Shown in pieces: positions 1-64,000 of a stretch of DNA of 64,000 nt (the first letter of the stretch is position 1; each line of letters starts with the position of its first letter). The DNA lies in NCBI RefSeq assembly GCF_000341735.1, contig NZ_KB455575.1, positions 1,946,867 to 2,010,866 of the forward strand. The letters run 5' to 3'. The notes below the pieces were generated by a model. That model saw only the letters and a list, made by a program, of their open reading frames with translations. It did not search any database and had not been told where the DNA came from. Made by a program: the position numbers and the translations under genes. Source of the DNA: Methylotuvimicrobium buryatense 5G. Its GTDB lineage: Bacteria > Pseudomonadota > Gammaproteobacteria > Methylococcales > Methylomonadaceae.

Positions 1-1311
1 GACGTTATTGATACAGGCCGCGACAGCCGAAAATGCCGTCACTTGATCGAGCCCTCCGGCCATCATCAATAGCATAATCACTACGAAGGATACGACATAT
101 AAACCGAAAAATCCCCAAACCGCCTCGATAATGCGTTCTTGCTGCACTTCCTTACCCACTTTAACAGGAATACTGGCATTCGGATGAATCAAGCGTTGGA
201 TTTCTCGGTCACCTTGTTTATAAAGCAACATTACGCGTATGACTTTCAAGCCTCCAGCCGTCGAACCCGCACAGCCGCCGACAAAACCGATAAACACCAG
301 CATTACCGGTACCGGCCCTGGCCAGTTATAAAAATCGGTCGTGGAAAATCCGGCTGTGGTCATAAACGAGACGATTTGAAACATGCCATGCCGCATCGCA
401 TCGAACAACGAAAAATCAGAGATGCCTTCATAATACAAAATTCCTCCGACCACTGACCCCGATAAAATCATCAGTAGTAAATAGGTACGCGCCTCGCTAT
501 CCAATAGATAAACTTTCAATGACGCGCTTTGCAATGCTGCGAAATGTAAAGCGAAATTCATACCGGATACGGCCATAAAAAAAATCGCGACGATTTCTAT
601 CGCCGGATTTTTGAAAAAGCCGATGCTGTCGTCATGCGTCGAATAACCGCCATTAGCCGCCGTCGAAAATGAATGCCCGATCGCATCGAACCAATCCATA
701 CCGGCAATTCGATAAGCGATCGCACAGATTATCGTAATCCCTAAATAGATCACCCAAAGCGCCTTAGCGGTCCCTGCTATACGTGGCGTCAACTTACTGT
801 CCTTGACCGGCCCCGGTACTTCGGCCCGAAACAACTGCATGCCACCGATGCCCAATACCGGCAAAACCGCCAACGCCAACACGATAACGCCCATCCCGCC
901 GAACCATTGCAACAATTGCCGATAAAACAAAATCGATTTCGGCATATCGTCCAAACCTTCGAGAATGGTTGCGCCGGTCGTCGTGAAACCCGAAACCGAT
1001 TCGAACACGGCATCGGTGATCGACAAACTAGGCGTATCGCCTAAAATAAACGGTACGGCTCCCATCGTCCCCAGTATCATCCAAAATAAAGCGACGATCA
1101 AAAAACCGTCGCGATGATAGAGTTGACGCTTTTCATTACGGAACGGAAACCAAAGCACGGCACCCGCCGTCAATAGGATCAAAAAACTTTGCCAAAACAA
1201 TGATTCGGCTTGATCCTGGTAAATATAAGAAACCAACAACGGCAGGAACAGTGTGGTGCTGAACATCATCAACATCAGTCCGATGCTTCTTAAAACGACT
1301 TTAGCTTGCAT
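1..1311 (-). CDS. trkH: Trk potassium uptake protein TrkH (3' end beyond window)
   Basis: Reading the minus strand from ATG at 1311 gives 437 open codons running off the left edge, so the C-terminus (about 45-50 residues by family length) is missing. The product is the membrane K+ translocating subunit of the Trk/Ktr type. Several hydrophobic segments are visible, and pore-loop signatures include SGFTTTGA near residue 110 and GGCAGSTAGG in the last quarter, typical selectivity-filter glycines of the family. It starts 11 bp after the trkA stop on the same strand, so trkA-trkH form an operon in which TrkA is the cytoplasmic NAD-binding gate of this channel. No defect is seen in the visible part. 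Confidence 0.93.
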   Translation of the reverse strand, partial: MQAKVVLRSIGLMLMMFSTTLFLPLLVSYIYQDQAESLFWQSFLILLTAGAVLWFPFRNEKRQLYHRDGFLIVALFWMILGTMGAVPFILGDTPSLSITDAVFESVSGFTTTGATILEGLDDMPKSILFYRQLLQWFGGMGVIVLALAVLPVLGIGGMQLFRAEVPGPVKDSKLTPRIAGTAKALWVIYLGITIICAIAYRIAGMDWFDAIGHSFSTAANGGYSTHDDSIGFFKNPAIEIVAIFFMAVSGMNFALHFAALQSASLKVYLLDSEARTYLLLMILSGSVVGGILYYEGISDFSLFDAMRHGMFQIVSFMTTAGFSTTDFYNWPGPVPVMLVFIGFVGGCAGSTAGGLKVIRVMLLYKQGDREIQRLIHPNASIPVKVGKEVQQERIIEAVWGFFGLYVVSFVVIMLLMMAGGLDQVTAFSAVAACINNV

Positions 1312-1322
1312 ATGATAGTCCG

Positions 1323-2690
1323 TTAAATGCGCTGAAAATAACTTTCAATATTTTTAACGAGTTTCTTATCCAGCGCGAACATCACGATATGATCGTTCTC
1401 TTCGAAAACCGTATCGTGATGAATCGGAACGACTTCTTTATTTCGAATCAAGGCGCCCAGCACGACACCTTCGGGAAGTTTCACTTCATCGACTCTAAGC
1501 CCCACGACCGATAATGAGCGGCCGTCTTCGTCCTTATGCGCTATTGCCTCGATAGCTTCGGCGCTCCCGCCGCATAAAGAGCTTACCCTGGCAACATCGC
1601 CTTTGCGAACATGTTTGAGTATATGCCCTAAGGTTTCCTGATTCGGTTGAACCACGACATCGATTTCACTGCCCGTCAATAACTTGATATACGAGCCATG
1701 ATTGAGCAAACAAATCGTTTTTTTGACTCCCAGCTTTTTTGCCAAGGCGGCGGCAATAATATTGACGCCGTCGTTATTAGTAACTGCGCAAAACAAATCG
1801 GTCTTGGCAATTAGCTCATCGACGAGTAACGTTTCCTCGGTACAATCGCCCTGTAGTACCACAGTATTTTCGAGTTCGTTGGCAATTTTCTTAACCCGTA
1901 CCGGGTCATGCTCAATAACCTTAACCTGGTGATTATGCTCCAGCGCCATCGCCAAGCGTTTGCCTATGTGGCCGCCGCCGGCAATCATGATCGTTTTGAC
2001 CGGTTCTTCCAAGGTATGAAGTTCGGTCAATACTTTGCGGATTTTATGCCGCGGAGAAACGAAAAAAACTTCGTCGCCTTCGAGAATATCGGCCTCGCCA
2101 TTAACCTCCAATGACTCGCCCTGTCTGAATATCGCCACGACTCGAATCTTTCCATTAGCGAGTTTTTGTTTGAGCGCCTTGATTTTTTTGCCCGTCAAAA
2201 ACCCCTCTGGGACGGCCTTGATCGAAAAGAGCCTTACCAGTCCATCCGCAAATGAAGAAATATGTAAAACACCCGGGAACTTGATTAAATTATGAATCGC
2301 TTCCATCACAATCTGTTCGGGACTGATCACGATATCGATCGCGATACCATAAGGATTGAATAATTCGGGATGCTTAAGAAAATCGATAGCTCTTACCCGA
2401 GCGATCGTTTTTGGCTTGCTGTATAAAGTGTTGATGATCTGGCAAGCCAGCATATTGGTTTCATCCCGGTCGGTTACCGCGATGACGATATCGGTATCGC
2501 GGACACCGGCCATCTCTAATATACTGGGATGGGCCGCATTACCGGCTACCGTGGCAATATCGTAGCGTTCCTTCAACGCCGCTAATAATTCCGGTTTTCT
2601 ATCGATTACAACAATATCGTTTTCTTCGCTTGCCAAAGCACTGGCAACGGACGAGCCGGTCACGCCGGCGCCTAAAATGAGTATTTTCAT
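1323..2690 (-). CDS. trkA: Trk system potassium regulatory protein TrkA
   Basis: A protein of 455 residues, the usual length for proteobacterial TrkA. It has two RCK modules, each a Rossmann NAD-binding half followed by a TrkA_C half. The first Rossmann glycines (GAGVTGSSVA) lie at residues 7-16 and the second set (GGGHIGKRLA) begins near residue 238. Each Rossmann fold keeps an acidic residue after beta-2 (VVIDRK; VIEHD) that binds the adenine ribose. TrkA is a peripheral cytoplasmic ring that gates TrkH in response to NAD(H)/ATP. It is the first gene of the trkAH operon. A 202-bp spacer separates it from the divergent response regulator gene and must hold both promoters. Confidence 0.95.
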   Translation of the reverse strand: MKILILGAGVTGSSVASALASEENDIVVIDRKPELLAALKERYDIATVAGNAAHPSILEMAGVRDTDIVIAVTDRDETNMLACQIINTLYSKPKTIARVRAIDFLKHPELFNPYGIAIDIVISPEQIVMEAIHNLIKFPGVLHISSFADGLVRLFSIKAVPEGFLTGKKIKALKQKLANGKIRVVAIFRQGESLEVNGEADILEGDEVFFVSPRHKIRKVLTELHTLEEPVKTIMIAGGGHIGKRLAMALEHNHQVKVIEHDPVRVKKIANELENTVVLQGDCTEETLLVDELIAKTDLFCAVTNNDGVNIIAAALAKKLGVKKTICLLNHGSYIKLLTGSEIDVVVQPNQETLGHILKHVRKGDVARVSSLCGGSAEAIEAIAHKDEDGRSLSVVGLRVDEVKLPEGVVLGALIRNKEVVPIHHDTVFEENDHIVMFALDKKLVKNIESYFQRI

Positions 2691-2892
2691 TAAATCATAA
2701 AGTCGTCATAGTTGAGCTAGTTCATGGCAAGCTCGAATTAAACCGCAACATCAAGGTAAACCCGCTCATTTTATAGCAATTACCGGTCTGCTTCGAGCCT
2801 TAGATTCCTTATTTTCTTGCCGGTTTTATAACGCGCAACTATTATTGACAATTGCGTCACAATAGTTCAACTCACACGAATCACATCAAGCC

Positions 2893-4029
2893 ATGAAAAT
2901 ATTGGTCGTAGACGACATAGAGCAAAACAGACTGATGCTGTTTAAGCTATTATCGCGAAAAGCGCATCAAATCCTATTTGCCGAAAACGGACTCGAAGCC
3001 ATCGAACAATTCAATCACGAACAGCCGGACTTAGTACTGATGGATATCATGATGCCGGTCATGGATGGCTTTGAAGCGACCGCCAAAATCAGAGCCTTGA
3101 ATATCGATAAATGGGTTCCGATTCTTATTTTAAGCGCTGTCGACGGCGAGGATAATGTCGTCAAAGGCCTTGAGGCCGGCGCCGACGATTATTTGCCCAA
3201 GCCCATCAATCCAGCGATTCTCTATGCGAAGCTAACAAGTATCGAACGGTCGATCGAGATGCAAAACAGCATCATTGAAGGAAAGCGCCAACTCCAAGCT
3301 TACCAAGACCAAAATGAAGTCGAACAGCGTTTCGCGCAGACGATCTTCGATCGTTTGATTCATCAAAACGACTTACAAGACCCGCAGTTGAATTATTGGC
3401 TACTGCCAGCCAGACGTTTTAGCGGCGATTTAGTTTGCGTTAAACGTATCAGCCCCGACCGTCTCTATTTTATGTTGGCCGATTCGACCGGACACGGACT
3501 CGCTGCCGCACTGCCGACCATCATCGTCAACCAAGTCTTTCAAGGGATGACGAAAAAAAGATTATTGGTTTCTTGCATTGCTAGAGAAATCAACAATCGC
3601 CTAAAAAAAGAATTACCAGCCGGGCATTTCGTGGCATTAGCCCTAGGCATGGTCGATAACCGTAACCAATGGATTGAAATATGGAACGGGGGCTTACCCG
3701 ACCAATGGGCTCTGGATCTTCAAGGCATTCCTATCCGTGCTTTCAAATCGCAACATACATTCGCCGGCGTACTGGACGATGACGAATTTGACGATGGCAC
3801 AGAAATCTGGCAATGGCAGCAAGCGTGCGAATTATTTTTCTATTCCGACGGACTCGTCGACATTGAAGACCCTCTCTCCGAATGTTCCGGCCATGATTGG
3901 TTGTTGAAAACCTTAAAACAATCTACATCGGGACAACGAATACAAACCATTAAAGCCGAATTATCCGACTACATGCAAAACAATGAAATTCACGATGATA
4001 TTTCTTGTCTATCTATTCAATGCCGTTAA
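2893..4029 (+). CDS. Response regulator with PP2C-type (RsbU/SpoIIE) phosphatase output
   Basis: A protein of 378 residues. Residues 1-120 form a receiver domain with the acidic pocket DD near residue 8, phosphoacceptor D51 (in LMDIMMP) and the conserved lysine in LPKPINP. A short coiled linker leads to a PP2C/SpoIIE-like phosphatase domain from about residue 165 to the end, with metal-binding motifs FSGDLV, ADSTGHGLAAALP, YSDGLVD and a terminal HDDISCL. This architecture is known from partner-switching systems in which phosphorylation of the receiver activates dephosphorylation of an anti-sigma-factor antagonist. No kinase, STAS antagonist or anti-sigma gene is next to it, so its partners must be elsewhere. 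It is divergent from trkA. The ATG start lies shortly after a purine-poor leader. Confidence 0.88.
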   Translation: MKILVVDDIEQNRLMLFKLLSRKAHQILFAENGLEAIEQFNHEQPDLVLMDIMMPVMDGFEATAKIRALNIDKWVPILILSAVDGEDNVVKGLEAGADDYLPKPINPAILYAKLTSIERSIEMQNSIIEGKRQLQAYQDQNEVEQRFAQTIFDRLIHQNDLQDPQLNYWLLPARRFSGDLVCVKRISPDRLYFMLADSTGHGLAAALPTIIVNQVFQGMTKKRLLVSCIAREINNRLKKELPAGHFVALALGMVDNRNQWIEIWNGGLPDQWALDLQGIPIRAFKSQHTFAGVLDDDEFDDGTEIWQWQQACELFFYSDGLVDIEDPLSECSGHDWLLKTLKQSTSGQRIQTIKAELSDYMQNNEIHDDISCLSIQCR

Positions 4030-4051
4030 CCGATAAGGATCGAGCATGAAA

Positions 4052-4261
4052 TATACCCTTTGCTTATCAAATTTCGGTGCCGGGGTGCTCGTCAAAGGAC
4101 GCCGTAAATACGTCCATGTAGGCTCTATGATAGTATCCATGCTATCAAAGCCTTTGCGAGCGCCATGGATGGCGTGAATGTCGATTTTGCAGGAGCAAAA
4201 TCGACCTAACACCCCGGCACCTCCATAGGCTAATGCCGAAATTTGAAGTGCGAAAGGTATA
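4052..4261. repeat. Dispersed palindromic repeat, family A, copy 1
   Basis: The ends are imperfect inverted repeats (tataccctttgc..., ...gcgaaaggtata) with caaatttcgg just inside. The core carries ggacgccgtaaatacgtcc, then tgtaggctc, then a hairpin at 4128-4147 with stem tgatag/ctatca. A second stem, gtcgattttgc/gcaaaatcgac, lies near 4180-4205. It occupies the gap between two convergent genes and so could act as a two-way transcription stop; that role is inferred. Confidence 0.85.
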
Positions 4262-4291
4262 ACTTAGACAACTGTTGGAAGGGGTTTGGTC

Positions 4292-4380
4292 AGCAATTCC
4301 CAATTTGGAGATCAAAAAGGGTGTGGGGTGTGCTTGGCGAGGATGTCGGCAGCAGGGCAGTTTTTTGCTCCTCGGCAATT
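4292..4380. repeat. Dispersed repeat, family D, truncated copy
   Basis: It begins agcaattcccaatttggag and continues into aaagggtgtggggt and gatgtcggcagcagg, matching the intact family D element at 25021-25183. The right half and right terminal repeat are missing; the match ends around ctcctcggcaatt. Confidence 0.7.
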
Positions 4381-4433
4381 ACTGAGTTATAGAAAATGCC
4401 CATTTTTAACTTGATTTTGAACAGAGTATCTAT

Positions 4434-4530
4434 ATGGATGTATTCATGGCGCCCCCCCTGTATCAAGCGAGTTGCCGAACTCTCAACAAAAGCTCATAGC
4501 GCCAGGACGTTATTTATCACGAAATCCTAA
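4434..4530. repeat. Dispersed repeat, family C, partial copy
   Basis: The right end reads aggacgttatttatcacgaaatccta, the same terminal arm as the longer family C element at 33493-33680. The left arm is missing. The outer end overlaps the stop codon of the fructosamine-kinase-like gene (TAG at 4527-4529, minus strand). Confidence 0.65.
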
Positions 4531-5411
4531 ATTTCAGCCAACAGCTGCCCGATCATCGTTTCGGCCCGGCTCAAGTAGCCCGAACCGAATAAATTGAGAT
4601 GATTCAAAATATGATAAAGATTATAAAAGGTCTTTCGAACCCTATATCCTGGGTCTTGCGGCAAGACCTCGTGATAAGCCGCATAAAAATCCCGGCTAAA
4701 GCCGCCGAAAAGCTCGGTCATCGCCAAGTCTGCTTCGCTGTCCCCGTAATAACAGGCCGGATCGAAAATTACCGGTACCCCGCCGGTTGCGACAGCGGCA
4801 TTGCCGCCCCATAAGTCGCCATGCAACAAAGACGGCCTAGGTCGGTAATCGTCGAACAAGGCATCCATATCCGCCAAAAGCCGCTCGCCTTGGCTTTGCA
4901 ACCGGCCTCGATAACCGTTTTGCGCCGCTAGTCGTAGCTGAGACCCCAATCGCTGCTCGCGCCAGAAACCAGGCCAATCGTCATAACGGCCGTTCGGTTG
5001 CGGCGTGCTGCCGATCGTATTGTCTCGATGCCACCCGAAATAAGGCTGCTCCACACTATGCAGTAACGCCAATTGCCGCCCTAATTGGCGCTCGGAACGA
5101 GAACTCGACGGAGCGAACTCGATATATTCTAAAACCAGAAACGACCGCTGCTCGGTTTGCCCGCACACGACCGGTTCGGGCACCCGTATCGTCCGGGTGC
5201 CGGCTATTTCTCTTAATCCTTCGGCTTCGGCCTCGAACATATCGACCGCAGCCGGACGATTCAATTTTACGAAATAAGTTCGTTCGTCATTACGCAACCG
5301 GTAAGCTTCATTAATATCGCCGCCGCCGACCGGACGGGATTCCGTTACCGAAAAAGGCCGTCCGGTCGCCTGTTCGATTCGCTCGGCGATTACTTGCCAA
5401 TTCATCGTCAT
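4527..5411 (-). CDS. Fructosamine kinase family protein
   Basis: With the start at ATG 5411 (residues MTMNWQV), the protein has 294 residues, the normal length of this family; GGAGA lies eight bases upstream. An in-frame ATG at 5477 would add 22 residues without a ribosome-binding site. The fold is of the aminoglycoside-phosphotransferase type. GGDINEAY forms the nucleotide-binding loop, YFVKLN carries the ATP-binding lysine, LLHGDLWGGN is the catalytic HGD-N motif, and FDPACYYGD supplies the metal-binding aspartate. Bacterial relatives phosphorylate ketosamines or ribulosamines formed by glycation, a protein or metabolite repair step. The gene directly follows the FSA-type aldolase gene, so sugar-phosphate handling is the shared theme. 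The exact substrate cannot be read from sequence. Confidence 0.87.
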   Translation of the reverse strand: MTMNWQVIAERIEQATGRPFSVTESRPVGGGDINEAYRLRNDERTYFVKLNRPAAVDMFEAEAEGLREIAGTRTIRVPEPVVCGQTEQRSFLVLEYIEFAPSSSRSERQLGRQLALLHSVEQPYFGWHRDNTIGSTPQPNGRYDDWPGFWREQRLGSQLRLAAQNGYRGRLQSQGERLLADMDALFDDYRPRPSLLHGDLWGGNAAVATGGVPVIFDPACYYGDSEADLAMTELFGGFSRDFYAAYHEVLPQDPGYRVRKTFYNLYHILNHLNLFGSGYLSRAETMIGQLLAEI

Positions 5412-5480
5412 TGTCGTCTCTCCGATTTGATTGAATTGCAGAAACAAAGACGTTACCGATCGCAACGCCGGATTCATGCG

Positions 5481-6155
5481 TCAACTTTCAAACGACAACT
5501 GATTACCAAACACATTGCACCAATCCAAATCGAATTGCGCGACCGCGGGATTCACCGCCGGATGCCCCAGCATTTGTTCGGCAATCTCGATCGGCAGAGT
5601 AATAGCGCTCACTCCCGCACTCAACACATCGAGTACTTGCCGAGTGTTCTTGAAACTGGCCGGCAACAATTTACACGGCAATTTTTGGCGATCGAGCAAA
5701 TGTTGCAAATCGGCAACCACTTGCGGCCCATTCTCGCCCATCGCATCGATTCTATTGACATAGGGCGCCAGATAATCCGCTCCGCACAAAGCAGCTAAAA
5801 ATCCTTGCTGAACGCTATAGATAGCCGTGGCCAGAACCGCTATCTCATCGGCTTTGATTTTTTTGATTGCGGCTAAACCCGCTTCGTTGGCCGGCACTTT
5901 CACGACAATATCGTAAGGTAAATCCTGTAAGCGTTTCGCTTCCTCGACCATGCCGTCGACAGTCGAACTAACGACCTGAACATGATAACGGGCTTCGGGA
6001 CCGATCAATTCGGCCAAATTCAATAATAATTGATTCAAACCGACCCCGGACTTGGCCAGGATGGATGGATTAGTCGTCACGCCTTTGACCGGCAAGCAGT
6101 CATGAAAGCGAGCGATTTGCGCGATATCGGCGCTATCGAGATAGAGTTCGAACAT
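5481..6155 (-). CDS. Fructose-6-phosphate aldolase / small transaldolase (TalC/FSA type)
   Basis: A protein of 224 residues, the size of the short class I aldolase group and not of the roughly 310-residue TalB transaldolases. The Schiff-base lysine is K86 in IVVKVPA. GVTTNPSI near residue 25, ASFKNTRQ and ITLPIEIAEQM are the family phosphate-binding and barrel motifs. Two positions that separate FSA from transaldolase in E. coli FsaA (Gln59 and Tyr131) appear here as Q60 (in HVQVV) and Y132 (in APYVNRIDA), so aldolase activity on fructose 6-phosphate or a dihydroxyacetone/glyceraldehyde-3-phosphate condensation is plausible. It probably forms an operon with the downstream kinase; the stop lies 69 bp before the kinase start. 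Annotation as transaldolase is the alternative. Confidence 0.88.
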   Translation of the reverse strand: MFELYLDSADIAQIARFHDCLPVKGVTTNPSILAKSGVGLNQLLLNLAELIGPEARYHVQVVSSTVDGMVEEAKRLQDLPYDIVVKVPANEAGLAAIKKIKADEIAVLATAIYSVQQGFLAALCGADYLAPYVNRIDAMGENGPQVVADLQHLLDRQKLPCKLLPASFKNTRQVLDVLSAGVSAITLPIEIAEQMLGHPAVNPAVAQFDLDWCNVFGNQLSFES

Positions 6156-6198
6156 AAATTTAAAAATCGAGTTGAAAAAATGACTGCTCGGCAGTCGT

Positions 6199-6255
6199 TA
6201 TACCTTTCGCACTTCTAATTTCGGCGATGCTTAAGGAAATGCCAGGGATGGCAAG
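6199..6255. repeat. Dispersed repeat, family A, end fragment
   Basis: Only one terminal arm is present (tatacctttcgcacttctaa followed by tttcggcgatgc), followed by a short divergent stretch. The remainder to about 6470 holds a degenerate ttcccaagct / agctggagct hairpin region but no gene. Confidence 0.6.
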
Positions 6256-6478
6256 CTTTTGAATAGACTCTGCGGGACGGGTTTGTAAATTCATGCGCAT
6301 CAAGCTAAAAACGTCCAACCCGCATCACGCTCTTTCCCAAGCTCCAGCTTCCTATGACCGACACAACCTCCGCACATTCTCAATCAACCCCGACTCGCTC
6401 GTTCAATCTTTCTTGATTGTCGGGAAGTTAGAGCTTCCTGAACAGATTACCCAAGCTGGAGCTCTCATCGTTATAATT

Positions 6479-6577
6479 GTAGGGTACGCTGCGCGTACCA
6501 AAGCCGTGCCCTAGCGGTTCGGTTGGCTCATGAAATTAACATCGAGGGGTTACCATGGTACGCATAGCGTACCCTAC
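6479..6577. repeat. Dispersed repeat, family G, copy 1
   Basis: It begins gtagggtacgctgcgcgtac and ends gtacgcatagcgtaccctac, a long imperfect inverted repeat around a unique middle. A second copy of the same type is at 55461-55578. It lies in the spacer between two minus-strand transcription units. Confidence 0.7.
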
Positions 6578-6734
6578 GGGGCTAGGCAAAGCATTAAAGG
6601 CACATGAGTACGGTCCTTGTACACCGTATAACGGCAATCCCTGTCGGTGTGACGGATCGTTTGGCCTTTGTCGATTCGGCTGAATGTTCGGAATTTTCAT
6701 GATGCCTCGGTGGAAACGAAGAAATTCGAACCGC

Positions 6735-7379
6735 TCAATTTTTCATCAAGCCCAAAATCACCGCGATGTGCGCCAGTTCCGCCAGCGTCGAAACTTTGAG
6801 CTTATTTCTTATTTGCGTGCCGTAATTGGCGACCGTTTTGTAGCCCAAACATAGCTCTTCGGCAACTTTGTGTACCGTCATGCCTTTCGCAAGCAAACGG
6901 AATACATCGAATTCCCGGGCCGAAAACGCCTCTATAATTGCATGGTAATCCATCACATCCGACTTTCCGGTTTGATCCTTGAGCAGCCCATCTTCGATGT
7001 AAATTTCGCCATTGGCGATATGCTCTATTGCCATCGCAAGATTGGCCGCCGCGCTGTTTTTACTGATATATCCTTTAGCTCCGGCCGCAATGGCTCGATT
7101 GACATAGACCTGTTCATCATGAACGCTGAACACCAAAATTTTAGCCTTACTGTCGCGCTGACAAATACGCCGTATCGTTTCCAACCCGCCTAAGCCGGGC
7201 ATTGATAGATCCATCACAGCGACATCGACCGCATGTTCCTGCATCAATTGAATCGCCTGCTCCCCTCGATCGGCCTCGGCAACAATTTCGATCGTATCAT
7301 GCGTTCCGAGCAACATCCGAAACCCGGCGCGCACAACCGCATGATCATCGACTAAAATAATTTTGATTTTGCTTTTCAT
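6735..7379 (-). CDS. NarL/UhpA-family two-component response regulator
   Basis: A protein of 214 residues. The receiver domain has the DDH acidic pocket at residues 11-13, phosphoacceptor D57 (AVMDLSMPG) and the lysine in GYISKNS. The output domain (about residues 145-210) is a LuxR-type helix-turn-helix with REFDVFRLLAKGMTVHKVA and a recognition helix around GYKTVANYGTQIRNKL. It should bind DNA as a dimer after phosphorylation. The start codon overlaps the stop of the sensor kinase gene by four bases (7376-7379), which indicates translational coupling and a cognate pair. The target genes cannot be told from this window. One base-rich spacer of repeats follows the gene. Confidence 0.93.
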   Translation of the reverse strand: MKSKIKIILVDDHAVVRAGFRMLLGTHDTIEIVAEADRGEQAIQLMQEHAVDVAVMDLSMPGLGGLETIRRICQRDSKAKILVFSVHDEQVYVNRAIAAGAKGYISKNSAAANLAMAIEHIANGEIYIEDGLLKDQTGKSDVMDYHAIIEAFSAREFDVFRLLAKGMTVHKVAEELCLGYKTVANYGTQIRNKLKVSTLAELAHIAVILGLMKN

Positions 7380-8695
7380 AAAATAGGTATCGTTGCGCTA
7401 ACTGCCATGCCTTGACCGGGTTGCGAACGGACGCTCAGCTCGCCGTCGAGCGACTTAATCCTTTCTTGAATACCTCTGAGCCCGAATCCCGACGATATCC
7501 GATTGATATCGCAACCGCGCCCGTCATCGACCACCTCCAAATGCAAACAATCCCGATCTTCGCCTAAAATTTCCAACACTATTTTAACGTGTTTGGCCTC
7601 GGCGTGACGGATCGTGTTGGTCAAACATTCCTGAATGACACGAAATATCTGTATCGCAACATTTTGATCGAGTAAATCCAACTCGTCCGGACACTCGATC
7701 GTCAAATTCAACCGAGGATTTCTTTCGGACCAGTGATTAACCATATCTTCGAGCGTGGCTTTCAATCCTAATTCGGTCAAAATCAAAGGATGCAATTGAT
7801 GCATCATCGAGCGTACGATAGCCATCAAATGATCGCAGATATGACTTATCGACTCGGTGATTTGACGGGTATCGGCTTTTTCATGCGCCGCAGTGACTGC
7901 CATGACCTTGATTGCCGTCAACGATTGACCCAATTCGTCGTGTAATTCCTGCGACAAGCGCCGGCGCTCCTCTTCCTGAATTTGCAGCGAATGCTTCGTT
8001 AAGGCACGATTTTCCTCACGAGTCGTATCGAGCACGCCAGCCATATGATTGATCGCGCCGGCGATATTATCGTATTCTTGAATCGAAAACCCTGGCAGCA
8101 TTTCCCGGTATTGTCCGGTTTCGATGCGCTTGAGACCGTCGACAATCGTATCGATAAAGCGAAGGGTTTTATGTAAGGTTTGATGCACCGCCAAAAAAAT
8201 CAATACAATCAACAGACAAAGCGTGATAAAAAAAGCGACCGTTTCGTGCCAAACCTCGACGGTTTCATCCATCGGATTCGGCTGAATGATCAGCATCAAT
8301 GCTTTACCGTCGGCCATCACGATCGGATAGTGCGTTTCGGAATAATCGGCGGTAACCAAATTTACAAACCAAGCCGGAGGCATGTCGGGCTGGTTTTTAC
8401 TTTGCAGCGAACGAGTCACTTGAATCGTTTCACCGGTCGGTTGTTGGACGCGGATGTCCAAATGGCGTGTTTCTCTTAAAGCGCTGAGCCAATAAATCCA
8501 ATCCGACTCCTTCATGGTTGCGGAGGCCGGTTTCGAAAATCCGAATTTAACCAATTGCAATGCCAGGTTTAGAGAAGAACCGACTTCTTCATTGACCGCC
8601 TCCCGAGCCCGCCAAATCGCGATCGAACCGCCTAGTAACAATATACAGACGAATAAAAACAAAATTCTAACATTTAGCTGGAAACGTAAGCTCAT
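7376..8695 (-). CDS. Sensor histidine kinase of the NarX/UhpB (HisKA_3) class
   Basis: A protein of 439 residues with one membrane segment at about 10-28, a periplasmic region to about 150, and a second membrane segment at about 152-172. A HAMP-like linker then leads to a HisKA_3 dimerisation domain with the phosphorylated histidine H252 in QELHDELGQS. The HATPase_c domain shows ECLTNTIRHAEAKH (N box), DDGRGCD and GFGLRGIQERI (G boxes). The periplasmic part has no recognisable ligand domain. It is the partner of the overlapping response regulator. Methylotroph MoxY-type kinases share this general layout, but nothing here links this pair to methanol dehydrogenase genes. Confidence 0.92.
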   Translation of the reverse strand: MSLRFQLNVRILFLFVCILLLGGSIAIWRAREAVNEEVGSSLNLALQLVKFGFSKPASATMKESDWIYWLSALRETRHLDIRVQQPTGETIQVTRSLQSKNQPDMPPAWFVNLVTADYSETHYPIVMADGKALMLIIQPNPMDETVEVWHETVAFFITLCLLIVLIFLAVHQTLHKTLRFIDTIVDGLKRIETGQYREMLPGFSIQEYDNIAGAINHMAGVLDTTREENRALTKHSLQIQEEERRRLSQELHDELGQSLTAIKVMAVTAAHEKADTRQITESISHICDHLMAIVRSMMHQLHPLILTELGLKATLEDMVNHWSERNPRLNLTIECPDELDLLDQNVAIQIFRVIQECLTNTIRHAEAKHVKIVLEILGEDRDCLHLEVVDDGRGCDINRISSGFGLRGIQERIKSLDGELSVRSQPGQGMAVSATIPIL

Positions 8696-8830
8696 CGTGG
8701 CCGAGTGTGGGTTAAAACTTCATTATCAAGTCGGATTACCCGCTACACTATAGGAAAAATTCATTTTTTCAGTATATTCTGAATTCATCTTGCATCAGAC
8801 ATTAACTCCAATTGCGCGGAGCGCGTCATT

Positions 8831-9304
8831 ATGCCCGACTTCTCGTTAAATACCACCTGGCTGATTCCGTCGCCGATCGAACCCGTCTGGTTCTACCTGA
8901 TTCGCCCCGAAACCTGGCCGGATTGGTGGAGATATGTCGATTCGGTCGAAAACATCTCGTCCGGCGCATCGAAAATTCCTAATAATAAACGGCGTATTTA
9001 TTGGCGAACAAGACTACCCTACCGATTAGTTATTGAATTGACCGTCACGCGCGCCATTGAGCATCGCTACCTCGCGGTGAAAGTTCAAGGCGACTTAATC
9101 GGTTCGGGACATTGCCGAATTTCGGGCAATGCCGAATCGACAAGGCTCGAATTCGATTGGCACGTCGCAACCTGCAAACCGTGGATGAACCGCTTTGCCT
9201 TTCTTTGCCGGCCGATATTCGAATGGAACCATGCACAAGTCATGAAGGAAGGCGAACGTGGACTAGTCTATTTAACGACACTTAAAAATTCTGCGATAAC
9301 GTGA
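8831..9304 (+). CDS. SRPBCC (START/Bet v 1-like) family protein
   Basis: A protein of 157 residues. The N-terminal pattern of a strand, then SPIEPVWFYLIRPETWPDWW, matches polyketide-cyclase/dehydrase-like SRPBCC proteins that enclose a hydrophobic ligand. The pattern continues with beta strands (GHCRISGN, TRLEFDWHVAT) and a long C-terminal helix ending AQVMKEGERGLVYL. No catalytic residue can be assigned. It is transcribed away from the two-component operon and lies 50 bp before ettA, possibly in one transcript with it. Ligand and role are unknown. Confidence 0.75.
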   Translation: MPDFSLNTTWLIPSPIEPVWFYLIRPETWPDWWRYVDSVENISSGASKIPNNKRRIYWRTRLPYRLVIELTVTRAIEHRYLAVKVQGDLIGSGHCRISGNAESTRLEFDWHVATCKPWMNRFAFLCRPIFEWNHAQVMKEGERGLVYLTTLKNSAIT

Positions 9305-9354
9305 AATAATAACTCGCAATCCATTCCATTCACACACCGGAAATCCATCACAAA

Positions 9355-11019
9355 ATGGCTCAATACATATATTCAATGAACCGGGTTGGCAAAATTGTCC
9401 CGCCCAAAAAATATATCCTAAAGGATATTTCGCTATCCTTCTTCCCCGGCGCCAAAATCGGCGTACTGGGCCTGAACGGCTCGGGTAAATCGACGCTATT
9501 ACGAATCATGGCCGGAATCGACAAAGATATCGAAGGTGAAGCGATCCCGCAAAAAGGCATTCATATCGGCTACTTGCCGCAAGAACCGCAACTCGACCCG
9601 AACAAAACCGTGCGCGGCAACGTCGAAGAAGCCGTAGCTGAAATCAAAGCGATACTGACCCGATTCGACGAAGTCAGCAACGCCTTCGCCGACCTCGACG
9701 CCGACTTCGATGCCCTGCTGGCCGAACAAGCCGAACTCCAAGACAAAATCGAAGCGGCCGGTGCTTGGGAGTTGGACCGTAAGCTGGAAATCGCTGCCGA
9801 TGCGCTACGCCTGCCGGATTGGGACGCAGATGTCACGAAACTATCGGGCGGTGAAAAACGCCGCGTCGCATTATGCCGACTCTTACTATCCAACCCCGAC
9901 ATGCTGCTGCTCGACGAACCGACCAACCACTTGGATGCCGAATCGGTCGCATGGCTCGAACGCTTTCTGCACGATTACCCCGGCACCGTAGTCGCGGTCA
10001 CGCATGACCGTTACTTCCTCGACAATGTCGCCGGTTGGATTCTGGAACTGGACCGCGGACAAGGCATCCCTTGGGAAGGAAATTATTCGAGCTGGCTCGA
10101 ACAAAAAGAAAAACGCCTGGAATTGGAAGAACGCCAGGAAACGTCCCGAATGAAATCGATGAAGGCCGAATTGGAATGGGTACGTTCCAACCCGAAAGGC
10201 CGCCATGCGAAAAGCAAGGCTCGCTTGGCGCGCTTTGAAGAACTGTCTTCGCAAGAAGCGCAAAAACGTAACGAAACCCAAGAAATTTATATTCCGCCCG
10301 GCCCGCGCCTCGGCGATATCGTGATTCATGCCGACAACATCAACAAGGGCTTCGACGATAGATTACTGATCAACGACTTGAGCTTCAAACTCCCGCCGGG
10401 CGGCATCGTCGGTATCATCGGCCCGAACGGCGCCGGTAAGACGACGCTGTTCCGTATGATGGCCGGATTTGAACAACCCGACTCCGGCACCGTCACCATC
10501 GGGCAAACCGTACAACTGGCCTATGTCGATCAAATGCGCGATAACCTAGACCCGAACAAAACGGTTTGGGAAGAAATTTCGGACGGTCTCGACATCATCA
10601 CGGTCGGTAAATACGAAACGCCATCGCGCGCCTATGTCGGCCGCTTTAACTTCAAAGGCGGCGACCAGCAAAAACGCATCGGCGATTTGTCCGGCGGCGA
10701 ACGCAACCGAGTGCACCTGGCCAAGCTATTGAAAAGCGGCGGCAACGTCTTGCTGCTCGACGAACCGACTAACGACCTCGACGTCGAAACCCTGAGGGCA
10801 CTTGAAGAAGCACTTCTGGCCTTCCCCGGCTGCGCGGTGGTCATTTCTCATGATAGATGGTTCTTGGACCGGATAGCGACGCACATGCTGGCCTTCGAAG
10901 GCGACAGTCAAGTGGTTTGGTTTGAGGGCAATTACGCCGATTACGAAGCCGACCGCCATCGCCGCTTAGGCACCGATGCCGACAATCCGCACCGGATCAA
11001 ATACAAGAAATTGACTTAA
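9355..11019 (+). CDS. ettA: Energy-dependent translational throttle protein EttA (ABC-F)
   Basis: A protein of 554 residues, almost exactly the length of E. coli EttA. Two ABC ATPase domains lie in tandem. The first has Walker [10 protein letters not shown] (near residue 41), signature [11 protein letters not shown] and Walker [12 protein letters not shown]. The second has [20 protein letters not shown] and [12 protein letters not shown] charged helical arm and linker (about residues 240-310, rich in [11 protein letters not shown]) lies between them. There are no membrane segments. ABC-F proteins bind the ribosomal E site; EttA gates entry into elongation according to the ATP/ADP ratio. It appears to be a single gene, and the following 370 bp are repeats. 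Confidence 0.96.
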
Positions 11020-11130
11020 TTGGCCCGATAAAGATAACACACGGCAGCGCCGAGCTTATATTTCCCATGCTCCTCGCTCGCCGTTATGACCATTTAGGCA
11101 GAACCTGGGCAGAACGGGGTTTGCCTGGGC

Positions 11131-11208
11131 AGGACGGGGTTTTCAACCCCGTCCTAAACGTTTAAACCGTGGCCAAAGCAAATCAAAACGTTCGGGGCGG
11201 GCTGAATA
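11131..11208. repeat. Dispersed repeat, family E, copy 1
   Basis: A hairpin of caggacggggttt / aaccccgtcct is followed by aaacgtttaaaccgtgg and aaaacgttcggggcgggc. The same order of motifs recurs at 36640-36730. Downstream, 11236-11263 has a second small palindrome (ttcccacgct / agcggtgggaa). The rest of 11020-11393 shows no gene. Confidence 0.6.
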
Positions 11209-11393
11209 ACAGTTTCCGCCTGGAAAATCAATATGCGTTCCCACGCTGGAGCGGTGGGAACGAGGAAAATTCACGTCCTTAGTAGGGTGCGCACCGCGCA
11301 ACTTTTCAAGGCGTTATAACTAATGAACCACGTCCGAGACTTGGCTTAAAACAAACGAAGGGTCCATATATGAGGTTTGAAAACCGAAATTAA

Positions 11394-11803
11394 ATGTACG
11401 ACGAGCATATAATGCCGGTTGAGACGAATACTAATGGAAGTGATCGAATGTTAGCTGCAGAAGATATTGAATACATCAAAACCCATTTAGCCGTTTGGCT
11501 TGCCGAACAATCGCTCGGCAAACCTCCGGTAGTTTATGAAATCGAATTGCGCGAGCGCATGGTGCGGTGCGGGTTGAAGAAGCGCTGAAAAACCAGGGCG
11601 AGGAGCTTAAGGCTCTACGCGAAACCATGCACATGATCATGCAGCAGATGGATAAGCGCTTCGAGCAAGTCGACAAGCGTTTTGAGCAAGTCCATCAGGA
11701 AATACTACAACTCCACCGCGACATGCGGCAACTAACCATGTGGGCGATGGGTATATTTCTATCAGTCGCCGGCCTAGCTGTAGCCGTGTTCCGGATGTTA
11801 TAG
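11394..11803 (+). pseudogene. Coiled-coil membrane-anchored protein gene broken by a frameshift
   Basis: Two overlapping reading frames make one protein. The first runs from ATG 11394 to a stop at 11588 and reads ...IELRERMVR before leaving frame. The second continues as VEEALKNQGEELKALRETM... to 11803. At the junction the sequence is atggtgcggtgcgggttgaa; removing one copy of the duplicated ggtgc gives MVRVEEAL in frame, about 135 residues in total. The restored product would have a soluble N-terminal helix region, a coiled coil with repeated DKRFEQV units, and one C-terminal membrane segment (MWAMGIFLSVAGLAVAVF). Short proteins of this form are common in methanotroph and cyanobacterial genomes, with no known role. 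Programmed frameshifting is less likely because there is no slippery heptamer. A GTG at 11567 might still allow the C-terminal half to be made. Confidence 0.75.
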
Positions 11804-11900
11804 CGGTTAACGCCTGGCAGGATGAGGATTTTTTAAGACAAGACTTACATAAACGGCTTCGATGTCACTACTGATATTGATAGGAAAGATTTCTCCCGCT

Positions 11901-11966
11901 CCCTGCTGCCAACATCCTCGCCAAGCAAACCCCACACCCTTTTTGATCTCCAAATTCGGAATTGCT
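11901..11966. repeat. Dispersed repeat, family D, end fragment
   Basis: In inverse orientation it carries ctgctgccaacatcctcgcc, ccccacaccctttttgatct and a terminal ccaaattcggaattgct, corresponding to the left end of the family D element at 25021. The other half is absent. No other feature is seen in 11804-12119. Confidence 0.65.
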
Positions 11967-12119
11967 GGAGAAACTTAAGCTCTACGTCTCTGCGCGAGTC
12001 ATCATCAAGCTTTTGCAAACGCCGATCGATTGCATTAAGCTTTTGCTCCTTACCGCAAAGTAAACCACTTCAGCCTTAACCCTACTGCATCGTACGAATT
12101 GGAACAAAAACATTCAAGC

Positions 12120-12995
12120 ATGACGCAACACAAAATAACCTTAGGCTTCATAGGCATGGGCCTGATGGGCAAACCAATGGCTTTACGCTTGCTCGATGCG
12201 GGCTTTCGGGTCAACATCTGGAACCGTTCCCGAGACAAACTGGCACCGGTCGTCGAAGCGGGCGCGCTTGCCTGCGATTCGGTCGAGCAATTGGTCCAGG
12301 CTTCCGATGTTGTTTTGTTATGCCTGTCCGATTCGCAGGCCGTGGCTTCGGTCGTCGAAAAATCTATTCTTAACTCCGGTTCCGCCGGAAAACTGCTAAT
12401 CGATCTCTCAAGCATCGATCCGAAAACCACACGCAGGCTTGCCGAACTATTACAGCAACGCTGCGGCATGACTTGGGTCGATGCGCCCGTTTCCGGCGGA
12501 GTGCAAGGCGCGGAACAAGGCAGTTTGGCGATCATGGCCGGAGGCACCGATAACGATATCGAAACCGCGCGCAAAGTTTTGGCTCCACTCTACCGCCAAC
12601 TGACGCACTTAGGAGAGGTTGGCTGCGGGCAAATTGCAAAAATATGCAATCAAATGATCGTCAGTTGCAATGTGGTGGTGATTGCCGAAATGATTGCTCT
12701 GGCGAAACAGGCCGGCGTCGATGCCGCTAAAATCCCCGAAGCATTGGCGGGCGGCTTCGCCGACTCGAAACCATTACAAATCGTCGGACCGGAAATGGCG
12801 GACGGAATTTTCGAACCGGTCAAATGGCGCGTCAAAACTTTACTGAAAGACCTGAACATGGCGGTCGATCTGGCGTCCGATCAAGGTAATGCCATCCCGA
12901 TGTCGGGCCTTGCCGCGCAACTGATGCAATTACACGGCAGTCAAGGCTTTCTCGAACAAGACCCGGCTACGTTGATTAAGCTATTCGAACGGTGA
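12120..12995 (+). CDS. NAD(P)-dependent 2-hydroxy-3-oxopropionate (tartronate semialdehyde) reductase-like protein
   Basis: A 291-residue product from ATG 12120; an in-frame TTG at 12099 would add seven residues. It belongs to the beta-hydroxyacid dehydrogenase family. The N-terminal Rossmann motif is GFIGMGLMGKPMA, the substrate loop is DAPVSGGVQGAEQGSLA, and the catalytic lysine is in VGCGQIAKICNQM. The all-helical C-terminal domain ends with ...DPATLIKLFE. The family covers 3-hydroxyisobutyrate dehydrogenase, tartronate semialdehyde reductase and glyoxylate/succinate-semialdehyde reductase. Placement 500 bp before hyi on the same strand favours the glyoxylate-to-glycerate route, in which hydroxypyruvate isomerase interconverts hydroxypyruvate and tartronate semialdehyde and this enzyme reduces the latter to glycerate. 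Confidence 0.82.
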   Translation: MTQHKITLGFIGMGLMGKPMALRLLDAGFRVNIWNRSRDKLAPVVEAGALACDSVEQLVQASDVVLLCLSDSQAVASVVEKSILNSGSAGKLLIDLSSIDPKTTRRLAELLQQRCGMTWVDAPVSGGVQGAEQGSLAIMAGGTDNDIETARKVLAPLYRQLTHLGEVGCGQIAKICNQMIVSCNVVVIAEMIALAKQAGVDAAKIPEALAGGFADSKPLQIVGPEMADGIFEPVKWRVKTLLKDLNMAVDLASDQGNAIPMSGLAAQLMQLHGSQGFLEQDPATLIKLFER

Positions 12996-13172
12996 TGAAA
13001 AAACCTTTTTCCTCGTTCCCTCCGCTCCAGCGTGGGAATGCATACTGGTCTTGACTCGGCAGCAAAGGAATGGGTTCCCACGAAGGACCATTAGAACCAG
13101 AAAGAGCCATAGCGATCAAGCCTTAGATTGCCGTGTCGTCCGGTAAGGCTATTTGTATTTTAGCGTTAACGA

Positions 13173-13253
13173 CTTCGATAATCGCGACGTAGGCGTCGCT
13201 CCCACAGCGCTAGCAAACCCGTTGTGGCAGCGATCCCCTGATCGCGATTCGAA
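13173..13253. repeat. Dispersed repeat, family F, copy 1
   Basis: The ends cttcgataatcgcga and tcgcgattcgaag are inverted. Inside are gcgacgtaggcgtcgctccc, cacagcgc and gcgatcccctgatcgc. An inverted second copy is at 55167-55249. Upstream in the same gap, 13011-13050 has a palindrome-like cctcgttccctccgctccag stretch. The remaining sequence up to hyi shows no gene. Confidence 0.65.
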
Positions 13254-13491
13254 GCCGCGAATGTTAATTAACAATCAGCGATATCGAAGTCACATTGACC
13301 AAGTTAAGAAGCCTTTTAGAATTTGAATCGCATACCATTTTCAAAGCGTTGTGCTAGCCGGAAGCTGATGAAACGGTGCGCGGTGCGCACCCTAGGATTT
13401 ACATTTAACCGAAAATGCCCGCGGTTAAAAAAGCCATACCCATATTAATTGCGTTATCCGCAACCTATTCACCATTAGATAAACATCCCCG

Positions 13492-14280
13492 ATGATCAAT
13501 TTCAGCGCTAATCTCAGCATGCTGTTTACCGAACTGCCATTATTAGATCGTTTCGACGCGGCCAAAAACGCCGGTTTTAGCGCGGCCGAGATTCAGTTTC
13601 CTTATAGCGAAAGCATTGATGCACTTCGCGCCAAACTGGACGAAACCGGCTTGCAACTGGTGCTGTTCAATGTCGATGCGGACGATTTGTTGCAAGGCGG
13701 CGAAGGCTTGGCCGCAGTGCCGGAAAAACGGGAGCGCTTTAAAGCCGCCTTGACCCAAACCGTCGACTATATCGAGGCTTTGCAACCTAAAGCAGTCAAC
13801 GTGCTTCCCGGGCGCTGCATGAATCCGAGCCGCCTCGACGACTATCTACAAACATTCGGCGAAAACCTGAGTTTGGCTGCCGACACTTTCGCGCCCTTCG
13901 GCGTAAGCGCGATTTTCGAAGCCATCAATACAATCGACATGCCGGGTTTTATTATCCATAGCGGCGCGCAAATGCTCGACTGGCTCGAACGACTCAATCA
14001 CCCCAATATTTTATTGCAAGTCGATATTTATCACTTATCGATGATGAACGAAGATCCCGAAGCCTTTATTCGCCTGCACCCCGAAACGATCGGACACATT
14101 CAATTTGCCGATACCCCCGGACGCGGCCAACCCGGAACGGGAAATATCGATTTCAATCGTTTGTTCGACACGATACGGAATTCGGGCTATTCCGGTTGGA
14201 CCGGTGCCGAGTACAGGCCCGTCGGACCGACCCTCGACAGCCTGGACTGGCTCGAACAATTCCAGACTAAAAAACTCTGA
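13492..14280 (+). CDS. hyi: Hydroxypyruvate isomerase (AP endonuclease 2-like TIM barrel)
   Basis: A protein of 262 residues, matching Hyi length. It is a xylose-isomerase-like TIM barrel. FSANLSMLFTELPLLDRF at the N-terminus is highly characteristic. Metal-ligand motifs follow: IFEAINTIDMPGF (Glu), LLQVDIYHLSMM (Asp-His), GHIQFADTPGRGQPGTG, and WTGAEYRP (Glu). It interconverts hydroxypyruvate and tartronate semialdehyde. With the reductase gene at 12120 it could recycle glyoxylate or hydroxypyruvate into glycerate. A glyoxylate carboligase gene is not in the window, so the source of tartronate semialdehyde is not established here. A repeat element follows directly. Confidence 0.92.
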   Translation: MINFSANLSMLFTELPLLDRFDAAKNAGFSAAEIQFPYSESIDALRAKLDETGLQLVLFNVDADDLLQGGEGLAAVPEKRERFKAALTQTVDYIEALQPKAVNVLPGRCMNPSRLDDYLQTFGENLSLAADTFAPFGVSAIFEAINTIDMPGFIIHSGAQMLDWLERLNHPNILLQVDIYHLSMMNEDPEAFIRLHPETIGHIQFADTPGRGQPGTGNIDFNRLFDTIRNSGYSGWTGAEYRPVGPTLDSLDWLEQFQTKKL

Positions 14281-14345
14281 AAAATTTAGTGCGCGGAGGT
14301 TCCGTTATTGAGTATATTTAACGCTTGAGCGAGGAGCAGTAAGAT

Positions 14346-14555
14346 TATACCTTTTGCTGGTCAAATTTCGGCGCCGGGGGTCCGTCAAAGGACGCCGTGA
14401 ATACGTCCATGTAGGCTCTGTGACGGCATCCCTGCTGTCAAAGCCTTTGCGAGCGCCATGGATGGCGTGAATGTCGATTTTGCAGGAGCAAAAATCGACC
14501 GAACACCCCGGCGCCTCCATGCGTCAATGCCGAAATTTGAAGTGCAATGGGTATA
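14346..14555. repeat. Dispersed palindromic repeat, family A, copy 2
   Basis: Its ends tataccttttgctgg and gcaatgggtata are inverted. It contains the shared core gacgccgtgaatacgtcc, then gtaggctctg, then hairpin tgacggcatccctgctgtca (14421-14440, one G-T pair). The stem gtcgattttgc/gcaaaaatcgac lies further in. It lies between hyi and the secreted protein gene. Confidence 0.85.
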
Positions 14556-14613
14556 TCCAGGCTACCCTTTGCTCTTACGCGTTTCGAAAATTAGAAAAAT
14601 ATAAGGAAGCACT

Positions 14614-15030
14614 ATGAAAATAATAAAAACTTTGCTCGCTTGCGTCCTATCAATGCAATTCGGCTACGCCCAAGCTCAAGGCAACTCCAGTATGCATGAC
14701 GGACATGGGGCCGGCGGTGGCGGCGGTTCCGCTTGTCAGAAATTAAGAATCAACAAAAATAAACTGGTGCCGGCACATTTGGCCGAAGTCGCGCCCGAAT
14801 CGGACATCACCTTCAATGCCTTCGGATTCGACAAACCGGAAAATCTTGAGGTCACCGTCAAAAAGATTCCGATTGCGATTACCACCGAATTCAAGGACCC
14901 ATTTTATGTGGTACGAGGCAAACTGCCCTCCGAATTAAAAGGTACTCATGCGAGAATCAACGTCAAGCTCAGGTCGCCGATCGTTAAATGCATCAGCGAA
15001 GACGGTTGGCTAGTAAAAATTTCGGAATAA
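14614..15030 (+). CDS. Small exported protein of unknown function
   Basis: The 138-residue product starts at an ATG preceded by aaggaag. Residues 1-22 form a Sec signal peptide (KIIKTLLACVLSMQFGYAQAQ) with cleavage likely after AQA. The mature protein starts with a flexible, His- and Gly-rich stretch (MHDGHGAGGGGGS). A domain of about 100 residues follows, with predicted beta strands and two cysteines (SACQKL, IVKCIS) that could pair. No known family is recognised. The gene stands alone between two family A repeats (14346-14555 and 15044-15253), and the protein is probably periplasmic. Confidence 0.75.
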   Translation: MKIIKTLLACVLSMQFGYAQAQGNSSMHDGHGAGGGGGSACQKLRINKNKLVPAHLAEVAPESDITFNAFGFDKPENLEVTVKKIPIAITTEFKDPFYVVRGKLPSELKGTHARINVKLRSPIVKCISEDGWLVKISE

Positions 15031-15043
15031 TTTATCCTGAACA

Positions 15044-15253
15044 TATACCCGTCGTAGATAAAAATTCGGCGCCTGGGGTGTCCGCCAATGGACGCCGTGA
15101 ATACGTCCATGTAGGCTCTATGCCAGCTCCATGCTGGCAAAGCCTTTATGAGCGCCATGGATGGCGTGAATGTCGATTTTGCAGGAGCGAAAATCGACCG
15201 GACACCCAGGCGCCTCCTCTAGCACTGCCGAAATTTGAAGTGCGAAAGGTATA
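15044..15253. repeat. Dispersed palindromic repeat, family A, copy 3
   Basis: Ends tatacccgtcgtag and gcgaaaggtata are inverted. The core gacgccgtgaatacgtcc is followed by hairpin tgccagctccatgctggca (15121-15139). It completely fills the space between two convergent stop codons (15030 and 15257), the position expected of a bidirectional terminator. Confidence 0.87.
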
Positions 15254-15256
15254 GCC

Positions 15257-16729
15257 TTAATTATCATCAGGCAATTCGAAAACCACGCTTATTCCTCCAA
15301 GCGGCGAATCTTCCAATCCTATTTTGCCGTGCCTGCTCTCGACGATACGCCTTGCGATAGGTAAACCGATACCGGCACCCGCGGGCGTATCGGTCGTAGT
15401 CAATCGTTCGAAAATTTCAAAAACTCTCTCCCGGTATTGCAGAGGAATACCGGGGCCGTTGTCGCTGATGCGGTAACGGCTGAGTTTGCCGACGCGTTCC
15501 CCGCTGATATGAATTTCAGGAACGGCGTTATCATCGATAGGCAATCCATGGCTTAGTGCATTGTCCATCAATATCCAAAACAGATCGATCAACCGCGATT
15601 TATCCAATGTTGCCGGAGGTAATTTATCGATGTGTAATCGCACATGGGCGCGTTTAAGGCGAGACTCTAAGCGTTGCAGTAGACTAGACACCAGTGCATC
15701 GACATCCTGAATGCAAACCTTATCGACCGGCTCGCCAGCCGCTAAAAATAATTGAATATCCTTAACCAACATACGCAAGTGTGCGGCATCGCGTTCCAAA
15801 ACTTGCAAGTCTTGATAAATCTCATCATTACGCGCCTCATCCGGCATGGTTTTTAAGCGGCCTTGCAAGCGCTGGCTATAACTCACCAGACGTCGGGTCG
15901 GCTCCATCAAATGATGAGCTGAAATTTCGGCGAATCGAGTCAGATACGCATTCGCGCTGACAATTTCCCGGTTTTTTCTAATTAATGCAGCCTCGTTGAG
16001 CTTTCGCTCCTCGACGCGTCGCCGAATTAATAATCCGATTGCATAGATAGCAGCCAAGCCCATAATCCAAATAACTGCCAACAATAGTACTTTTTCCGGA
16101 TCGACCCTCGCCACCCCCTCAAGATAAGATTGCAGGGGCACGGAGACGCCGACGCCTCCCAGGACATCGCCGACACGGTAACCTTGCCTGCTGTGGCATT
16201 TCATGCAATATTCGTCGGCCACCATGGCGCTCATCAAGCGAATATAAGGCACGCCGTTAATCAGGGCTTGTTCAAAAACTTCCGTTTCGCCCCGCTCGAA
16301 TTGGTGCAAGGCCGCCGCCTCCCATTCATCGGGAGCATTATCGGGATTCAAAGGCTTAAAGCCGGTGATCCTTCCTTTAACGCCATAAAGCTCTTCGTAT
16401 TCGCTCATGACTTGCCGGAGTAAATACGCCGGATTCATTAATGTCAGTTTGATTCCGGACGGCGTGCTGATATCCCGTTCGGCAATATGCGATAAGGCGG
16501 GGTTCGGGCGAGTCCGTTCATCGACTGGAACATAGACGCCGCCATGGCGTGCGGCCCATTTACGCAAAGCCACATCTTTGTTGAAATGACCGCGCGCTTC
16601 CTTGATCGCCATTTCCTGCGCGTTCCAAATAGACATATGGCTATCCCAAAAAAAGAAGCCTGCCACCGAAGCGGTCCAAAGTACCGAGACGCCAAGCAAT
16701 ACTTTCAACGGCATCGAAGCCTTACTCAT
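15257..16729 (-). CDS. Sensor histidine kinase with Tll0287-like (DUF3365) haem-type sensor domain
   Basis: The chosen start is ATG 16729 (MSKASM), with GGGGAG eight bases upstream, overlapping the end of the preceding kinase gene by eight bases; the protein has 490 residues. A membrane segment lies at about 9-28. The periplasmic domain resembles Tll0287/DUF3365 and carries CMKCH at about residues 175-179, a c-type haem attachment motif, followed by VGDVLGGVGVSVPL. A second membrane segment lies at about 214-236. The dimerisation helix has HHLMEPTRRLVSYSQRL near residue 272, and the HATPase domain shows DNALSHG, DNGPGIP and GAGIGLPIARRIVE. The sensor may read redox state, NO or oxygen through haem; that is inferred from the motif. 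It is the last gene of a run of three kinases. Confidence 0.88.
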   Translation of the reverse strand: MSKASMPLKVLLGVSVLWTASVAGFFFWDSHMSIWNAQEMAIKEARGHFNKDVALRKWAARHGGVYVPVDERTRPNPALSHIAERDISTPSGIKLTLMNPAYLLRQVMSEYEELYGVKGRITGFKPLNPDNAPDEWEAAALHQFERGETEVFEQALINGVPYIRLMSAMVADEYCMKCHSRQGYRVGDVLGGVGVSVPLQSYLEGVARVDPEKVLLLAVIWIMGLAAIYAIGLLIRRRVEERKLNEAALIRKNREIVSANAYLTRFAEISAHHLMEPTRRLVSYSQRLQGRLKTMPDEARNDEIYQDLQVLERDAAHLRMLVKDIQLFLAAGEPVDKVCIQDVDALVSSLLQRLESRLKRAHVRLHIDKLPPATLDKSRLIDLFWILMDNALSHGLPIDDNAVPEIHISGERVGKLSRYRISDNGPGIPLQYRERVFEIFERLTTTDTPAGAGIGLPIARRIVESRHGKIGLEDSPLGGISVVFELPDDN

Positions 16730-19178
16730 AAAACGACTCCCCGGTATGCTGTTGCGGCGGTTTGCTAATCGGGAGCTCGAAACTAAAGGTGCTTCCGTAC
16801 CCCTCGACTTGCGATTCCGCGCGAATGTTTCCTCCATGATGTTCGACGATCCTACGGCACAATGCCAGTCCCATGCCGGTTCCTTCGTAACAGGATCTTA
16901 ATTGAAGTCGGCTGAAAAACTGAAATAGCCGATCGATTTGCGTAGGATCGATACCGATGCCATTATCTCGAATAGACACCCGCCAGTTAACCGAATCGAC
17001 ATCAGAACTAATCTCGATGCGCGGCTGAATATCCGCTTCCCGATATTTAAGCGCGTTACCGATCAAGTTTAGAAACAAGCGACTCAATTCGTCGCGACTG
17101 GCAAAAACAGTCGGCCACTCGCCTCGTACATCGATTTCAGCCTGCGTGCCGACAATATTCGGCTGTAAAAAAACCATCGCTTCATCCAGCGCTTCTTTGC
17201 TTTCCAACCATGTCTTCGGTTCGGTTTTTCGCCCCACGCGCGAATAATCCAGTAACGAAACGATCATCGCATCCATGCGTCTGGCCCCATCGAGCGCAAA
17301 AGCCATATTGGTTCTGCTTTCTTCATCCAAGGTGTCGCGCAAAGCGCGTTCCAATAATTGCAGATGACCTGTGATCATGCGTAAAGGCTGGCGCATATCG
17401 TGTGACACGCTATAGGCGAATTGCTCGAGATCGACATTGGACCGGCGCAATTCTTCTTCGATTCGTTTCTGTTCGGTCACGTCGCGGCTAATGCCGAACA
17501 AACCGACAACCGTCTTGCCGTCGCAGTCGAATACCGGCCATTTATTGGTATTGACCCAGCGGAGCTGTCCATGCAAATCATAGTAAGGATCAATCTTATT
17601 GATCAACGGATTCCCATCCTTAAAAATCGGTTGTTCCTCTTCAAAATAGATACGCGCGATATCTTCCTGAAAAATTTCCGAATCGTGTTTACCGACTAAT
17701 TCCAGCCAATTGTCGTAACCGGAAACCGTCGCCAATGGTTTACTGCAAAAGCGAATACGACTGTCTTGATCCTTGAAATACACATAATCCGACGTGTTGT
17801 CGAGAAAGGTATTAAAATCGCGGTTTAACTCTTGAGCGGCTAGCTCGTAAAGTTTTCGCTCGGTGATATCGGTAATGAAGCCGTGCCATAACACACTGTT
17901 ATCTTCAAGCCGTTCCGGCCGGCTTTCCCCCCGAAGCCAACGCAAACCTTGCTTGGGTAACATCACACGATATTCTTGATGCCATGCTGTCATCGCGGCA
18001 GCCGACTCCCAGACCGAAGATATCACGTTATTCCGGTCTTCGGGATGTATTCTCGCGATGGTCAAAGCGGCATCCTCGCGCACCTGTTCCGGGGTGACTT
18101 CGTATATGTCTTCGATACCGCAACTCGCGAAAGGATAACAGGATCGACCATCGGGAAATAATCGAAATTGATAAATAACGCCGGGAACCTGCTTGGACAA
18201 TTTCGTTAATAGATCGTGACTTTTCTGTAAAGCATTCTCGCCCCGCTCTAAATCGTCCATCTGTCGCCGTATCAGATACAACAATACGAACAACACTGAC
18301 GAGACGACTAAAAACAGCGCTATCGCCCAAGCAATCATGGCGCGCTCGGCGGCCATCACCGAAGTCATTTCGGCGGACGTCAATATTCGCAGAGGAAAAT
18401 CGGCCATGCGCTTTTCGACAACCCAATACGCCTTACCGTCAAATGGCGATATCACCCTACCCGACCGTTGTCTTTTATCCCGATAAGGTTTCAGCACTTC
18501 ACGCAATCGAGTGCCGGAATCGCCGGGTACGCGCGGGTTACGAAACCACACCTGATTATCATTATTCATCACGACCAAAGTCGACCCCGGCGCACGTTCA
18601 ATACCGGCAAAAATTTCGGCCAAGCGATCAATCGAAACAACCGCAACCACCGTTCCGGCAAAATGTTGTTCATCATCGAAATAAGGCCTACTGAATGAGA
18701 CCTCATACTCCCCTTCGCTTATCGATGAAGGCATTGGAGGACTCACAAACAGGTGATCTTCAGAACGATTAAAATGATAGGTGTAAGATGGGTGATCATG
18801 AACTACCGGCTTATCGCCGGCCCCGGTCCAATGACTGACGACACCATCGCGATCGACAATTAACAAATCCACTAACTCGGGATTGGCGGCCAATTCGCCC
18901 TGCAATGAACCTGGCAACGATTCATCGGCCTTACCCTGCTTCAGCAATAATCGTGTTTTCAGCAAAAATCGATCGATATCGACCAGGACACGAGATAGCA
19001 AAACCTCGTTAACGCTGGTCGCGGCGGAAGCATGGGCTGCCAAGCCATGAAGTCGATTGATACGTTCATTCCTGACAACATAGACGATGAACAGTGCAAA
19101 CAGTAACAGAATGCCGCATACGCCCAGCGTCACGGTGCGGCGTAGTTTTCGATAAGTCCCATTGTTGCTCTGATTCAT
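16722..19178 (-). CDS. Multi-sensor histidine kinase (extracellular Cache-like domain, PAS domains)
   Basis: A protein of 818 residues. Membrane segment at about 14-34, a periplasmic Cache-type domain to about 275 (FSRPYFDDEQHFAGTVVAVV is typical), then a second membrane segment at about 282-304. Two PAS domains follow (about 325-445 and 455-575, with the PAC-type ending LFGISRDVTEQK). The HisKA domain has the phosphorylated histidine in YSVSHDMRQPLR, and the HATPase domain has NLIGNALKYR, DNGIGID and GTGMGLALCRRIVEHHGG. It starts 18 bp after the stop of the upstream kinase gene and overlaps the downstream one. Its last 240 residues are close to those of the upstream kinase. No receiver domain is fused and no regulator gene is adjacent. 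Confidence 0.9.
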   Translation of the reverse strand: MNQSNNGTYRKLRRTVTLGVCGILLLFALFIVYVVRNERINRLHGLAAHASAATSVNEVLLSRVLVDIDRFLLKTRLLLKQGKADESLPGSLQGELAANPELVDLLIVDRDGVVSHWTGAGDKPVVHDHPSYTYHFNRSEDHLFVSPPMPSSISEGEYEVSFSRPYFDDEQHFAGTVVAVVSIDRLAEIFAGIERAPGSTLVVMNNDNQVWFRNPRVPGDSGTRLREVLKPYRDKRQRSGRVISPFDGKAYWVVEKRMADFPLRILTSAEMTSVMAAERAMIAWAIALFLVVSSVLFVLLYLIRRQMDDLERGENALQKSHDLLTKLSKQVPGVIYQFRLFPDGRSCYPFASCGIEDIYEVTPEQVREDAALTIARIHPEDRNNVISSVWESAAAMTAWHQEYRVMLPKQGLRWLRGESRPERLEDNSVLWHGFITDITERKLYELAAQELNRDFNTFLDNTSDYVYFKDQDSRIRFCSKPLATVSGYDNWLELVGKHDSEIFQEDIARIYFEEEQPIFKDGNPLINKIDPYYDLHGQLRWVNTNKWPVFDCDGKTVVGLFGISRDVTEQKRIEEELRRSNVDLEQFAYSVSHDMRQPLRMITGHLQLLERALRDTLDEESRTNMAFALDGARRMDAMIVSLLDYSRVGRKTEPKTWLESKEALDEAMVFLQPNIVGTQAEIDVRGEWPTVFASRDELSRLFLNLIGNALKYREADIQPRIEISSDVDSVNWRVSIRDNGIGIDPTQIDRLFQFFSRLQLRSCYEGTGMGLALCRRIVEHHGGNIRAESQVEGYGSTFSFELPISKPPQQHTGESFYE

Positions 19179-19196
19179 GGCGCGTTCGCTGAAAAA

Positions 19197-21392
19197 CTAA
19201 TCGGATGCATTATTCTGCGCCAATGGAATTTCAAAAACAAACGTGCTGCCTTTGCCTTCCCCTTCCGACTCGGCCCAGATGCGACCGCCATGATGCTCGA
19301 CAATGCGCCGACACAAGGCCAAGCCCATGCCGTTTCCGTCGAAGCGCGCCCGAGACTGCAAACGGCTAAAAAATTGAAACAATTTATCGATTTGTTTGGG
19401 GTCGATCCCGATGCCGTTATCGGCAATGCGTACTCTCCATATCCCCGCGTGCTCGGTTGAAACCACGGTTACATGCGGCACCTCTTCGCTATCATGATAC
19501 TTAATGGCATTGGCGATCAAATTTTGCAACAAGCGTGTCAATTCATCCCGGCTCGCGGACAATACCGGCCAATCGCCCTGCACGACGACATCGGCACGCT
19601 TCTCTTCGATTTCCACCTCTAAAAATTTCAATGCTTCATTCAAGGACTCGCGGGTTTCCATGCAAATTTTAGGCTCGGTCTTACGGCCGACACGGGAATA
19701 GTCGAGTAACGAAACGATCATCGCATCCATACGTTTGGCGCCGTCGAGCGCAAAGGCCAAGTTCTCCTTGTTGTCTTCGTCCAATTGCTCAGCCAAACCG
19801 AGCTCCAGCAAATGCAAATGTCCGGCAATCGTCCTAAGCGGTTGCCGCATATCATGGGAGACACTGTAGGCAAATTGCTCGAGATCGGCATTCGAGCGCG
19901 TCAAAGCCTCGGAATGGGTTCGTAGTATCGTTTCCACCTGCCTACGCTCGGTGATGTCGGTACAAGAACCGATGTAACCGGAAAAATTTCCATGGTCATC
20001 AACGCGCGGCACGCCATGATCGTCGATCCATCGATAGTCGCCGTCGAAGCGCCTTAAGCGATATTCCATACGAAACGGTTCGCGGCGATTGAAATGATCT
20101 AGATAACAATCGATACAGCGCTGTCTATCGTCAGGATGGACGCCTTCCAGCCAGCCGTTATCCTTTTCTTGATCTAGGGTTCGCCCCGTAAAATCTAGCC
20201 AAACCTTATTGAACCAAAAACAGCGGCTGTCAGCCCCGGAAATCCAAATCAATACCGGCGCCGAATCGGCCATTTGCCGAAAGCGTGCCTCGCTCTCGCG
20301 TAGCTCACGAGTCATCTCGGTTGCCAACGCCAGCGCTCTAGCGCGCCCGGACGCCAATTGCCAAATGATTGTCGCCAACAACACACTCAGCGTTGCCCCC
20401 GCAGCGGCTATGTATCGCGGTTTATCTAGGCTAATCCGTTGTTTGAAGCTCGCCCCCGGACTCACGGCTAAAGTCCAAGCATGGCCATCGATGTCGATCG
20501 TTCGTATCGTATTTAGATAGTAAAGACTCGACAAAGCCTCGGACGAGCTACTATGCATTCTCGCCTCCTCGGTCATCGTAACGCCGTCGAATATCTCCAG
20601 ATTCAAGTCGGATGCGCGTTCTCCGCCAACCCCCGCCATGAAATCATCCATGCGAAACGGCGCATAGATCCAGGCAACGATATTGCTCCGCCGTTCCTCG
20701 ACAGACTCATAGGTTACGTTATCGCGGAATAACGGCAAATACATCAAAAAACCGGCTTGCACAGCTTCATCGGTTTCCTGAACCAATATGACTTTACCGG
20801 AAATGCGTGTTTGACTCAGATCGCGCGAATCGGCCATCGCTTTTCTGCGGACCGGCTCGGAATACATATCGTAACCAAAGGCTCGAAGATTGCGATCAAC
20901 GAACGGCTCAAGGTATAAAATCGAACTATAAATATCACGCTCGCCTTCCGGTCGAATCGAATAGTCCGGGAACCCTTGATTGCGAATATCGGCGATATGC
21001 TTATCTTTGTCATGACTCGGCACAACCACCGAAAAACCGATACCTTGAATACCGGGAAAATTCCGATCGATTTTCAGCGTATCCACATAGATACGAAATT
21101 CGTTTCGGTCGACATGATCGGAAGACATGAACAATCCTTTTACGCCCAATAAAACTTGCTCGTAAGCTGCCATACGCTGCTCGATACGGTCTATAATCTC
21201 CCTAACCCTAAAATCGAAATCGATTTTCAAATTGCGTTCAAGGTCTGCTTCAGCGTTTTTCCAAACCCCGAAGGTCGCTCCGAGCGAAAGCAGCAAAACG
21301 AGACTCGATATCAGCAGTGGAAAAAGATGGCGTAAAAAGGATGGGCCCGAAGAATGTATCGGCATGAGAAATATGAGAAGGGTTAATACCAA
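19197..21392 (-). CDS. CHASE-domain multi-sensor histidine kinase
   Basis: A protein of up to 731 residues. The open frame can start at TTG 21392 or at ATG 21365 (MPIHSSGPSF, 722 residues); neither has a clear ribosome-binding site. A membrane segment near residues 25-43 precedes a CHASE domain (about 75-290, with GIQGIGFSVVVP and DMYSEPVRRKAM). A second membrane segment near 325-345 follows. Then come a PAS domain with a PAC motif (GYIGSCTDITERRQ), HisKA (YSVSHDMRQPLR) and HATPase_c (NLIANAIKYH, DNGIGID, GNGMGLALCRR). CHASE domains bind small extracellular ligands. It is the first gene of the three-kinase run. Confidence 0.9.
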   Translation of the reverse strand: MVLTLLIFLMPIHSSGPSFLRHLFPLLISSLVLLLSLGATFGVWKNAEADLERNLKIDFDFRVREIIDRIEQRMAAYEQVLLGVKGLFMSSDHVDRNEFRIYVDTLKIDRNFPGIQGIGFSVVVPSHDKDKHIADIRNQGFPDYSIRPEGERDIYSSILYLEPFVDRNLRAFGYDMYSEPVRRKAMADSRDLSQTRISGKVILVQETDEAVQAGFLMYLPLFRDNVTYESVEERRSNIVAWIYAPFRMDDFMAGVGGERASDLNLEIFDGVTMTEEARMHSSSSEALSSLYYLNTIRTIDIDGHAWTLAVSPGASFKQRISLDKPRYIAAAGATLSVLLATIIWQLASGRARALALATEMTRELRESEARFRQMADSAPVLIWISGADSRCFWFNKVWLDFTGRTLDQEKDNGWLEGVHPDDRQRCIDCYLDHFNRREPFRMEYRLRRFDGDYRWIDDHGVPRVDDHGNFSGYIGSCTDITERRQVETILRTHSEALTRSNADLEQFAYSVSHDMRQPLRTIAGHLHLLELGLAEQLDEDNKENLAFALDGAKRMDAMIVSLLDYSRVGRKTEPKICMETRESLNEALKFLEVEIEEKRADVVVQGDWPVLSASRDELTRLLQNLIANAIKYHDSEEVPHVTVVSTEHAGIWRVRIADNGIGIDPKQIDKLFQFFSRLQSRARFDGNGMGLALCRRIVEHHGGRIWAESEGEGKGSTFVFEIPLAQNNASD

Positions 21393-21507
21393 AGAACAGC
21401 CGGCAGCCGATCAAACCGGTCAAAAGGCGATTGAATTAAGTTAAGCCTATTGATAGGAAAAAATCAAAGAACCAAGCTAAACATATTGGGTCTATATTTG
21501 TAACCTT

Positions 21508-22014
21508 GTGCTTAAAAAATGTTACGCAATGACAATAATAGCATTCCTTTTGCTTTTGATAGCCCTAAGCCCAACTGTTGATGCCGATGTTTTTAAATGT
21601 ATCACATCATCAGGAAAAATCACTTACCAAGGCAAACCTTGCTCATCCGATGCGCAACAAGAAAAAGTACCGATAGAACCCACCGACCCTCGCCAATTGG
21701 CCGAGGCCGAAAGAAGACTCGCCATTTGGCAAATGGAACGGGATAAGCAAAATGCCGAAAGACTGGAAGCCGAAAGAATGCAGCGCCAGGAACAGCATCG
21801 CATCGAAGCGGTTGAGGCGCTGAAACGCAGCGCGGAAGCGCAACGTCAACAAGCCTTAGCCGAACTAAGGCAGGCCGAAGCATTAGAGAATCAATATAGA
21901 ATGCCGGCTTACCCGTTGTACTATCTTCCCTATCAGTCAAGATCCCCGTACCGAGATCGCCATAGAAACAATAACCTACCTCCTAGAAAGCATAAATATT
22001 TGGCCAACCCCTAA
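21508..22014 (+). CDS. Exported DUF4124-like protein
   Basis: A 168-residue protein from GTG 21508; ATG 21529 is an alternative start that shortens only the signal peptide. A Sec signal sequence (IIAFLLLLIALSPTVDA) precedes a DUF4124-type N-terminal module, ADVFKCITSSGKITYQGKPC, in which two cysteines bracket the usual YQ..PC pattern. A long charged helix rich in Glu, Arg and Gln follows (about residues 55-130), probably coiled coil. The tail is rich in Pro, Tyr and Arg. It is likely periplasmic or envelope-associated; function unknown. It is divergent from the kinase operon. Confidence 0.8.
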   Translation: MLKKCYAMTIIAFLLLLIALSPTVDADVFKCITSSGKITYQGKPCSSDAQQEKVPIEPTDPRQLAEAERRLAIWQMERDKQNAERLEAERMQRQEQHRIEAVEALKRSAEAQRQQALAELRQAEALENQYRMPAYPLYYLPYQSRSPYRDRHRNNNLPPRKHKYLANP

Positions 22015-22183
22015 TCAAGCCAATCAATCGGTTAGCCGAATAGTTACGTGCTGGACATCTGGCCCGAGGGCAATCTAGGCGGAGCCGCCCATTGTCTGAA
22101 AGAGACACGATGGTAAATAGAGGGATTTAACCTTCTTGCGGCAACGGGAGCTGGTGGTCATCCTCCAGCCTACCCACTATAAA

Positions 22184-22361
22184 GGCATAAGTATCTACAC
22201 AATTTTTCAGCTTTATAAAACAATTAGTTAAGCTATTTTCTGTAACCTAGGAAAAAAAGTAGATTAAAAACTTCAATTTTTAGTCCCTATTTTCATAAAA
22301 AACCAGAAGAATCTTTATAACAGCATGATATTAAATGATAAAGACGTGTAGATACTTATGC
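22184..22361. mobile_element. AT-rich MITE-like element with perfect 16-bp inverted ends
   Basis: gcataagtatctacac at 22185-22200 and gtgtagatacttatgc at 22346-22361 are perfect reverse complements. The 145 bp between them are markedly AT-rich, unlike the surroundings, and have no reading frame. The sequence tataaa occurs just outside both ends (22178-22183 and 22362-22367), a possible target duplication. This looks like a non-autonomous transposon; no matching transposase is in the window. Confidence 0.75.
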
Positions 22362-22382
22362 TATAAAAAAGGGGGGAATAAT

Positions 22383-22512
22383 CATAAGCGCCAACTTAAG
22401 GAAGGAACGCGTCATTCCACCAGGGATTGGCGGAATCCAGGGCCACGGATGGCAATGCGTAGCACCACTTCCATAAACGCACCATAGAATAGGCACTAAG
22501 TTGGCGCTTATG
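22383..22512. mobile_element. MITE-like repeat, family B, copy 1 (short form)
   Basis: Ends cataagcgccaactta and taagttggcgcttatg are inverted. The inside reads gggattggcggaatccag, ccacggatggcaatgcg, then aaacgcaccatagaataggc. It is 130 bp because it lacks about 45 bp present in the other two copies (29453 and 36744). Near-identical flanks (ggggaataat and gggtgaataat) suggest a target duplication. Confidence 0.75.
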
Positions 22513-22588
22513 GGGTGAATAATTACGCACAATTTACTAGAACACCTATACTTATCACCACTTTAAAAACAAATTTCGAGAGTGCAAT

Positions 22589-23458
22589 ATGGTACCTAAG
22601 TCATTGATCGAAAAAGTCGGTTCTTTATATACCTTGCCGGATGTTGCATTGCGCGTCAATGAACTGCTAAGCTCCGATAAAGCCAGCAACGATCAATTGG
22701 AAGAAATCATCGTTCACGATCCGGCATTGACGGCCCAATTGTTAAAATTGGTGAATAGCGCCTACTACGGATTTTCGGGGAAGGTCGATACGGTTTCTCG
22801 TGCGATTTCGATGATCGGTCGGCAAGAATTACGAAATATAGTCATCGCGACTTCGGTGGCATCGACCTTTCAGGACATTCCGAAAGACTTGGTCGACATG
22901 GAGACATTTTGGTATCACAGCATTACTAGCGGCGTATTGGCCCGACTATTGGCAGAACAATGCAAGAGAAAGGAACATGAACGTTTTTTCATCGCCGGTT
23001 TATTGAATAGCATTGGCAAGTTGATCTTGTTTAGCCAGTTTCCGGAAAAAGCCGGCGAAGCCTTGACTTTTAAAGACCGAGGCGAGGATGCGGTCACCGA
23101 AGCCGAACAACGAATTTTCGGTTTTACCTATGCCGAACTCGGCGCCGAATTATTGAAGGAATGGAAATTACCGAGCAGCATTTGGCAATTGGTCGCCGCC
23201 CAAACCAATCCGATGAACGCAACCGATATCCTTCAAGATGCTTGCATTCTGCATGTGGCGGCTAAAATCGCCGCGAGTATCGAGCCTTGCTCGGTAAAAA
23301 CCTATGACTTCGAAGACTTCAACCCGACCTACCTGCCGGAAGCGTGGGAGGCATTAGGCCTAAGCGACGAATCGATTAAGCCTTTAACGCTGGATGCCTC
23401 ATTACAAGCATTCGAGATCTTGGGAATTATTCGACCGGGAGCGACTTTGATTTTTTGA
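22589..23458 (+). CDS. HDOD-domain signalling protein
   Basis: A protein of 289 residues. Most of it is an HDOD domain (about residues 12-210), the degenerate HD-hydrolase fold used in bacterial signalling. Typical motifs are LPDVALRVNELL near the start, IIVHDPALTAQLLKLVNSAYYG, RAISMIGRQELRNIV, and AGLLNSIGKLIL where the HD catalytic pair is replaced. The C-terminal part (about 215-289) is helical and holds no second domain I recognise. HDOD proteins act in c-di-GMP and stress circuits as scaffolds; no partner is adjacent. The gene is preceded by two small repeats and faces a convergent exported-protein gene. Confidence 0.9.
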   Translation: MVPKSLIEKVGSLYTLPDVALRVNELLSSDKASNDQLEEIIVHDPALTAQLLKLVNSAYYGFSGKVDTVSRAISMIGRQELRNIVIATSVASTFQDIPKDLVDMETFWYHSITSGVLARLLAEQCKRKEHERFFIAGLLNSIGKLILFSQFPEKAGEALTFKDRGEDAVTEAEQRIFGFTYAELGAELLKEWKLPSSIWQLVAAQTNPMNATDILQDACILHVAAKIAASIEPCSVKTYDFEDFNPTYLPEAWEALGLSDESIKPLTLDASLQAFEILGIIRPGATLIF

Positions 23459-23501
23459 TTGAAACTTGGCAGCTAAATACATGCAAGCATAGTTTTATTC
23501 T

Positions 23502-23942
23502 TCAAGGACAATTAGCGCCATCTTGTATGGTGGCACCAATAATATTTTCGGCTACACCAATACCACAAAAGTTGTAGCTATTAACACCAGAGTTAGGTTG
23601 GTGTACTTCGAAGGTATAAATCTCCGGATCGCCAAATGCAGTGTAGGTATAAGTCACCTGACTGTTTGCTTGGCCTCCGATCGCCCATGTGCCAAGCTGT
23701 TTACTGGGATCAACAGGATGGACAGGACCCATTTTATAGTCCCAAAGCTGGCCAGTTGATTCCCCAGAAACACCTCTGTGCTCTTCCTGCCACCTATCTC
23801 CGTCTCTTGTAGCACATACCGTATTACCTGGAAGCAGATCCTGCAATTCATTAATACGAGTATCCGGCGCACATTGTGCCGACACGTCTAATGATAGGCA
23901 AGTTAATGCCATAACACCAGTTAAGAAATTTAACTTCATCAT
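23502..23942 (-). CDS. Exported protein of unknown function
   Basis: The ATG ATG at 23942 is preceded by GGAG at a good distance, so it is preferred over ATG 23960; the protein has 146 residues. A signal peptide (KLNFLTGVMALTCLSLDVSA) is cut before QCAPD. The mature protein has four cysteines (QCAP, VCAT, FCGI, NCP), probably two disulphides. Its pattern is LLPGNTVCATRDGDRWQEEH, then beta-rich segments (SQVTYTYTAFGDPEIYTFEVH) and a C-terminal NFCGIGVAENIIGATI. No family is recognised. Base use looks somewhat more AT-rich than neighbouring genes. It is convergent with the HDOD gene and stands alone. Confidence 0.72.
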   Translation of the reverse strand: MMKLNFLTGVMALTCLSLDVSAQCAPDTRINELQDLLPGNTVCATRDGDRWQEEHRGVSGESTGQLWDYKMGPVHPVDPSKQLGTWAIGGQANSQVTYTYTAFGDPEIYTFEVHQPNSGVNSYNFCGIGVAENIIGATIQDGANCP

Positions 23943-24161
23943 TGTACTCCAGCATTTCATGGGTTGATAAATTTACCGGTTTAAAAAACTTAAACCATTA
24001 GGACCGACGCACTATTAACATCCTACTAGCATCAAGGGGATTCTACCTTTAGAATAAATAAACATGCAACGCGATCTTCTATTGATTTGTTACTTACTTT
24101 TAAACCAATTAATGCAATGCAGCCTTTTTTACATCAAGAGTAAAAAACTGAAAGGTTCTAC

Positions 24162-24722
24162 CTAAAAACTTCCTGCTTTCAAATGAGCATCCATGGCCCC
24201 CGCCAAATCCCCTTGTATCTTTTTTGCTTCGGCAATCAACAGCCAGCAACGTTTTTTTAATGCATTATCGGAACCAGCCAATATCGCCGATTTTTTAGCC
24301 AAATCCTCGGCTTGTTTAGGCTTCGCTTGTTTAAGACGAACTTCGGCCAATTTATAAATCAAGGTCGCGTTTCTCGGCTCGATTCTTAGCCCTCGCTCCA
24401 AAACAGCAGCAGCCGAATCCAGATTACCGGCACCGGCGCTTCGGTCCGCATCGGAAATCATCGCGATTGCAACAGGGCTCAATTGAGTCGATTGCACTTT
24501 TTCGGCAGGGGTTGCCCATGCCGGAGGTGCGGATGGCAATGACGGAGCAGTTTTGACTTCCGGCGGCGCGACAGGTTTTTGTTTGACGATAGGCTTCGGC
24601 GGTTGCGGAACCGGTGTTTTATAATACGGTTCAACCGGAGCAGGCGCCTGCTGACCGGTTAAACCGGCACAACCGACCGCCAGCATCGGCAGCATGGGTA
24701 TAAAGTACTTGTTCAATCGCAT
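24162..24722 (-). CDS. TPR-containing lipoprotein
   Basis: A 186-residue product. Residues 1-17 are a lipoprotein signal peptide with lipobox LAVGC (lipidated C18). A Pro-rich linker to about residue 75 is followed by tetratricopeptide-like helices (about 85-180; GNLDSAAAVLERGLRIEPRNATLIYKLAEVRLKQ and a second half-repeat are seen). It should be a periplasm-facing outer membrane lipoprotein; its partner is unknown. It stands alone between repeats and an exported protein gene. Confidence 0.82.
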   Translation of the reverse strand: MRLNKYFIPMLPMLAVGCAGLTGQQAPAPVEPYYKTPVPQPPKPIVKQKPVAPPEVKTAPSLPSAPPAWATPAEKVQSTQLSPVAIAMISDADRSAGAGNLDSAAAVLERGLRIEPRNATLIYKLAEVRLKQAKPKQAEDLAKKSAILAGSDNALKKRCWLLIAEAKKIQGDLAGAMDAHLKAGSF

Positions 24723-24839
24723 TTAAATACTATTCAATAAAGGTTTAATTGCCCGACAATACAAATTTGACCGGAAATTAAATTAAAGCTAAGTGGCTGA
24801 AATTGATCTCACCCATACAAAAAAATTCCGCATATTTAT

Positions 24840-24958
24840 CTCGTTCCCAAGTTCTAACTTGGGAACACATGCCCTCAAGCTCTGCTTGAGGTCACCCGGC
24901 AAGCGGAGCTTGGGGGTAGTCACTCCCAAGCTGGAGCTTGGGAGCGAGAAAAAATTTC
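24840..24958. repeat. Cluster of three perfect hairpins
   Basis: Stems: 24844-24865 (ttcccaagtt/aacttgggaa), 24873-24891 (cctcaagc/gcttgagg) and 24923-24944 (ctcccaagct/agcttgggag), the whole bounded by ctcgtt and gagcgag. The hairpins differ in sequence but share the same type. Related single hairpins occur at 6336-6470. It lies in the space between the divergent TPR lipoprotein and queG genes. Confidence 0.7.
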
Positions 24959-25020
24959 GCACCAATTGATGCCATCCGTTGCAGTATATTCGAAACACCT
25001 TCAGAACACGAATTCTAATC

Positions 25021-25183
25021 AGCAATTCCCAATTTGGAGATCAAAAAGGGTGTGGGGTATGCTTGGCGAGGATGTCGGCAGCAGGGAGCTGCCGCCAAGC
25101 CCCCATGGATGGGTTTACGGCGTTCCTCGACAGGCATACCCCACACCCTAAAATCGGCGAAACTGCTCAAACTGGGAATTGCT
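25021..25183. mobile_element. MITE-like repeat, family D, intact copy with 11-bp target duplication
   Basis: The ends agcaattcccaat and actgggaattgct are inverted (one mismatch). The exact direct repeat gaattctaatc flanks the element at 25010-25020 and 25184-25194. Inside are paired arms (agggtgtggggtatgc / gcataccccacaccct), a hairpin ggcagcagggagctgcc (25077-25093) and a degenerate form of the shared core (ttacggcgttcc). Fragments of the same element are at 4292, 11901 and 63977. Confidence 0.8.
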
Positions 25184-25291
25184 GAATTCTAATCGAGCAT
25201 CAACTGTATAGGCGCCTTTCGGGAACATAAACCCACACATGCCTGTTTAACCATTAATCTCAAAGCAAACGAGTGAATAGCGCCATCATCA

Positions 25292-26371
25292 ATGACTACA
25301 ACAAACATCAGCCAGCTTTCTTCTCTGCCTCAACGAATCAAACAATGGGGTCTGGAATTGGGTTTTCAACAAGTCGGCATCGCCGACACCGATTTAGCCG
25401 AAGCAGAGGCCCATCTCAATAATTGGCTGGACAAAGGTTTTCACGGCGAAATGGATTATATGCAGCGGCACGGACTGAAACGTAGCCGTCCCGCTGTTTT
25501 GCAACCGGGAACGCGAAGCGTGATTTCGGTACGCATGGATTATTTACCCGAATCGTCGGCAGCGATGAATCAAAACCTTGAAAAACCTTTGGCCGCGTAT
25601 ATTTCAAGATATGCCTTGGGCCGAGATTATCACAAGTTAATGAGACAGCGCCTCCAAAAATTGGCCGACCGGATTGCAAACGAAATCGGCGACTTCGGCT
25701 ACCGGGTATTCGTAGACAGTGCGCCGGTTCTCGAAAAAGCACTGGCGGAGAAAGCCGGACTGGGTTGGATAGGCAAACATTCCAATGTCATCAATCGTAA
25801 GGCCGGCTCTTGGTTCTTTCTCGGCGAAATTTATACCGATTTAGCGCTGCCGCCCGATACAAAAGCCGACAATCATTGCGGAAGTTGTATGGCTTGCCTC
25901 GACATCTGCCCGACACGGGCGATCGTTGCGCCCTATCAAGTCGACGCGCGTTTGTGCGTGTCATACTTGACGATCGAATTACACAGTTCGATTCCGGAAG
26001 CATTACGACCGCTGATCGGAAACCGGATTTACGGCTGCGACGACTGCCAGATCGTTTGTCCTTGGAACCGCTTCGCCCGCTTGACCGGCGAAAAAGACTT
26101 CAATCCCAGACAACAACTCAACAGCCGGCAATTACTCGAAGTTTTCGCATGGGACGAACCGACTTTTCTGAAATATAGCGAAGGTTCGGCGATACGAAGA
26201 ATCGGTCACGAGCGCTGGCTAAGAAATATTGCGGTCGCGCTTGGCAACGCCCCTTATTCGGAATCAATCGTTTCGGCCATGAAAGCCAAGCTCGAACATC
26301 CGTCCGACTTAATCAAGGAACATGTTTTGTGGGCTATTGCAAAGCAATCCGAAAGAAGAAAGGCTACATAA
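25292..26371 (+). CDS. queG: Epoxyqueuosine reductase QueG
   Basis: A protein of 359 residues, the family's normal length. It carries out the last step of queuosine synthesis in tRNA, reducing epoxyqueuosine with cobalamin and two [4Fe-4S] clusters. The N-terminal cobalamin-binding half shows GFHGEMDYM and YALGRDYHKLM. The catalytic region has VDSAPVLEKALAEKAGLGW. Two ferredoxin-like clusters follow, HCGSCMACLDICPTRAI and GCDDCQIVCPWNRFA. A HEAT-like C-terminal tail carries IRRIGHERWLRNIAVALGNA. It is cytoplasmic and stands alone. The start ATG is at 25292, preceded by a spacer of repeats. Confidence 0.95.
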   Translation: MTTTNISQLSSLPQRIKQWGLELGFQQVGIADTDLAEAEAHLNNWLDKGFHGEMDYMQRHGLKRSRPAVLQPGTRSVISVRMDYLPESSAAMNQNLEKPLAAYISRYALGRDYHKLMRQRLQKLADRIANEIGDFGYRVFVDSAPVLEKALAEKAGLGWIGKHSNVINRKAGSWFFLGEIYTDLALPPDTKADNHCGSCMACLDICPTRAIVAPYQVDARLCVSYLTIELHSSIPEALRPLIGNRIYGCDDCQIVCPWNRFARLTGEKDFNPRQQLNSRQLLEVFAWDEPTFLKYSEGSAIRRIGHERWLRNIAVALGNAPYSESIVSAMKAKLEHPSDLIKEHVLWAIAKQSERRKAT

Positions 26372-26430
26372 AACGTAACGTTCATGAAGGCCTGGCCATC
26401 GCCCCGGCAAATAAACGCTCTCTGGTGGCG

Positions 26431-26535
26431 GAGGGTGCGATCACTCGCCCGACAGGACGCCGTGAATACGTCCCTGTAGGCTCGACGGCGGCTGTCCTTG
26501 CCGCCGACGCCTGTCGGGCGAGCAACCGCACCCTC
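26431..26535. repeat. Palindromic repeat with family A-like core and different ends
   Basis: The outer arms gagggtgcg...ctcgcccgac and gtcgggcgagc...cgcaccctc are inverted and unlike those of families A, C or D. The core ggacgccgtgaatacgtcc and tgtaggctc are identical to family A, and the hairpin stem is cggcgg/ccgccg (26486-26506). It lies between the convergent genes queG and the small membrane protein. Confidence 0.78.
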
Positions 26536-26719
26536 TTCGGAACCGGAATTGCCAGAACGGAGATTTGTATATCGAAAAATTAGATAATGAGTCTAAATCT
26601 ACGACCTTTCACAGTAATTTAGAAAAAGCATTGCACCATGAAAATCATCAAGCATGGTTAAACAGCCAAATTTAGGATAAAGGGGTCGATTGTTGCCGTG
26701 GATAAAACACGGAATTGCA

Positions 26720-26929
26720 TTAGCTGATAACCCATTCAAGGCCGTATTTTTTATCGTAGTAATAGACGATCGCCAAAATAGTCAGTTGAACGAAAAACAA
26801 CAGCCAGAAATACACCATGAAGAACATAATCTTGATCGGTTTTTCTTCCGATTTTTTTCGTGCCGACAACAACCAGCCTCCGACGAGGGAAACAATCAAA
26901 ATCAGGCTGCCGATCAGTGCAAAAATCAT
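26720..26929 (-). CDS. Small two-span membrane protein downstream of ftsK
   Basis: A 69-residue product with two hydrophobic segments (about 3-22, FALIGSLILIVSLVGGWLL; and 37-56, FMVYFWLLFFVQLTILAIVY) joined by a basic loop RKKSEEKP. It starts 19 bp after the ftsK stop on the same strand, and the reading frame is membrane-like throughout, which supports a real gene. No family is recognised; a link to division or ftsK is only positional. Confidence 0.65.
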   Translation of the reverse strand: MIFALIGSLILIVSLVGGWLLSARKKSEEKPIKIMFFMVYFWLLFFVQLTILAIVYYYDKKYGLEWVIS

Positions 26930-26948
26930 TTGCTTTTTCTACGTAACC

Positions 26949-29225
26949 TCAATCTTTCGGCGGCGGTGGCGCCAGAACTTCGCGTGAGCCGTTTGATTCC
27001 GCCGGACTCACAACACCTGCCGCCTCCATGTCTTCGATCATTCGGGCCGCACGGTTATAGCCGACCTTAAAGCGACGCTGCACACTGGATATCGACGCCT
27101 TACGCGTTTCGGTAACAAACTGTACAGCTTCGTCGTAAAGCGCATCCGTTTCATTATCGGCATCGGAAAGCCCGCCGAACCCATCGCTATTATCGCTTCG
27201 CTCTTGTGTAATTTCATCCAAATAATCGGCCGGCCCCGTTTCTTTCAGAAACTCGACGACACGATGCACCTCGTGATCGTCTACGAACGCGCCATGGGCG
27301 CGAATCGGAATGCTGGTTCCGGAAGGTAAAAACAGCATATCACCGTTACCCAATAGCGTTTCCGCCCCGCCCTGATCCAATATGGTCCGGGAATCGATGC
27401 GCGAAGATACCTGAAACGATATCCGGGTCGGCACATTGGCCTTGATTAAACCGGTCAAGACATCGACCGACGGACGTTGCGTCGCCAGAATCAAATGAAT
27501 GCCGGCTGCCCGCGCTTTTTGTGCCAATCTCGCGATCAACTCCTCGACTTTTTTGCCGACGATCATCATCATATCGGCCAGTTCGTCGATTACGATCACG
27601 ATACTCGGCAAAGCCGTCAAAACCGGAAATTCCTCGCCCTCTTCAAGCGGTCTCTCCAACACGAAAAACGGGTCGCGTATGCTTTCGCCTTTCGCATCGG
27701 CATCGTTGATCAATTGATTGAAACCGGCCAGATTTCTGACCCCCATCTTGGACATCAACTTGTAACGGCGCTCCATTTCGGCGACGGCCCAACGCAAGGC
27801 ATTACTGGCCTCTTTCATATCGGTCACGACAGGCGTCAATAAATGCGGAATGCCTTCGTAAACCGACAGTTCCAACATTTTCGGATCGATCATGATCATT
27901 CGAACTTCTTTCGGCGTGGCTCGGTATAGCAGGCTCAAAATCATCGTATTGATCGCAACGGATTTACCGGAACCGGTCGTACCGGCTACCAAAGCATGCG
28001 GCATTTTCCCAAGGTCGGCGACGACCGGCGCACCGGAAATATCCTTGCCCATCGCCAAGGTCAACGGCGATTTGGCCTTCTCGAAACCTTGCGAAGCCAA
28101 TAGCTCACGAAGCGTGACCATTTCTCGCTCCTGATTCGGGATCTCCAGACCGATATAAGGCTTGCCGGGAATGACTTCGACGATACGAACGCTGGTTACC
28201 GATAACGCGCGCGCAAGATCTTTTGATAAGCTGCTGATGCGGCTGACTTTCACGCCGGCCGCCGGCTGCAATTCGAAACGGGTAATAACCGGGCCGGGAT
28301 GGACGGCAACCACTTCGGCCACGACATTGAAATCCTGCAGTATTTCCTCGACCAAACGGGACATATCCTCCAATTCGCTTGGCGAATAACCTTTGACTCG
28401 GATATTGCGTTCGTCGAGCAACGATAAAGGCGGCAATTCGCCTTCGGAAACCTTACTAAAATCGATTTTCTTTTGCTTGGTTTTACTTGGTGGAACAAAC
28501 GATTCTTCTTGCAACTCAACTACTGGGGCGACTTTGGAGTTTTTCAGAACTTTTCCTTTCGATTTTTCACGAGGCTTGACCGAAACAGAAGTTTCCGTTA
28601 CTCGTCTTTCATACTGGTTTTTTAGCACCCCGAACAGTCCTTGGCCTAACCAACGAAAAAACAGCAAGGTGTATTTACCCACGCCATCCATCAACTTAAA
28701 CCAAGATAAGCCCGTAAATAGCGTCACGCCGGCCAATAGAATCGCCAATAACATTAAGGTCGCACCGGAGTCGCCCAAGGCCAACACAAAAATATCCCCG
28801 GTTTCCTGGCCTAAAATACCACCGGTCGAACCGGGCAAATCGATGCGAATTCGCAGCAAATGTAGATAGAGCAATGAAGTACCGGCCATCAAGGTAGCGA
28901 TAAACCCCAACCAACTGACCGCGATACTTAATTTAGCGGTTTCCCGACTTTTACCGACATACATCAAATAGGCTTGACGAATGACCATGATCGGAAATAG
29001 ATATGCCATCAACCCGAAAACACTGAGCGTAAAATCGGCCAGCCACGCACCAATCATGCCGCCGGCGTTTTTGATGCCTTGCCCGGTGCCGCTATGCGTC
29101 CAGCCGGCATCTTCGTTACTAAAAGTGACGAGTGAAATTAAAAAGAACAATGCGCAGGCCGACAAACCTAATAACGCAACCTCTCGCAAACCTCGAAATG
29201 TTTTTTCTTCAATCACTGCAGACAT
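26949..29225 (-). CDS. ftsK: DNA translocase FtsK
   Basis: ATG 29225 (MSAVIEEK, 758 residues) is chosen, with AAGAGAA just upstream; a TTG six bases earlier is less likely. Four membrane segments lie within about residues 20-185. A short basic linker (about 190-260) replaces the very long E. coli linker. The alpha/beta motor domain has [14 protein letters not shown] (Walker A), [10 protein letters not shown] and [11 protein letters not shown] (Walker B). The C-terminal winged-helix gamma domain ends [23 protein letters not shown], which recognises KOPS sites and activates XerCD. It couples chromosome segregation to septation. The length resembles SpoIIIE/short FtsK proteins. Confidence 0.95.
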
Positions 29226-29319
29226 AAACAAGTTCTCTTAATTTATTCGATAAAACATCATTATAGATGATTAATTGAAGATGCAACATGAATTAGCCCA
29301 GGACGGGGGAAATAAATGA

Positions 29320-29442
29320 ATACAATCTCAATGGACAGACGTCGATGTTGAAGCTACCGAAGGCAGTGTTCAAGTTGCGCTGAAGAACCAGGAAGGGAAA
29401 GAATGCTTTCACTTTCACTTACCCTTCACGACTTACCGCTAA
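29320..29442 (+). pseudogene. Possible remnant of a small gene
   Basis: An open stretch of 40 codons without a start codon, preceded directly by TGA, reads ...WTDVDVEATEGSVQVALKNQEGKECFHFHLPF and ends at TAA. The composition is protein-like, but there is no recognised family and no ribosome-binding site. It may be the C-terminal end of a decayed gene cut at its left side. It lies between ftsK and a family B element. Confidence 0.3.
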
Positions 29443-29452
29443 CCGCTAACCT

Positions 29453-29629
29453 CATAAGCGCCAACTTAAGGAAGGAACTCGCCATTCCGCCAGGGATTGG
29501 CGGAATCCAGTGCCACGGATGGCAATGCGCAGCACCATATCCATACAACATGGATATCGATAACCCATACCGATATGACGAATAAAGCCATAAACGCACC
29601 ATAGAATAGGCACTAAGTTGGCGCTTATG
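29453..29629. mobile_element. MITE-like repeat, family B, copy 2
   Basis: Ends cataagcgccaactta and taagttggcgcttatg are inverted; length 177 bp. The flanks accgctaacct (29442-29452) and accgcttaccc (29630-29640) are near-identical and look like an aged target duplication. It lies between the divergently starting ftsK and the end of the metallophosphoesterase gene. Confidence 0.78.
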
Positions 29630-29652
29630 ACCGCTTACCCCACACACAGTCA

Positions 29653-30381
29653 TCAAATCTCAACCACCTTATTCACATCAAAACCGTCAACCGTTTTACG
29701 CCCCATATAACCTCTTGGATTGCAAAGTATTCGAGCACCGGCGATACGATAATCGCTTATGCTATGCACATGACCATGAAACCAAGCCGCTACTTCGTAT
29801 TCGTGCAAAAAGGCTTTTAAATCATTACAGTAAGCAAATTTTTTCAACGCATAAGGCGAATCGTTCCAACTCCATGAAGTAGGCGCATGATGTGTTACTA
29901 CTACGGTTTTGCCGTCGAAAGGCCGCCGCAATTCCGCCTCAAGCCATTGCTTCGAGCGCTGATGTAATTTATAAAAGCTTTCAATATCGAACGCATGACC
30001 GCTATAGGCGATTTTTCTAAAATCATTCAAGGTTTTTCCTAACGCCTCGGCGGTTTCTATTCCATCCACCATTAAATCAGCCCATAGCGTGCATCCCAGA
30101 AACCTGACATCCTGATAAACGAAAAGATTATTTTCCAAAAAATGAACTCGGCTTCCCGCGCACTCCATTCGTAACATTTTCAGCACTTCATGATATTCAC
30201 CGGTATAAAACTCGTGATTGCCGGCCACATAAATGACTGGTTTATTGAAGGTTTTCAGCCAATCAACTCCCTGTTTGTTTACACCAATATCGCCGGCGGC
30301 AATGATGATGTCAGCGTCATTGCTCGGTGTTTGTAAATTGCCGAATTCCAAATGAACATCAGAAAAATAATTAATCTTCAC
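29653..30381 (-). CDS. Calcineurin-like metallophosphoesterase
   Basis: A protein of 242 residues with the full set of metal-binding motifs: SDVHLEF (D-x-H), AAGDIG, GNHEFY, THHAPTSWS and HGHVHS. The fold is that of binuclear phosphoesterases acting on nucleotides or phosphodiesters. No signal peptide is present, so it is cytoplasmic. The substrate cannot be assigned. It is divergent from ispG with an 87-bp spacer containing both promoters. Confidence 0.88.
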   Translation of the reverse strand: MKINYFSDVHLEFGNLQTPSNDADIIIAAGDIGVNKQGVDWLKTFNKPVIYVAGNHEFYTGEYHEVLKMLRMECAGSRVHFLENNLFVYQDVRFLGCTLWADLMVDGIETAEALGKTLNDFRKIAYSGHAFDIESFYKLHQRSKQWLEAELRRPFDGKTVVVTHHAPTSWSWNDSPYALKKFAYCNDLKAFLHEYEVAAWFHGHVHSISDYRIAGARILCNPRGYMGRKTVDGFDVNKVVEI

Positions 30382-30468
30382 GATTTAACTCTTTTGAATT
30401 GTCCGTATAGAGTATAATTAGGTCATTCTTTCAGATAAAGCCAACCATTTCCATAAAGATTTAAGTCC

Positions 30469-31695
30469 ATGTCAATCAGCCCAAGAAAAATCACCCAACA
30501 AGTTCAAATCGGCGACATCAAAGTGGGCGGCGGCGCGCCGATCGTCGTTCAGTCGATGACCAATACCGATACCGCCGATATCAAAGCGACAGTCAACCAA
30601 GTCATAGAACTGTCGAAGGCCGGATCGGAAATCGTTCGGATTACCGTCAACTCCGAAGACGCGGCTAAAGCCGTTCCCGAAATCCGCAACCAACTCGACC
30701 AAAAAGGTTTTACCGTTCCGATCGTCGGCGATTTCCATTTTAACGGACATAAATTACTCGAAAAATACCCCGCCTGCGCTGAAGCCTTAGATAAATATCG
30801 CATCAATCCCGGGAATGTCGGACGCGGTAAAAACCGCGATCCGCAATTTCAACAAATGATCGAGTTCGCTTGCCGTTACGACAAGCCCGTTCGAATCGGC
30901 GTTAATGGCGGCAGTCTGGATCAATCTGTTTTAACGCGCCTTTTGGACGAAAATAGACAAAAAGAAAATCCGGACGAACTACCTGCCGTTACTCGAGAAG
31001 CGATCATCGTTTCGGCACTCGAAAGCGCGGCCCGCGCCGAAGAAATAGGCCTACCCGCTAACAAAATCTTGTTATCCTGTAAAATCAGCAACGTACAGGA
31101 ATTGATCAGCATTTATCAAGATCTGAGCAAACGCTGCGATTACGCTTTACACCTCGGCCTAACCGAAGCCGGCATGGGCTCGAAAGGCATCGTGGCCTCT
31201 TCGGCTGCCCTATCCGTCCTCATGCAACAGGGCATCGGAGACACGATTCGCATCTCGCTAACGCCGGAACCCGGCACGGCCAGAACCCAAGAAGTTGTAG
31301 TCGCACAGGAAATCTTGCAAACCATGGGCTTCCGCTCGTTTACTCCGATGGTTATCGCATGCCCCGGTTGCGGCCGCACGACCAGCGATTATTTCCAAAA
31401 ATTGGCGATGCAGATTCAAAACTATCTGCGCGTCAGCATGCCGTCTTGGCGCACTAAATATCCCGGCGTCGAAGAAATGGAAGTCGCGGTCATGGGTTGC
31501 GTCGTCAACGGCCCCGGGGAAAGCAAGAGCGCCAATATCGGCATCAGCCTGCCCGGGACCGGAGAAACCCCTGTTGCCCCGGTTTATGAAGACGGTGTAA
31601 AAACGGTCACTTTGAAAGGCGATCATATTGCCGAAGAGTTTCAAGCGCTGGTCGAACGCTATATTGAAACGCACTACGGAGCCTCATCTCGGTAG
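30469..31695 (+). CDS. ispG: 4-hydroxy-3-methylbut-2-en-1-yl diphosphate synthase (flavodoxin)
   Basis: A protein of 408 residues. It catalyses the penultimate step of the MEP isoprenoid pathway, using a [4Fe-4S] cluster. The N-terminal TIM barrel shows [16 protein letters not shown] and [15 protein letters not shown] is typical. The C-terminal ferredoxin-like domain carries CPGCGRT and GCVVNGPGE, which supply three cluster cysteines. The extended bacterial form fits proteobacterial IspG. A strong terminator-like hairpin follows. The commonly adjacent genes of other gammaproteobacteria (hisS, rodZ) are not here. Confidence 0.96.
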
Positions 31696-31713
31696 TCGGT
31701 AGTTGGCAACCCT

Positions 31714-31743
31714 AAGCCCTGGTTTCGATACCGGGGCTTTTTA
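31714..31743 (+). terminator. Rho-independent terminator after ispG
   Basis: aagccctgg and ccggggctt pair over nine positions with one G-T pair, with loop tttcgata, and are followed by a short T run. It lies 19 bp after the ispG stop and just before the next gene's ATG at 31758. Confidence 0.75.
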
Positions 31744-31757
31744 ATGAATCAAACACC

Positions 31758-32273
31758 ATGACTTCAGAATTTGTTGAACTGCCAAAACTAGGCTGGAGAG
31801 AATGGCTAGCTTTGCCGGGTTTAAATATTCCCCGGATAAAAGCTAAAATCGATACAGGGGCTCGCACTTCGGCATTGCACGCCTTTTATATCGACCCTTA
31901 TAAAAAAGGCAAAGATCATTGGATCATGTTCAACATCCACCCCGACCAACTTCGCATCGATACGGTCATCGAATGCCATGCCCAAGTTAAAGACCTGCGC
32001 ATGGTTACCGACTCCGGCGGACACAAAAGTCGCCGTTATGTAATTGAAACTGAACTTCTTCTTGGCACTTCACTGATCAAAGCAGAACTGACACTAACCA
32101 ATCGCGACAACATGAAATTCCGCATGTTGCTAGGTAGAACCGCTATGCGCGGTCAATTTTTTATCGACCCGGGAGCATCCTATCTCCAAGGCAACCCGGA
32201 TCGAAAAACATTCGAAACTGCAAAAAATTCGACATCCGAACAAAGTAACCTGAATAATTACGAAAAGGAATAA
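31758..32273 (+). CDS. RimK-associated retropepsin-like (putative ATP-dependent zinc protease) protein
   Basis: A protein of 171 residues. The motif KIDTGARTSALHA near residue 30 is the Asp-Thr-Gly of the retropepsin-like family PF05618. Later GRTAMRGQFFIDP is also typical. The family is usually next to rimK-type ATP-grasp ligase genes and is often annotated as an ATP-dependent zinc protease, although its biochemistry is not settled. No rimK is present here. The tail of about 20 residues is Asn- and Ser-rich and disordered. It lies directly after the ispG terminator. Confidence 0.85.
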   Translation: MTSEFVELPKLGWREWLALPGLNIPRIKAKIDTGARTSALHAFYIDPYKKGKDHWIMFNIHPDQLRIDTVIECHAQVKDLRMVTDSGGHKSRRYVIETELLLGTSLIKAELTLTNRDNMKFRMLLGRTAMRGQFFIDPGASYLQGNPDRKTFETAKNSTSEQSNLNNYEKE

Positions 32274-32340
32274 TGGCTAAAAAACGAAGAACTTAACAAT
32301 TTTACAATGAATAACAATAAGTCTTATTTCGCCAATTCTA

Positions 32341-32471
32341 TTCACTATTCACTATTCACTATTCACTATTCACTATTCACTATTCACTATTCACTATTCA
32401 CTATTCACTATTCACTATTCACTGCTAACTGCTAACTGCTAACTGCTAACTGCTAACTGCTAACTGCTAAC
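32341..32471. repeat. Two adjoining heptanucleotide tandem arrays
   Basis: ttcacta is repeated about 11.9 times (32341-32423), followed without a gap by gctaact repeated about 6.9 times (32424-32471). All units are identical. The array lies in the 240-bp spacer between two plus-strand genes, and its right end is only 43 bp from the start of the deacetylase gene. A period of 7 bp is not a helical turn, and slippage would change promoter or leader spacing. Confidence 0.95.
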
Positions 32472-32513
32472 AAAAAAGTCTAAGCCATTGTTTAATCGCC
32501 AGAACTTAAACGC

Positions 32514-33461
32514 ATGCCTACACTGTATTACACACACCCGGCCTTTTTAGAGCATGATACAGGCCCCGGCCATCCTGAATGCGCCGCTAGGCTGCTGGCA
32601 ATCGACGAAGCCTTAAACGCACCGAGTTTTAAGCGCTTAATCCGAGTGCAACCTAAATGGCGTGATGATCTTCAAGAAAAAGTTGCGTTAATTCATAGCC
32701 CGGCTATGATCGACGGCATTCTCGACAGCATTCCCAAACAGGGCTTGCATGCGCTCGATCACGACACCATCCTCTCTCCCGGCTCTGGAACCGCCGCCTT
32801 ACTCGCGGTCGCTGCCGTTTGCGATGCAGTGGATAAACTCTGCACAGATCAGGCGACTTCCGCTTTTTGCGCGGTTCGCCCGCCCGGACATCATGCCGAA
32901 CCCGATCGACCGATGGGCTTTTGCCTATTCAATAGTATTGCCATCGCAGCGGAATATGCACGGCTGCATCATTCAGTGGACAAGATCGCGATCATCGATT
33001 TCGATGTACATCACGGCAATGGAACACAAGCTGCGTTTTATAAACAACCTCAGATACTCTACGCTTCGTCTCATGAGATGCCCCATTATCCCGGCACGGG
33101 GCACCCCAAGGAAACCGGCGTCGGCAACATCGTCAACGTACCGTTACATTCAGGAAGCTCCGGCACCGAATTCAGGCAATTATACAACTCGATTATTTTA
33201 CCGGCGGTTCGGCATTTCAAACCCGATTTGATATTGATATCCGCCGGATTCGATGCTCACCAAGACGACCCGCTAGCCAGTATTCGACTAACTGAGGAAG
33301 ATTACCAGTGGGTCACCGAGCAAATCAAAGCGATTGCCGAAGAAAGCGCCAAGGGACGGGTTTTATCCGTATTGGAGGGAGGCTATCATATTAAAGCTTT
33401 GGCCGAGAGCGTTGCCGCTCATGTTAAATCCCTCATGAACCCTGTTAGAAACGCTTTTTAA
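32514..33461 (+). CDS. Histone deacetylase family (class II-like) deacetylase
   Basis: A protein of 315 residues with the arginase/deacetylase fold. The active-site motifs are complete: PPGHHAEPDRPMGFCLFN (two histidines), IIDFDVHHGNGTQ and ISAGFDAHQDDPLA (zinc ligands), and LEGGYH at the end. Bacterial members deacetylate acetylpolyamines, acetyl-lysine or acetoin-related substrates. No acetoin operon is seen nearby, so the substrate is open. The protein is cytoplasmic. The start ATG lies 43 bp after the heptamer arrays. Confidence 0.92.
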   Translation: MPTLYYTHPAFLEHDTGPGHPECAARLLAIDEALNAPSFKRLIRVQPKWRDDLQEKVALIHSPAMIDGILDSIPKQGLHALDHDTILSPGSGTAALLAVAAVCDAVDKLCTDQATSAFCAVRPPGHHAEPDRPMGFCLFNSIAIAAEYARLHHSVDKIAIIDFDVHHGNGTQAAFYKQPQILYASSHEMPHYPGTGHPKETGVGNIVNVPLHSGSSGTEFRQLYNSIILPAVRHFKPDLILISAGFDAHQDDPLASIRLTEEDYQWVTEQIKAIAEESAKGRVLSVLEGGYHIKALAESVAAHVKSLMNPVRNAF

Positions 33462-33492
33462 TTTATCACGAATTACCGTATCCTAAAGACAC

Positions 33493-33680
33493 TTAGGATT
33501 TGGTCGTAAATAACGCCCTTATTTTACGGAGGATTCGGTTTTGCTCGATTGGCAGGTGTGGGCGACAGGGAAAGCCGCTGTCAAGTCTACAAGGACGTAT
33601 TCACGGCGTCCTGCCAAGCGAGTTAGCGAACCCTCAGCAAAACTCATAGCTCCAGGACGTTATTTATCACGAAATCCTTA
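33493..33680. repeat. Dispersed palindromic repeat, family C, full-length copy
   Basis: The ends ttaggatttggtcgtaaata and atttatcacgaaatccttaa are imperfect inverted repeats. The middle contains ggacgtattcacggcgtcc, the reverse complement of the family A core, and a hairpin with stem gacag/ctgtc (33564-33582). The sequence taaagac occurs next to both ends (33484-33490 and 33680-33686). Partial copies are at 4434 and within 58599-58723. It lies between the deacetylase gene and ppdK. Confidence 0.78.
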
Positions 33681-33722
33681 AAGACCCCCTCTTTTTTCCA
33701 TCAGCTCAAATACGGATCTACC

Positions 33723-36473
33723 ATGACTGAAAAATATATCTACTCGTTTCAAAAAGGCGACGGCAAAAACAAAATGCTGCTAGGCGGCAAAGGTGCGAAT
33801 CTTTGCGAAATGACGCAAATCGGTCTCAATGTTCCGCCAGGTTTCGTGATAACTACTGTTGCTTGCCTGGACTATCTGAACAATCAGCGCTTGCCCGACG
33901 GCTTAATGGACGAAGTCAAAACCCATATTGCCGAAGTCGAAACGCAAACTGAAAAACAATTCGGCGGCCGCGACAACCCTTTATTGGTCTCTGTCCGTTC
34001 CGGTTCGGCGATATCGATGCCCGGCATGATGGATACGATTTTGAACCTCGGGCTCAACAAACAAACTCTGACCGGCTTGATTGATCAAACCGGCGACCCG
34101 CGTTTTGCCTATGACGCGTATCGGCGCTTTATTCAACTCTTCGGCAAGGTCGCGCTAGGTATCGACGACGAAAAATTCGATCATCATTTCGATGCCATCA
34201 AGAAACAAGCCGGCATTAAAGCCGATGTCGGTCTCGACGCCGAACATTTACGCCAAATCAGCGAACTGTTCCTTCAAGTGGTTCACGAGGAAACCGGAAA
34301 ACCCTTTCCGGAAGACGTCTACGAACAACTGGAACTATCGATAAAAGCGGTCTTTAACTCATGGATGGGCAAACGCGCGGTCGATTACCGCCGGGAATTC
34401 CATATCACGCCGAAAATGGCCAACGGCACCGCGGTCAATGTCGTAACGATGGTATTCGGAAACATGGGCAACGATTGCGCGACCGGAGTCGGCTTTACAC
34501 GCAATCCGGGAACCGGCGCCAATGAAATGTACGGCGAATATTTAGTCAATGCACAAGGCGAAGATGTCGTGGCCGGTATTCGCACTCCGAAACCAGTCCA
34601 CGAACTTGCCAATGAAATGCCCGACCTTTACCGGCAACTGGTCGAATTACGCAATAAACTCGAAACCCATTACAAAGAGGTTCAAGATTACGAATACACG
34701 ATCGAGCGAGGCATACTCTATTGCCTGCAAACGCGTAACGGCAAAATGAATGCGGCCGCGATGGTCAGAACGTCGGTCGAAATGGTCGCCGAAGGCCTAA
34801 TCGACAAAAAACGCGCCTTATTGCGAATCAATCCCGAATTACTTGAACAACTCTTGCATCCGCAACTCGACCCTAATGCAAAAGCCGAAGCGGTTGCACA
34901 AGGTTTACCGGCCTCGCCGGGTGCGGCCTGCGGTAAATGCGTATTCGAAGCCGACACAGCCGAACAACTAGGCCGTGCGGGCGAAGCAGTCATTTTACTG
35001 AGAGAAGAAACCAAGCCCGAGGATATCCACGGATTTTTTGCCGCGCAAGGCATTCTGACCAGCCGCGGCGGGAAAACTTCGCATGCTGCCGTTGTCGCCA
35101 GAGGCATGGGCAAGGCTTGCGTGGCCGGCGCGGAGGACATCAAAATCGATGTCCGTTCGCGTCAAGCCGTCATCGGCGAATTGCATATCCGTGAAGGCGA
35201 TATGATCACGATCGACGGCAGCAACGGTTTGATCTATTTAGGCCGAATCCCCACGATCGAGCCGTCCTTTTCGGAAGAATTGAAGACACTGTTGTCTTGG
35301 GCCGATGAAGTTGCCGAATTGGAAGTGCATGCCAATGTCGATACGCCGGAACGCGCCCGCTTGGCTGCAAGTTATGGGGCAACCGGAATCGGTTTGTGCC
35401 GCACCGAACGTATGTTCAACGCCTCCGACCGTCTGCCGCTAGTCATCGATATGATTCTTGCCGGCAACAAGGACGCGCGCCAGGAAGCCTTAGCTAAGCT
35501 ATTCCCGATTCAACGAGACGATTTTCAAGAACTTTTTGAGGCCATGTCGCCTTATCCGGTCACGGTCCGCCTGCTGGACCCGCCGATGCATGAATTCCTG
35601 CCCGGCGAACAACAATTGGAAGACGAAATCCGGGCCTTGAATCACTATAAAATCATGATTCAAGGCCAACAAGTTACGCTGGATACCTTGGGGGCTCATG
35701 CTTTGTTACCGGCGCCGTTCAATCACCTGAACGAAGAAGTCATCAACAAAGCGATCGCGAAAAAAGAACTGATGCTGAGCAAGGTCAAAGAGCTCTACGA
35801 AGTCAACCCGATGCTCGGCCATCGCGGCGTCAGACTGGGCATGTCCTATCCTGAGATCTACCAAATGCAGATCCGCTCGATTCTCGAAGCGGCGGCGCTG
35901 TGTATTAAACAACGCAAACCGATTTTGCCCGAAATCATGGTGCCACAGGTCATTACCGTTCAGGAATTGATCAAAGTCAAAGCCTATGTCGATCAGATTC
36001 AAAAAGAAGTCGAAAAACAGTATGGCATAGAATTGGAGTTCAAATTCGGCACAATGATCGAAACCGTCAGGGCTTGCACGCGTGCGTCGAAATTGGCCGG
36101 TGTCGCCGAGTTTTTCTCGTTTGGTACTAATGACCTTACGCAAGCGACTTTTTCGTTTTCCAGGGAAGACGCCGAAAACAAATTCCTGCCGCTATACAAT
36201 GAATCCGGGCTTTTAGCGGACAATCCGTTTGAAGTGCTCGATGCCAAAGGCGTCGGTCAATTGATGAAAATGACAGTTGAATCCGGACGACAAACCCGAC
36301 CCGACATCAAGGTCGGCATTTGCGGCGAACAAGGCGGACATCCGGAATCGATCCGGTTTTGCCATCATATCAAACTGGATTATGTGTCCTGTTCGGCGCC
36401 TAGAATTCCTATCGCAAGGCTCGCGGCGGCTCATGCCAAGTTGCTTGAAAACGAATACGACATAGAGTTCTGA
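33723..36473 (+). CDS. ppdK: Pyruvate, phosphate dikinase
   Basis: A protein of 916 residues, in the usual range for PPDK. It converts pyruvate, ATP and Pi to PEP, AMP and PPi reversibly. The N-terminal ATP-grasp domain shows LLGGKGANLCEM and SVRSGSAISMPGMMDTILNLG. The central swivelling domain carries the phosphorylated histidine in LTSRGGKTSHAAVVARGMGK. The C-terminal PEP/pyruvate barrel shows GIGLCRTERMF, GHRGVRLG, SFGTNDLTQ and the catalytic region GICGEQGGHP. In type I methanotrophs PPDK replaces or supplements pyruvate kinase in a pyrophosphate-linked glycolysis, which is one reason for the organism guess. It is a single gene. Confidence 0.97.
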   Translation: MTEKYIYSFQKGDGKNKMLLGGKGANLCEMTQIGLNVPPGFVITTVACLDYLNNQRLPDGLMDEVKTHIAEVETQTEKQFGGRDNPLLVSVRSGSAISMPGMMDTILNLGLNKQTLTGLIDQTGDPRFAYDAYRRFIQLFGKVALGIDDEKFDHHFDAIKKQAGIKADVGLDAEHLRQISELFLQVVHEETGKPFPEDVYEQLELSIKAVFNSWMGKRAVDYRREFHITPKMANGTAVNVVTMVFGNMGNDCATGVGFTRNPGTGANEMYGEYLVNAQGEDVVAGIRTPKPVHELANEMPDLYRQLVELRNKLETHYKEVQDYEYTIERGILYCLQTRNGKMNAAAMVRTSVEMVAEGLIDKKRALLRINPELLEQLLHPQLDPNAKAEAVAQGLPASPGAACGKCVFEADTAEQLGRAGEAVILLREETKPEDIHGFFAAQGILTSRGGKTSHAAVVARGMGKACVAGAEDIKIDVRSRQAVIGELHIREGDMITIDGSNGLIYLGRIPTIEPSFSEELKTLLSWADEVAELEVHANVDTPERARLAASYGATGIGLCRTERMFNASDRLPLVIDMILAGNKDARQEALAKLFPIQRDDFQELFEAMSPYPVTVRLLDPPMHEFLPGEQQLEDEIRALNHYKIMIQGQQVTLDTLGAHALLPAPFNHLNEEVINKAIAKKELMLSKVKELYEVNPMLGHRGVRLGMSYPEIYQMQIRSILEAAALCIKQRKPILPEIMVPQVITVQELIKVKAYVDQIQKEVEKQYGIELEFKFGTMIETVRACTRASKLAGVAEFFSFGTNDLTQATFSFSREDAENKFLPLYNESGLLADNPFEVLDAKGVGQLMKMTVESGRQTRPDIKVGICGEQGGHPESIRFCHHIKLDYVSCSAPRIPIARLAAAHAKLLENEYDIEF

Positions 36474-36639
36474 CTGTGACAAAAATCTCCCTTTGCTAGC
36501 CCCCCCCCTGCCCTTGGCCAAGCGTTCAACCTAAAAAGAGCAATTGGCATGTGTTGTAGATCGTTCGTGCTGAACCAAGTCGAAGCATGAAGGATCTATA
36601 ACGCTTTCACCGGATTGGTGAAGCCTCAAAATGCCTATG

Positions 36640-36730
36640 CAAGACGGGGTCTGTATCCCCGTCCTGCTCGTTTCGACCATGGACAAACCAATTCGAAACG
36701 TTACGGACGGGTTGCATAACCCGTCCCGCA
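36640..36730. repeat. Dispersed repeat, family E, copy 2
   Basis: It has the same order of motifs as 11131-11208: gacggggtctgtatccccgtc hairpin, cgtttcgaccatggacaaac, cgaaacgttacggacggg. It ends with cgggttgcataacccg, a second hairpin. It lies downstream of ppdK in a convergent intergenic region; the stretch 36474-36639 shows nothing else. Confidence 0.6.
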
Positions 36731-36743
36731 TAGGGTGAACGCA

Positions 36744-36919
36744 CATAGGCGCCAACTTAAGGAAAAACGCGTCATTCCTCCAGGGATTGGCGGAATCCAG
36801 GGCCAGGGATGGCAATGCTTTGCTTCACAATCATGTAACCTGGATATCGGCAATCCATGTCGATAGGACGAATAAAGCCACAAATGCACCATAGAATAGA
36901 CACTAAAATGGCGCCTATG
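36744..36919. mobile_element. MITE-like repeat, family B, copy 3 with 10-bp flanking repeat
   Basis: Ends cataggcgcca and tggcgcctatg are inverted; the inside matches the other family B copies. The exact direct repeat gggtgaacgc lies at 36733-36742 and 36920-36929. It sits at the downstream boundary of the exopolysaccharide locus. Confidence 0.82.
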
Positions 36920-37003
36920 GGGTGAACGCGTCCGTGGGGACTTGACGAGGGAGTAAATAGAAAATTTTTCGTGTATTTCGTGGACTAATTGCCATTTATA
37001 GGA

Positions 37004-38197
37004 TCAACCAATCAACTCGATCAATCGGTCAGTCGACGTTTGCCAACTGAAATTCTCAAGTACGAACCGCCTATTGTTTTCCGATCGATTGCCTCCCTTA
37101 CCCTGGGCAAGCGCCTCACAAACTCGATCGGCGAACGGCTGTTCATCGTCGATTATCGCGACATTCAAACTGTCATCAACAGGAATGCCTTCAATGGCCA
37201 TTGATGTCGCAATGACGGGTTTAGCCATTGCCATTGCTTCCAGCACTTTATTTTGAATGCCTCGCGCAATACGCAAAGGCGTCACAACCAAATCGGCATG
37301 GGCAATGAAGGGGCGGACATCGTCCACACTACCGGTCACGACGACACCGGCTATTTGGGCGAGAGCCAACACGTCCTTGGTTGGCTTGGAGCCGACAATA
37401 TAAAATTCGGTATTGGGGTGTTTTTTCCGAATGGCCGGAAATACCTTTTCGGCAAACCATTTAACCGCATCGACATTGGCCCAATAATCCATCGCGCCGG
37501 TAAACGCTAATACTTGGATCTCCGGGCGATACGGCAAGTCGAATATATGATCCGGCGAAAAATAATCGGTATCGACGCCGTTATTGACCGAACCGATGCG
37601 TTTCTCGAATTCCGGAGCCAAGGTTTTAAATAAACTAGCTTCTTGTTCGGAAACAAAAAAACCGGCTTTGGCTTGAGAGATCAATTGCTTCTCAAATTCG
37701 AGCAAGCGTTCGGACTCGCGCCGATAGATCCAGCTTTCCGGCCAAGTCTTTTTCTCGGCGTATTGCCGCCATTTATCCGAATCGACGTCGACATAATCGG
37801 CGATCAGCGTCAAATCTTTTCGATTAAGGACATATTGCCCCATGACCGACGAAAAAATCAGCACTTTGCGAATCTGATGGCGCTCGATGACGCCATTCAC
37901 CCATTGCTGGAGCTTAGGATTCTTGTAATAAGGCAGACTTAGGGCCTTGCCGGTCAATAACCCGGTAAGGCTTTTGATTTTGGATTGCAACGGATCTAAC
38001 GATTCGATGCAGGATTCTTGACAGTAATTTTTGACCGTGTCGGCATACTGCCAATCATTTGGATCATCAATGAAGCTACCCAAAAAGATTTGATACCGCT
38101 GCGATAAGGCCTTAAGAAAATGAAACGAGCGGATTTTATCGCCTTTATTCGGCGGATAGGGAATACGATGAACCAAAAATAATAAATTTTCCCTCAT
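37004..38197 (-). CDS. XrtA-associated glycosyltransferase (TIGR03087 type)
   Basis: A protein of 397 residues of the GT-B, group 1 (GT4-like) type. The N-terminal LFLVHRIPYPPNKGDKIRSFHFL motif is diagnostic for the PEP-CTERM/EpsH1-associated sugar transferase family. The C-terminal nucleotide-sugar half shows ALAFTGAMDYWANVDAVKWF and ARGIQNKVLEAMAMAKPVIATSMA, with the E-x7-E-like pattern. It should add a sugar to the exopolysaccharide repeat unit on the cytoplasmic side. It starts three bp after the FemAB-like gene, so the two are co-transcribed. It is the last gene of the visible locus; the region beyond is repeats and ppdK. Confidence 0.9.
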   Translation of the reverse strand: MRENLLFLVHRIPYPPNKGDKIRSFHFLKALSQRYQIFLGSFIDDPNDWQYADTVKNYCQESCIESLDPLQSKIKSLTGLLTGKALSLPYYKNPKLQQWVNGVIERHQIRKVLIFSSVMGQYVLNRKDLTLIADYVDVDSDKWRQYAEKKTWPESWIYRRESERLLEFEKQLISQAKAGFFVSEQEASLFKTLAPEFEKRIGSVNNGVDTDYFSPDHIFDLPYRPEIQVLAFTGAMDYWANVDAVKWFAEKVFPAIRKKHPNTEFYIVGSKPTKDVLALAQIAGVVVTGSVDDVRPFIAHADLVVTPLRIARGIQNKVLEAMAMAKPVIATSMAIEGIPVDDSLNVAIIDDEQPFADRVCEALAQGKGGNRSENNRRFVLENFSWQTSTDRLIELIG

Positions 38198-38200
38198 ACA

Positions 38201-39220
38201 TCACCCCAAATCTTTCGATAGCCAAGGTCCGACGAACCGGCTGACCGGTAAAGGTAAACGTTTCCAGGCCGCGATAAACAGACGATATTTCGGATTCAGC
38301 GGATTGATATCGGGCAATCGTTCAGCCTTGACCAAATGAAACTCGTAAAATAACGGCTCGTGCTCAAAGCCCCAATGCTTTTTAAAACGGTAGGAACCGG
38401 TACCGATTTTACTGCGGCCGTAATCGAATATCTTTACGCCTTTGTCGACGGCCCGTCGCATTACTTCCCAATACATGAAGTCGTTACCTTGCACCGATCT
38501 AGCTTGATCGATACCGCCGCCGTAATAAGGCAATATTTCATCCTTAAAATAAAAACTCATGACACTGGCAATCAGTTGACTGTCCTTTTCGACCGTCAAT
38601 ATCTCGCATTGATCTTTAAATACATCCTGCAAAATTTGGAAATATTTTTTGGAAAAAACCGGCGTACCGAGGTTTCTGACGCTTTCCGAATACGCTAGAT
38701 AAAAACGTTCGACGTCTTGATCGATAACGCTCACCAAACCGGCATTGATACCTTTACGGATCATCGCACGTTGTTTACGCGGGATCGCCTGCATATTCTT
38801 TTCAGAGTCCGGATCGAGCGTCTTTCGAAAAGTTACATAGAGTTCTTTGTAGGGACGTTCCGGCAATTTTTGAACCCGGTTTCGCATTTCCAGATAATCG
38901 ACATTCAATTGCTCGGCCAAACGACAGGCTTCTTGATCGAGCATGGCATAACTTTCTTCGTCCTCGGCGACTATACCGCCGTAAACGCAAAACGATAGCG
39001 AACACAAGGCATGCCCGAACAGCGGACTTTTAATTTGGGACAACGGTAATATTCCTGTGACCTTACCGTTTTTTTCAATATAGTAGAAATATGTCTTATG
39101 ACCGAAGGCTCGTTCTATGACGTCTTTCCAGCCGGATAGATGAAAAAAAGTGGCGTCCGCTTGCTGCTCTACGAAGGCGTCCCATTTTTTATAGTTGTCA
39201 GAGTCCAGTAATTTGAGCAT
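38201..39220 (-). CDS. FemAB-like protein of the XrtA/PEP-CTERM system
   Basis: A protein of 339 residues. The fold is a double GNAT-like (FemAB/peptidoglycan interpeptide-ligase) domain, matching the family found only in XrtA exopolysaccharide loci. Signatures include ATFFHLSGWKDVIERAFGHKTYFYY at the start and YWEVMRRAVDKGVKIFDYGRSK toward the end. FemAB proteins transfer amino acids from aminoacyl-tRNA; here a role in modifying the polysaccharide with amino acids is inferred. It lies 30 bp after the deacetylase gene. Confidence 0.88.
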   Translation of the reverse strand: MLKLLDSDNYKKWDAFVEQQADATFFHLSGWKDVIERAFGHKTYFYYIEKNGKVTGILPLSQIKSPLFGHALCSLSFCVYGGIVAEDEESYAMLDQEACRLAEQLNVDYLEMRNRVQKLPERPYKELYVTFRKTLDPDSEKNMQAIPRKQRAMIRKGINAGLVSVIDQDVERFYLAYSESVRNLGTPVFSKKYFQILQDVFKDQCEILTVEKDSQLIASVMSFYFKDEILPYYGGGIDQARSVQGNDFMYWEVMRRAVDKGVKIFDYGRSKIGTGSYRFKKHWGFEHEPLFYEFHLVKAERLPDINPLNPKYRLFIAAWKRLPLPVSRFVGPWLSKDLG

Positions 39221-39250
39221 TGTTTGATGAAGTAAAGGAATAAGAGCGGC

Positions 39251-40108
39251 TCATCGGCCTTTATCGATATTGAGAAAAACGTTCGACATCGTATCCCAAG
39301 AAAAATCGTGGAGCAGATTGACGATGCGCCCTTCCATTTTATCGAGATTCAAATAATGCCGGAATTTCGATTTGAAACTCACGTTTTTCTGTCTCGGTTG
39401 TTCGGGGTCGATTTCCCAAGGATGGCAATAAAAAATTCCGGGCTGATGTTCTTTTTGATTAATGACGCTGAAGGCCCATTTGGATAAAAAATAAGGATAG
39501 AACCTGAAAAAACCGCCGCCGCCGCACGGCCAATTCTTACCGGCTAATGGCAACGTGGTAATCGGAATTTCCTTGAAATTTTTACCCTCGATCGGTTCGT
39601 ACATAAACCGCGGCGCTTCCGGCATACCGTATAAATCATGCTTGACCGGATAAACGCTGGAACTGTATTGGAATCCGGCTTCAGCCAGAATATTGTGCGC
39701 CCAAGGATTACTCGCACCGATCGAATAACTCGGCGCCCGGTAACCGATCACCTCCCGGCCGCCGATATCTTCCAGCATTTTTTTGGTTTTGACGATATCG
39801 TTTCGAAATTGCTCGGGATCGAGCTCGGTGACTCGAATATGATCATAACCGTGACAGGCCAGTTCATGGCCTTCCTTGACGATTCTTTGTATCAATGCCG
39901 GATGCCGTTCGGCAACCCAGCCGAGAGTAAAAAAAGTCGCTTTGATGTTGTGTTTTTCGAATAAATCCAGGAACCGATGGGTATTGTAATCCGCCCGTTG
40001 CGGCAATGTTTCCCAGTCGGATTTGGCAATCGCTTTCTCAAACGCGGAGACTTGAAAATAATCTTCTACATCGACGGTCATCGCATTCGTTATTTTATTA
40101 TTCTCCAT
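39251..40108 (-). CDS. XrtA system polysaccharide deacetylase
   Basis: A protein of 285 residues with the NodB/carbohydrate-esterase 4 fold. Catalytic and metal motifs are TVDVEDYFQVSAF (base Asp and metal Asp), CHGYDHIRVTEL (His pair) and GYRAPSYSIG. The family-specific C-terminus includes FYCHPWEIDPEQPR. No signal peptide is seen, so it acts in the cytoplasm or at the membrane on an N-acetylated sugar of the polymer or its lipid-linked precursor. It is in the exopolysaccharide operon, 24 bp from its neighbour. Confidence 0.92.
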   Translation of the reverse strand: MENNKITNAMTVDVEDYFQVSAFEKAIAKSDWETLPQRADYNTHRFLDLFEKHNIKATFFTLGWVAERHPALIQRIVKEGHELACHGYDHIRVTELDPEQFRNDIVKTKKMLEDIGGREVIGYRAPSYSIGASNPWAHNILAEAGFQYSSSVYPVKHDLYGMPEAPRFMYEPIEGKNFKEIPITTLPLAGKNWPCGGGGFFRFYPYFLSKWAFSVINQKEHQPGIFYCHPWEIDPEQPRQKNVSFKSKFRHYLNLDKMEGRIVNLLHDFSWDTMSNVFLNIDKGR

Positions 40109-40132
40109 TGAAAGATCCAGTTACCCTTAAAT

Positions 40133-41653
40133 TTAGAAAAACGCCATCAAATTCAGTGTAATGCGATTCTCGTCGAAACTATTGATATTGTTGTTTGAAC
40201 TTTGATTGATATAACGATATTCAATGTTACCGTTCAATTGCCTCAAGATGCTTCTTTGCACTCGAAACGCCACGTCGAAGCGATTATCTGTTGAAAAGTC
40301 GGTGTCGGTCACCTGATAACCGGAACTTAAAAAGGTATTGGTTCTTGGCATAAAATTCCACATCCAAGATCCTCTGATACCGTAAACTTCGTCCTTGACT
40401 TGACTCTCTTGAAATGTTCTTCTTTCGGTGAAGACATTGGCACCGAGTATGCTTTTACCGGTTCGGTACGAATACGAAAGCTGCCCTCTTCTTCTGACAA
40501 AAACATCATCAATCAAATTCGGCAAGGCGATGTTAAAAAGAATCGGATTACCGTCTGCATCATTGATAGGCTCACCGAACTCATCCTCAAACGGAATGAT
40601 TTGTTCTTCGAACAACACCTGCTGAACCGTTGTAGTATCCTCGTTATAAGTTAAATTTACGACTGATTGAGGCGTAAAATAACGCAGATTGGTTTGCCAA
40701 ACATTGCCGGTATTGGTACCGACATCATTATTACGATAGGTCGTCGTCCATTGAAGGCGCTGGAACGGTGAAATAAAAACAGTCACATAAGAGTTGTTGC
40801 CATAACCCGCCGATACGCTGAACCGTTGACTCGGTGTCCATTGTCCGCCGAAGTTATAATAAAAGCCGTTTCGACTGAACCCGGTGGTCGACCGAAAATC
40901 GTTGTTTGCATACCCGCCTTGAGCAAGTAGACTAAATTTCCTATTCAGGATATAGCGCAGTAAAGCATTGGAATCCTGAAAACGTATTTCTTCGCCGCTA
41001 CTGTTTCGATTAATTCTATTATTGAAATTTAAACGCCAACCCACTTTCGAAAAATACCTGCCGCTATTCAACATGACATTTTGCGAAAAGCTATCGGTAT
41101 CGGACAAGGGACCTTCGCTGGAACTTACCCTATCATATCCAGCTCGTGCCATACCGTTAGCATAGCTTCCAAATCTGGGGGTCCATGTCGGAGCGATCCC
41201 AAATGTTGAAATAGTTGAAGTATTGCTTCTATCGCCGGTAAAGTTATCGCTGACAATCCGCGTGTTGGAAATATTTTGCTGACTGATAGAACTACGGGAC
41301 TGAACAAAAAATCGTCCCGGAGAAACGATGTAGTTGCTGTTAAATTGTAATTGGTGATTCAAATCGATGTCGGAATCGCCGCCGGCATTATAAATACTTT
41401 GCAATCGATAATTCAGATTTAGGTTATAACGGCCCGATTGACCGTTAACAAAAAAACCGGGAGTAATCGCGGTTACCCATGCGCTTTCTTCCTCGCCTTT
41501 CGGCGCGAGTCTAATATTATCCGAATAAACTTCTTGTAAAAAAACACTGGGCCTGAACCGAAGGTTTAAAGCCCAAGCATTAGCTGAACAACCCCATATC
41601 AAGTAACCGCTGAACGAAGCGACAATGAACCGACTTAATTTAAGGTGTTTCAT
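40133..41653 (-). CDS. Outer-membrane beta-barrel protein of the XrtA locus (TIGR03016 type)
   Basis: A protein of 506 residues with a signal peptide (RFIVASFSGYLIWGCSANAWA). The mature sequence is a series of amphipathic beta strands with alternating aromatic residues (RYNLNLNYRLQSIYNAGG, NIEYRYINQSSNN) and ends in a C-terminal strand with a terminal Phe (ITLNLMAFF), a BAM recognition end. Members occur in PEP-CTERM exopolysaccharide clusters and may be the export pore or barrel for the polymer. It overlaps the operon pattern: the tyrosine kinase stop lies six bp upstream of its start. Confidence 0.88.
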   Translation of the reverse strand: MKHLKLSRFIVASFSGYLIWGCSANAWALNLRFRPSVFLQEVYSDNIRLAPKGEEESAWVTAITPGFFVNGQSGRYNLNLNYRLQSIYNAGGDSDIDLNHQLQFNSNYIVSPGRFFVQSRSSISQQNISNTRIVSDNFTGDRSNTSTISTFGIAPTWTPRFGSYANGMARAGYDRVSSSEGPLSDTDSFSQNVMLNSGRYFSKVGWRLNFNNRINRNSSGEEIRFQDSNALLRYILNRKFSLLAQGGYANNDFRSTTGFSRNGFYYNFGGQWTPSQRFSVSAGYGNNSYVTVFISPFQRLQWTTTYRNNDVGTNTGNVWQTNLRYFTPQSVVNLTYNEDTTTVQQVLFEEQIIPFEDEFGEPINDADGNPILFNIALPNLIDDVFVRRRGQLSYSYRTGKSILGANVFTERRTFQESQVKDEVYGIRGSWMWNFMPRTNTFLSSGYQVTDTDFSTDNRFDVAFRVQRSILRQLNGNIEYRYINQSSNNNINSFDENRITLNLMAFF

Positions 41654-41659
41654 AAAAAA

Positions 41660-42565
41660 TCAATACTGCCCGTATCCGTAGTAGTTCATATCCATGCTCC
41701 TTTGCGTTTTGTTCAACAAAGCAAGAACCACATCGCAGGACTCCAATTTCTTAACCGCTTCCATTACAATATTTTGAGCCGTTTTTTCGGCTTCGATCAC
41801 CAAAATAACCTGACCGACCATGCTGGACAAAACTTCCGCTTGAGTAGCCGCTAACAAAGGCGGCGAATCGAAAATCACGATACGATCCGCATAACGCTCG
41901 CTCAACTCTCTCGAAAGGTTAATCATTTTGTTACTTGCGAGCAACTCGGTAGAGAATTGATGCGCTTTTCCAGCCGGAACGATACGAAGGCCTGCGATTT
42001 CGGTCTGCAAAATAATATCCGAAAAATCAATCTTGTTACCTTCCAAATATTCAATGAGTCCGGGTGTTCTTTTGATACCTAGCACCCTGGAAACCGAAGG
42101 TTTTGCGACATCCGCGTCAATTAACAACACTTGCTTATCGCGCTCGGCCGCAATGCTAATAGCTAAATTAATAGCGGAAAAGGTCTTTCCTTCTCCCGGA
42201 ACGCTACTGGTAACCAAAATAAGGTTAGATCGCTCGATGCCTTTTTCAATGCCTCCCAGTGCATTGGACATGATGGGCCGTTTAATGCTTCTAAATTCTT
42301 CCGCAATCTTCATGTGGCCGATTGACGGGTCGATAAAACCATGCTCGTGTAGAAATTCCCAATTAAACCGTTCGATATTTTTTTCACCGGCGTCTAAAGA
42401 GTGCGCTTTAGCATTTCCGTTATTATCGCCAGTTAAGAAAAAAGCATCTAATGCATCTTCGGTGTGCGTCGATTCTGTTTGATTATCAACAGTGGAGTTA
42501 GACCTTTTCACAGGGCCGAGACTCTCGGTTAAGCTAGCTTTTTCTAAAGCTTTCTCAATACTCAT
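41660..42565 (-). CDS. XrtA-associated tyrosine autokinase (CpsD/Wzc-like)
   Basis: A protein of 301 residues. The BY-kinase domain covers about residues 85-285, with Walker A SSVPGEGKTFSAINLA, Walker A' LLIDADVAKPS and Walker B RIVIFDSPPLL. The C-terminus ends with NYYGYGQY, a tyrosine cluster that is the expected autophosphorylation site. The N-terminal 80 residues are polar and probably disordered. It controls chain length and export together with the separate chain-length protein encoded upstream. It is cytoplasmic and membrane-associated through that partner. Confidence 0.92.
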   Translation of the reverse strand: MSIEKALEKASLTESLGPVKRSNSTVDNQTESTHTEDALDAFFLTGDNNGNAKAHSLDAGEKNIERFNWEFLHEHGFIDPSIGHMKIAEEFRSIKRPIMSNALGGIEKGIERSNLILVTSSVPGEGKTFSAINLAISIAAERDKQVLLIDADVAKPSVSRVLGIKRTPGLIEYLEGNKIDFSDIILQTEIAGLRIVPAGKAHQFSTELLASNKMINLSRELSERYADRIVIFDSPPLLAATQAEVLSSMVGQVILVIEAEKTAQNIVMEAVKKLESCDVVLALLNKTQRSMDMNYYGYGQY

Positions 42566-42863
42566 TAATTACTCCAATATCTCATCATTCCGTAGCATGC
42601 CAGATATCCTCGGATCAATTTCATCATGTTTTTTCCATTAATAATACTCTGTTTTACCGACTATTCAGAATTATTTTACAAACACACCCTATGCTATTGA
42701 TTTAAATAATGTCTTCCGTATTTCTTCCGGGTATTATTTAATACATTTCAAGCCGATTAAATACGCCGCAGACTATAGGCCATTGATTATTGTCCTCGAT
42801 ATACCTATCATACTTCATTAGCAATGCTCAAACTTGATGAACAAAAGATATCATTGCGAACTT
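42566..42863. other. AT-rich spacer inside the exopolysaccharide locus
   Basis: A 298-bp gap between the chain-length gene stop and the tyrosine kinase start. It is AT-rich and has no reading frame, repeat or terminator that I can recognise. A separate promoter for the kinase-to-glycosyltransferase block is possible. Confidence 0.4.
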
Positions 42864-44381
42864 CTACACTTTAAAAACCATGATTCCGGCATATGCAGTC
42901 ACTAACAGTCCGCAAGCCATCGCGTATTGCACAATTTGCATCCTCATTTTTCTCGTCTGCTCACGATTTCTAACAATAGAGACACTGCCTAAAACAGGAA
43001 TCCCCGTCATCGTTCTGATTTGATTGGACGCGATAAAAGTGGGCTTTATCAAAACCGCTAAAAAAGCGATCGCAATACCTAGGACTAACCCGCCCCCTAA
43101 CGCGGCGGAATAAAGAATGGCTCTTTTCGGCCCGGATGGCGACAATGGCTTATTGGGCGGATCGGCCACTTTAAATCTTAGTGATGTACCCTCGGCATCA
43201 ACCTTTTCTGTTAAGTTCATCTGCTCCTTTCTTTGCAGTAAGGTATCGTAATTTTTTTTAATCGCGCTATAGTCCCTATTCAAATTCTGCATCTCCGTTT
43301 CAACATTCAAACGTTGATTAAACTCATCATCGAGTTTAACGATTTTTTGTTCATGGGATTCTATTCTCGATTTAATTGAAGCAATCTGCGCATCGATTTC
43401 GTTAAGGGAGGCCTTGATGGATTGTACAAACGGATTAGAATGCGATGCTGCCGACCCCTCAGTTTCGAGCACCTCTTTTTCTTGCGATTTGCGTTTCTGG
43501 ATAGACCTAATTTGATCGTTAATAACCTTTACGCTTGGATGCTTGCGAGTATATTTCAGCAACAATTCATCACGCTGAGAAATTAGAGCCATTAACCTTG
43601 GATCTTCTGCTTTGTTGGCATTAAGCGACAAACCCCATTCATCTTCCGCACTTTCTTGAGCTTCCGCCAATTGTTCTTTTAAAACTTGTTTTCGCGAATC
43701 CAGTTCTTTTAACGCTAATTTTGCCTCTTCAATCGTTCTATTCAATTCTTGTATTTGACCAACCTGATCGCCGCTTTGTCCAGGAAGCATCCCGACATTC
43801 GCGCGTTTAAAATTTTCCCTGGCTTTTTCAGCATTTCGAAGTCGTTGTTCGTATTCTTGAATTTGAGCCAATAAAAAGCGCTGCGTGGAGTCCGCATCAT
43901 CTAAGGCGGTTTTTTGCGCTTGCTCGGAAAAAACCGTTAGCACGGCCTGTACGACATGTTTAGCCTCGAGCGGATCGGTTGCCTCATAGCTAATGGAAAA
44001 AATATCATTTTTTCCGCCATCTATTTTAATGTTATCTTTCAGCTTATTGATTAAGGCTAATTTCTCACCTTCCGTTTTTACACTCGTATCCAAACCCGCT
44101 AGATTGGCTATATTTTCTAAATGATATCGTGTAAACATCAGCTGTTTCATGATCGCAACCATGCCTCTAACATCAGACTGTATCGCTAATCCGCTCAGCA
44201 ATGGCCGCAGCATAGTTCGGGTATCAACCTGAACGCGAGCCGTAGACGAGTATTTGTCGGGCAGATTCAGAATATACCACCAAGCGGGAAGACAAATGAG
44301 CCAGGCCGAAATAATGATAAACCACTTATATCGGAATGTTGCCTTTATATAATAAAGAATTTCAGCAAATTGCTCTTGCAT
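42864..44381 (-). CDS. XrtA-associated polysaccharide chain-length determinant
   Basis: A protein of 505 residues of the Wzz/GumC (PCP-2) type. A membrane segment at about 19-37 (WFIIISAWLICLPAWWYIL), a Wzz domain, then a long periplasmic coiled coil (about 160-400, with Glu/Lys/Gln-rich heptads such as QIQELNRTIEEAKLALKEL). The second membrane segment near 435-457 is preceded by the PCP proline-rich motif (ADPPNKPLSPSGPKRA). Another hydrophobic segment lies at the C-terminus. There is no fused kinase domain; the kinase is the separate downstream gene. The leader has AAGAGGT before the start. Confidence 0.92.
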   Translation of the reverse strand: MQEQFAEILYYIKATFRYKWFIIISAWLICLPAWWYILNLPDKYSSTARVQVDTRTMLRPLLSGLAIQSDVRGMVAIMKQLMFTRYHLENIANLAGLDTSVKTEGEKLALINKLKDNIKIDGGKNDIFSISYEATDPLEAKHVVQAVLTVFSEQAQKTALDDADSTQRFLLAQIQEYEQRLRNAEKARENFKRANVGMLPGQSGDQVGQIQELNRTIEEAKLALKELDSRKQVLKEQLAEAQESAEDEWGLSLNANKAEDPRLMALISQRDELLLKYTRKHPSVKVINDQIRSIQKRKSQEKEVLETEGSAASHSNPFVQSIKASLNEIDAQIASIKSRIESHEQKIVKLDDEFNQRLNVETEMQNLNRDYSAIKKNYDTLLQRKEQMNLTEKVDAEGTSLRFKVADPPNKPLSPSGPKRAILYSAALGGGLVLGIAIAFLAVLIKPTFIASNQIRTMTGIPVLGSVSIVRNREQTRKMRMQIVQYAMACGLLVTAYAGIMVFKV

Positions 44382-44470
44382 ATCTAAACACTACCTCTTA
44401 ATAAATCCGCACATAAACCATACTTCGCGCGAAGTCTATACGGAATACAACTATTAAAAATTATACCCAT

Positions 44471-45217
44471 TTAGAAAAAGGATTCCGGAATAATCAGAAT
44501 ATCGCCCGGCATTATCCTAACATTCGCCGACAAATCGCCGTTGCTTAATAAATCATCTATTCGAACGCCAAATTGATAATCGTCATCATCGATTTTTCGA
44601 ATAATACTTGCTCTATTACCATCGGAAAAGATTCCCAGACCGCCAACTTGGATCATTAAATCGAGTAAGGTCATGCCTTTTTTATAGGGAAAAGCTCTAG
44701 CGGTTCCGCTTCCCCCCATACCGCCGCCGCCCATACCGCCGCCGCCCATGCCACCGCCCATGCCGCCGCCGCCCATGCCACCGCCCATGCCACCGCCCAT
44801 GCCGCCGCCCATGCCACCGCCCATGCCGCCGCCCATACCACCGCCCATGCCGCTACCGGTCATGATAATTTTTACTTGCTGTTCGTAAATGCCCTGAAAA
44901 CCGCCCACAATGATAGCAACTTGAGGGTCTCTGACATATTCGCTCAAAATAACTTCCATTTCACGCGCCAATTCGGAAGGCGTTCTGCCAAGTGCATCGA
45001 CATCGTCGATCAATGGCGTGGTTATCTTGCCGTCGGGTCGAACAGTTGCTGTTGTCGATATTTCCGGATAACCCCATACAAATATCTGCACACTGTCTCC
45101 CGGACCAATTCTATAGGTATAGTCCTGAGGCAATTCAGATTCATCGGTCAAGGGAGGATAGCCGCACCCGGACAAAAGCAAGAAGAACAGAGATAAGATA
45201 AATATTTTTTTTGTCAT
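44471..45217 (-). CDS. XrtA-associated polysaccharide export lipoprotein with Gly/Met insert
   Basis: A protein of 248 residues. The lipobox LLLSGC gives lipidated C18. The Poly_export (Wza N-terminal-like) domain is at about 32-110 (YRIGPGDSVQIFVWGYPEIS, VRPDGKITTPLI, SELAREMEVIL). An SLBB/soluble-ligand-binding beta-grasp domain follows, with strands VKIIMTG and ARAFPYKKGMTLLDLMIQVGGL and ending in MPGDILIIP. Between those two strands, residues 121-171 are a low-complexity run of Gly-Gly-Gly-Met units. Family members lack such an insert, as far as I know. The protein forms the outer-membrane export channel with the chain-length determinant. An upstream gap of 507 bp separates it from the broken prsT. 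Confidence 0.92.
   Translation of the reverse strand: MTKKIFILSLFFLLLSGCGYPPLTDESELPQDYTYRIGPGDSVQIFVWGYPEISTTATVRPDGKITTPLIDDVDALGRTPSELAREMEVILSEYVRDPQVAIIVGGFQGIYEQQVKIIMTGSGMGGGMGGGMGGGMGGGMGGGMGGGMGGGGMGGGMGGGGMGGGGMGGSGTARAFPYKKGMTLLDLMIQVGGLGIFSDGNRASIIRKIDDDDYQFGVRIDDLLSNGDLSANVRIMPGDILIIPESFF
44705..44857 (-). repeat. Tandem 12-bp units encoding Gly/Met tract
   Basis: The plus strand repeats ccaccgcccatg/ccgccgcccatg with point variants, encoding (MGGG)n with occasional extra Gly. All changes keep the frame because units are 12 or 15 bp, so slippage would alter the length of the surface-export protein without stopping translation. Confidence 0.92.
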
Positions 45218-45724
45218 ACCAATTAAACTCTAGATTTGAAAATAAATCTGACACGCGCCTTTTCTAATGGTGCATCGAAAATAACTCGGTTTTGTCTCAT
45301 GCCGAAAAAGGCTCTTACTCAATCCTCAAAATAATTGAAATATCATAGCGACATGAGACTATAAGTCTTTGATTTTAATATAAAATTGACTCCGCAATAA
45401 CTTAAGTCTTGAAGCTCACAAATCGCTTGAGACTTACGCAATGAATTCTGCTCATTCATATCAATTACTACTTTTTCGCTCACCCAAATTAGTCCTTACT
45501 TTTCAATGCGGTAGGTCGAAATGTTACGATAGCCAGGTTTGTGTATGCGTCCTTCTCATACAATTATAGGTGACTTACAGCATATTTTTAATTTATACCT
45601 TATTCGTATCGCTATATCCTAGCCCAGCTTTAACAAATATTGCGCTTACGGTCTAAGCTATCGAACTAGAAAGATTAAAAATCATGCTAAATATAACTTT
45701 GTAGTGACATGCTACTTATTTTCG
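45218..45724. other. AT-rich spacer between broken prsT and the export lipoprotein gene
   Basis: A 507-bp gap with no reading frame of note. It probably holds a promoter for the export-to-glycosyltransferase operon. On the minus strand, 45624 down to 45611 reads GG-N10-GC, the bare minimum of a sigma-54 site; the bases between fit the consensus poorly. No repeat element is seen. Confidence 0.4.
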
Positions 45725-47366
45725 CTATTCGGATTTCCCGGATAATTGCCTCATCAGTTTCTTTGCATCATCGAGTTGATCGAATTGATTAGATTTTGCA
45801 AGTTCCATCACTTGCCTCAACTCCGACAATGCTGCGGATTTGTTCCCGAGAGCATGATATACCGATGCCAAATGATACCTAAACACCGGCACATCAGGAG
45901 CGGCAACGATAACCTTTTGCAAAATCGACAAAGCCTGATTTAATCGTCCAGCCTTAAATTCAGCCCATGCGTAGGTATCGATAAAATAAGGTTGATCGCT
46001 GTACTTAAACCGCTGAACTATTTGTACGGCTTTCTCAATATCATCCGGCTGCCCATAATGATCCAATAGAATAGCCGCCAAATTATTCCTAGCGATATCT
46101 AGCTTTGGACTTTTTTCTATGACTTGATAATAAATCGCAACCGCTTCATCGTACTTTTTTTGATCAACATAAGTTGCAGCTAGCAACATAGAAAGCTCAA
46201 GACTCTCTGGATTACGTTCCAAACCAAGTTGATAAATTCTCAGCGCATCTTTTATTTGATTTTTTTGTGAGTAAGCCCGGGCTAATTCAGAATACAGCGA
46301 GACCGAATTCGGATAATCGTCTATCGCTTTTGTTAACAAGGTAACGGCATCGTCAAATTTGCGATCCAACGTCAACAACTTGCTTTTCAACACAATGGCG
46401 GAAATATTTGCCGGGCTATCCTTAATTAAATCATTCAGATAGGTAAGCATTTTGGGACGCTGCTTCAGCATCTCGTGACAACGAGCCATTTCCGTTAGAC
46501 TATCGGCTTGAGCCGGATATCTCGACAGGGTTTCTTTGAATAAAGGTATGGCTTTGCTACAGTCGCCTTGCTCTTGATATAGCTTGCCTCTTAAAAACTT
46601 AGCCAGGAATATAGACTTGGGTTGCGACTCCATTGCTGAAATCAACTCTTCGGCCGTCTCCCAATCTCTTTGAACCATCTTGATCTGCACTAATTTATTT
46701 AATACCGAAACCTGATTGGGCATTCTAGCTAATGCTTTTGTAAGCAATTGTGCCGCATAATCGAGATGATTTTCCTTGACCGCTTTATCAACAACTGGGA
46801 ATAAGGCCTGTAAATTAGCAGGATTAATATCGAGTGCTTCTTTAAAGTTCTTTTGGGCTTTATCTAACTCGCCCTGCTGTAAAAAAATATTGCCCATTAA
46901 TACGATCGCCTCGTCGGAATTCGGCATGTCCCAGAGCACTGTATTTAATAATGCAGAAGCTTCCTCGAACTGACCATCTTGAATCAACACTTTCGCTTTA
47001 AGGATTTTTGCGCCGATTTGATTTGGATTTTTATTCAAGATAGCCTGAACCGCTTCTGAGGTAGCCTTATAATCTCCTTGCTCAAAATAAATATTCGCCA
47101 ATAATAAATCGGCTTCGGTACGAACATCGGGTTTAAAGTTTTTATTATCGGCAATTTCTTTTAATTGCTGTTTCGCAGCACTTACGTTGTTGACCATCAA
47201 AGTCCATTTTGCTAATTCCAGCAAGTGCTTGGGGGTTTCTTGACTCTTTTTTATAAAGCCTTGTAAAACTTCGTCCGTTCTATTCCTGTCTGTTTGATAG
47301 ATAAAACCCAATAAAATCAGCTTTTGTTGAACATCATTAGGTCGCTGGTCGACCAATTCGGTCAGA
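45725..47366 (-). pseudogene. prsT: prsT, 3' part (TPR protein of XrtA system, split by IS66 element)
   Basis: The 546 codons from 47366 to the stop at 45725 encode many tetratricopeptide units (for example PNSVSLYSELARAYSQKN, RYPAQADSLTEMARCHEM), continuing the 5' part at 49051-49811. The open frame extends upstream into the element as far as an ATG at 47473, so a hybrid product with 36 element-encoded residues (MLKHWPNAVKTN...) followed by the TPR region is formally possible. It would lack the lipobox and so stay in the cytoplasm. The intact protein, about 800 residues, would be an outer membrane or periplasmic lipoprotein helping assemble the polysaccharide machinery. Confidence 0.93.
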
Positions 47367-47374
47367 ATTCGCTC

Positions 47375-49050
47375 GTAATCGTTTAGCCCCCCCCTGTTCC
47401 TATCACGCCAAAACCGGCATAGGCAAACGAGGGACGGGTTGGTTTTTACGGCGTTCGGCCAGTGTTTGAGCAATAAACTCCCAAGGATTCAGGTCTCTCA
47501 AACGCGCGGTATCAATCACGCTCGCCAGCAAGGCAACCACGCGACTGCCTTGTGCCGTCCGCGAACCGAAGGTGATTTTGCGCAGCAATACCCAGTGCCG
47601 CAAACTGCGTTCCGCCACGTTGTTGGTCAATGGATGCGCCGGCGTTTCGACCACGCGCACGATGGCCTCCCAATCGTTGAGAAATTCGCCGGCTAATTGT
47701 CGGCTGTCAACATGCGCGATGTCTCGGTGCGTCTCGCAGAGCGAGCGCAGCAAGGTCAGCAACTGTTGATTCTGCGCCCATAAGGATTCGGCATCCGGCG
47801 GCGATTCGCGGAGTCGGTGGATGTTGCGCATCAACAGGATCATGGCCAATAACAAGGCTTCGCCGAAAGCTTGTCCTTCGCTATCCAAGCACTGATACAG
47901 TGCTCGGGCCTTGCGCACCAAGTGCGCCCAACAGCGCAAGCGCCTAGGAAAGATGCGATAGACGCTGTAGCCGTCGGTCATCAGTAAGCCGCAAAACGCT
48001 TCCCCTAAGAGCTGGTTCACGACGAGACGATGGCGTTTGCCCACTTGATAAATCACCGTCTGTGCGCTGACAAAGACCCAGAGCCAAAATAACTGCCCGG
48101 CTTCTTTCCAGGGTGTTTCATCGATATGTAAGAGGCCGGCGGCCTTGAGTTCCGCGATCAACTGCTCGTCGACGACCGGCGCAACGGCACGTCCCGCTTC
48201 ATGAATGCATTGATTGATGGTGCTGGTGCTGAGGTCGATCCCCAGCCAATCGCGCAAATAGGCTTGGATTCTGCTGCGCGATGCCCGTAGGGACAATGAG
48301 AGATAAACCAAAAAGCTAACCAACCGAGGGCCGCACAGATGCCATTCGCTCAGGGCTACGCTCCAGCCATCTTCGTCGGCGCCTCGCCCGGGCTCGGCGC
48401 GGGTTTGATGACCGCAGGGACAGGTCGCCGAGAAGTAGTCATGTCGGCTATGTTCGATTTGTAATTTCGGCGATTCGGCGTTGCCGATTTCAAGCTCCAG
48501 TTCGAACCGGGCGTTCCAGGGTCGGTAGTCGGTGTTGTCGGCAAACGATTGCCTACACGCGGCGCAGCAATCCGGGCGATGCTCAATTGTCCGTGTCACC
48601 GGTAAGGTCAGGTTGCGGCTATAGCCTGGGCTACCGACTTGGCGCCCGGCTTTTTTAGGCTTTCCGCTATCACCGGTCGCCGCCGGAGGTGTTGCCGAGT
48701 CCTGGCTAGGTAAGTCATCTGACGAAGACTCAGACGAATCCAGTGCCGACAAGTCGTCCGTTGCCGGCGCTTCTTCCGACGGTTCGGCGCTGGATTGATT
48801 CGATTGCCAAGGCTCCCGGGATGACGGCGGACGCGAACTCGTATCCGGGGATTGTTTGAGTCGTTCTCGGGCTTCTTTGAGATCCGCCAACAGTTGCTTA
48901 CTCAATGGACGCAACTCACCCTCCGGCAAATCATCCAGATAGTCCGTGTCCATTTGGCTAAGGTCTCGGTCGCTCAACGTCATGTCCTATAGCTTTTCAT
49001 GTTTTAACGGGAGATGCTACTTTTTTAGTGATGGGGGGCTAAACGATTAC
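47375..49050 (-). mobile_element. IS66-family insertion sequence (single transposase gene) inside prsT
   Basis: The left end gtaatcgtttagcccccc (47375-47392) and the right end ggggggctaaacgattac (49033-49050) form a perfect 18-bp inverted repeat beginning GTAA, as in IS66 elements. The exact direct repeat attcgctc lies at 47367-47374 and 49051-49058; 8 bp is the IS66 target duplication length. The element is 1676 bp and carries one transposase gene (47403-48983), without the tnpA and tnpB genes of classical IS66, as in the ISBst12 group. Perfect ends and intact transposase suggest recent insertion. Confidence 0.97.
47403..48983 (-). CDS. tnpC: IS66-family transposase (TnpC)
   Basis: A protein of 526 residues, complete. 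An N-terminal charged helix (ADLKEARERLKQSP) is followed by a Ser/Pro/Gln-rich linker (SSRPPSSREPW, typical of IS66). A zinc-finger-like pair follows, CCAACRQSF and CPCGHQT. Then comes the IS66 DDE domain with LHIDETPWKEAGQLFWLWVF (first Asp), TDGYSVY (second Asp) and NNVAERSLRHWVLLRKITFGS (Glu). The tail ends AERRKNQPVPRLP. It is in the same orientation as prsT. Confidence 0.96.
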   Translation of the reverse strand: MTLSDRDLSQMDTDYLDDLPEGELRPLSKQLLADLKEARERLKQSPDTSSRPPSSREPWQSNQSSAEPSEEAPATDDLSALDSSESSSDDLPSQDSATPPAATGDSGKPKKAGRQVGSPGYSRNLTLPVTRTIEHRPDCCAACRQSFADNTDYRPWNARFELELEIGNAESPKLQIEHSRHDYFSATCPCGHQTRAEPGRGADEDGWSVALSEWHLCGPRLVSFLVYLSLSLRASRSRIQAYLRDWLGIDLSTSTINQCIHEAGRAVAPVVDEQLIAELKAAGLLHIDETPWKEAGQLFWLWVFVSAQTVIYQVGKRHRLVVNQLLGEAFCGLLMTDGYSVYRIFPRRLRCWAHLVRKARALYQCLDSEGQAFGEALLLAMILLMRNIHRLRESPPDAESLWAQNQQLLTLLRSLCETHRDIAHVDSRQLAGEFLNDWEAIVRVVETPAHPLTNNVAERSLRHWVLLRKITFGSRTAQGSRVVALLASVIDTARLRDLNPWEFIAQTLAERRKNQPVPRLPMPVLA

Positions 49051-49811
49051 ATTCGCTCAGCCTCTTGATTCTTTTTAGCTGCGGAATAGATCTTAGCCAA
49101 CGCGTACTTTAGCTCATCCTTTTCCGGAAAAATTCTGATGAGATCTTGATAATCGGCTATGACAGCATCGATATCTTTATTTTGAGCGTCAATTTTGATT
49201 TTCAATAACCGCAATGACAAATTATCGCGATCCGACTCGATAGCCGGCTCAATCAACGAAAGCGCTTCGTCAAAATTTTGATCCTCCATCAATAAAGCCG
49301 CTTTTAACGACAACGCATCATTATGCATTGGATCTTGCTTTAGCACCTCGTCCAAAATCGGCAACGCTTCAGACATTTTTTTTTGCCTGATAAGAATCGA
49401 TGCCTCCAAGGTTTTTGCATCCACATTATTGGCATCCTGCTCTAAAATTTCCTTAACTTGAATCAGTGCATTTTCGGCTTCATTCAGCAGCAATAAAACC
49501 TTGCCTAAGCGTAGTTTGGCATCTAGATTCTCAGGCTTTAACTTGATTGCTTCAATCAAGTTATCTTTCATGCTTTTAAAATTCCTATTTTTTTCATTCA
49601 CCAGCGCGAGATAGTAATAAGCATCGCCGACAGTAGCATCCTGCTGAATTGCGCTTTTTAACTCTAATTCGGCCTTCGCGTATTCACCTCGATTATAAAG
49701 TTCAATTCCTTTCGCTTGACTATCCATCGCGATTTCTTCAGGCGAACTACAGGCCGTTAACAGCGAAAAACATAGAACAACAGTAAAATTCTTAATAATT
49801 CTTATCAGCAT
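49051..49811 (-). pseudogene. prsT: prsT, 5' part (TPR lipoprotein of XrtA system, split by IS66 element)
   Basis: Reading starts at ATG 49811. A lipoprotein signal peptide has lipobox LLTAC (C21), followed by TPR units (EYAKAELELKSAIQQDATVGDAYYYL...). The frame runs to codon 253 and enters the IS66 end, giving a premature stop after ...EAERM. Joining base 49051 to base 47366, that is removing the element and one copy of attcgctc, gives EAERILTELVDQRPND in frame. The two parts thus belong to one gene. The N-terminal half alone would be a short TPR lipoprotein and might still be made. Confidence 0.94.
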
Positions 49812-50293
49812 TGTCGCTAAACCTTCATAGGAAATTTTAGTTACTTTGTTTGGCGGAAAATAGTTTAGAGCCTAATAGACATTTATTGCTACTCCCAAAG
49901 CGAATTCTTAAAGTGGACCCTATAGACGGGTTTATCTAGTGCTTAAATCGGCAGTTTAGCAATGAAGCAAATGAAGTTTATACAACATTTTAAGAGGCTA
50001 TCCATAAATTTTGAGCAACCTTTCCGGAGAGCAAAAGTATTTCGCAAATGCACAGCAACCTATTGAATTAACCTCTATTCTTCATGTATTTCATGGTGAA
50101 ATGCTTTTTCTAAGATCAAATCCGGGCGAGTTTGGATAATTTAGGAGCCAAATTCCTCCACAGACACGCCTCTCGTACCGTCAACAAACTTGAACGATTT
50201 TTCAGTATGAGGAGAGCAAATAGGCATAAACAACCCTATTAATTTGGATCCCAAGTCCCGTACCGGAGACTCCTCAACCTCAATATGTCTATT
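49812..50293. other. Divergent intergenic region prsT-prsK, no gene
   Basis: The stretch between the prsT start and the family A repeat has no reading frame or hairpin worth naming. It must contain the prsT promoter. I saw no clear -24/-12 element on the prsT strand. Confidence 0.4.
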
Positions 50294-50455
50294 TATACCC
50301 ATCGCACTTCAAATTTCGGCATTGACGCATGGAGGCGCCGGGGTGTTCGGCAAAGGCTTTGACAGCAGGGATGCTGTCACAGAGCCTACATGGACGTATT
50401 CACGGCGTCCTTTGACGGACACCCCGGCGCCGAAATTTGACCAGCAAAGGGTATA
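50294..50455. repeat. Dispersed palindromic repeat, family A, copy 4 (short, inverted)
   Basis: The ends tatacccatcgcacttcaaa and gaccagcaaagggtata are inverted. The core tggacgtattcacggcgtcc and hairpin tgacagcagggatgctgtca (50360-50379) are in reverse orientation compared with copies 1-3. It lacks the gtcgattttgc stem and so is 162 bp long. It lies 140 bp upstream of prsK. Confidence 0.85.
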
Positions 50456-50595
50456 TCAACCACGCATGATCTATTGGTCATTAAAGCACAAACCCGTATC
50501 ATTCAATACAGACTTCATCTCAAACCTTACCATTGAAATTGAGATTTAGCCGATTTTACATCGGCTCTTAACCTTCTCTGACCGCTACGAATAAC

Positions 50596-52749
50596 ATGGA
50601 CACTCTGGAAAATTACAGCTTTTACAATTACCTTACCGCTACGACCAGTTATGCCTTGTTAATTCCATTTGCATTAATAAGCATAAAAAAAAGCCCTTAT
50701 TTCGTGCCCTTCTTTCTGGCAATTGTTCTTTCCTTGATTTGGTTAGGCTACACAACGTTTACCCTGCAAGATCAGTTCTATTTCAGTTCCGATGCACTAC
50801 CATTCGAAACTTTACGCAATGGAGCTTGGCTGATTTTTCTTTGCTTTATAAGCTTCAAACAACGCAAGGGAGAACGCTTATCGATTTTTTTTAGATCGAA
50901 AAATGTCCTATTGATCTTGTTTAGCACAACTCTCGTGTTTCTTTACGAAGTCAATTCAGGCTTACTACAAGCCATCAACCAATTCCTGCAAAGGGACTTG
51001 CGCTTATTTATCCATGTCATTTTTGCAATTGTCGGCCTAATGTTGATTGAGCAAATTTATCGCAACGCATTTTCCGATCAACGTTGGTCGATAAAATTCT
51101 TATGCGTAGGTCTTGGCGCTTTGTTTATAGTCGACTTTATTCTATACAGCAAATCATTACTGTTTTTTTCGTTGGATTCGGCGATATGGAGTTCGCGGGG
51201 AATTATCAATGCCATAATAGCGCCTATGCTCGCGGTTTCCATGCTGCGTTTACAAGAAAAAGACACCGAATTGACCGTTTCAAGAAAAATCGTTTTTCAT
51301 ACCACTGTTCTATTCGGCTCCGGATTATACTTGGTCCTGATGTCAGTTGCCGGATTTTATATACGTGACTATGGCGGCAATTGGGGGGAAGTCGCTCAAT
51401 TTACCTTTATTTTTTTAGCGATTTTATTGCTGATCGTTCTTTTTATTTCCGGAAAAATTAGAGCGTTAGTCAAAGTTAATTTGAGTAAACATTTTCTTGA
51501 ATATCGCTATGATTATCGAGAAGAATGGATCAAGCTTAGTAAAACCCTCGCGCAATTGAATTCGGTCAGCGAATTGGCGGGGCTCATTATTAAAACCATG
51601 GCCGATTTAGTAGAGAGTTCCGGTGGAGGGCTTTGGCTAAAAAACGAACAAGGCGATTTTTATTTAGCAGAACACAAACACTTAGGCTTCGAACCGGAAC
51701 AATTATTTGGTAAAGACGAACCTTTTATTCGATTCTTAGCCGACAAGCAATGGGTCATCGATTTCGTGCAATACATTGACAACCCGGATCTATACGACGA
51801 CATTGATTTGTCGAAGTGGAATTTCGACGACAACAAAATTTGGCTCATTATCCCGCTCTATAGGCTAAACTCATTAGAAGCCTTCGTTGTCCTTACCCAA
51901 GCGCGTGTCCCCAGGGCACTTAACTGGGAGGATCTCGACTTATTAAAGACTGTCGGATTCCAGTTGAGTAATGCTCTAGCCTTAAACCAAACGCTTGACG
52001 AATTGTCCCGTGCTCGACAATTCGAAGCCTACAGCAGGCTATCCGCATTCGTAGTACACGATTTAAAAAATCTGATCGCGCAAGTTGCGATGATTGTTAA
52101 AAATGCAGAAAAACATAAACATAATCCCGAATTCATTGAAGACTCCATCGATACGTTGCAAAATGTCGTCACAAAAATGCAACACATCATCGACCAATTG
52201 AAAAAAGGCAATATTCAATCCGAAACCCAAGCCGTACTTAACTTAAATCAAATCATCCAAGATGTCGCACAACAACAATCAAGCAATCGTCCGACCTTGG
52301 AAATTGTCTCAGATATTAACCAAGACTTCGAAGTTCAAGGCGAACAAGCTAAAATAACAGCCGTTCTCGGGCATCTAATACAAAACGCTCAAGAAGCAAC
52401 CGATGACGATGGCTTTGTTAAATTGGAGTTAACACAAAACGCTGACCGAGCAATCATCAAAATTATCGATAGCGGCGCCGGAATGGATAATAAGTTTATT
52501 GCCGAAAGGTTGTTTAAGCCTTTCGATACGACAAAAGGCAATGCGGGTATGGGTATCGGTGTTTACGAAGCTCGAGATTACGTTTTAAAACATTCGGGGA
52601 CGATCGATGTTAAAAGCGCGGCCGGTATAGGAACAACTTTTACGATCACCTTGCCGCTTTATAAACGGCACAAGCAGCCGACTCAAACTAGCGCCGAAAC
52701 GAACGTTCAACTTGATATGACCCGAGCAATATTAAAAGGCGAGAAATGA
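50596..52749 (+). CDS. prsK: PEP-CTERM system sensor histidine kinase PrsK
   Basis: A protein of 717 residues. The N-terminal third has about eight to ten hydrophobic segments (to about residue 290), a typical PrsK sensor. A GAF-like domain follows at about 320-470 (GLIIKTMADLVESSGGGLWL). The HisKA-like helix carries the phosphorylated histidine in SAFVVHDLKNLIAQ. The HATPase_c domain shows LIQNAQEATDD, DSGAGM and KGNAGMGIGVYEARDYV. The stop overlaps the prsR start by four bases (52746-52749). Together they control PEP-CTERM and exopolysaccharide genes. They are divergent from prsT. Confidence 0.93.
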   Translation: MDTLENYSFYNYLTATTSYALLIPFALISIKKSPYFVPFFLAIVLSLIWLGYTTFTLQDQFYFSSDALPFETLRNGAWLIFLCFISFKQRKGERLSIFFRSKNVLLILFSTTLVFLYEVNSGLLQAINQFLQRDLRLFIHVIFAIVGLMLIEQIYRNAFSDQRWSIKFLCVGLGALFIVDFILYSKSLLFFSLDSAIWSSRGIINAIIAPMLAVSMLRLQEKDTELTVSRKIVFHTTVLFGSGLYLVLMSVAGFYIRDYGGNWGEVAQFTFIFLAILLLIVLFISGKIRALVKVNLSKHFLEYRYDYREEWIKLSKTLAQLNSVSELAGLIIKTMADLVESSGGGLWLKNEQGDFYLAEHKHLGFEPEQLFGKDEPFIRFLADKQWVIDFVQYIDNPDLYDDIDLSKWNFDDNKIWLIIPLYRLNSLEAFVVLTQARVPRALNWEDLDLLKTVGFQLSNALALNQTLDELSRARQFEAYSRLSAFVVHDLKNLIAQVAMIVKNAEKHKHNPEFIEDSIDTLQNVVTKMQHIIDQLKKGNIQSETQAVLNLNQIIQDVAQQQSSNRPTLEIVSDINQDFEVQGEQAKITAVLGHLIQNAQEATDDDGFVKLELTQNADRAIIKIIDSGAGMDNKFIAERLFKPFDTTKGNAGMGIGVYEARDYVLKHSGTIDVKSAAGIGTTFTITLPLYKRHKQPTQTSAETNVQLDMTRAILKGEK

Positions 52750-54101
52750 GCGACGACAGTATTTTACTCATAGTGGAAGACGACCCCGGTTTGCAAAAAC
52801 AATTCAAATGGGGTTTCGAAAAATACAAGATCGTCATAGCCGGCGATAGACCGGAGGCCATTACCGCATTGAGGCGTTATCAACCGAGTGTTGTGACGCT
52901 GGACTTAGGCCTGCCGCCCGATCCGACCAACGCTAGTGAAGGACTCGAAACCTTAAAAGAAATACTGCAACTGGCCCCAAATACTAAAGTCATTGTCGTA
53001 ACCGGCAATGACGATAGAGACAACGCTCTCCAAGCCATCGCGTTAGGGGCCTACGACTTTTACCAGAAACCGGTCGATCTCGATGTCTTAAATACGATCA
53101 TTCAGCGCGCCTTTCATTTGACCTCGCTGGAAAATGAAAACGCAAAACTTCAGCAAAAAAATCATGAACCGTTGAACGGCATTATCGCGGCCTGTAAAAA
53201 AATGCAGGAAATTTCCAGAACCGTGGAAAAAATCGCTCCGATGCAAATCACTACTTTATTACTCGGCGAGAGCGGAACCGGTAAAGAAGTTTTTGCCAGA
53301 GCGATTCACGACCTCAGCGACCGGGCTAAAAAACCTTTCGTACCGGTCAATTGCGCGGCCATTCCCGAAAACCTATTGGAAAGTGAATTATTCGGTTATG
53401 AAAAAGGGGCATTCACCGGCGCCGTCAAACAAACCAAAGGCAAAATAGAATATGCCGACGGAGGCACTTTTTTTCTCGACGAAATAGGCGATCTCCCATT
53501 CAATCTACAATCGAAATTATTACGCTTCATTCAGGAGCGAACCATTGAGCGCTTGGGCGGGCGCGGCGAGATACCGGTCGATGTTCGCATTATCTGCGCA
53601 ACCCACCAAAATATTCAAAACCTGATTCAACAAAATGCATTTCGAGAAGACTTGTATTATCGTATCAGTGAAATGACCATCAATATTCCTCCGCTCAGAG
53701 AACGCGAAGGAGATGCTCTCATCATCGCAACCGCCTTATTGAGAAAATTTAACGACCAACATAAAAAATCGATTAAGGGATTTACCAAAGAAGCCGCTCA
53801 AGCCATCGAAACTTATGAATGGCCGGGAAATATTCGCCAATTGGAAAATAAAATTAAACGCGCGGTCATCATGGCGGAGGAATCGCTGATAACGTTAAAC
53901 GACCTCGAAATGGACGGCGAAAACCATGACGCACTGCCGCTTAACTTAAAAGAAGTTCGGGAAGCTGCCGAAACGCTTGCGATAAAAAGAGCACTGAATT
54001 TCTCGAACCATAACGTTTCTAATGCGGCAAAACTATTAGGCATTACACGCCCTACGCTTTATTCCCTGCTCGGTAAATACAACATCGTTTTGGGCGATTA
54101 A
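52746..54101 (+). CDS. prsR: PEP-CTERM-box response regulator PrsR (sigma-54 activator)
   Basis: A protein of 451 residues, NtrC-like. The receiver domain has acidic pair EDD near residue 11, phosphoacceptor D53 (TLDLGLPPD) and lysine in YQKPVD. The central AAA+ domain (about 140-380) has Walker [13 protein letters not shown], the sigma-54 contact loop GAFTGA, and Walker [14 protein letters not shown]. The Fis-type helix-turn-helix is at the C-terminus ([23 protein letters not shown]). Targets should be -24/-12 promoters of PEP-CTERM or exopolysaccharide genes. It is translationally coupled to prsK. Confidence 0.94.
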
Positions 54102-54202
54102 TGGCATTGAAAAACGATACGCCGCCGGTAGTGGAGCGTTTGCGTTCTTGCACGTTCTTCCTTATGCTTACCGATAATATTTACAACATAAACAATTAAA
54201 TC

Positions 54203-55054
54203 ATGAGTGCAAAAATCATCGATGGTAAAGCGGTCGCATTAGAGGTCCGCAAAAAATGGAAACAACGCGTAGCTCAACTCAAAGAAAAAGGCGTGCTCCC
54301 GGGCCTAGCCGTCATCATTGTCGGTGACAATCCTGCCTCGCAAGTCTATGTGCGCAATAAAATCAAAGCCTGTCACGAAGTCGGCATTTATTCCGAATTG
54401 ATCGACCTACCCGAAGATATCAGCGAAGCCTTATTGCTATCGGCTATCGAACGCCTTAATGACAACTCTTCGATCCACGGCATACTTGTACAATTGCCGC
54501 TACCCGATCATATCGACGTCAACAAAGTTCTCGAAACCATCAACGCCGATAAGGACGTGGACGGCTTTCATTTGTATAACCTAGGCGCATTGATGGCCGG
54601 CAATACGATATTTCCACCCTGCACACCCTATGGAGTGCAATGCCTGCTTGAATATTGCGACATCCCGATCGAAGGCCAAAATGCCGTTATCGTCGGGCGC
54701 AGCAACATCGTCGGCAAACCGATGGCGCTGATGTTGCTGCAAAAAAATGCGACGGTCAGTATTTGTACCTCGAAAACTCGTGATCTGAAGCAATTCACCT
54801 CGTTAGCCGACATTCTGGTCGTCGCAACCGGCAAACCTAATTTGATTACCGCCGACATGGTCAAACCCGGCGCGGCTGTCATCGATGTCGGCATCAACAG
54901 GCTCGAGGACGGTAAATTGGTCGGCGATGTGGATTTCGAAAGCGTTAAGGAAGTCGCCGGTTACATCACGCCGGTGCCGGGCGGCGTCGGTCCGATGACG
55001 ATCACGATGCTGGTCGCCAATACCGTCATTGCCGCCGAACAGGCGCATAGCTAA
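54203..55054 (+). CDS. folD: Bifunctional methylenetetrahydrofolate dehydrogenase/cyclohydrolase
   Basis: A protein of 283 residues. FolD interconverts methylene-, methenyl- and formyl-tetrahydrofolate and supplies C1 units, in methylotrophs also for serine-cycle or biosynthetic carbon. Motifs: [14 protein letters not shown] carries the catalytic Tyr and Lys; [43 protein letters not shown] is the NADP-binding loop; and [15 protein letters not shown]. It is a single gene starting 101 bp after prsR. Confidence 0.96.
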
Positions 55055-55166
55055 CTCTTTTGATCTCGCACGGAGACGCTCTGGAGCGCAGAGATGATAT
55101 ACCCATCGTAGATACCATCTTAGCTAATGTGACCTCGATACCGTTTGTTGTCACCTAACGCTCCCG

Positions 55167-55249
55167 GTTTCGAAATCGCGATCAGGGGATCGCTCCCACA
55201 AAAGGTTACAAGCGCTGTGGGAGCGACGCCTACGTCGCGACTATCGAAG
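55167..55249. repeat. Dispersed repeat, family F, copy 2 (inverted relative to copy 1)
   Basis: Motifs ttcgaaatcgcgatcagggg, gctgtgggagcgacgcctac and gtcgcgactatcgaag match 13173-13253 in reverse orientation. It is the first of three repeats filling the convergent folD-parC gap. Confidence 0.65.
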
Positions 55250-55295
55250 CCGCTCCACTCAAACACCAATAGCCTTTCCGGACGACACTGCAATC

Positions 55296-55455
55296 TATAC
55301 CCATCGTAGATCAAAATTCGGCGCCGGGGTGCACTTCAAAGGACGCCGTAAATACGTCCCTGTAGGCTCTATGCCAGCTCCATGCTGGCAAAGCCTTTGC
55401 CGAGCACCCCGGCGCCTCCTCAGGCACTGCCGAAATTTGAAGTGCGAAAGGTATA
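55296..55455. repeat. Dispersed palindromic repeat, family A, copy 5 (short form)
   Basis: Ends tatacccatcgtagatc and gcgaaaggtata are inverted. The core ggacgccgtaaatacgtcc is followed by hairpin tgccagctccatgctggca (55372-55390). It lacks the extra gtcgattttgc stem. It lies between the convergent genes folD and parC. Confidence 0.85.
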
Positions 55456-55460
55456 GCGCC

Positions 55461-55578
55461 GTAGGGTACGCTATGCGTACTATTGCAACCCCACCAATGC
55501 TAAAACTTAGCCCTTATTGTTTGATCTGGGCAGGAATTCGGGGCTCAACGGCATGGAGGTACGCGGAGCGTACCCTAC
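55461..55578. repeat. Dispersed repeat, family G, copy 2
   Basis: It begins gtagggtacgctatgcgtac and ends gtacgcggagcgtaccctac, an imperfect inverted repeat like 6479-6577. The middle is different from copy 1. Its left end lies five bp from the end of the family A repeat. Confidence 0.7.
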
Positions 55579-55668
55579 CATTTATGTATAACGATGAGCG
55601 GTTCTGCGTGGGAACGATGAAAAACGAATAAACTCCTCGCACCCCTGCGCCTCCGCGCGATAATAAAC

Positions 55669-57900
55669 TTACTCGACTACAAAACCGTCGACTTTTTGAA
55701 AGCCGCGCGGTAAATGTAATCCTCGCTTCGCTCGGGCTCCTCTGTAATGCTCGATATCGGCTGCTTTTAGCGTCAGCGTGCGTTTTCCGGAAATGAGCTT
55801 CAATTCGCTTTGCTCGGAAATCACAGCCAATGCCATAACAGCATCACTGCCGTCGGCCAAATCGCTCGTCGGAATTTGAATTAGTTTATTGCCTTTACCC
55901 CGCGTCAAATCCGGCAACTCATTGACCGGAAAAATCAACAACCTACCCTGAAGTGTCGCAATCGCTAGCAAGTCGCTATCGCAATGCACTCTAACCGGCA
56001 ACAAAGCCTTCGCGCCCACCGGTAAGGTAACAACCGTTTTACCGGCTTTATTCTTGCTGAACAAATCCTTCAATTGCACCCTGAAGCCGTAACCGGTAGA
56101 TCCGGCCAGCACATACCAATCATCCGGATCTCCGGCTAGTAAACCAATAAATAAGGAACCTGCAGGCGGATTGAATCGACCGGTCAGCGGTTCGCCCTGA
56201 CTGCGCGCCGAAGGCAAGTCATGGCTCGCGGTTACATAAACGCGCCCAGTCGAATCCAATACATAAACCGGCTGAGTCGTGCGGGTCTTGACCGCATGTA
56301 GGAAACCGTCTCCGGAACGGTAACTCAAGCCTTCAACATCGATATCATGACCTTTCGCGGCACGAATCCAGCCTTTTTCAGACAATATCACCGTAACCGG
56401 CTCATTCGCGATCAGTTCCGTGCTGTTTAGCGCCTTTGCCGATCCTCTCTCAATAATCGGCGAACGCCGCTCGTCACCAAACTTTTCGGCATCGACTTGA
56501 ATTTCTTTTTTGATCAAACGATTAAGCAAAGCTTTCGAACCCAAGGTTTTTTCCAAAGCTTGCCGCTCTTTTTCGAGCTCTGCTTGCTCGCCTTTAATTT
56601 TCATTTCCTCCAATTTAGCCAAATGCCGCAGTTTCAATTCCAAGATCGCTTCGGCCTGAAGATCGCTGATACCGAAGCGCTCCATCAGCACCGGTTTCGG
56701 TTTATCCTCGTACCGAATAATCGCAATGACTTCGTCGATATTGAGATAAGCGATCAATAATCCCTCAAGGATATGCAAACGAGCCAAGACCTTGTCTAAC
56801 CGGTATTGCAACCTGCGCCTAACCGTTTCGGTTCGGAAGATCAGCCATTCAGTCAATATCGTTCTAAGATTTTTGACTTGAGGCCTACCGTCTAGGCCGA
56901 TCATATTTAAATTTACGCGAAAATTTTTCTCCAAATCGGTCGTCGCGAACAAATGCGACATCACCGCCTCGACATCGATGCGTTTGGATTTCGGCATCAC
57001 GACCAAGCGCGTCGGATTTTCATGATCGGATTCGTCTCGCAAATCATCGATCATCGGCAATTTTTTCGCATTCATTTGCGCTGCGATTTGTTCGAGCAAT
57101 TTGGCCCCTGACACTTGATGCGGCAGGGCGGTAATAACGATATTACCGTCTTCCAGTTCATAACGGGCACGCATTTTGACCGAACCGTTGCCGGATGCAT
57201 ACATCTTTCGTAGCTCTTCGACGGGTGTAATGATCTCGGCGTGAGTGGGATAATCAGGACCCTTGATATGGTCGAACAATCTTTCCAACGGCGTATCGGG
57301 ATCGTCCAGCAATTGCACGCATGCCGCCGCCACTTCTCTAAGATTATGCGGCGGAATATCGGTCGCCATGCCTACCGCGATACCCATTGTGCCGTTCAAC
57401 AATACATTCGGTAAACGCGCCGGTAACAATACCGGTTCCTTCATCGTACCGTCAAAGTTGTCGGTCCAATCGACGGTCCCCTGCCCCAGTTCGCTTAGCA
57501 AGGTTTGTGCGTAAGGCGTCAAACGCGATTCGGTATAGCGCATCGCGGCAAACGATTTCGGATCGTCCGGCGAACCCCAGTTCCCCTGACCATCGATCAA
57601 CGGATAACGATAGGAAAAATCCTGAGCCATCAACACCATCGCTTCATAACAGGCCGAGTCGCCATGCGGATGGTATTTACCGAGCACGTCACCGACCGTT
57701 CGTGCCGATTTTTTATATTTTGCCGCCGCAGTCAGCCCCAACTCCGACATTGCATAAACGATGCGTCGCTGCACCGGCTTGAGGCCATCGCCAATATGCG
57801 GCAAGGCGCGATCCAAAATCACATACATCGAATAATCGAGATATGCCTTTTCGGTAAATTCCTTTAACGGAAGTTGTTCGAAGTTTTCCTGAATACCCAT
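55669..57900 (-). CDS. parC: DNA topoisomerase IV subunit A
   Basis: A protein of 743 residues, the ParC length and not the longer GyrA. The breakage-reunion domain carries the catalytic tyrosine Y122 (AAMRYTESR) and the quinolone region [12 protein letters not shown] with S82 and E86, the sensitive-type residues by E. coli ParC numbering. [23 protein letters not shown] is in the coiled-coil gate. The C-terminal domain has weak beta-pinwheel repeats, without a GyrA box. It decatenates daughter chromosomes with ParE, whose gene is not in the window. It starts three bp after the thioesterase stop, so the two share a transcript. Confidence 0.95.
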
Positions 57901-57903
57901 AAA

Positions 57904-58413
57904 TTAAAGATCGTCCTTTGGTAAGTCGACATGTAGTGCCATATGTTTTTCCATGATTTCCTGGCGCATTTTTTTGCGCATCAACGCAGCATCGTATAGT
58001 TTCTGCTCCAATTCGCTTTCTATGGTCAATGGCGGAACAGGCACCGGTTTGCCATTCTCATCGACCGCCACCATCGTAAAATAAGAAGAATTGGTATGTC
58101 TTTTTTCTTGCGTGCGTAAATTCTCGGCAACCACTTTGATGCCGATTTCCATTGAAGACCGCCCGACATAATTGACATGTGCAGATAAAGTCACCAACTC
58201 GCCGACCTGAATTTTTTCCTTAAAAAAAACTTGATCTAACGATGCCGTTACAACGTAGTTTTTACTATAACGTGCCGCACAAGCATAAGCGGCCTGATCG
58301 AGCAATTTTAATAACGAACCGCCATGCACGACGCCGGAAAAATTGGCCATGTCCGGCGTCATCAAAACAGCCATCTGCAATGTTTTCTCTTGTTGTTTTT
58401 TCGATTGATTCAC
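57904..58413 (-). CDS. Acyl-CoA thioesterase, hotdog fold
   Basis: A protein of 169 residues of the BACH/YciA-like group. Signatures are MTPDMANFSGVVHGGSLLKLLDQAAYACA (the hotdog helix with active-site Asp-Gln), VTASLDQVFFKEKIQVGELV and SSMEIGIKVVAEN. It hydrolyses acyl-CoA thioesters, commonly medium to long chain; the specific chain length cannot be assigned. It is cytoplasmic. It is the first gene of an operon with parC. The C-terminal 40 residues are charged and helical. Confidence 0.92.
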   Translation of the reverse strand: MNQSKKQQEKTLQMAVLMTPDMANFSGVVHGGSLLKLLDQAAYACAARYSKNYVVTASLDQVFFKEKIQVGELVTLSAHVNYVGRSSMEIGIKVVAENLRTQEKRHTNSSYFTMVAVDENGKPVPVPPLTIESELEQKLYDAALMRKKMRQEIMEKHMALHVDLPKDDL

Positions 58414-58598
58414 AGGTTTTCCGGAGTGGTTTTATAACGCCCTTTCGACTTAACAAATCTTTTCGATTCGTATTCCAGTTCGAATGAACGGCTAATAAAC
58501 GGCCTATTTTAACCGGTTTCAAGAATGATTGCGCCACGAGACGGATGAAAGACCGCAGATTCAAGTAAAATTCATGGAAGGAAGTGAGACCGGCAGTT

Positions 58599-58723
58599 TA
58601 TAACTTTCGCACTGCAAATTCCGGCGATGCCTAAGGAGGCGCAGGGGGGCTCGGCAAAGATTGCCGAATCCTCAACAAAACAAAGCTGATAGTTCTAGGA
58701 TGTTATTTATTGCGAAATCCTAA
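58599..58723. repeat. Chimeric repeat, family A left end joined to family C right end
   Basis: It starts tataactttcgcactgcaaa (family A arm) and continues to ggaggcgcagg. It switches to gaatcctcaacaaaacaaag and ends aggatgttatttattgcgaaatcct, the family C arm. No core hairpin is left. It lies between two minus-strand genes. Confidence 0.6.
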
Positions 58724-58738
58724 ATTGCATGAAAATTT

Positions 58739-59578
58739 TCATGAAGCATCTATTTGTTGGGAATGTTCACCTGGAATAGGATGTGTTCTATTAGGATATT
58801 TCTTAAGTATCGTTTTAACGTAATTTTGCGTTTCTCGATAAGGAGGTACACCTTTATAGCGTTCGACAGCACCCTCGCCGGCATTGTAAGCCGCCAAAAC
58901 CCACTCCACATTGCCGTTAAAATGCCGCATCAGCCAATGCAGATAAGCCGTACCGCCCTTGATGTTCTCAATAGGATTGAAAGTATCTTTGACACCGAAT
59001 CTTTCAGCGGTTGCCGGAATCAATTGCATCAAGCCTTGAGCATTTTTGTTCGACAATGCGCCGGGATTAAAGGCCGATTCGGCCTGAATAACCGCCATTA
59101 CCAGCTCAGGATCGATACCGTAATTCGGAGCAATTTTTTCGACCCACGATTTAACGATTTGGCGGTTGGGGTTTGCATGCTGCTCGGTAGTTATCGTTAA
59201 CTCGGGTTCAGGGCGACGACAACCGGAATCTTTCGTCGGCTTGATATCTTTAAATTTGATCACCATGCGCCTGGCATAAGGATCCCCCCCTTTTGCCGCC
59301 AACCTGAACCAATAAAGCGCTACCGATAAATTTCTCGACACTCCTCGGCCATTGAAATAAATAAAACCCAAATGGTAAGCCGATTCGACATCCGACATTA
59401 ATGCCGCCTTACAATACAGTTCGTAAGCTTTCCGATAATTTTTTTTCACGCCGCGGCCGTGCTCGTAAACCATCGCCATTTTACGAATTCCGCTAGGATG
59501 ATCGTCCGCAACTTCGGCTGCAAATAACGGCGAGGAAAAAAATAGAATTACGGCAAGTAGCCTTAATAGCCAACTCAT
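58739..59578 (-). CDS. Lytic transglycosylase with Sel1-like repeats
   Basis: A protein of 279 residues. The signal peptide (LLRLLAVILFFSSPLFAAE) is followed by two Sel1/TPR-like repeats (about 35-105; SAYHLGFIYFNGRGVSRNLSVALYWFRLAAKGG). The SLT domain (about 140-255) has the catalytic glutamate in AVIQAESAFNPGALS, GLMQLIPATAERFGV and LAAYNAGEGAVERY. It cleaves peptidoglycan glycan strands in the periplasm. The TPR fusion may dock partners. It is divergent from the caspase-like cassette at 59888, with a 309-bp spacer. Confidence 0.92.
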   Translation of the reverse strand: MSWLLRLLAVILFFSSPLFAAEVADDHPSGIRKMAMVYEHGRGVKKNYRKAYELYCKAALMSDVESAYHLGFIYFNGRGVSRNLSVALYWFRLAAKGGDPYARRMVIKFKDIKPTKDSGCRRPEPELTITTEQHANPNRQIVKSWVEKIAPNYGIDPELVMAVIQAESAFNPGALSNKNAQGLMQLIPATAERFGVKDTFNPIENIKGGTAYLHWLMRHFNGNVEWVLAAYNAGEGAVERYKGVPPYRETQNYVKTILKKYPNRTHPIPGEHSQQIDAS

Positions 59579-59887
59579 GTCAATCTCTCGTCTTTGATAA
59601 AATCATGAAAAGCAATTTTAAAGCCATAAAATAATATCCGTTATTTTTCTATTACCTATAATCGTCATGCAACTTGTTTAGCTGAATAACTGTAAAAAAT
59701 CCCGACATAACTCTTAGTGCCAATGCCGAAAATTGAGTTGAAACAAATATAACACCGGGAACACTCCAAAAACTTAGAACCGCTTCATGAACAACTCGAA
59801 AGTTGACCGAATTATAAATTTGCAGCTAGACTTCAAAAGTAATCAGTGTATAGCGCCTACCTAGGCTTGAATCGTCAATACAAAACC
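59579..59887. other. Divergent promoter region between transglycosylase and lipoprotein cassette
   Basis: A 309-bp spacer without a repeat element or reading frame. It must hold the promoters for the transglycosylase and the TssJ-like cassette. No box was recognised with confidence. Confidence 0.4.
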
Positions 59888-60409
59888 ATGAATAAAAACA
59901 ATCGAATTGATCTCTCACGCCTAAAAACGCAATGGCGGACTCTATTATTAAGCGCATTGCTACTCAACACTGCGGCATGCTCTACCAAGGAGGAAGTGAT
60001 TGCACCGACACCGGACCCTACAATACTCGAGCTAAAACTACAAGCAGGCAAACTTCTAAATCCCGATATTGAAGGCCGCGCATCGCCCTTGGTTGTTAGA
60101 ATATACCAATTCGAGGCAATCGATAAATTCAATACCAGCGACTTTTTCGCTATTTACGACAATGACACAGCCCTGCTGGGCCAAGACATTATCTTTCGGA
60201 AGGAACTGGAACTTCAACCTGATACAATCCGGAATTTAAGTTTGGAAAGCAAACCTGAAGCTCGTTATTTGGCTATCTTCGCGGCATTTCGCAACCTCGA
60301 TACCGCACAATGGAAAGCATCGATGAAGATCGCCCCCAATCAGACTAATAAGGTCAGTATTAATTTCGATCAATATACTGTGACACTGAATACAAAAAAT
60401 GCCGATTAA
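59888..60409 (+). CDS. Orphan TssJ/VasD-like lipoprotein
   Basis: ATG 59888 (MNKNNRIDL, 173 residues) is chosen; a GTG at 59846 would add 14 residues before the signal peptide. The lipobox LNTAAC gives lipidated C31. The following domain fits the TssJ family: SPLVVRIYQFEAIDKFNTSDFFAIYDND, a LLGQDIIFRKELELQPDT segment, RYLAIFAAFRNLDTAQWK, and a terminal beta strand. TssJ is the outer-membrane lipoprotein that anchors TssM of the type VI secretion system. No tssM, tssL, tssK or baseplate gene is in the window; instead the caspase-like gene follows 51 bp later. Other use of this fold is therefore likely. Confidence 0.87.
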   Translation: MNKNNRIDLSRLKTQWRTLLLSALLLNTAACSTKEEVIAPTPDPTILELKLQAGKLLNPDIEGRASPLVVRIYQFEAIDKFNTSDFFAIYDNDTALLGQDIIFRKELELQPDTIRNLSLESKPEARYLAIFAAFRNLDTAQWKASMKIAPNQTNKVSINFDQYTVTLNTKNAD

Positions 60410-60460
60410 AAGAGAAATTGATAGAACCCTTCATCACCTTGTTTAACAGAGGCGAAAAAC

Positions 60461-62896
60461 ATGTCAGGCAACAAGCCAAAACCACCGACACAGTATAAAC
60501 AGCTCAGCACAAAAAAAACTCTGTTTGTTGCGACATTGACATCATTGACATTATCCCTCGGCTGCCAAACAACCGACCCAACCAGCCCAGAAGGCCTAAA
60601 AGCCCTAAAAGGCTTTAATCCTCAAGACACAGACAAGCTATTCATCGTCGATTGCCTGCTACCCGGACAAGTCAGAAAGCTAGGCACGCAAATGACCTAC
60701 TTAACAGCCAGGCGCGCAATTAAAACGACCGCGGGCGAATGCGAAATTCGCGGAGGCGAATATGTCGCTTATGACCGAGCCAATTTAGCCAGCGCTTTAA
60801 AAATATGGCTACCGCTTGCACAACAAGGCGATCCCGAAGCGCAAATCAACGTCGGCGAAATCTACGAAAAAGGACTAGGCGCAGAGGCAGATCCTCGCTT
60901 AGCCGCCGAATGGTACCGAAAAGCCGCCGAAACGGGTCATTCGAGAGCGCAAATTAATCTCGGTTATTTATATGAAAAAGGACTCGGCGTTGAAAAAGAC
61001 CTGACTACCGCATTAAATTGGTATCGTAAGGCATCAGGCTTAGAAAATACCGACTTGCAATTTGCTTCGGTTGTCGAGGCACAATTTTCCAGCGCTCATG
61101 AACAAGAATTGGAAGCTTTACGGCAAGATGCCGCTCGACGTAAATTCGAGGCGGATCAATTACGAAGCCAACTAGCCGACACACAACGTCAACTCAGACA
61201 ACAGCAAGATGATCTACGCTCGATACAAAGAAACTTAGACCAAAAAAAACAACAGCTCGAACAGGAAAAAAACAAATCCACCCGGAACGAATCACTACTA
61301 AAAGCGCTGGATCAGGAATTAAAAGCCGGTCAAACCGAATTCGAAGCGCGACAAAATCAAATTTCAAAATTAGAACGCTCCCTGGAAACCAAAGAGAAAT
61401 CCATCAAACATAGAACTCAAGCCGCCCTAGCCCAGGAACAAAAAATCGTCGCTAGCGCCCCACAACAACCTATCATCGACGCCCAAGCAGGCAAAACACT
61501 GGCCAACGCCCGTAGCGAACTGCAAAAAAACGAAACCTTACTTCAAGAAAAAGAAAGTCATTACATAAAGATCTCCAATGAAATCAAACGATCTTTAGAA
61601 GCGGTAGGTTCATCGGCCGAACAAAGCGGTTCGCCGAGAGAACAACTAAGAGCGAAGGAAATTAGGGCTAATTTGGACTTACAAAAACAATCGTTGCAAA
61701 CGGTTGCACAGGAAGTCAAAACCTTAAAAACCCGAATTAACGAACAACGCAAAGCCGTAACAAAATTGGAAAGCGGTCAATTGATACAATTAGCCTCTGC
61801 CGCACCAACAATAGAAATTATCGATCCGCCGATGGTATTGACTCGAGGCGTTCCAAGCTTATTGTTAAGATCGATAGCCCCATCAAGAACCATAACCGGC
61901 AAAGTCGAAGCGCCGGCCGGACTTAAATCATTAGTGGTCAATGATAAACCTGAAAATATCGATACGCAGGGCTTCTTTAAGATAAATATCACTGCCACAG
62001 AAGCCACGACACCAATCAAAATCGTCGCCGTCGATAAAAAAGACAAAAGAACCAGTCTGAATTTCAACATCGTAACCCAAGAGGAAAGCGCCACTTCAAG
62101 CATCGACAGCCGACCGACGACACCCAGCAAACCAGGCCGATTTTATGATGTCGACTTCGGGCGTTATCATGCGCTCATCATCGGCAATAACGATTATACG
62201 GAACTACCGACACTGAAAACCGCGATCAACGATGCCAAAGCGGTCGAGTCGATTCTGCGCCAACGCTATGGATTCAAAACCACATTGCTGCAAAATGCCA
62301 ATCGCCACCAAATCATGACGGCGCTGAATACTATTCGCAATTCTTTGAAAGAAAACGATAACTTATTGATTTACTATGCGGGTCACGGAGAACGAGATAA
62401 AACCAGCCTGGCGGCTTACTGGCTACCTACCGATGCCGAAATCGACAATACCGCAAACTGGATTTCCAGCGACGATATCACCCGTTATCTGAATATCATC
62501 GCCGCACGGCACATCCTGGTTGTGGCGGATTCTTGCTACTCGGGCGCGATGACCGGAACGGCGATCGCTAGACTGCCGGACGGTATGCCCGAAGATAAAC
62601 GCGAAAAATGGCTGAAATTCATGGCAACACGGAAAGCACGAACCGTCTTGACATCAGGAGGCGTGGCTCCGGTTCTCGACGAAGGGGACGGCCAGCATTC
62701 AATATTTGCCCGAGCCTTTATCGATGCACTACAAAGCAATCGGGGTTTAATCGAAGATTATGATATTTTTCGTTCGGTATCGAAACAAGTCCGAACTTCG
62801 GCATCCCGTGTGGGCTTTACTCAAGCGCCGCAATACGCGCCGCTTCAACATGCCGGTCACGAGGGTAGCCCGTTCTTTTTCCTGCCCGGTGCTTAA
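60461..62896 (+). CDS. Sel1-repeat, coiled-coil, caspase-like lipoprotein
   Basis: An 811-residue protein; the start has AGAGGCG upstream. A lipobox (LSLGC) gives lipidated C35. Two Sel1 repeats lie at about 115-190. A Gln/Glu/Lys-rich coiled coil covers about 208-435. A beta-rich, Ig-like segment (about 448-538; TRTITGKVEAPAGLKSLVVN) follows. The C-terminal caspase-like (peptidase C14) domain covers about 565-808, with the catalytic histidine H642 in YYAGHGE and cysteine C692 in VVADSCYSG. ALIIGNNDY at its start is typical of metacaspase-like proteins. The substrate and trigger are unknown. An outer-membrane or periplasm-facing caspase is uncommon. It sits between a TssJ-like lipoprotein and an alpha/beta hydrolase, probably one operon. 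Confidence 0.9.
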   Translation: MSGNKPKPPTQYKQLSTKKTLFVATLTSLTLSLGCQTTDPTSPEGLKALKGFNPQDTDKLFIVDCLLPGQVRKLGTQMTYLTARRAIKTTAGECEIRGGEYVAYDRANLASALKIWLPLAQQGDPEAQINVGEIYEKGLGAEADPRLAAEWYRKAAETGHSRAQINLGYLYEKGLGVEKDLTTALNWYRKASGLENTDLQFASVVEAQFSSAHEQELEALRQDAARRKFEADQLRSQLADTQRQLRQQQDDLRSIQRNLDQKKQQLEQEKNKSTRNESLLKALDQELKAGQTEFEARQNQISKLERSLETKEKSIKHRTQAALAQEQKIVASAPQQPIIDAQAGKTLANARSELQKNETLLQEKESHYIKISNEIKRSLEAVGSSAEQSGSPREQLRAKEIRANLDLQKQSLQTVAQEVKTLKTRINEQRKAVTKLESGQLIQLASAAPTIEIIDPPMVLTRGVPSLLLRSIAPSRTITGKVEAPAGLKSLVVNDKPENIDTQGFFKINITATEATTPIKIVAVDKKDKRTSLNFNIVTQEESATSSIDSRPTTPSKPGRFYDVDFGRYHALIIGNNDYTELPTLKTAINDAKAVESILRQRYGFKTTLLQNANRHQIMTALNTIRNSLKENDNLLIYYAGHGERDKTSLAAYWLPTDAEIDNTANWISSDDITRYLNIIAARHILVVADSCYSGAMTGTAIARLPDGMPEDKREKWLKFMATRKARTVLTSGGVAPVLDEGDGQHSIFARAFIDALQSNRGLIEDYDIFRSVSKQVRTSASRVGFTQAPQYAPLQHAGHEGSPFFFLPGA

Positions 62897-62920
62897 CGAC
62901 AACACCGTTAAGCTGTAAGA

Positions 62921-63811
62921 ATGGGTTTACTTCGCTTCTCGACAAACAGCCCAGACGCCCTAAAAACGACAACAATACTCAAGCCGGGGATTGCCGGCTT
63001 AATCTTGTTGCTCTTACAGCTTAGCGGCTGCGCGACACCTTCAGAACGTTTTGAATCTAGCGCCAAAAACTTAGGGCTTACCAGCATTGAAATAATCGGC
63101 GAACCATTTCGCCATCGAGTCTATTTAAACCAAACTGCGGCGCAATCCGACACCATCCCGGTAGTCCATGTTTATTTAGATGGCGACGGCACGCCATGGG
63201 AAATGAACCGCTGGATTGCCGAAGATCCGACACCGAGAAACCCGCTGATATTGCGTTTAATGGCAGCAGATAAAGAACCTGCAATATTACTGGGCCGGCC
63301 CTGCTACTACGGGTTGCATACGACGGCCAACTGCCATTATGCACACTGGACGTCACATCGGTATTCGGCCGAGGTCGTCGAAAGCATGGCGACCGCCTTG
63401 CAGAAATGGCTAAGAAACGCAAAAACAACAAGCGTAGTTTTGATCGGTTATAGCGGTGGCGGAACACTCGCCACGCTGCTCGCGCCTTACTTTGAAAACA
63501 CAAGCATCGTTGTTACAGTCGCAGCCAACCTGAACACAAGTGCCTGGAGCCGACATCACGCTTATTTACCACTAGACGCATCTTTAAACCCGATTGACGC
63601 TCAACCTTTACCTGCCAAAATAAAACAAATTCATCTGGCCGGAGTAAACGACAGCAATGTTCCCGCTTCGATCATCGAATCTTTTAGCCGGCGGCAAGCC
63701 AATGCCGTTTACCTGCCAATCGATGGATTCGATCATGTGTGCTGTTGGGCAGACTTATGGCCCGATATTCTTAAAAGATATATCGCCCTTTCACTTGAGC
63801 GCCCCGATTGA
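62921..63811 (+). CDS. Alpha/beta-hydrolase lipoprotein
   Basis: A protein of 296 residues, starting 24 bp after the caspase-like gene. The lipobox LQLSGC gives lipidated C37. The alpha/beta-hydrolase fold has oxyanion-region VHVYLDGDGTPW, the nucleophile elbow GYSGGG (S178), a likely acid D244 (VNDSNVP) and histidine H272 (FDHVCC). Four or more cysteines (CYYG, NCHY, VCCW) may form disulphides. It is predicted to be a periplasm-facing esterase or lipase; the substrate is unknown. The shared lipoprotein sorting of all three cassette products suggests a common site in the envelope. Confidence 0.85.
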   Translation: MGLLRFSTNSPDALKTTTILKPGIAGLILLLLQLSGCATPSERFESSAKNLGLTSIEIIGEPFRHRVYLNQTAAQSDTIPVVHVYLDGDGTPWEMNRWIAEDPTPRNPLILRLMAADKEPAILLGRPCYYGLHTTANCHYAHWTSHRYSAEVVESMATALQKWLRNAKTTSVVLIGYSGGGTLATLLAPYFENTSIVVTVAANLNTSAWSRHHAYLPLDASLNPIDAQPLPAKIKQIHLAGVNDSNVPASIIESFSRRQANAVYLPIDGFDHVCCWADLWPDILKRYIALSLERPD

Positions 63812-63847
63812 CTATCAGCCTGGCCGTTAAAAACGATTAATCTAAAA

Positions 63848-64000
63848 TATACCCATCATAGATCAAAATTCGGCCCCGGGGTGCCCGTCAAAGGACGCCG
63901 TAAATACGTCCATATAGGCTCTATGCCAGCTCCATGCTGGCAAAGCCTTTGCCGAACACCCCGGCGCCTCCTTAGCAGCAATTCCCAATTTGGAGATCAA
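63848..64000. repeat. Chimeric repeat: family A copy 6 joined to start of family D
   Basis: It begins tatacccatcatagatc, has the core ggacgccgtaaatacgtcc and hairpin tgccagctccatgctggca (63924-63942), and continues to accccggcgcctccttagc. Instead of the family A right end, it switches at about 63977 to agcaattcccaatttggaga, the family D left end, and runs off the window edge. Confidence 0.75.

Follow-up and report, generated by a model that had tools for sequence, protein, structure and literature searches.

We propose, with moderate confidence, that three adjacent genes in a 64,000-nucleotide stretch of Methylotuvimicrobium buryatense 5G DNA (the window) constitute the displaced membrane-anchor end of a type VI secretion system (T6SS) together with two accessory lipoproteins, one of which, the caspase-like CASP, would control T6SS assembly with a kinase and Fha. 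This proposal is drawn from the presence in the same genome of a T6SS that lacks tssJ, from the linkage of the cassette to fha-tssK-L-M in a sister genus, and from the co-occurrence of CASP with TssK. The features concerned are as follows.

58739..59578, minus strand: divergent neighbour, Sel1 and SLT lytic transglycosylase (domain matches)
59888..60409, plus strand: tssJ, T6SS outer-membrane lipoprotein, 173 aa from ATG (PF12790, TIGR03352)
60461..62896, plus strand: CASP, 811 aa, predicted outer-membrane lipoprotein (domain profiles, homologue alignment, AlphaFold2)
61055..61798, plus strand: CASP coiled coil, residues 199-446 (AlphaFold2 helices; SMC/Rad50-like coil matches)
62156..62893, plus strand: C14 caspase domain of CASP (Peptidase_C14, 4e-25)
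62921..63811, plus strand: HYD, alpha/beta-hydrolase lipoprotein, 296 aa, lipobox C37 (Lipase_3)

The three cassette ORFs are co-directional and separated by gaps of 51 bp (tssJ-CASP) and 24 bp (CASP-HYD), in agreement with the positions, strand and spacing given in an earlier note on this DNA. Lipobox-type cysteines were found in all three products, as that note had also reported (TssJ C31, CASP C35, HYD C37), and none is followed by Asp at +2; all three are thus predicted to be lipoproteins. Co-expression of the genes, which the note had suggested, is probable; scores in a promoter and terminator scan were near chance. The divergent lytic transglycosylase gene also lies beside the cassette in relatives of the same genus (g1). 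It was not found beside CASP in the other genera mapped and therefore probably stands outside the system, and for the same reason we dropped it as a candidate T6SS peptidoglycan opener.

The first product is a clear TssJ, matching PF12790 (E 3e-36, 124 bits; cut-off 27), TIGR03352 (122 bits; cut-off 31.6) and, in the PDB, PA0080/TssJ (1.5e-16). Its ORF is open from a GTG at 59846 and has the lipobox Cys codon at 59978; the lipobox, LLLNTAAC-S, is similar in relatives according to pattern matching. This cysteine lipobox, with no Asp at +2, is the signal expected of an outer-membrane lipoprotein. When a genome-contig collection was searched for TssJ, only close relatives were returned.

The earlier note had called this TssJ an orphan and had stated that no other type VI gene was present. 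At the scale of the genome, neither description holds, since a T6SS is encoded approximately 1.1 Mb away, at C1:876-902 kb, with genes for Fha, TssK, TssL, TssM, TagF-PP2C, TssA-C, Hcp, TssE-G, ClpV and VgrG. tssJ is the sole component missing from this T6SS, and the TssJ of the window is the only one detected in the whole genome. The adjoining region (C1 902-920 kb) encodes PAAR, a second VgrG, a PAAR-GHH2 toxin and two kinases, the Pkinase genes lying at about 915.8-919.9 kb. A core for TssJ to serve is therefore present (TssA-C, E-H, K-M, Hcp, VgrG, PAAR), in which TssL combines DotU and OmpA domains. Fha matches TIGR03354, and the genes for Fha, kinase and PP2C phosphatase at this locus make up a control set of the PpkA/Fha/PppA type. 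TssJ would then be the outer-membrane anchor of a TssJLM complex. The cassette resembles the known TssJ/TssL/TssM complex in having an evident TssJ family member in a genome with TssL and TssM, but differs from it in that tssJ lies 1.1 Mb from its partners and probably shares a transcript with the genes for a caspase and a hydrolase.

CASP begins with its lipobox, followed by a conserved N-terminal domain (~58-110), Sel1 repeats (~118-192; 6.8e-21), the coiled coil, an Ig-like part (~449-540) and the C14 caspase domain (566-811; PF00656). These domain claims of the earlier note were borne out for the Sel1 repeats, coiled coil and caspase; the Ig-like part is plausible, with strands at 466-525 in a low-confidence AlphaFold2 model, and gave no match in a Pfam scan. 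The coiled coil is the only long segment modelled at a pLDDT of mostly 70-90. The models of CASP and HYD were built from four near-identical sequences and have mean pLDDT values of 45 and 38, respectively, too poor for a search by fold as well as for testing partners.

The catalytic motifs of CASP are GHG and DSC, with His642 encoded by CAC at 62384-62386, Asp690 at 62528-62530 and Cys692 by TGC at 62534-62536. Asp690 suggests a metacaspase-like active site, with which cleavage after Arg or Lys (P1) would be consistent. The earlier note had described H642 and C692 as intact and had regarded their loss in close relatives as evidence against its own reading; they are retained, being invariant in 25/25 full-length homologues and, as alignment columns, across 27 caspase domains. 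With its C14 domain and His/Cys dyad, CASP is a putative C14 protease. The best PDB matches of the caspase domain profile are MALT1 paracaspase and metacaspases. CASP thus resembles the metacaspases/orthocaspases and MALT1 (C14) in profile, motifs and structural matches, and differs from them in its predicted export as a lipoprotein and in having Sel1 repeats and a long coiled coil. The best NCBIfam match of the domain was the EACC1-associated caspase (NF047832), at 76.9 bits against a cut-off of 140. The lipobox pattern was matched by 41/46 CASP homologues, and among the remaining five a near-match was seen by eye in four.

The family assignment of HYD is weak (Lipase_3, 3.6e-05, 24.1 bits against a cut-off of 22). 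Ser178 (63452), Asp244 (63650) and His272 (63734) are invariant in 19/19 homologues and, judging from the GYSGGG motif and their positions, probably form the catalytic triad. The signal peptide and lipobox are likewise conserved across homologues.

Gene order in relatives ties the cassette to the T6SS. The order tssJ-CASP-HYD, for which the earlier note had advised a search, is kept in 6/6 genomes of the window's genus and in the sister genus g6, so that the unit is preserved in two genera at two different genomic places. In g6 (L072, L085) it is adjacent and divergent to fha-tssK-L-M, and the g6 T6SS proteins are close to those of the window's own genome (TssK 83%, TssM 80%). The orders tssJ-HYD-CASP-fha-tssK and tssJ-CASP-fha-tssK-L-M were found in L074 and L075, respectively. 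Among the 151 genomes of the family, a close CASP relative was accompanied by canonical TssK in 37/37, which answers in the negative, for tssK, the earlier note's question whether such genomes lack T6SS genes, while TssK was found in 20/114 genomes without a close CASP (p = 5e-21 with genomes counted singly and kinship ignored; p = 0.02 by genus). Because these 20 genomes bear a T6SS without a close CASP, CASP is not essential. In the CASP tree, a family clade of 23 rows that includes the window (SH-aLRT 100) has T6SS-linked labels in 20/23 rows, six g1 rows being scored as linked on account of the adjacent tssJ. A kinase gene is next to CASP at many family loci; in g1 no kinase adjoins the cassette, and a homologue of the CASP-adjacent family kinases, with 54-65% to several of them, is encoded beside the T6SS of the window's own genome. 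In five family genomes that do have a T6SS (G079, G011, G086, G043, G084), CASP and tssK are on different contigs or are separated by ~100 kb or more.

These arrangements bear on the reading put forward in the earlier note, that of a self-contained system for envelope stress, self-killing or contact, anchored by an orphan TssJ domain. Two envelope enzymes whose active sites are intact, one a protease and the other a hydrolase, would suit such a system, but the T6SS of this genome is otherwise without tssJ and no second TssJ was detected for it, and the cassettes of relatives sit in T6SS loci. The note had itself named a constant position next to a full type VI locus as a reason to abandon its reading, and this is nearly what was found, the cassette of close relatives lying against or near one. 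In addition, the g1 loci mapped have the cassette at one site among ordinary chromosomal genes, with no visible island. PADLOC defence families matched CASP only weakly and at the level of domains (caspase PDLC02987 and coiled coil), and TssJ and HYD not at all; plasmid records gave one partial match (30.5%), and a phage-defence reading was rejected. We consider a self-contained system highly improbable.

Outside the family, CASP keeps other company. At 20 loci from other gammaproteobacterial families, a Ser/Thr kinase was found within 6 kb of CASP in 16/20, HYD in 11/20 and a Calx-beta/autotransporter-type barrel in 11/20. Of these loci, eight with the kinase, seven with HYD and six with the barrel are in genomes in which no TssK was found, so the T6SS is not the sole use of CASP and HYD. 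Similarly, a CASP paralogue in the window's own genome (C1:3368 kb) adjoins an autotransporter barrel, and no T6SS genes were seen in the 19 kb around it. It is possible, if doubtful, that kinase, CASP, HYD and autotransporter form an envelope module of their own, independent of the T6SS and serving for instance surface-protein processing or contact sensing, and that proximity to the T6SS is mere co-localisation, with tssJ brought in by chance rearrangement. Against this stand the canonical TssK in every family genome with a close CASP, the position of CASP between tssJ and fha in L074 and L075, and the persistence of the tssJ-CASP-HYD unit in two genera and two places.

Known T6SS proteins include immunity proteins with Sel1 repeats and effectors of the alpha/beta-hydrolase (Tle) type, and CASP and HYD might accordingly be read as an effector-immunity pair, a lipase effector with a Sel1-type periplasmic immunity protein. 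This is very unlikely, since export signals are present on both proteins and HYD, in contrast to effectors loaded in the cytoplasm, has a conserved signal peptide and lipobox of its own, and since the pair is conserved in genomes in which no TssK was found. Moreover, CASP keeps a caspase site that immunity would not need.

Taken with the T6SS genes in relatives and the kinase in many others, the caspase and hydrolase hint at an undescribed envelope control module; no description of such a module was found in the titles and abstracts of the open-licence papers searched. Known systems offer partial parallels. In the TagQRST-PpkA threonine phosphorylation pathway of Pseudomonas aeruginosa, a membrane Ser/Thr kinase, together with Fha and PppA, acts downstream of one or more lipoproteins of the outer membrane. 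The cassette shares with it outer-membrane lipoproteins that go with kinase, Fha and phosphatase, and differs in that CASP and HYD are other enzymes; a TagR-type (FGE-sulfatase) domain was absent among the subset of ORFs scanned around the T6SS locus. In Acidovorax citrulli, the gene for outer-membrane TssW lies between ppkA and fha, and the protein interacts with TssM and PpkA and, weakly, with TssJ (PMC12607579). By this description TssW is comparable to CASP, whose gene also lies close to those for a kinase and Fha in relatives within the family, whereas a caspase is unmentioned in the TssW paper (PMC12607579). Serratia marcescens TagV, as described, is likewise an outer-membrane lipoprotein besides TssJ that supports T6SS firing; it is a proposed peptidoglycan binder, and the abstract makes no mention of a caspase (PMC7614798).

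On the reading of a displaced T6SS end, we infer where the proteins sit, what they bind and cut, and which way control and recruitment run, as follows. CASP and HYD would be outer-membrane lipoproteins accessory to a T6SS under kinase control (PpkA/Fha/PP2C). CASP would be held by its lipid at the outer membrane and span the periplasm on its coiled coil, and its Sel1 and Ig-like parts would serve for binding, the likeliest partners being the kinase's periplasmic tail, TssM/TssJ or both. A regulated cut by the caspase domain may then license, position or reset T6SS assembly, and HYD would serve as a hydrolase acting locally in the envelope. The probable source from which both were recruited is a module of Ser/Thr kinase, caspase, hydrolase and autotransporter barrel that exists without T6SS elsewhere. 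A more specific version, which we regard as rather unlikely, is that transmembrane kinase, CASP on a coiled coil spanning the periplasm, HYD and barrel form a gammaproteobacterial envelope module in which a periplasmic caspase cut reports contact at the surface, and that in methanotrophs this module has been wired to Fha, such that the cut triggers T6SS assembly.

A lone tssJ, as this case illustrates, calls for a check of the whole genome before it is labelled an orphan. Envelope proteins that time or place the assembly of a kinase-controlled T6SS are known in few species. If our proposal is true, the control of assembly would gain a proteolytic step through a caspase lipoprotein linked to both the T6SS and PpkA-type kinases, and an exported bacterial caspase would have one testable role.

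The three ORFs at window positions 59888-63811 (plus strand) run in the same direction with gaps of 51 and 24 bp, confirming the layout of a tssJ-CASP-HYD cassette described in the earlier note. Below, CASP denotes the caspase-like Sel1/coiled-coil/C14 lipoprotein and HYD the alpha/beta-hydrolase lipoprotein. The assignment of the first product to TssJ, the outer-membrane lipoprotein anchor of the type VI secretion system (T6SS), was unambiguous (PF12790, 3e-36; TIGR03352, 122 bits). In CASP (811 aa), the Sel1 repeats scored 6.8e-21 and the C14 caspase domain 4e-25. Its catalytic dyad is present, with His642 encoded at 62384 and Cys692 at 62534, and both residues are kept in relatives, being invariant in 25 full-length homologues. 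The catalytic columns were retained in 27 caspase domains, and a profile built from these matched solved structures of the paracaspase MALT1 and of metacaspases. Asp690, two residues ahead of the catalytic Cys, is also invariant. It resembles the S1 position of metacaspases, which goes with cutting after Arg or Lys, and would predict the same cleavage preference for CASP. The family assignment of HYD was weak (Lipase_3 at 24.1 bits, with a cut-off of 22); its Ser178, Asp244 and His272 were invariant in 19 homologues. Each of the three proteins has a lipobox-type cysteine and none has Asp at +2; therefore, all three are predicted to be located at the outer membrane. The lipobox pattern was matched by 41 of 46 CASP homologues; among the five others, three FAPGC and one YGGC are near-matches by eye, the latter further from the listed start of its protein.

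The source genome comprises two contigs totalling 5.07 Mb (completeness 100) and has Methylomicrobium sp. wino1 as its closest named relative. The earlier note had called TssJ an orphan, but this genome carries a T6SS without tssJ at its locus, approximately 1.1 Mb from the window (C1:1946867-2010866). The note's remark on the lack of further type VI genes applies to the window alone, in which some of the remaining genes were scanned.

Features of the source genome outside the window (contig C1)
876-902 kb, first part: Fha/TagH, TssK, TssL (DotU+OmpA), 150-aa ORF, TssM (1271 bits)
876-902 kb, middle: TagF fused to PP2C phosphatase, TssA, TssB, TssC, Hcp, 301-aa ORF
876-902 kb, end: TssE, TssF, TssG, ClpV/TssH, C70 peptidase, VgrG, DUF6931
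Next 18 kb: PAAR, second VgrG, DUF2169, PAAR-like/GHH2 nuclease toxin, two Ser/Thr kinases
3368239-3370509 (L071:8234-10594, genome G000): second full-length CASP paralogue, 42% identical, own lipobox

No tssJ was found in the 876-902 kb locus or the following 18 kb, and the window's copy was the one TssJ match in the whole genome. The distant T6SS is the sole partner system detected for TssJ in this genome. Two genes there are candidate T6SS cargo: the C70 (AvrRpt2-type) peptidase gene near vgrG (L010:15905-16444) and the PAAR-like/GHH2 nuclease toxin gene (L148:9149-10303).

The order tssJ-CASP-HYD is conserved, being retained in six genomes of the genus. The three mapped loci of this genus (L002, L003, L005) share one site, flanked by parC/thioesterase/transglycosylase on one side and, on the other, by genes read from their sequences as rlmB and rnr. 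In the sister genus (L072, L085), tssJ-CASP-HYD directly adjoins a divergent fha-tssK-tssL-tssM-tagF, with TssK 83% and TssM 80% identical to those of the source genome. Two further loci have the orders tssJ-HYD-CASP-fha-tssK (L074) and tssJ-CASP-fha-tssK-tssL-tssM (L075). In L076, L077, L078, L079-L081, L082, L088 and L089, the distance between CASP and T6SS genes is at most about 40 kb. In G079, G011, G086, G043 and G084, by contrast, CASP and tssK are separated by roughly 100 kb or more, or occupy separate contigs. In a quick tree, the window's CASP fell in a 23-row family clade (SH-aLRT 100) with 20 rows labelled T6SS-linked, two far and one undecided; six of the 20 are rows of its own genus, labelled as linked on account of the adjacent tssJ. 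Because the other rows of the clade are mostly near T6SS genes, the most economical interpretation would be a departure of the cassette from the T6SS locus in the lineage leading to this genus.

Among 151 family genomes, canonical TssK was found in 37/37 with a CASP match versus 20/114 others (Fisher p 5e-21, counting related genomes as independent). The 37/37 hinges on the CASP cut (E below about 1e-120), which was picked after the list was seen, since four genomes without TssK (G006, G056, G091, G098; E 1e-115 to 1e-118) fall just under it, as does one with TssK (G045). The safer, genus-level figure shows a modest co-occurrence (13/13 versus 10/16, p 0.02); genes may be missed in incomplete genomes. 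Some family genomes have a T6SS without CASP, which is therefore accessory. TssK was present with no TssJ detected in family genomes of genus g22 and others (G007, G022, G048, G070, G088, G135, G141, G149), possibly reflecting a TssJ-less T6SS or a highly divergent TssJ. Separately, two genomes have HYD adjoining a TssJ-like protein of very high divergence (E about 1e-12): G026 (L086:8320-9974), where no TssK was found, and G051 (C147:9895-11270), where TssK is divergent (3e-27).

Across 369 genomes sampled from the class, CASP matched in 34 (E <= 1e-45), and the association with TssK was weaker (14/33 versus 52/335 with the source genome left out; odds ratio 4, p 5e-4); one CASP was found on a TssK contig (G499, 26 kb apart). 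Twenty class-wide loci were mapped from among the top-scoring rather than at random, some sharing a family; CASP had within 6 kb a Ser/Thr kinase in 16, HYD in 11 and an autotransporter-type barrel protein in 11, including 8, 7 and 6 loci, respectively, from genomes in which no TssK was found. The barrel proteins scanned have an autotransporter domain, often plus Calx-beta. The source genome has 9 kinases in 5.07 Mb, so a randomly chosen position would have a kinase 6 kb away or closer a few percent of the time, a rough yardstick from this genome only. The adjacent kinases do not all belong to one type, so this neighbourhood apparently arises repeatedly and is not passed on as a single block. 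A phylum-wide sample (279 genomes) gave mainly partial CASP matches, with five of the genomes lying outside the class. No account of such a module emerged from the open-licence literature.

In the source genome, the kinase that most resembles those adjacent to CASP (54-65% to several of them) is located next to the T6SS, at about C1:917.8-919.9 kb. Repeated DDATV/DETRL-type motifs were seen, by eye and with a loose pattern, in the N-termini of the kinase at L148:17801-19888 and of CASP-adjacent kinases; they are possible candidate phosphothreonine sites for Fha. The CASP paralogue at C1:3368 kb adjoins an autotransporter-barrel gene, and at least four further genomes of this genus have a match of like length and identity.

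Linkage of CASP is conserved, with T6SS genes in the family and with kinase, HYD and barrel genes elsewhere, and CASP and HYD are predicted to be exported enzymes with conserved active-site residues. We propose that TssJ would join TssLM, while CASP would be held by its lipid at the outer membrane and extend inward on its coiled coil. This coil, about 250 residues long, is the one extended stretch with pLDDT mostly 70-90 in structure models that were otherwise of too low quality for fold or complex comparisons. At 1.5 A per residue it would span about 37 nm fully extended, or about half if folded back once, and could therefore reach far across the periplasm. The nearest functional precedent, likened by description rather than sequence, is the outer-membrane protein TssW of Acidovorax, whose gene lies between ppkA and fha; TssW binds both TssM and PpkA and determines where the T6SS is placed (PMC12607579). 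TagV shows that accessory outer-membrane lipoproteins can support T6SS firing (PMC7614798); CASP, a predicted lipoprotein of this kind, is again likened by description, not sequence. CASP may act on or with the periplasmic tail of the kinase, TssM or TssJ, and this action would license, place or reset T6SS assembly via Fha.
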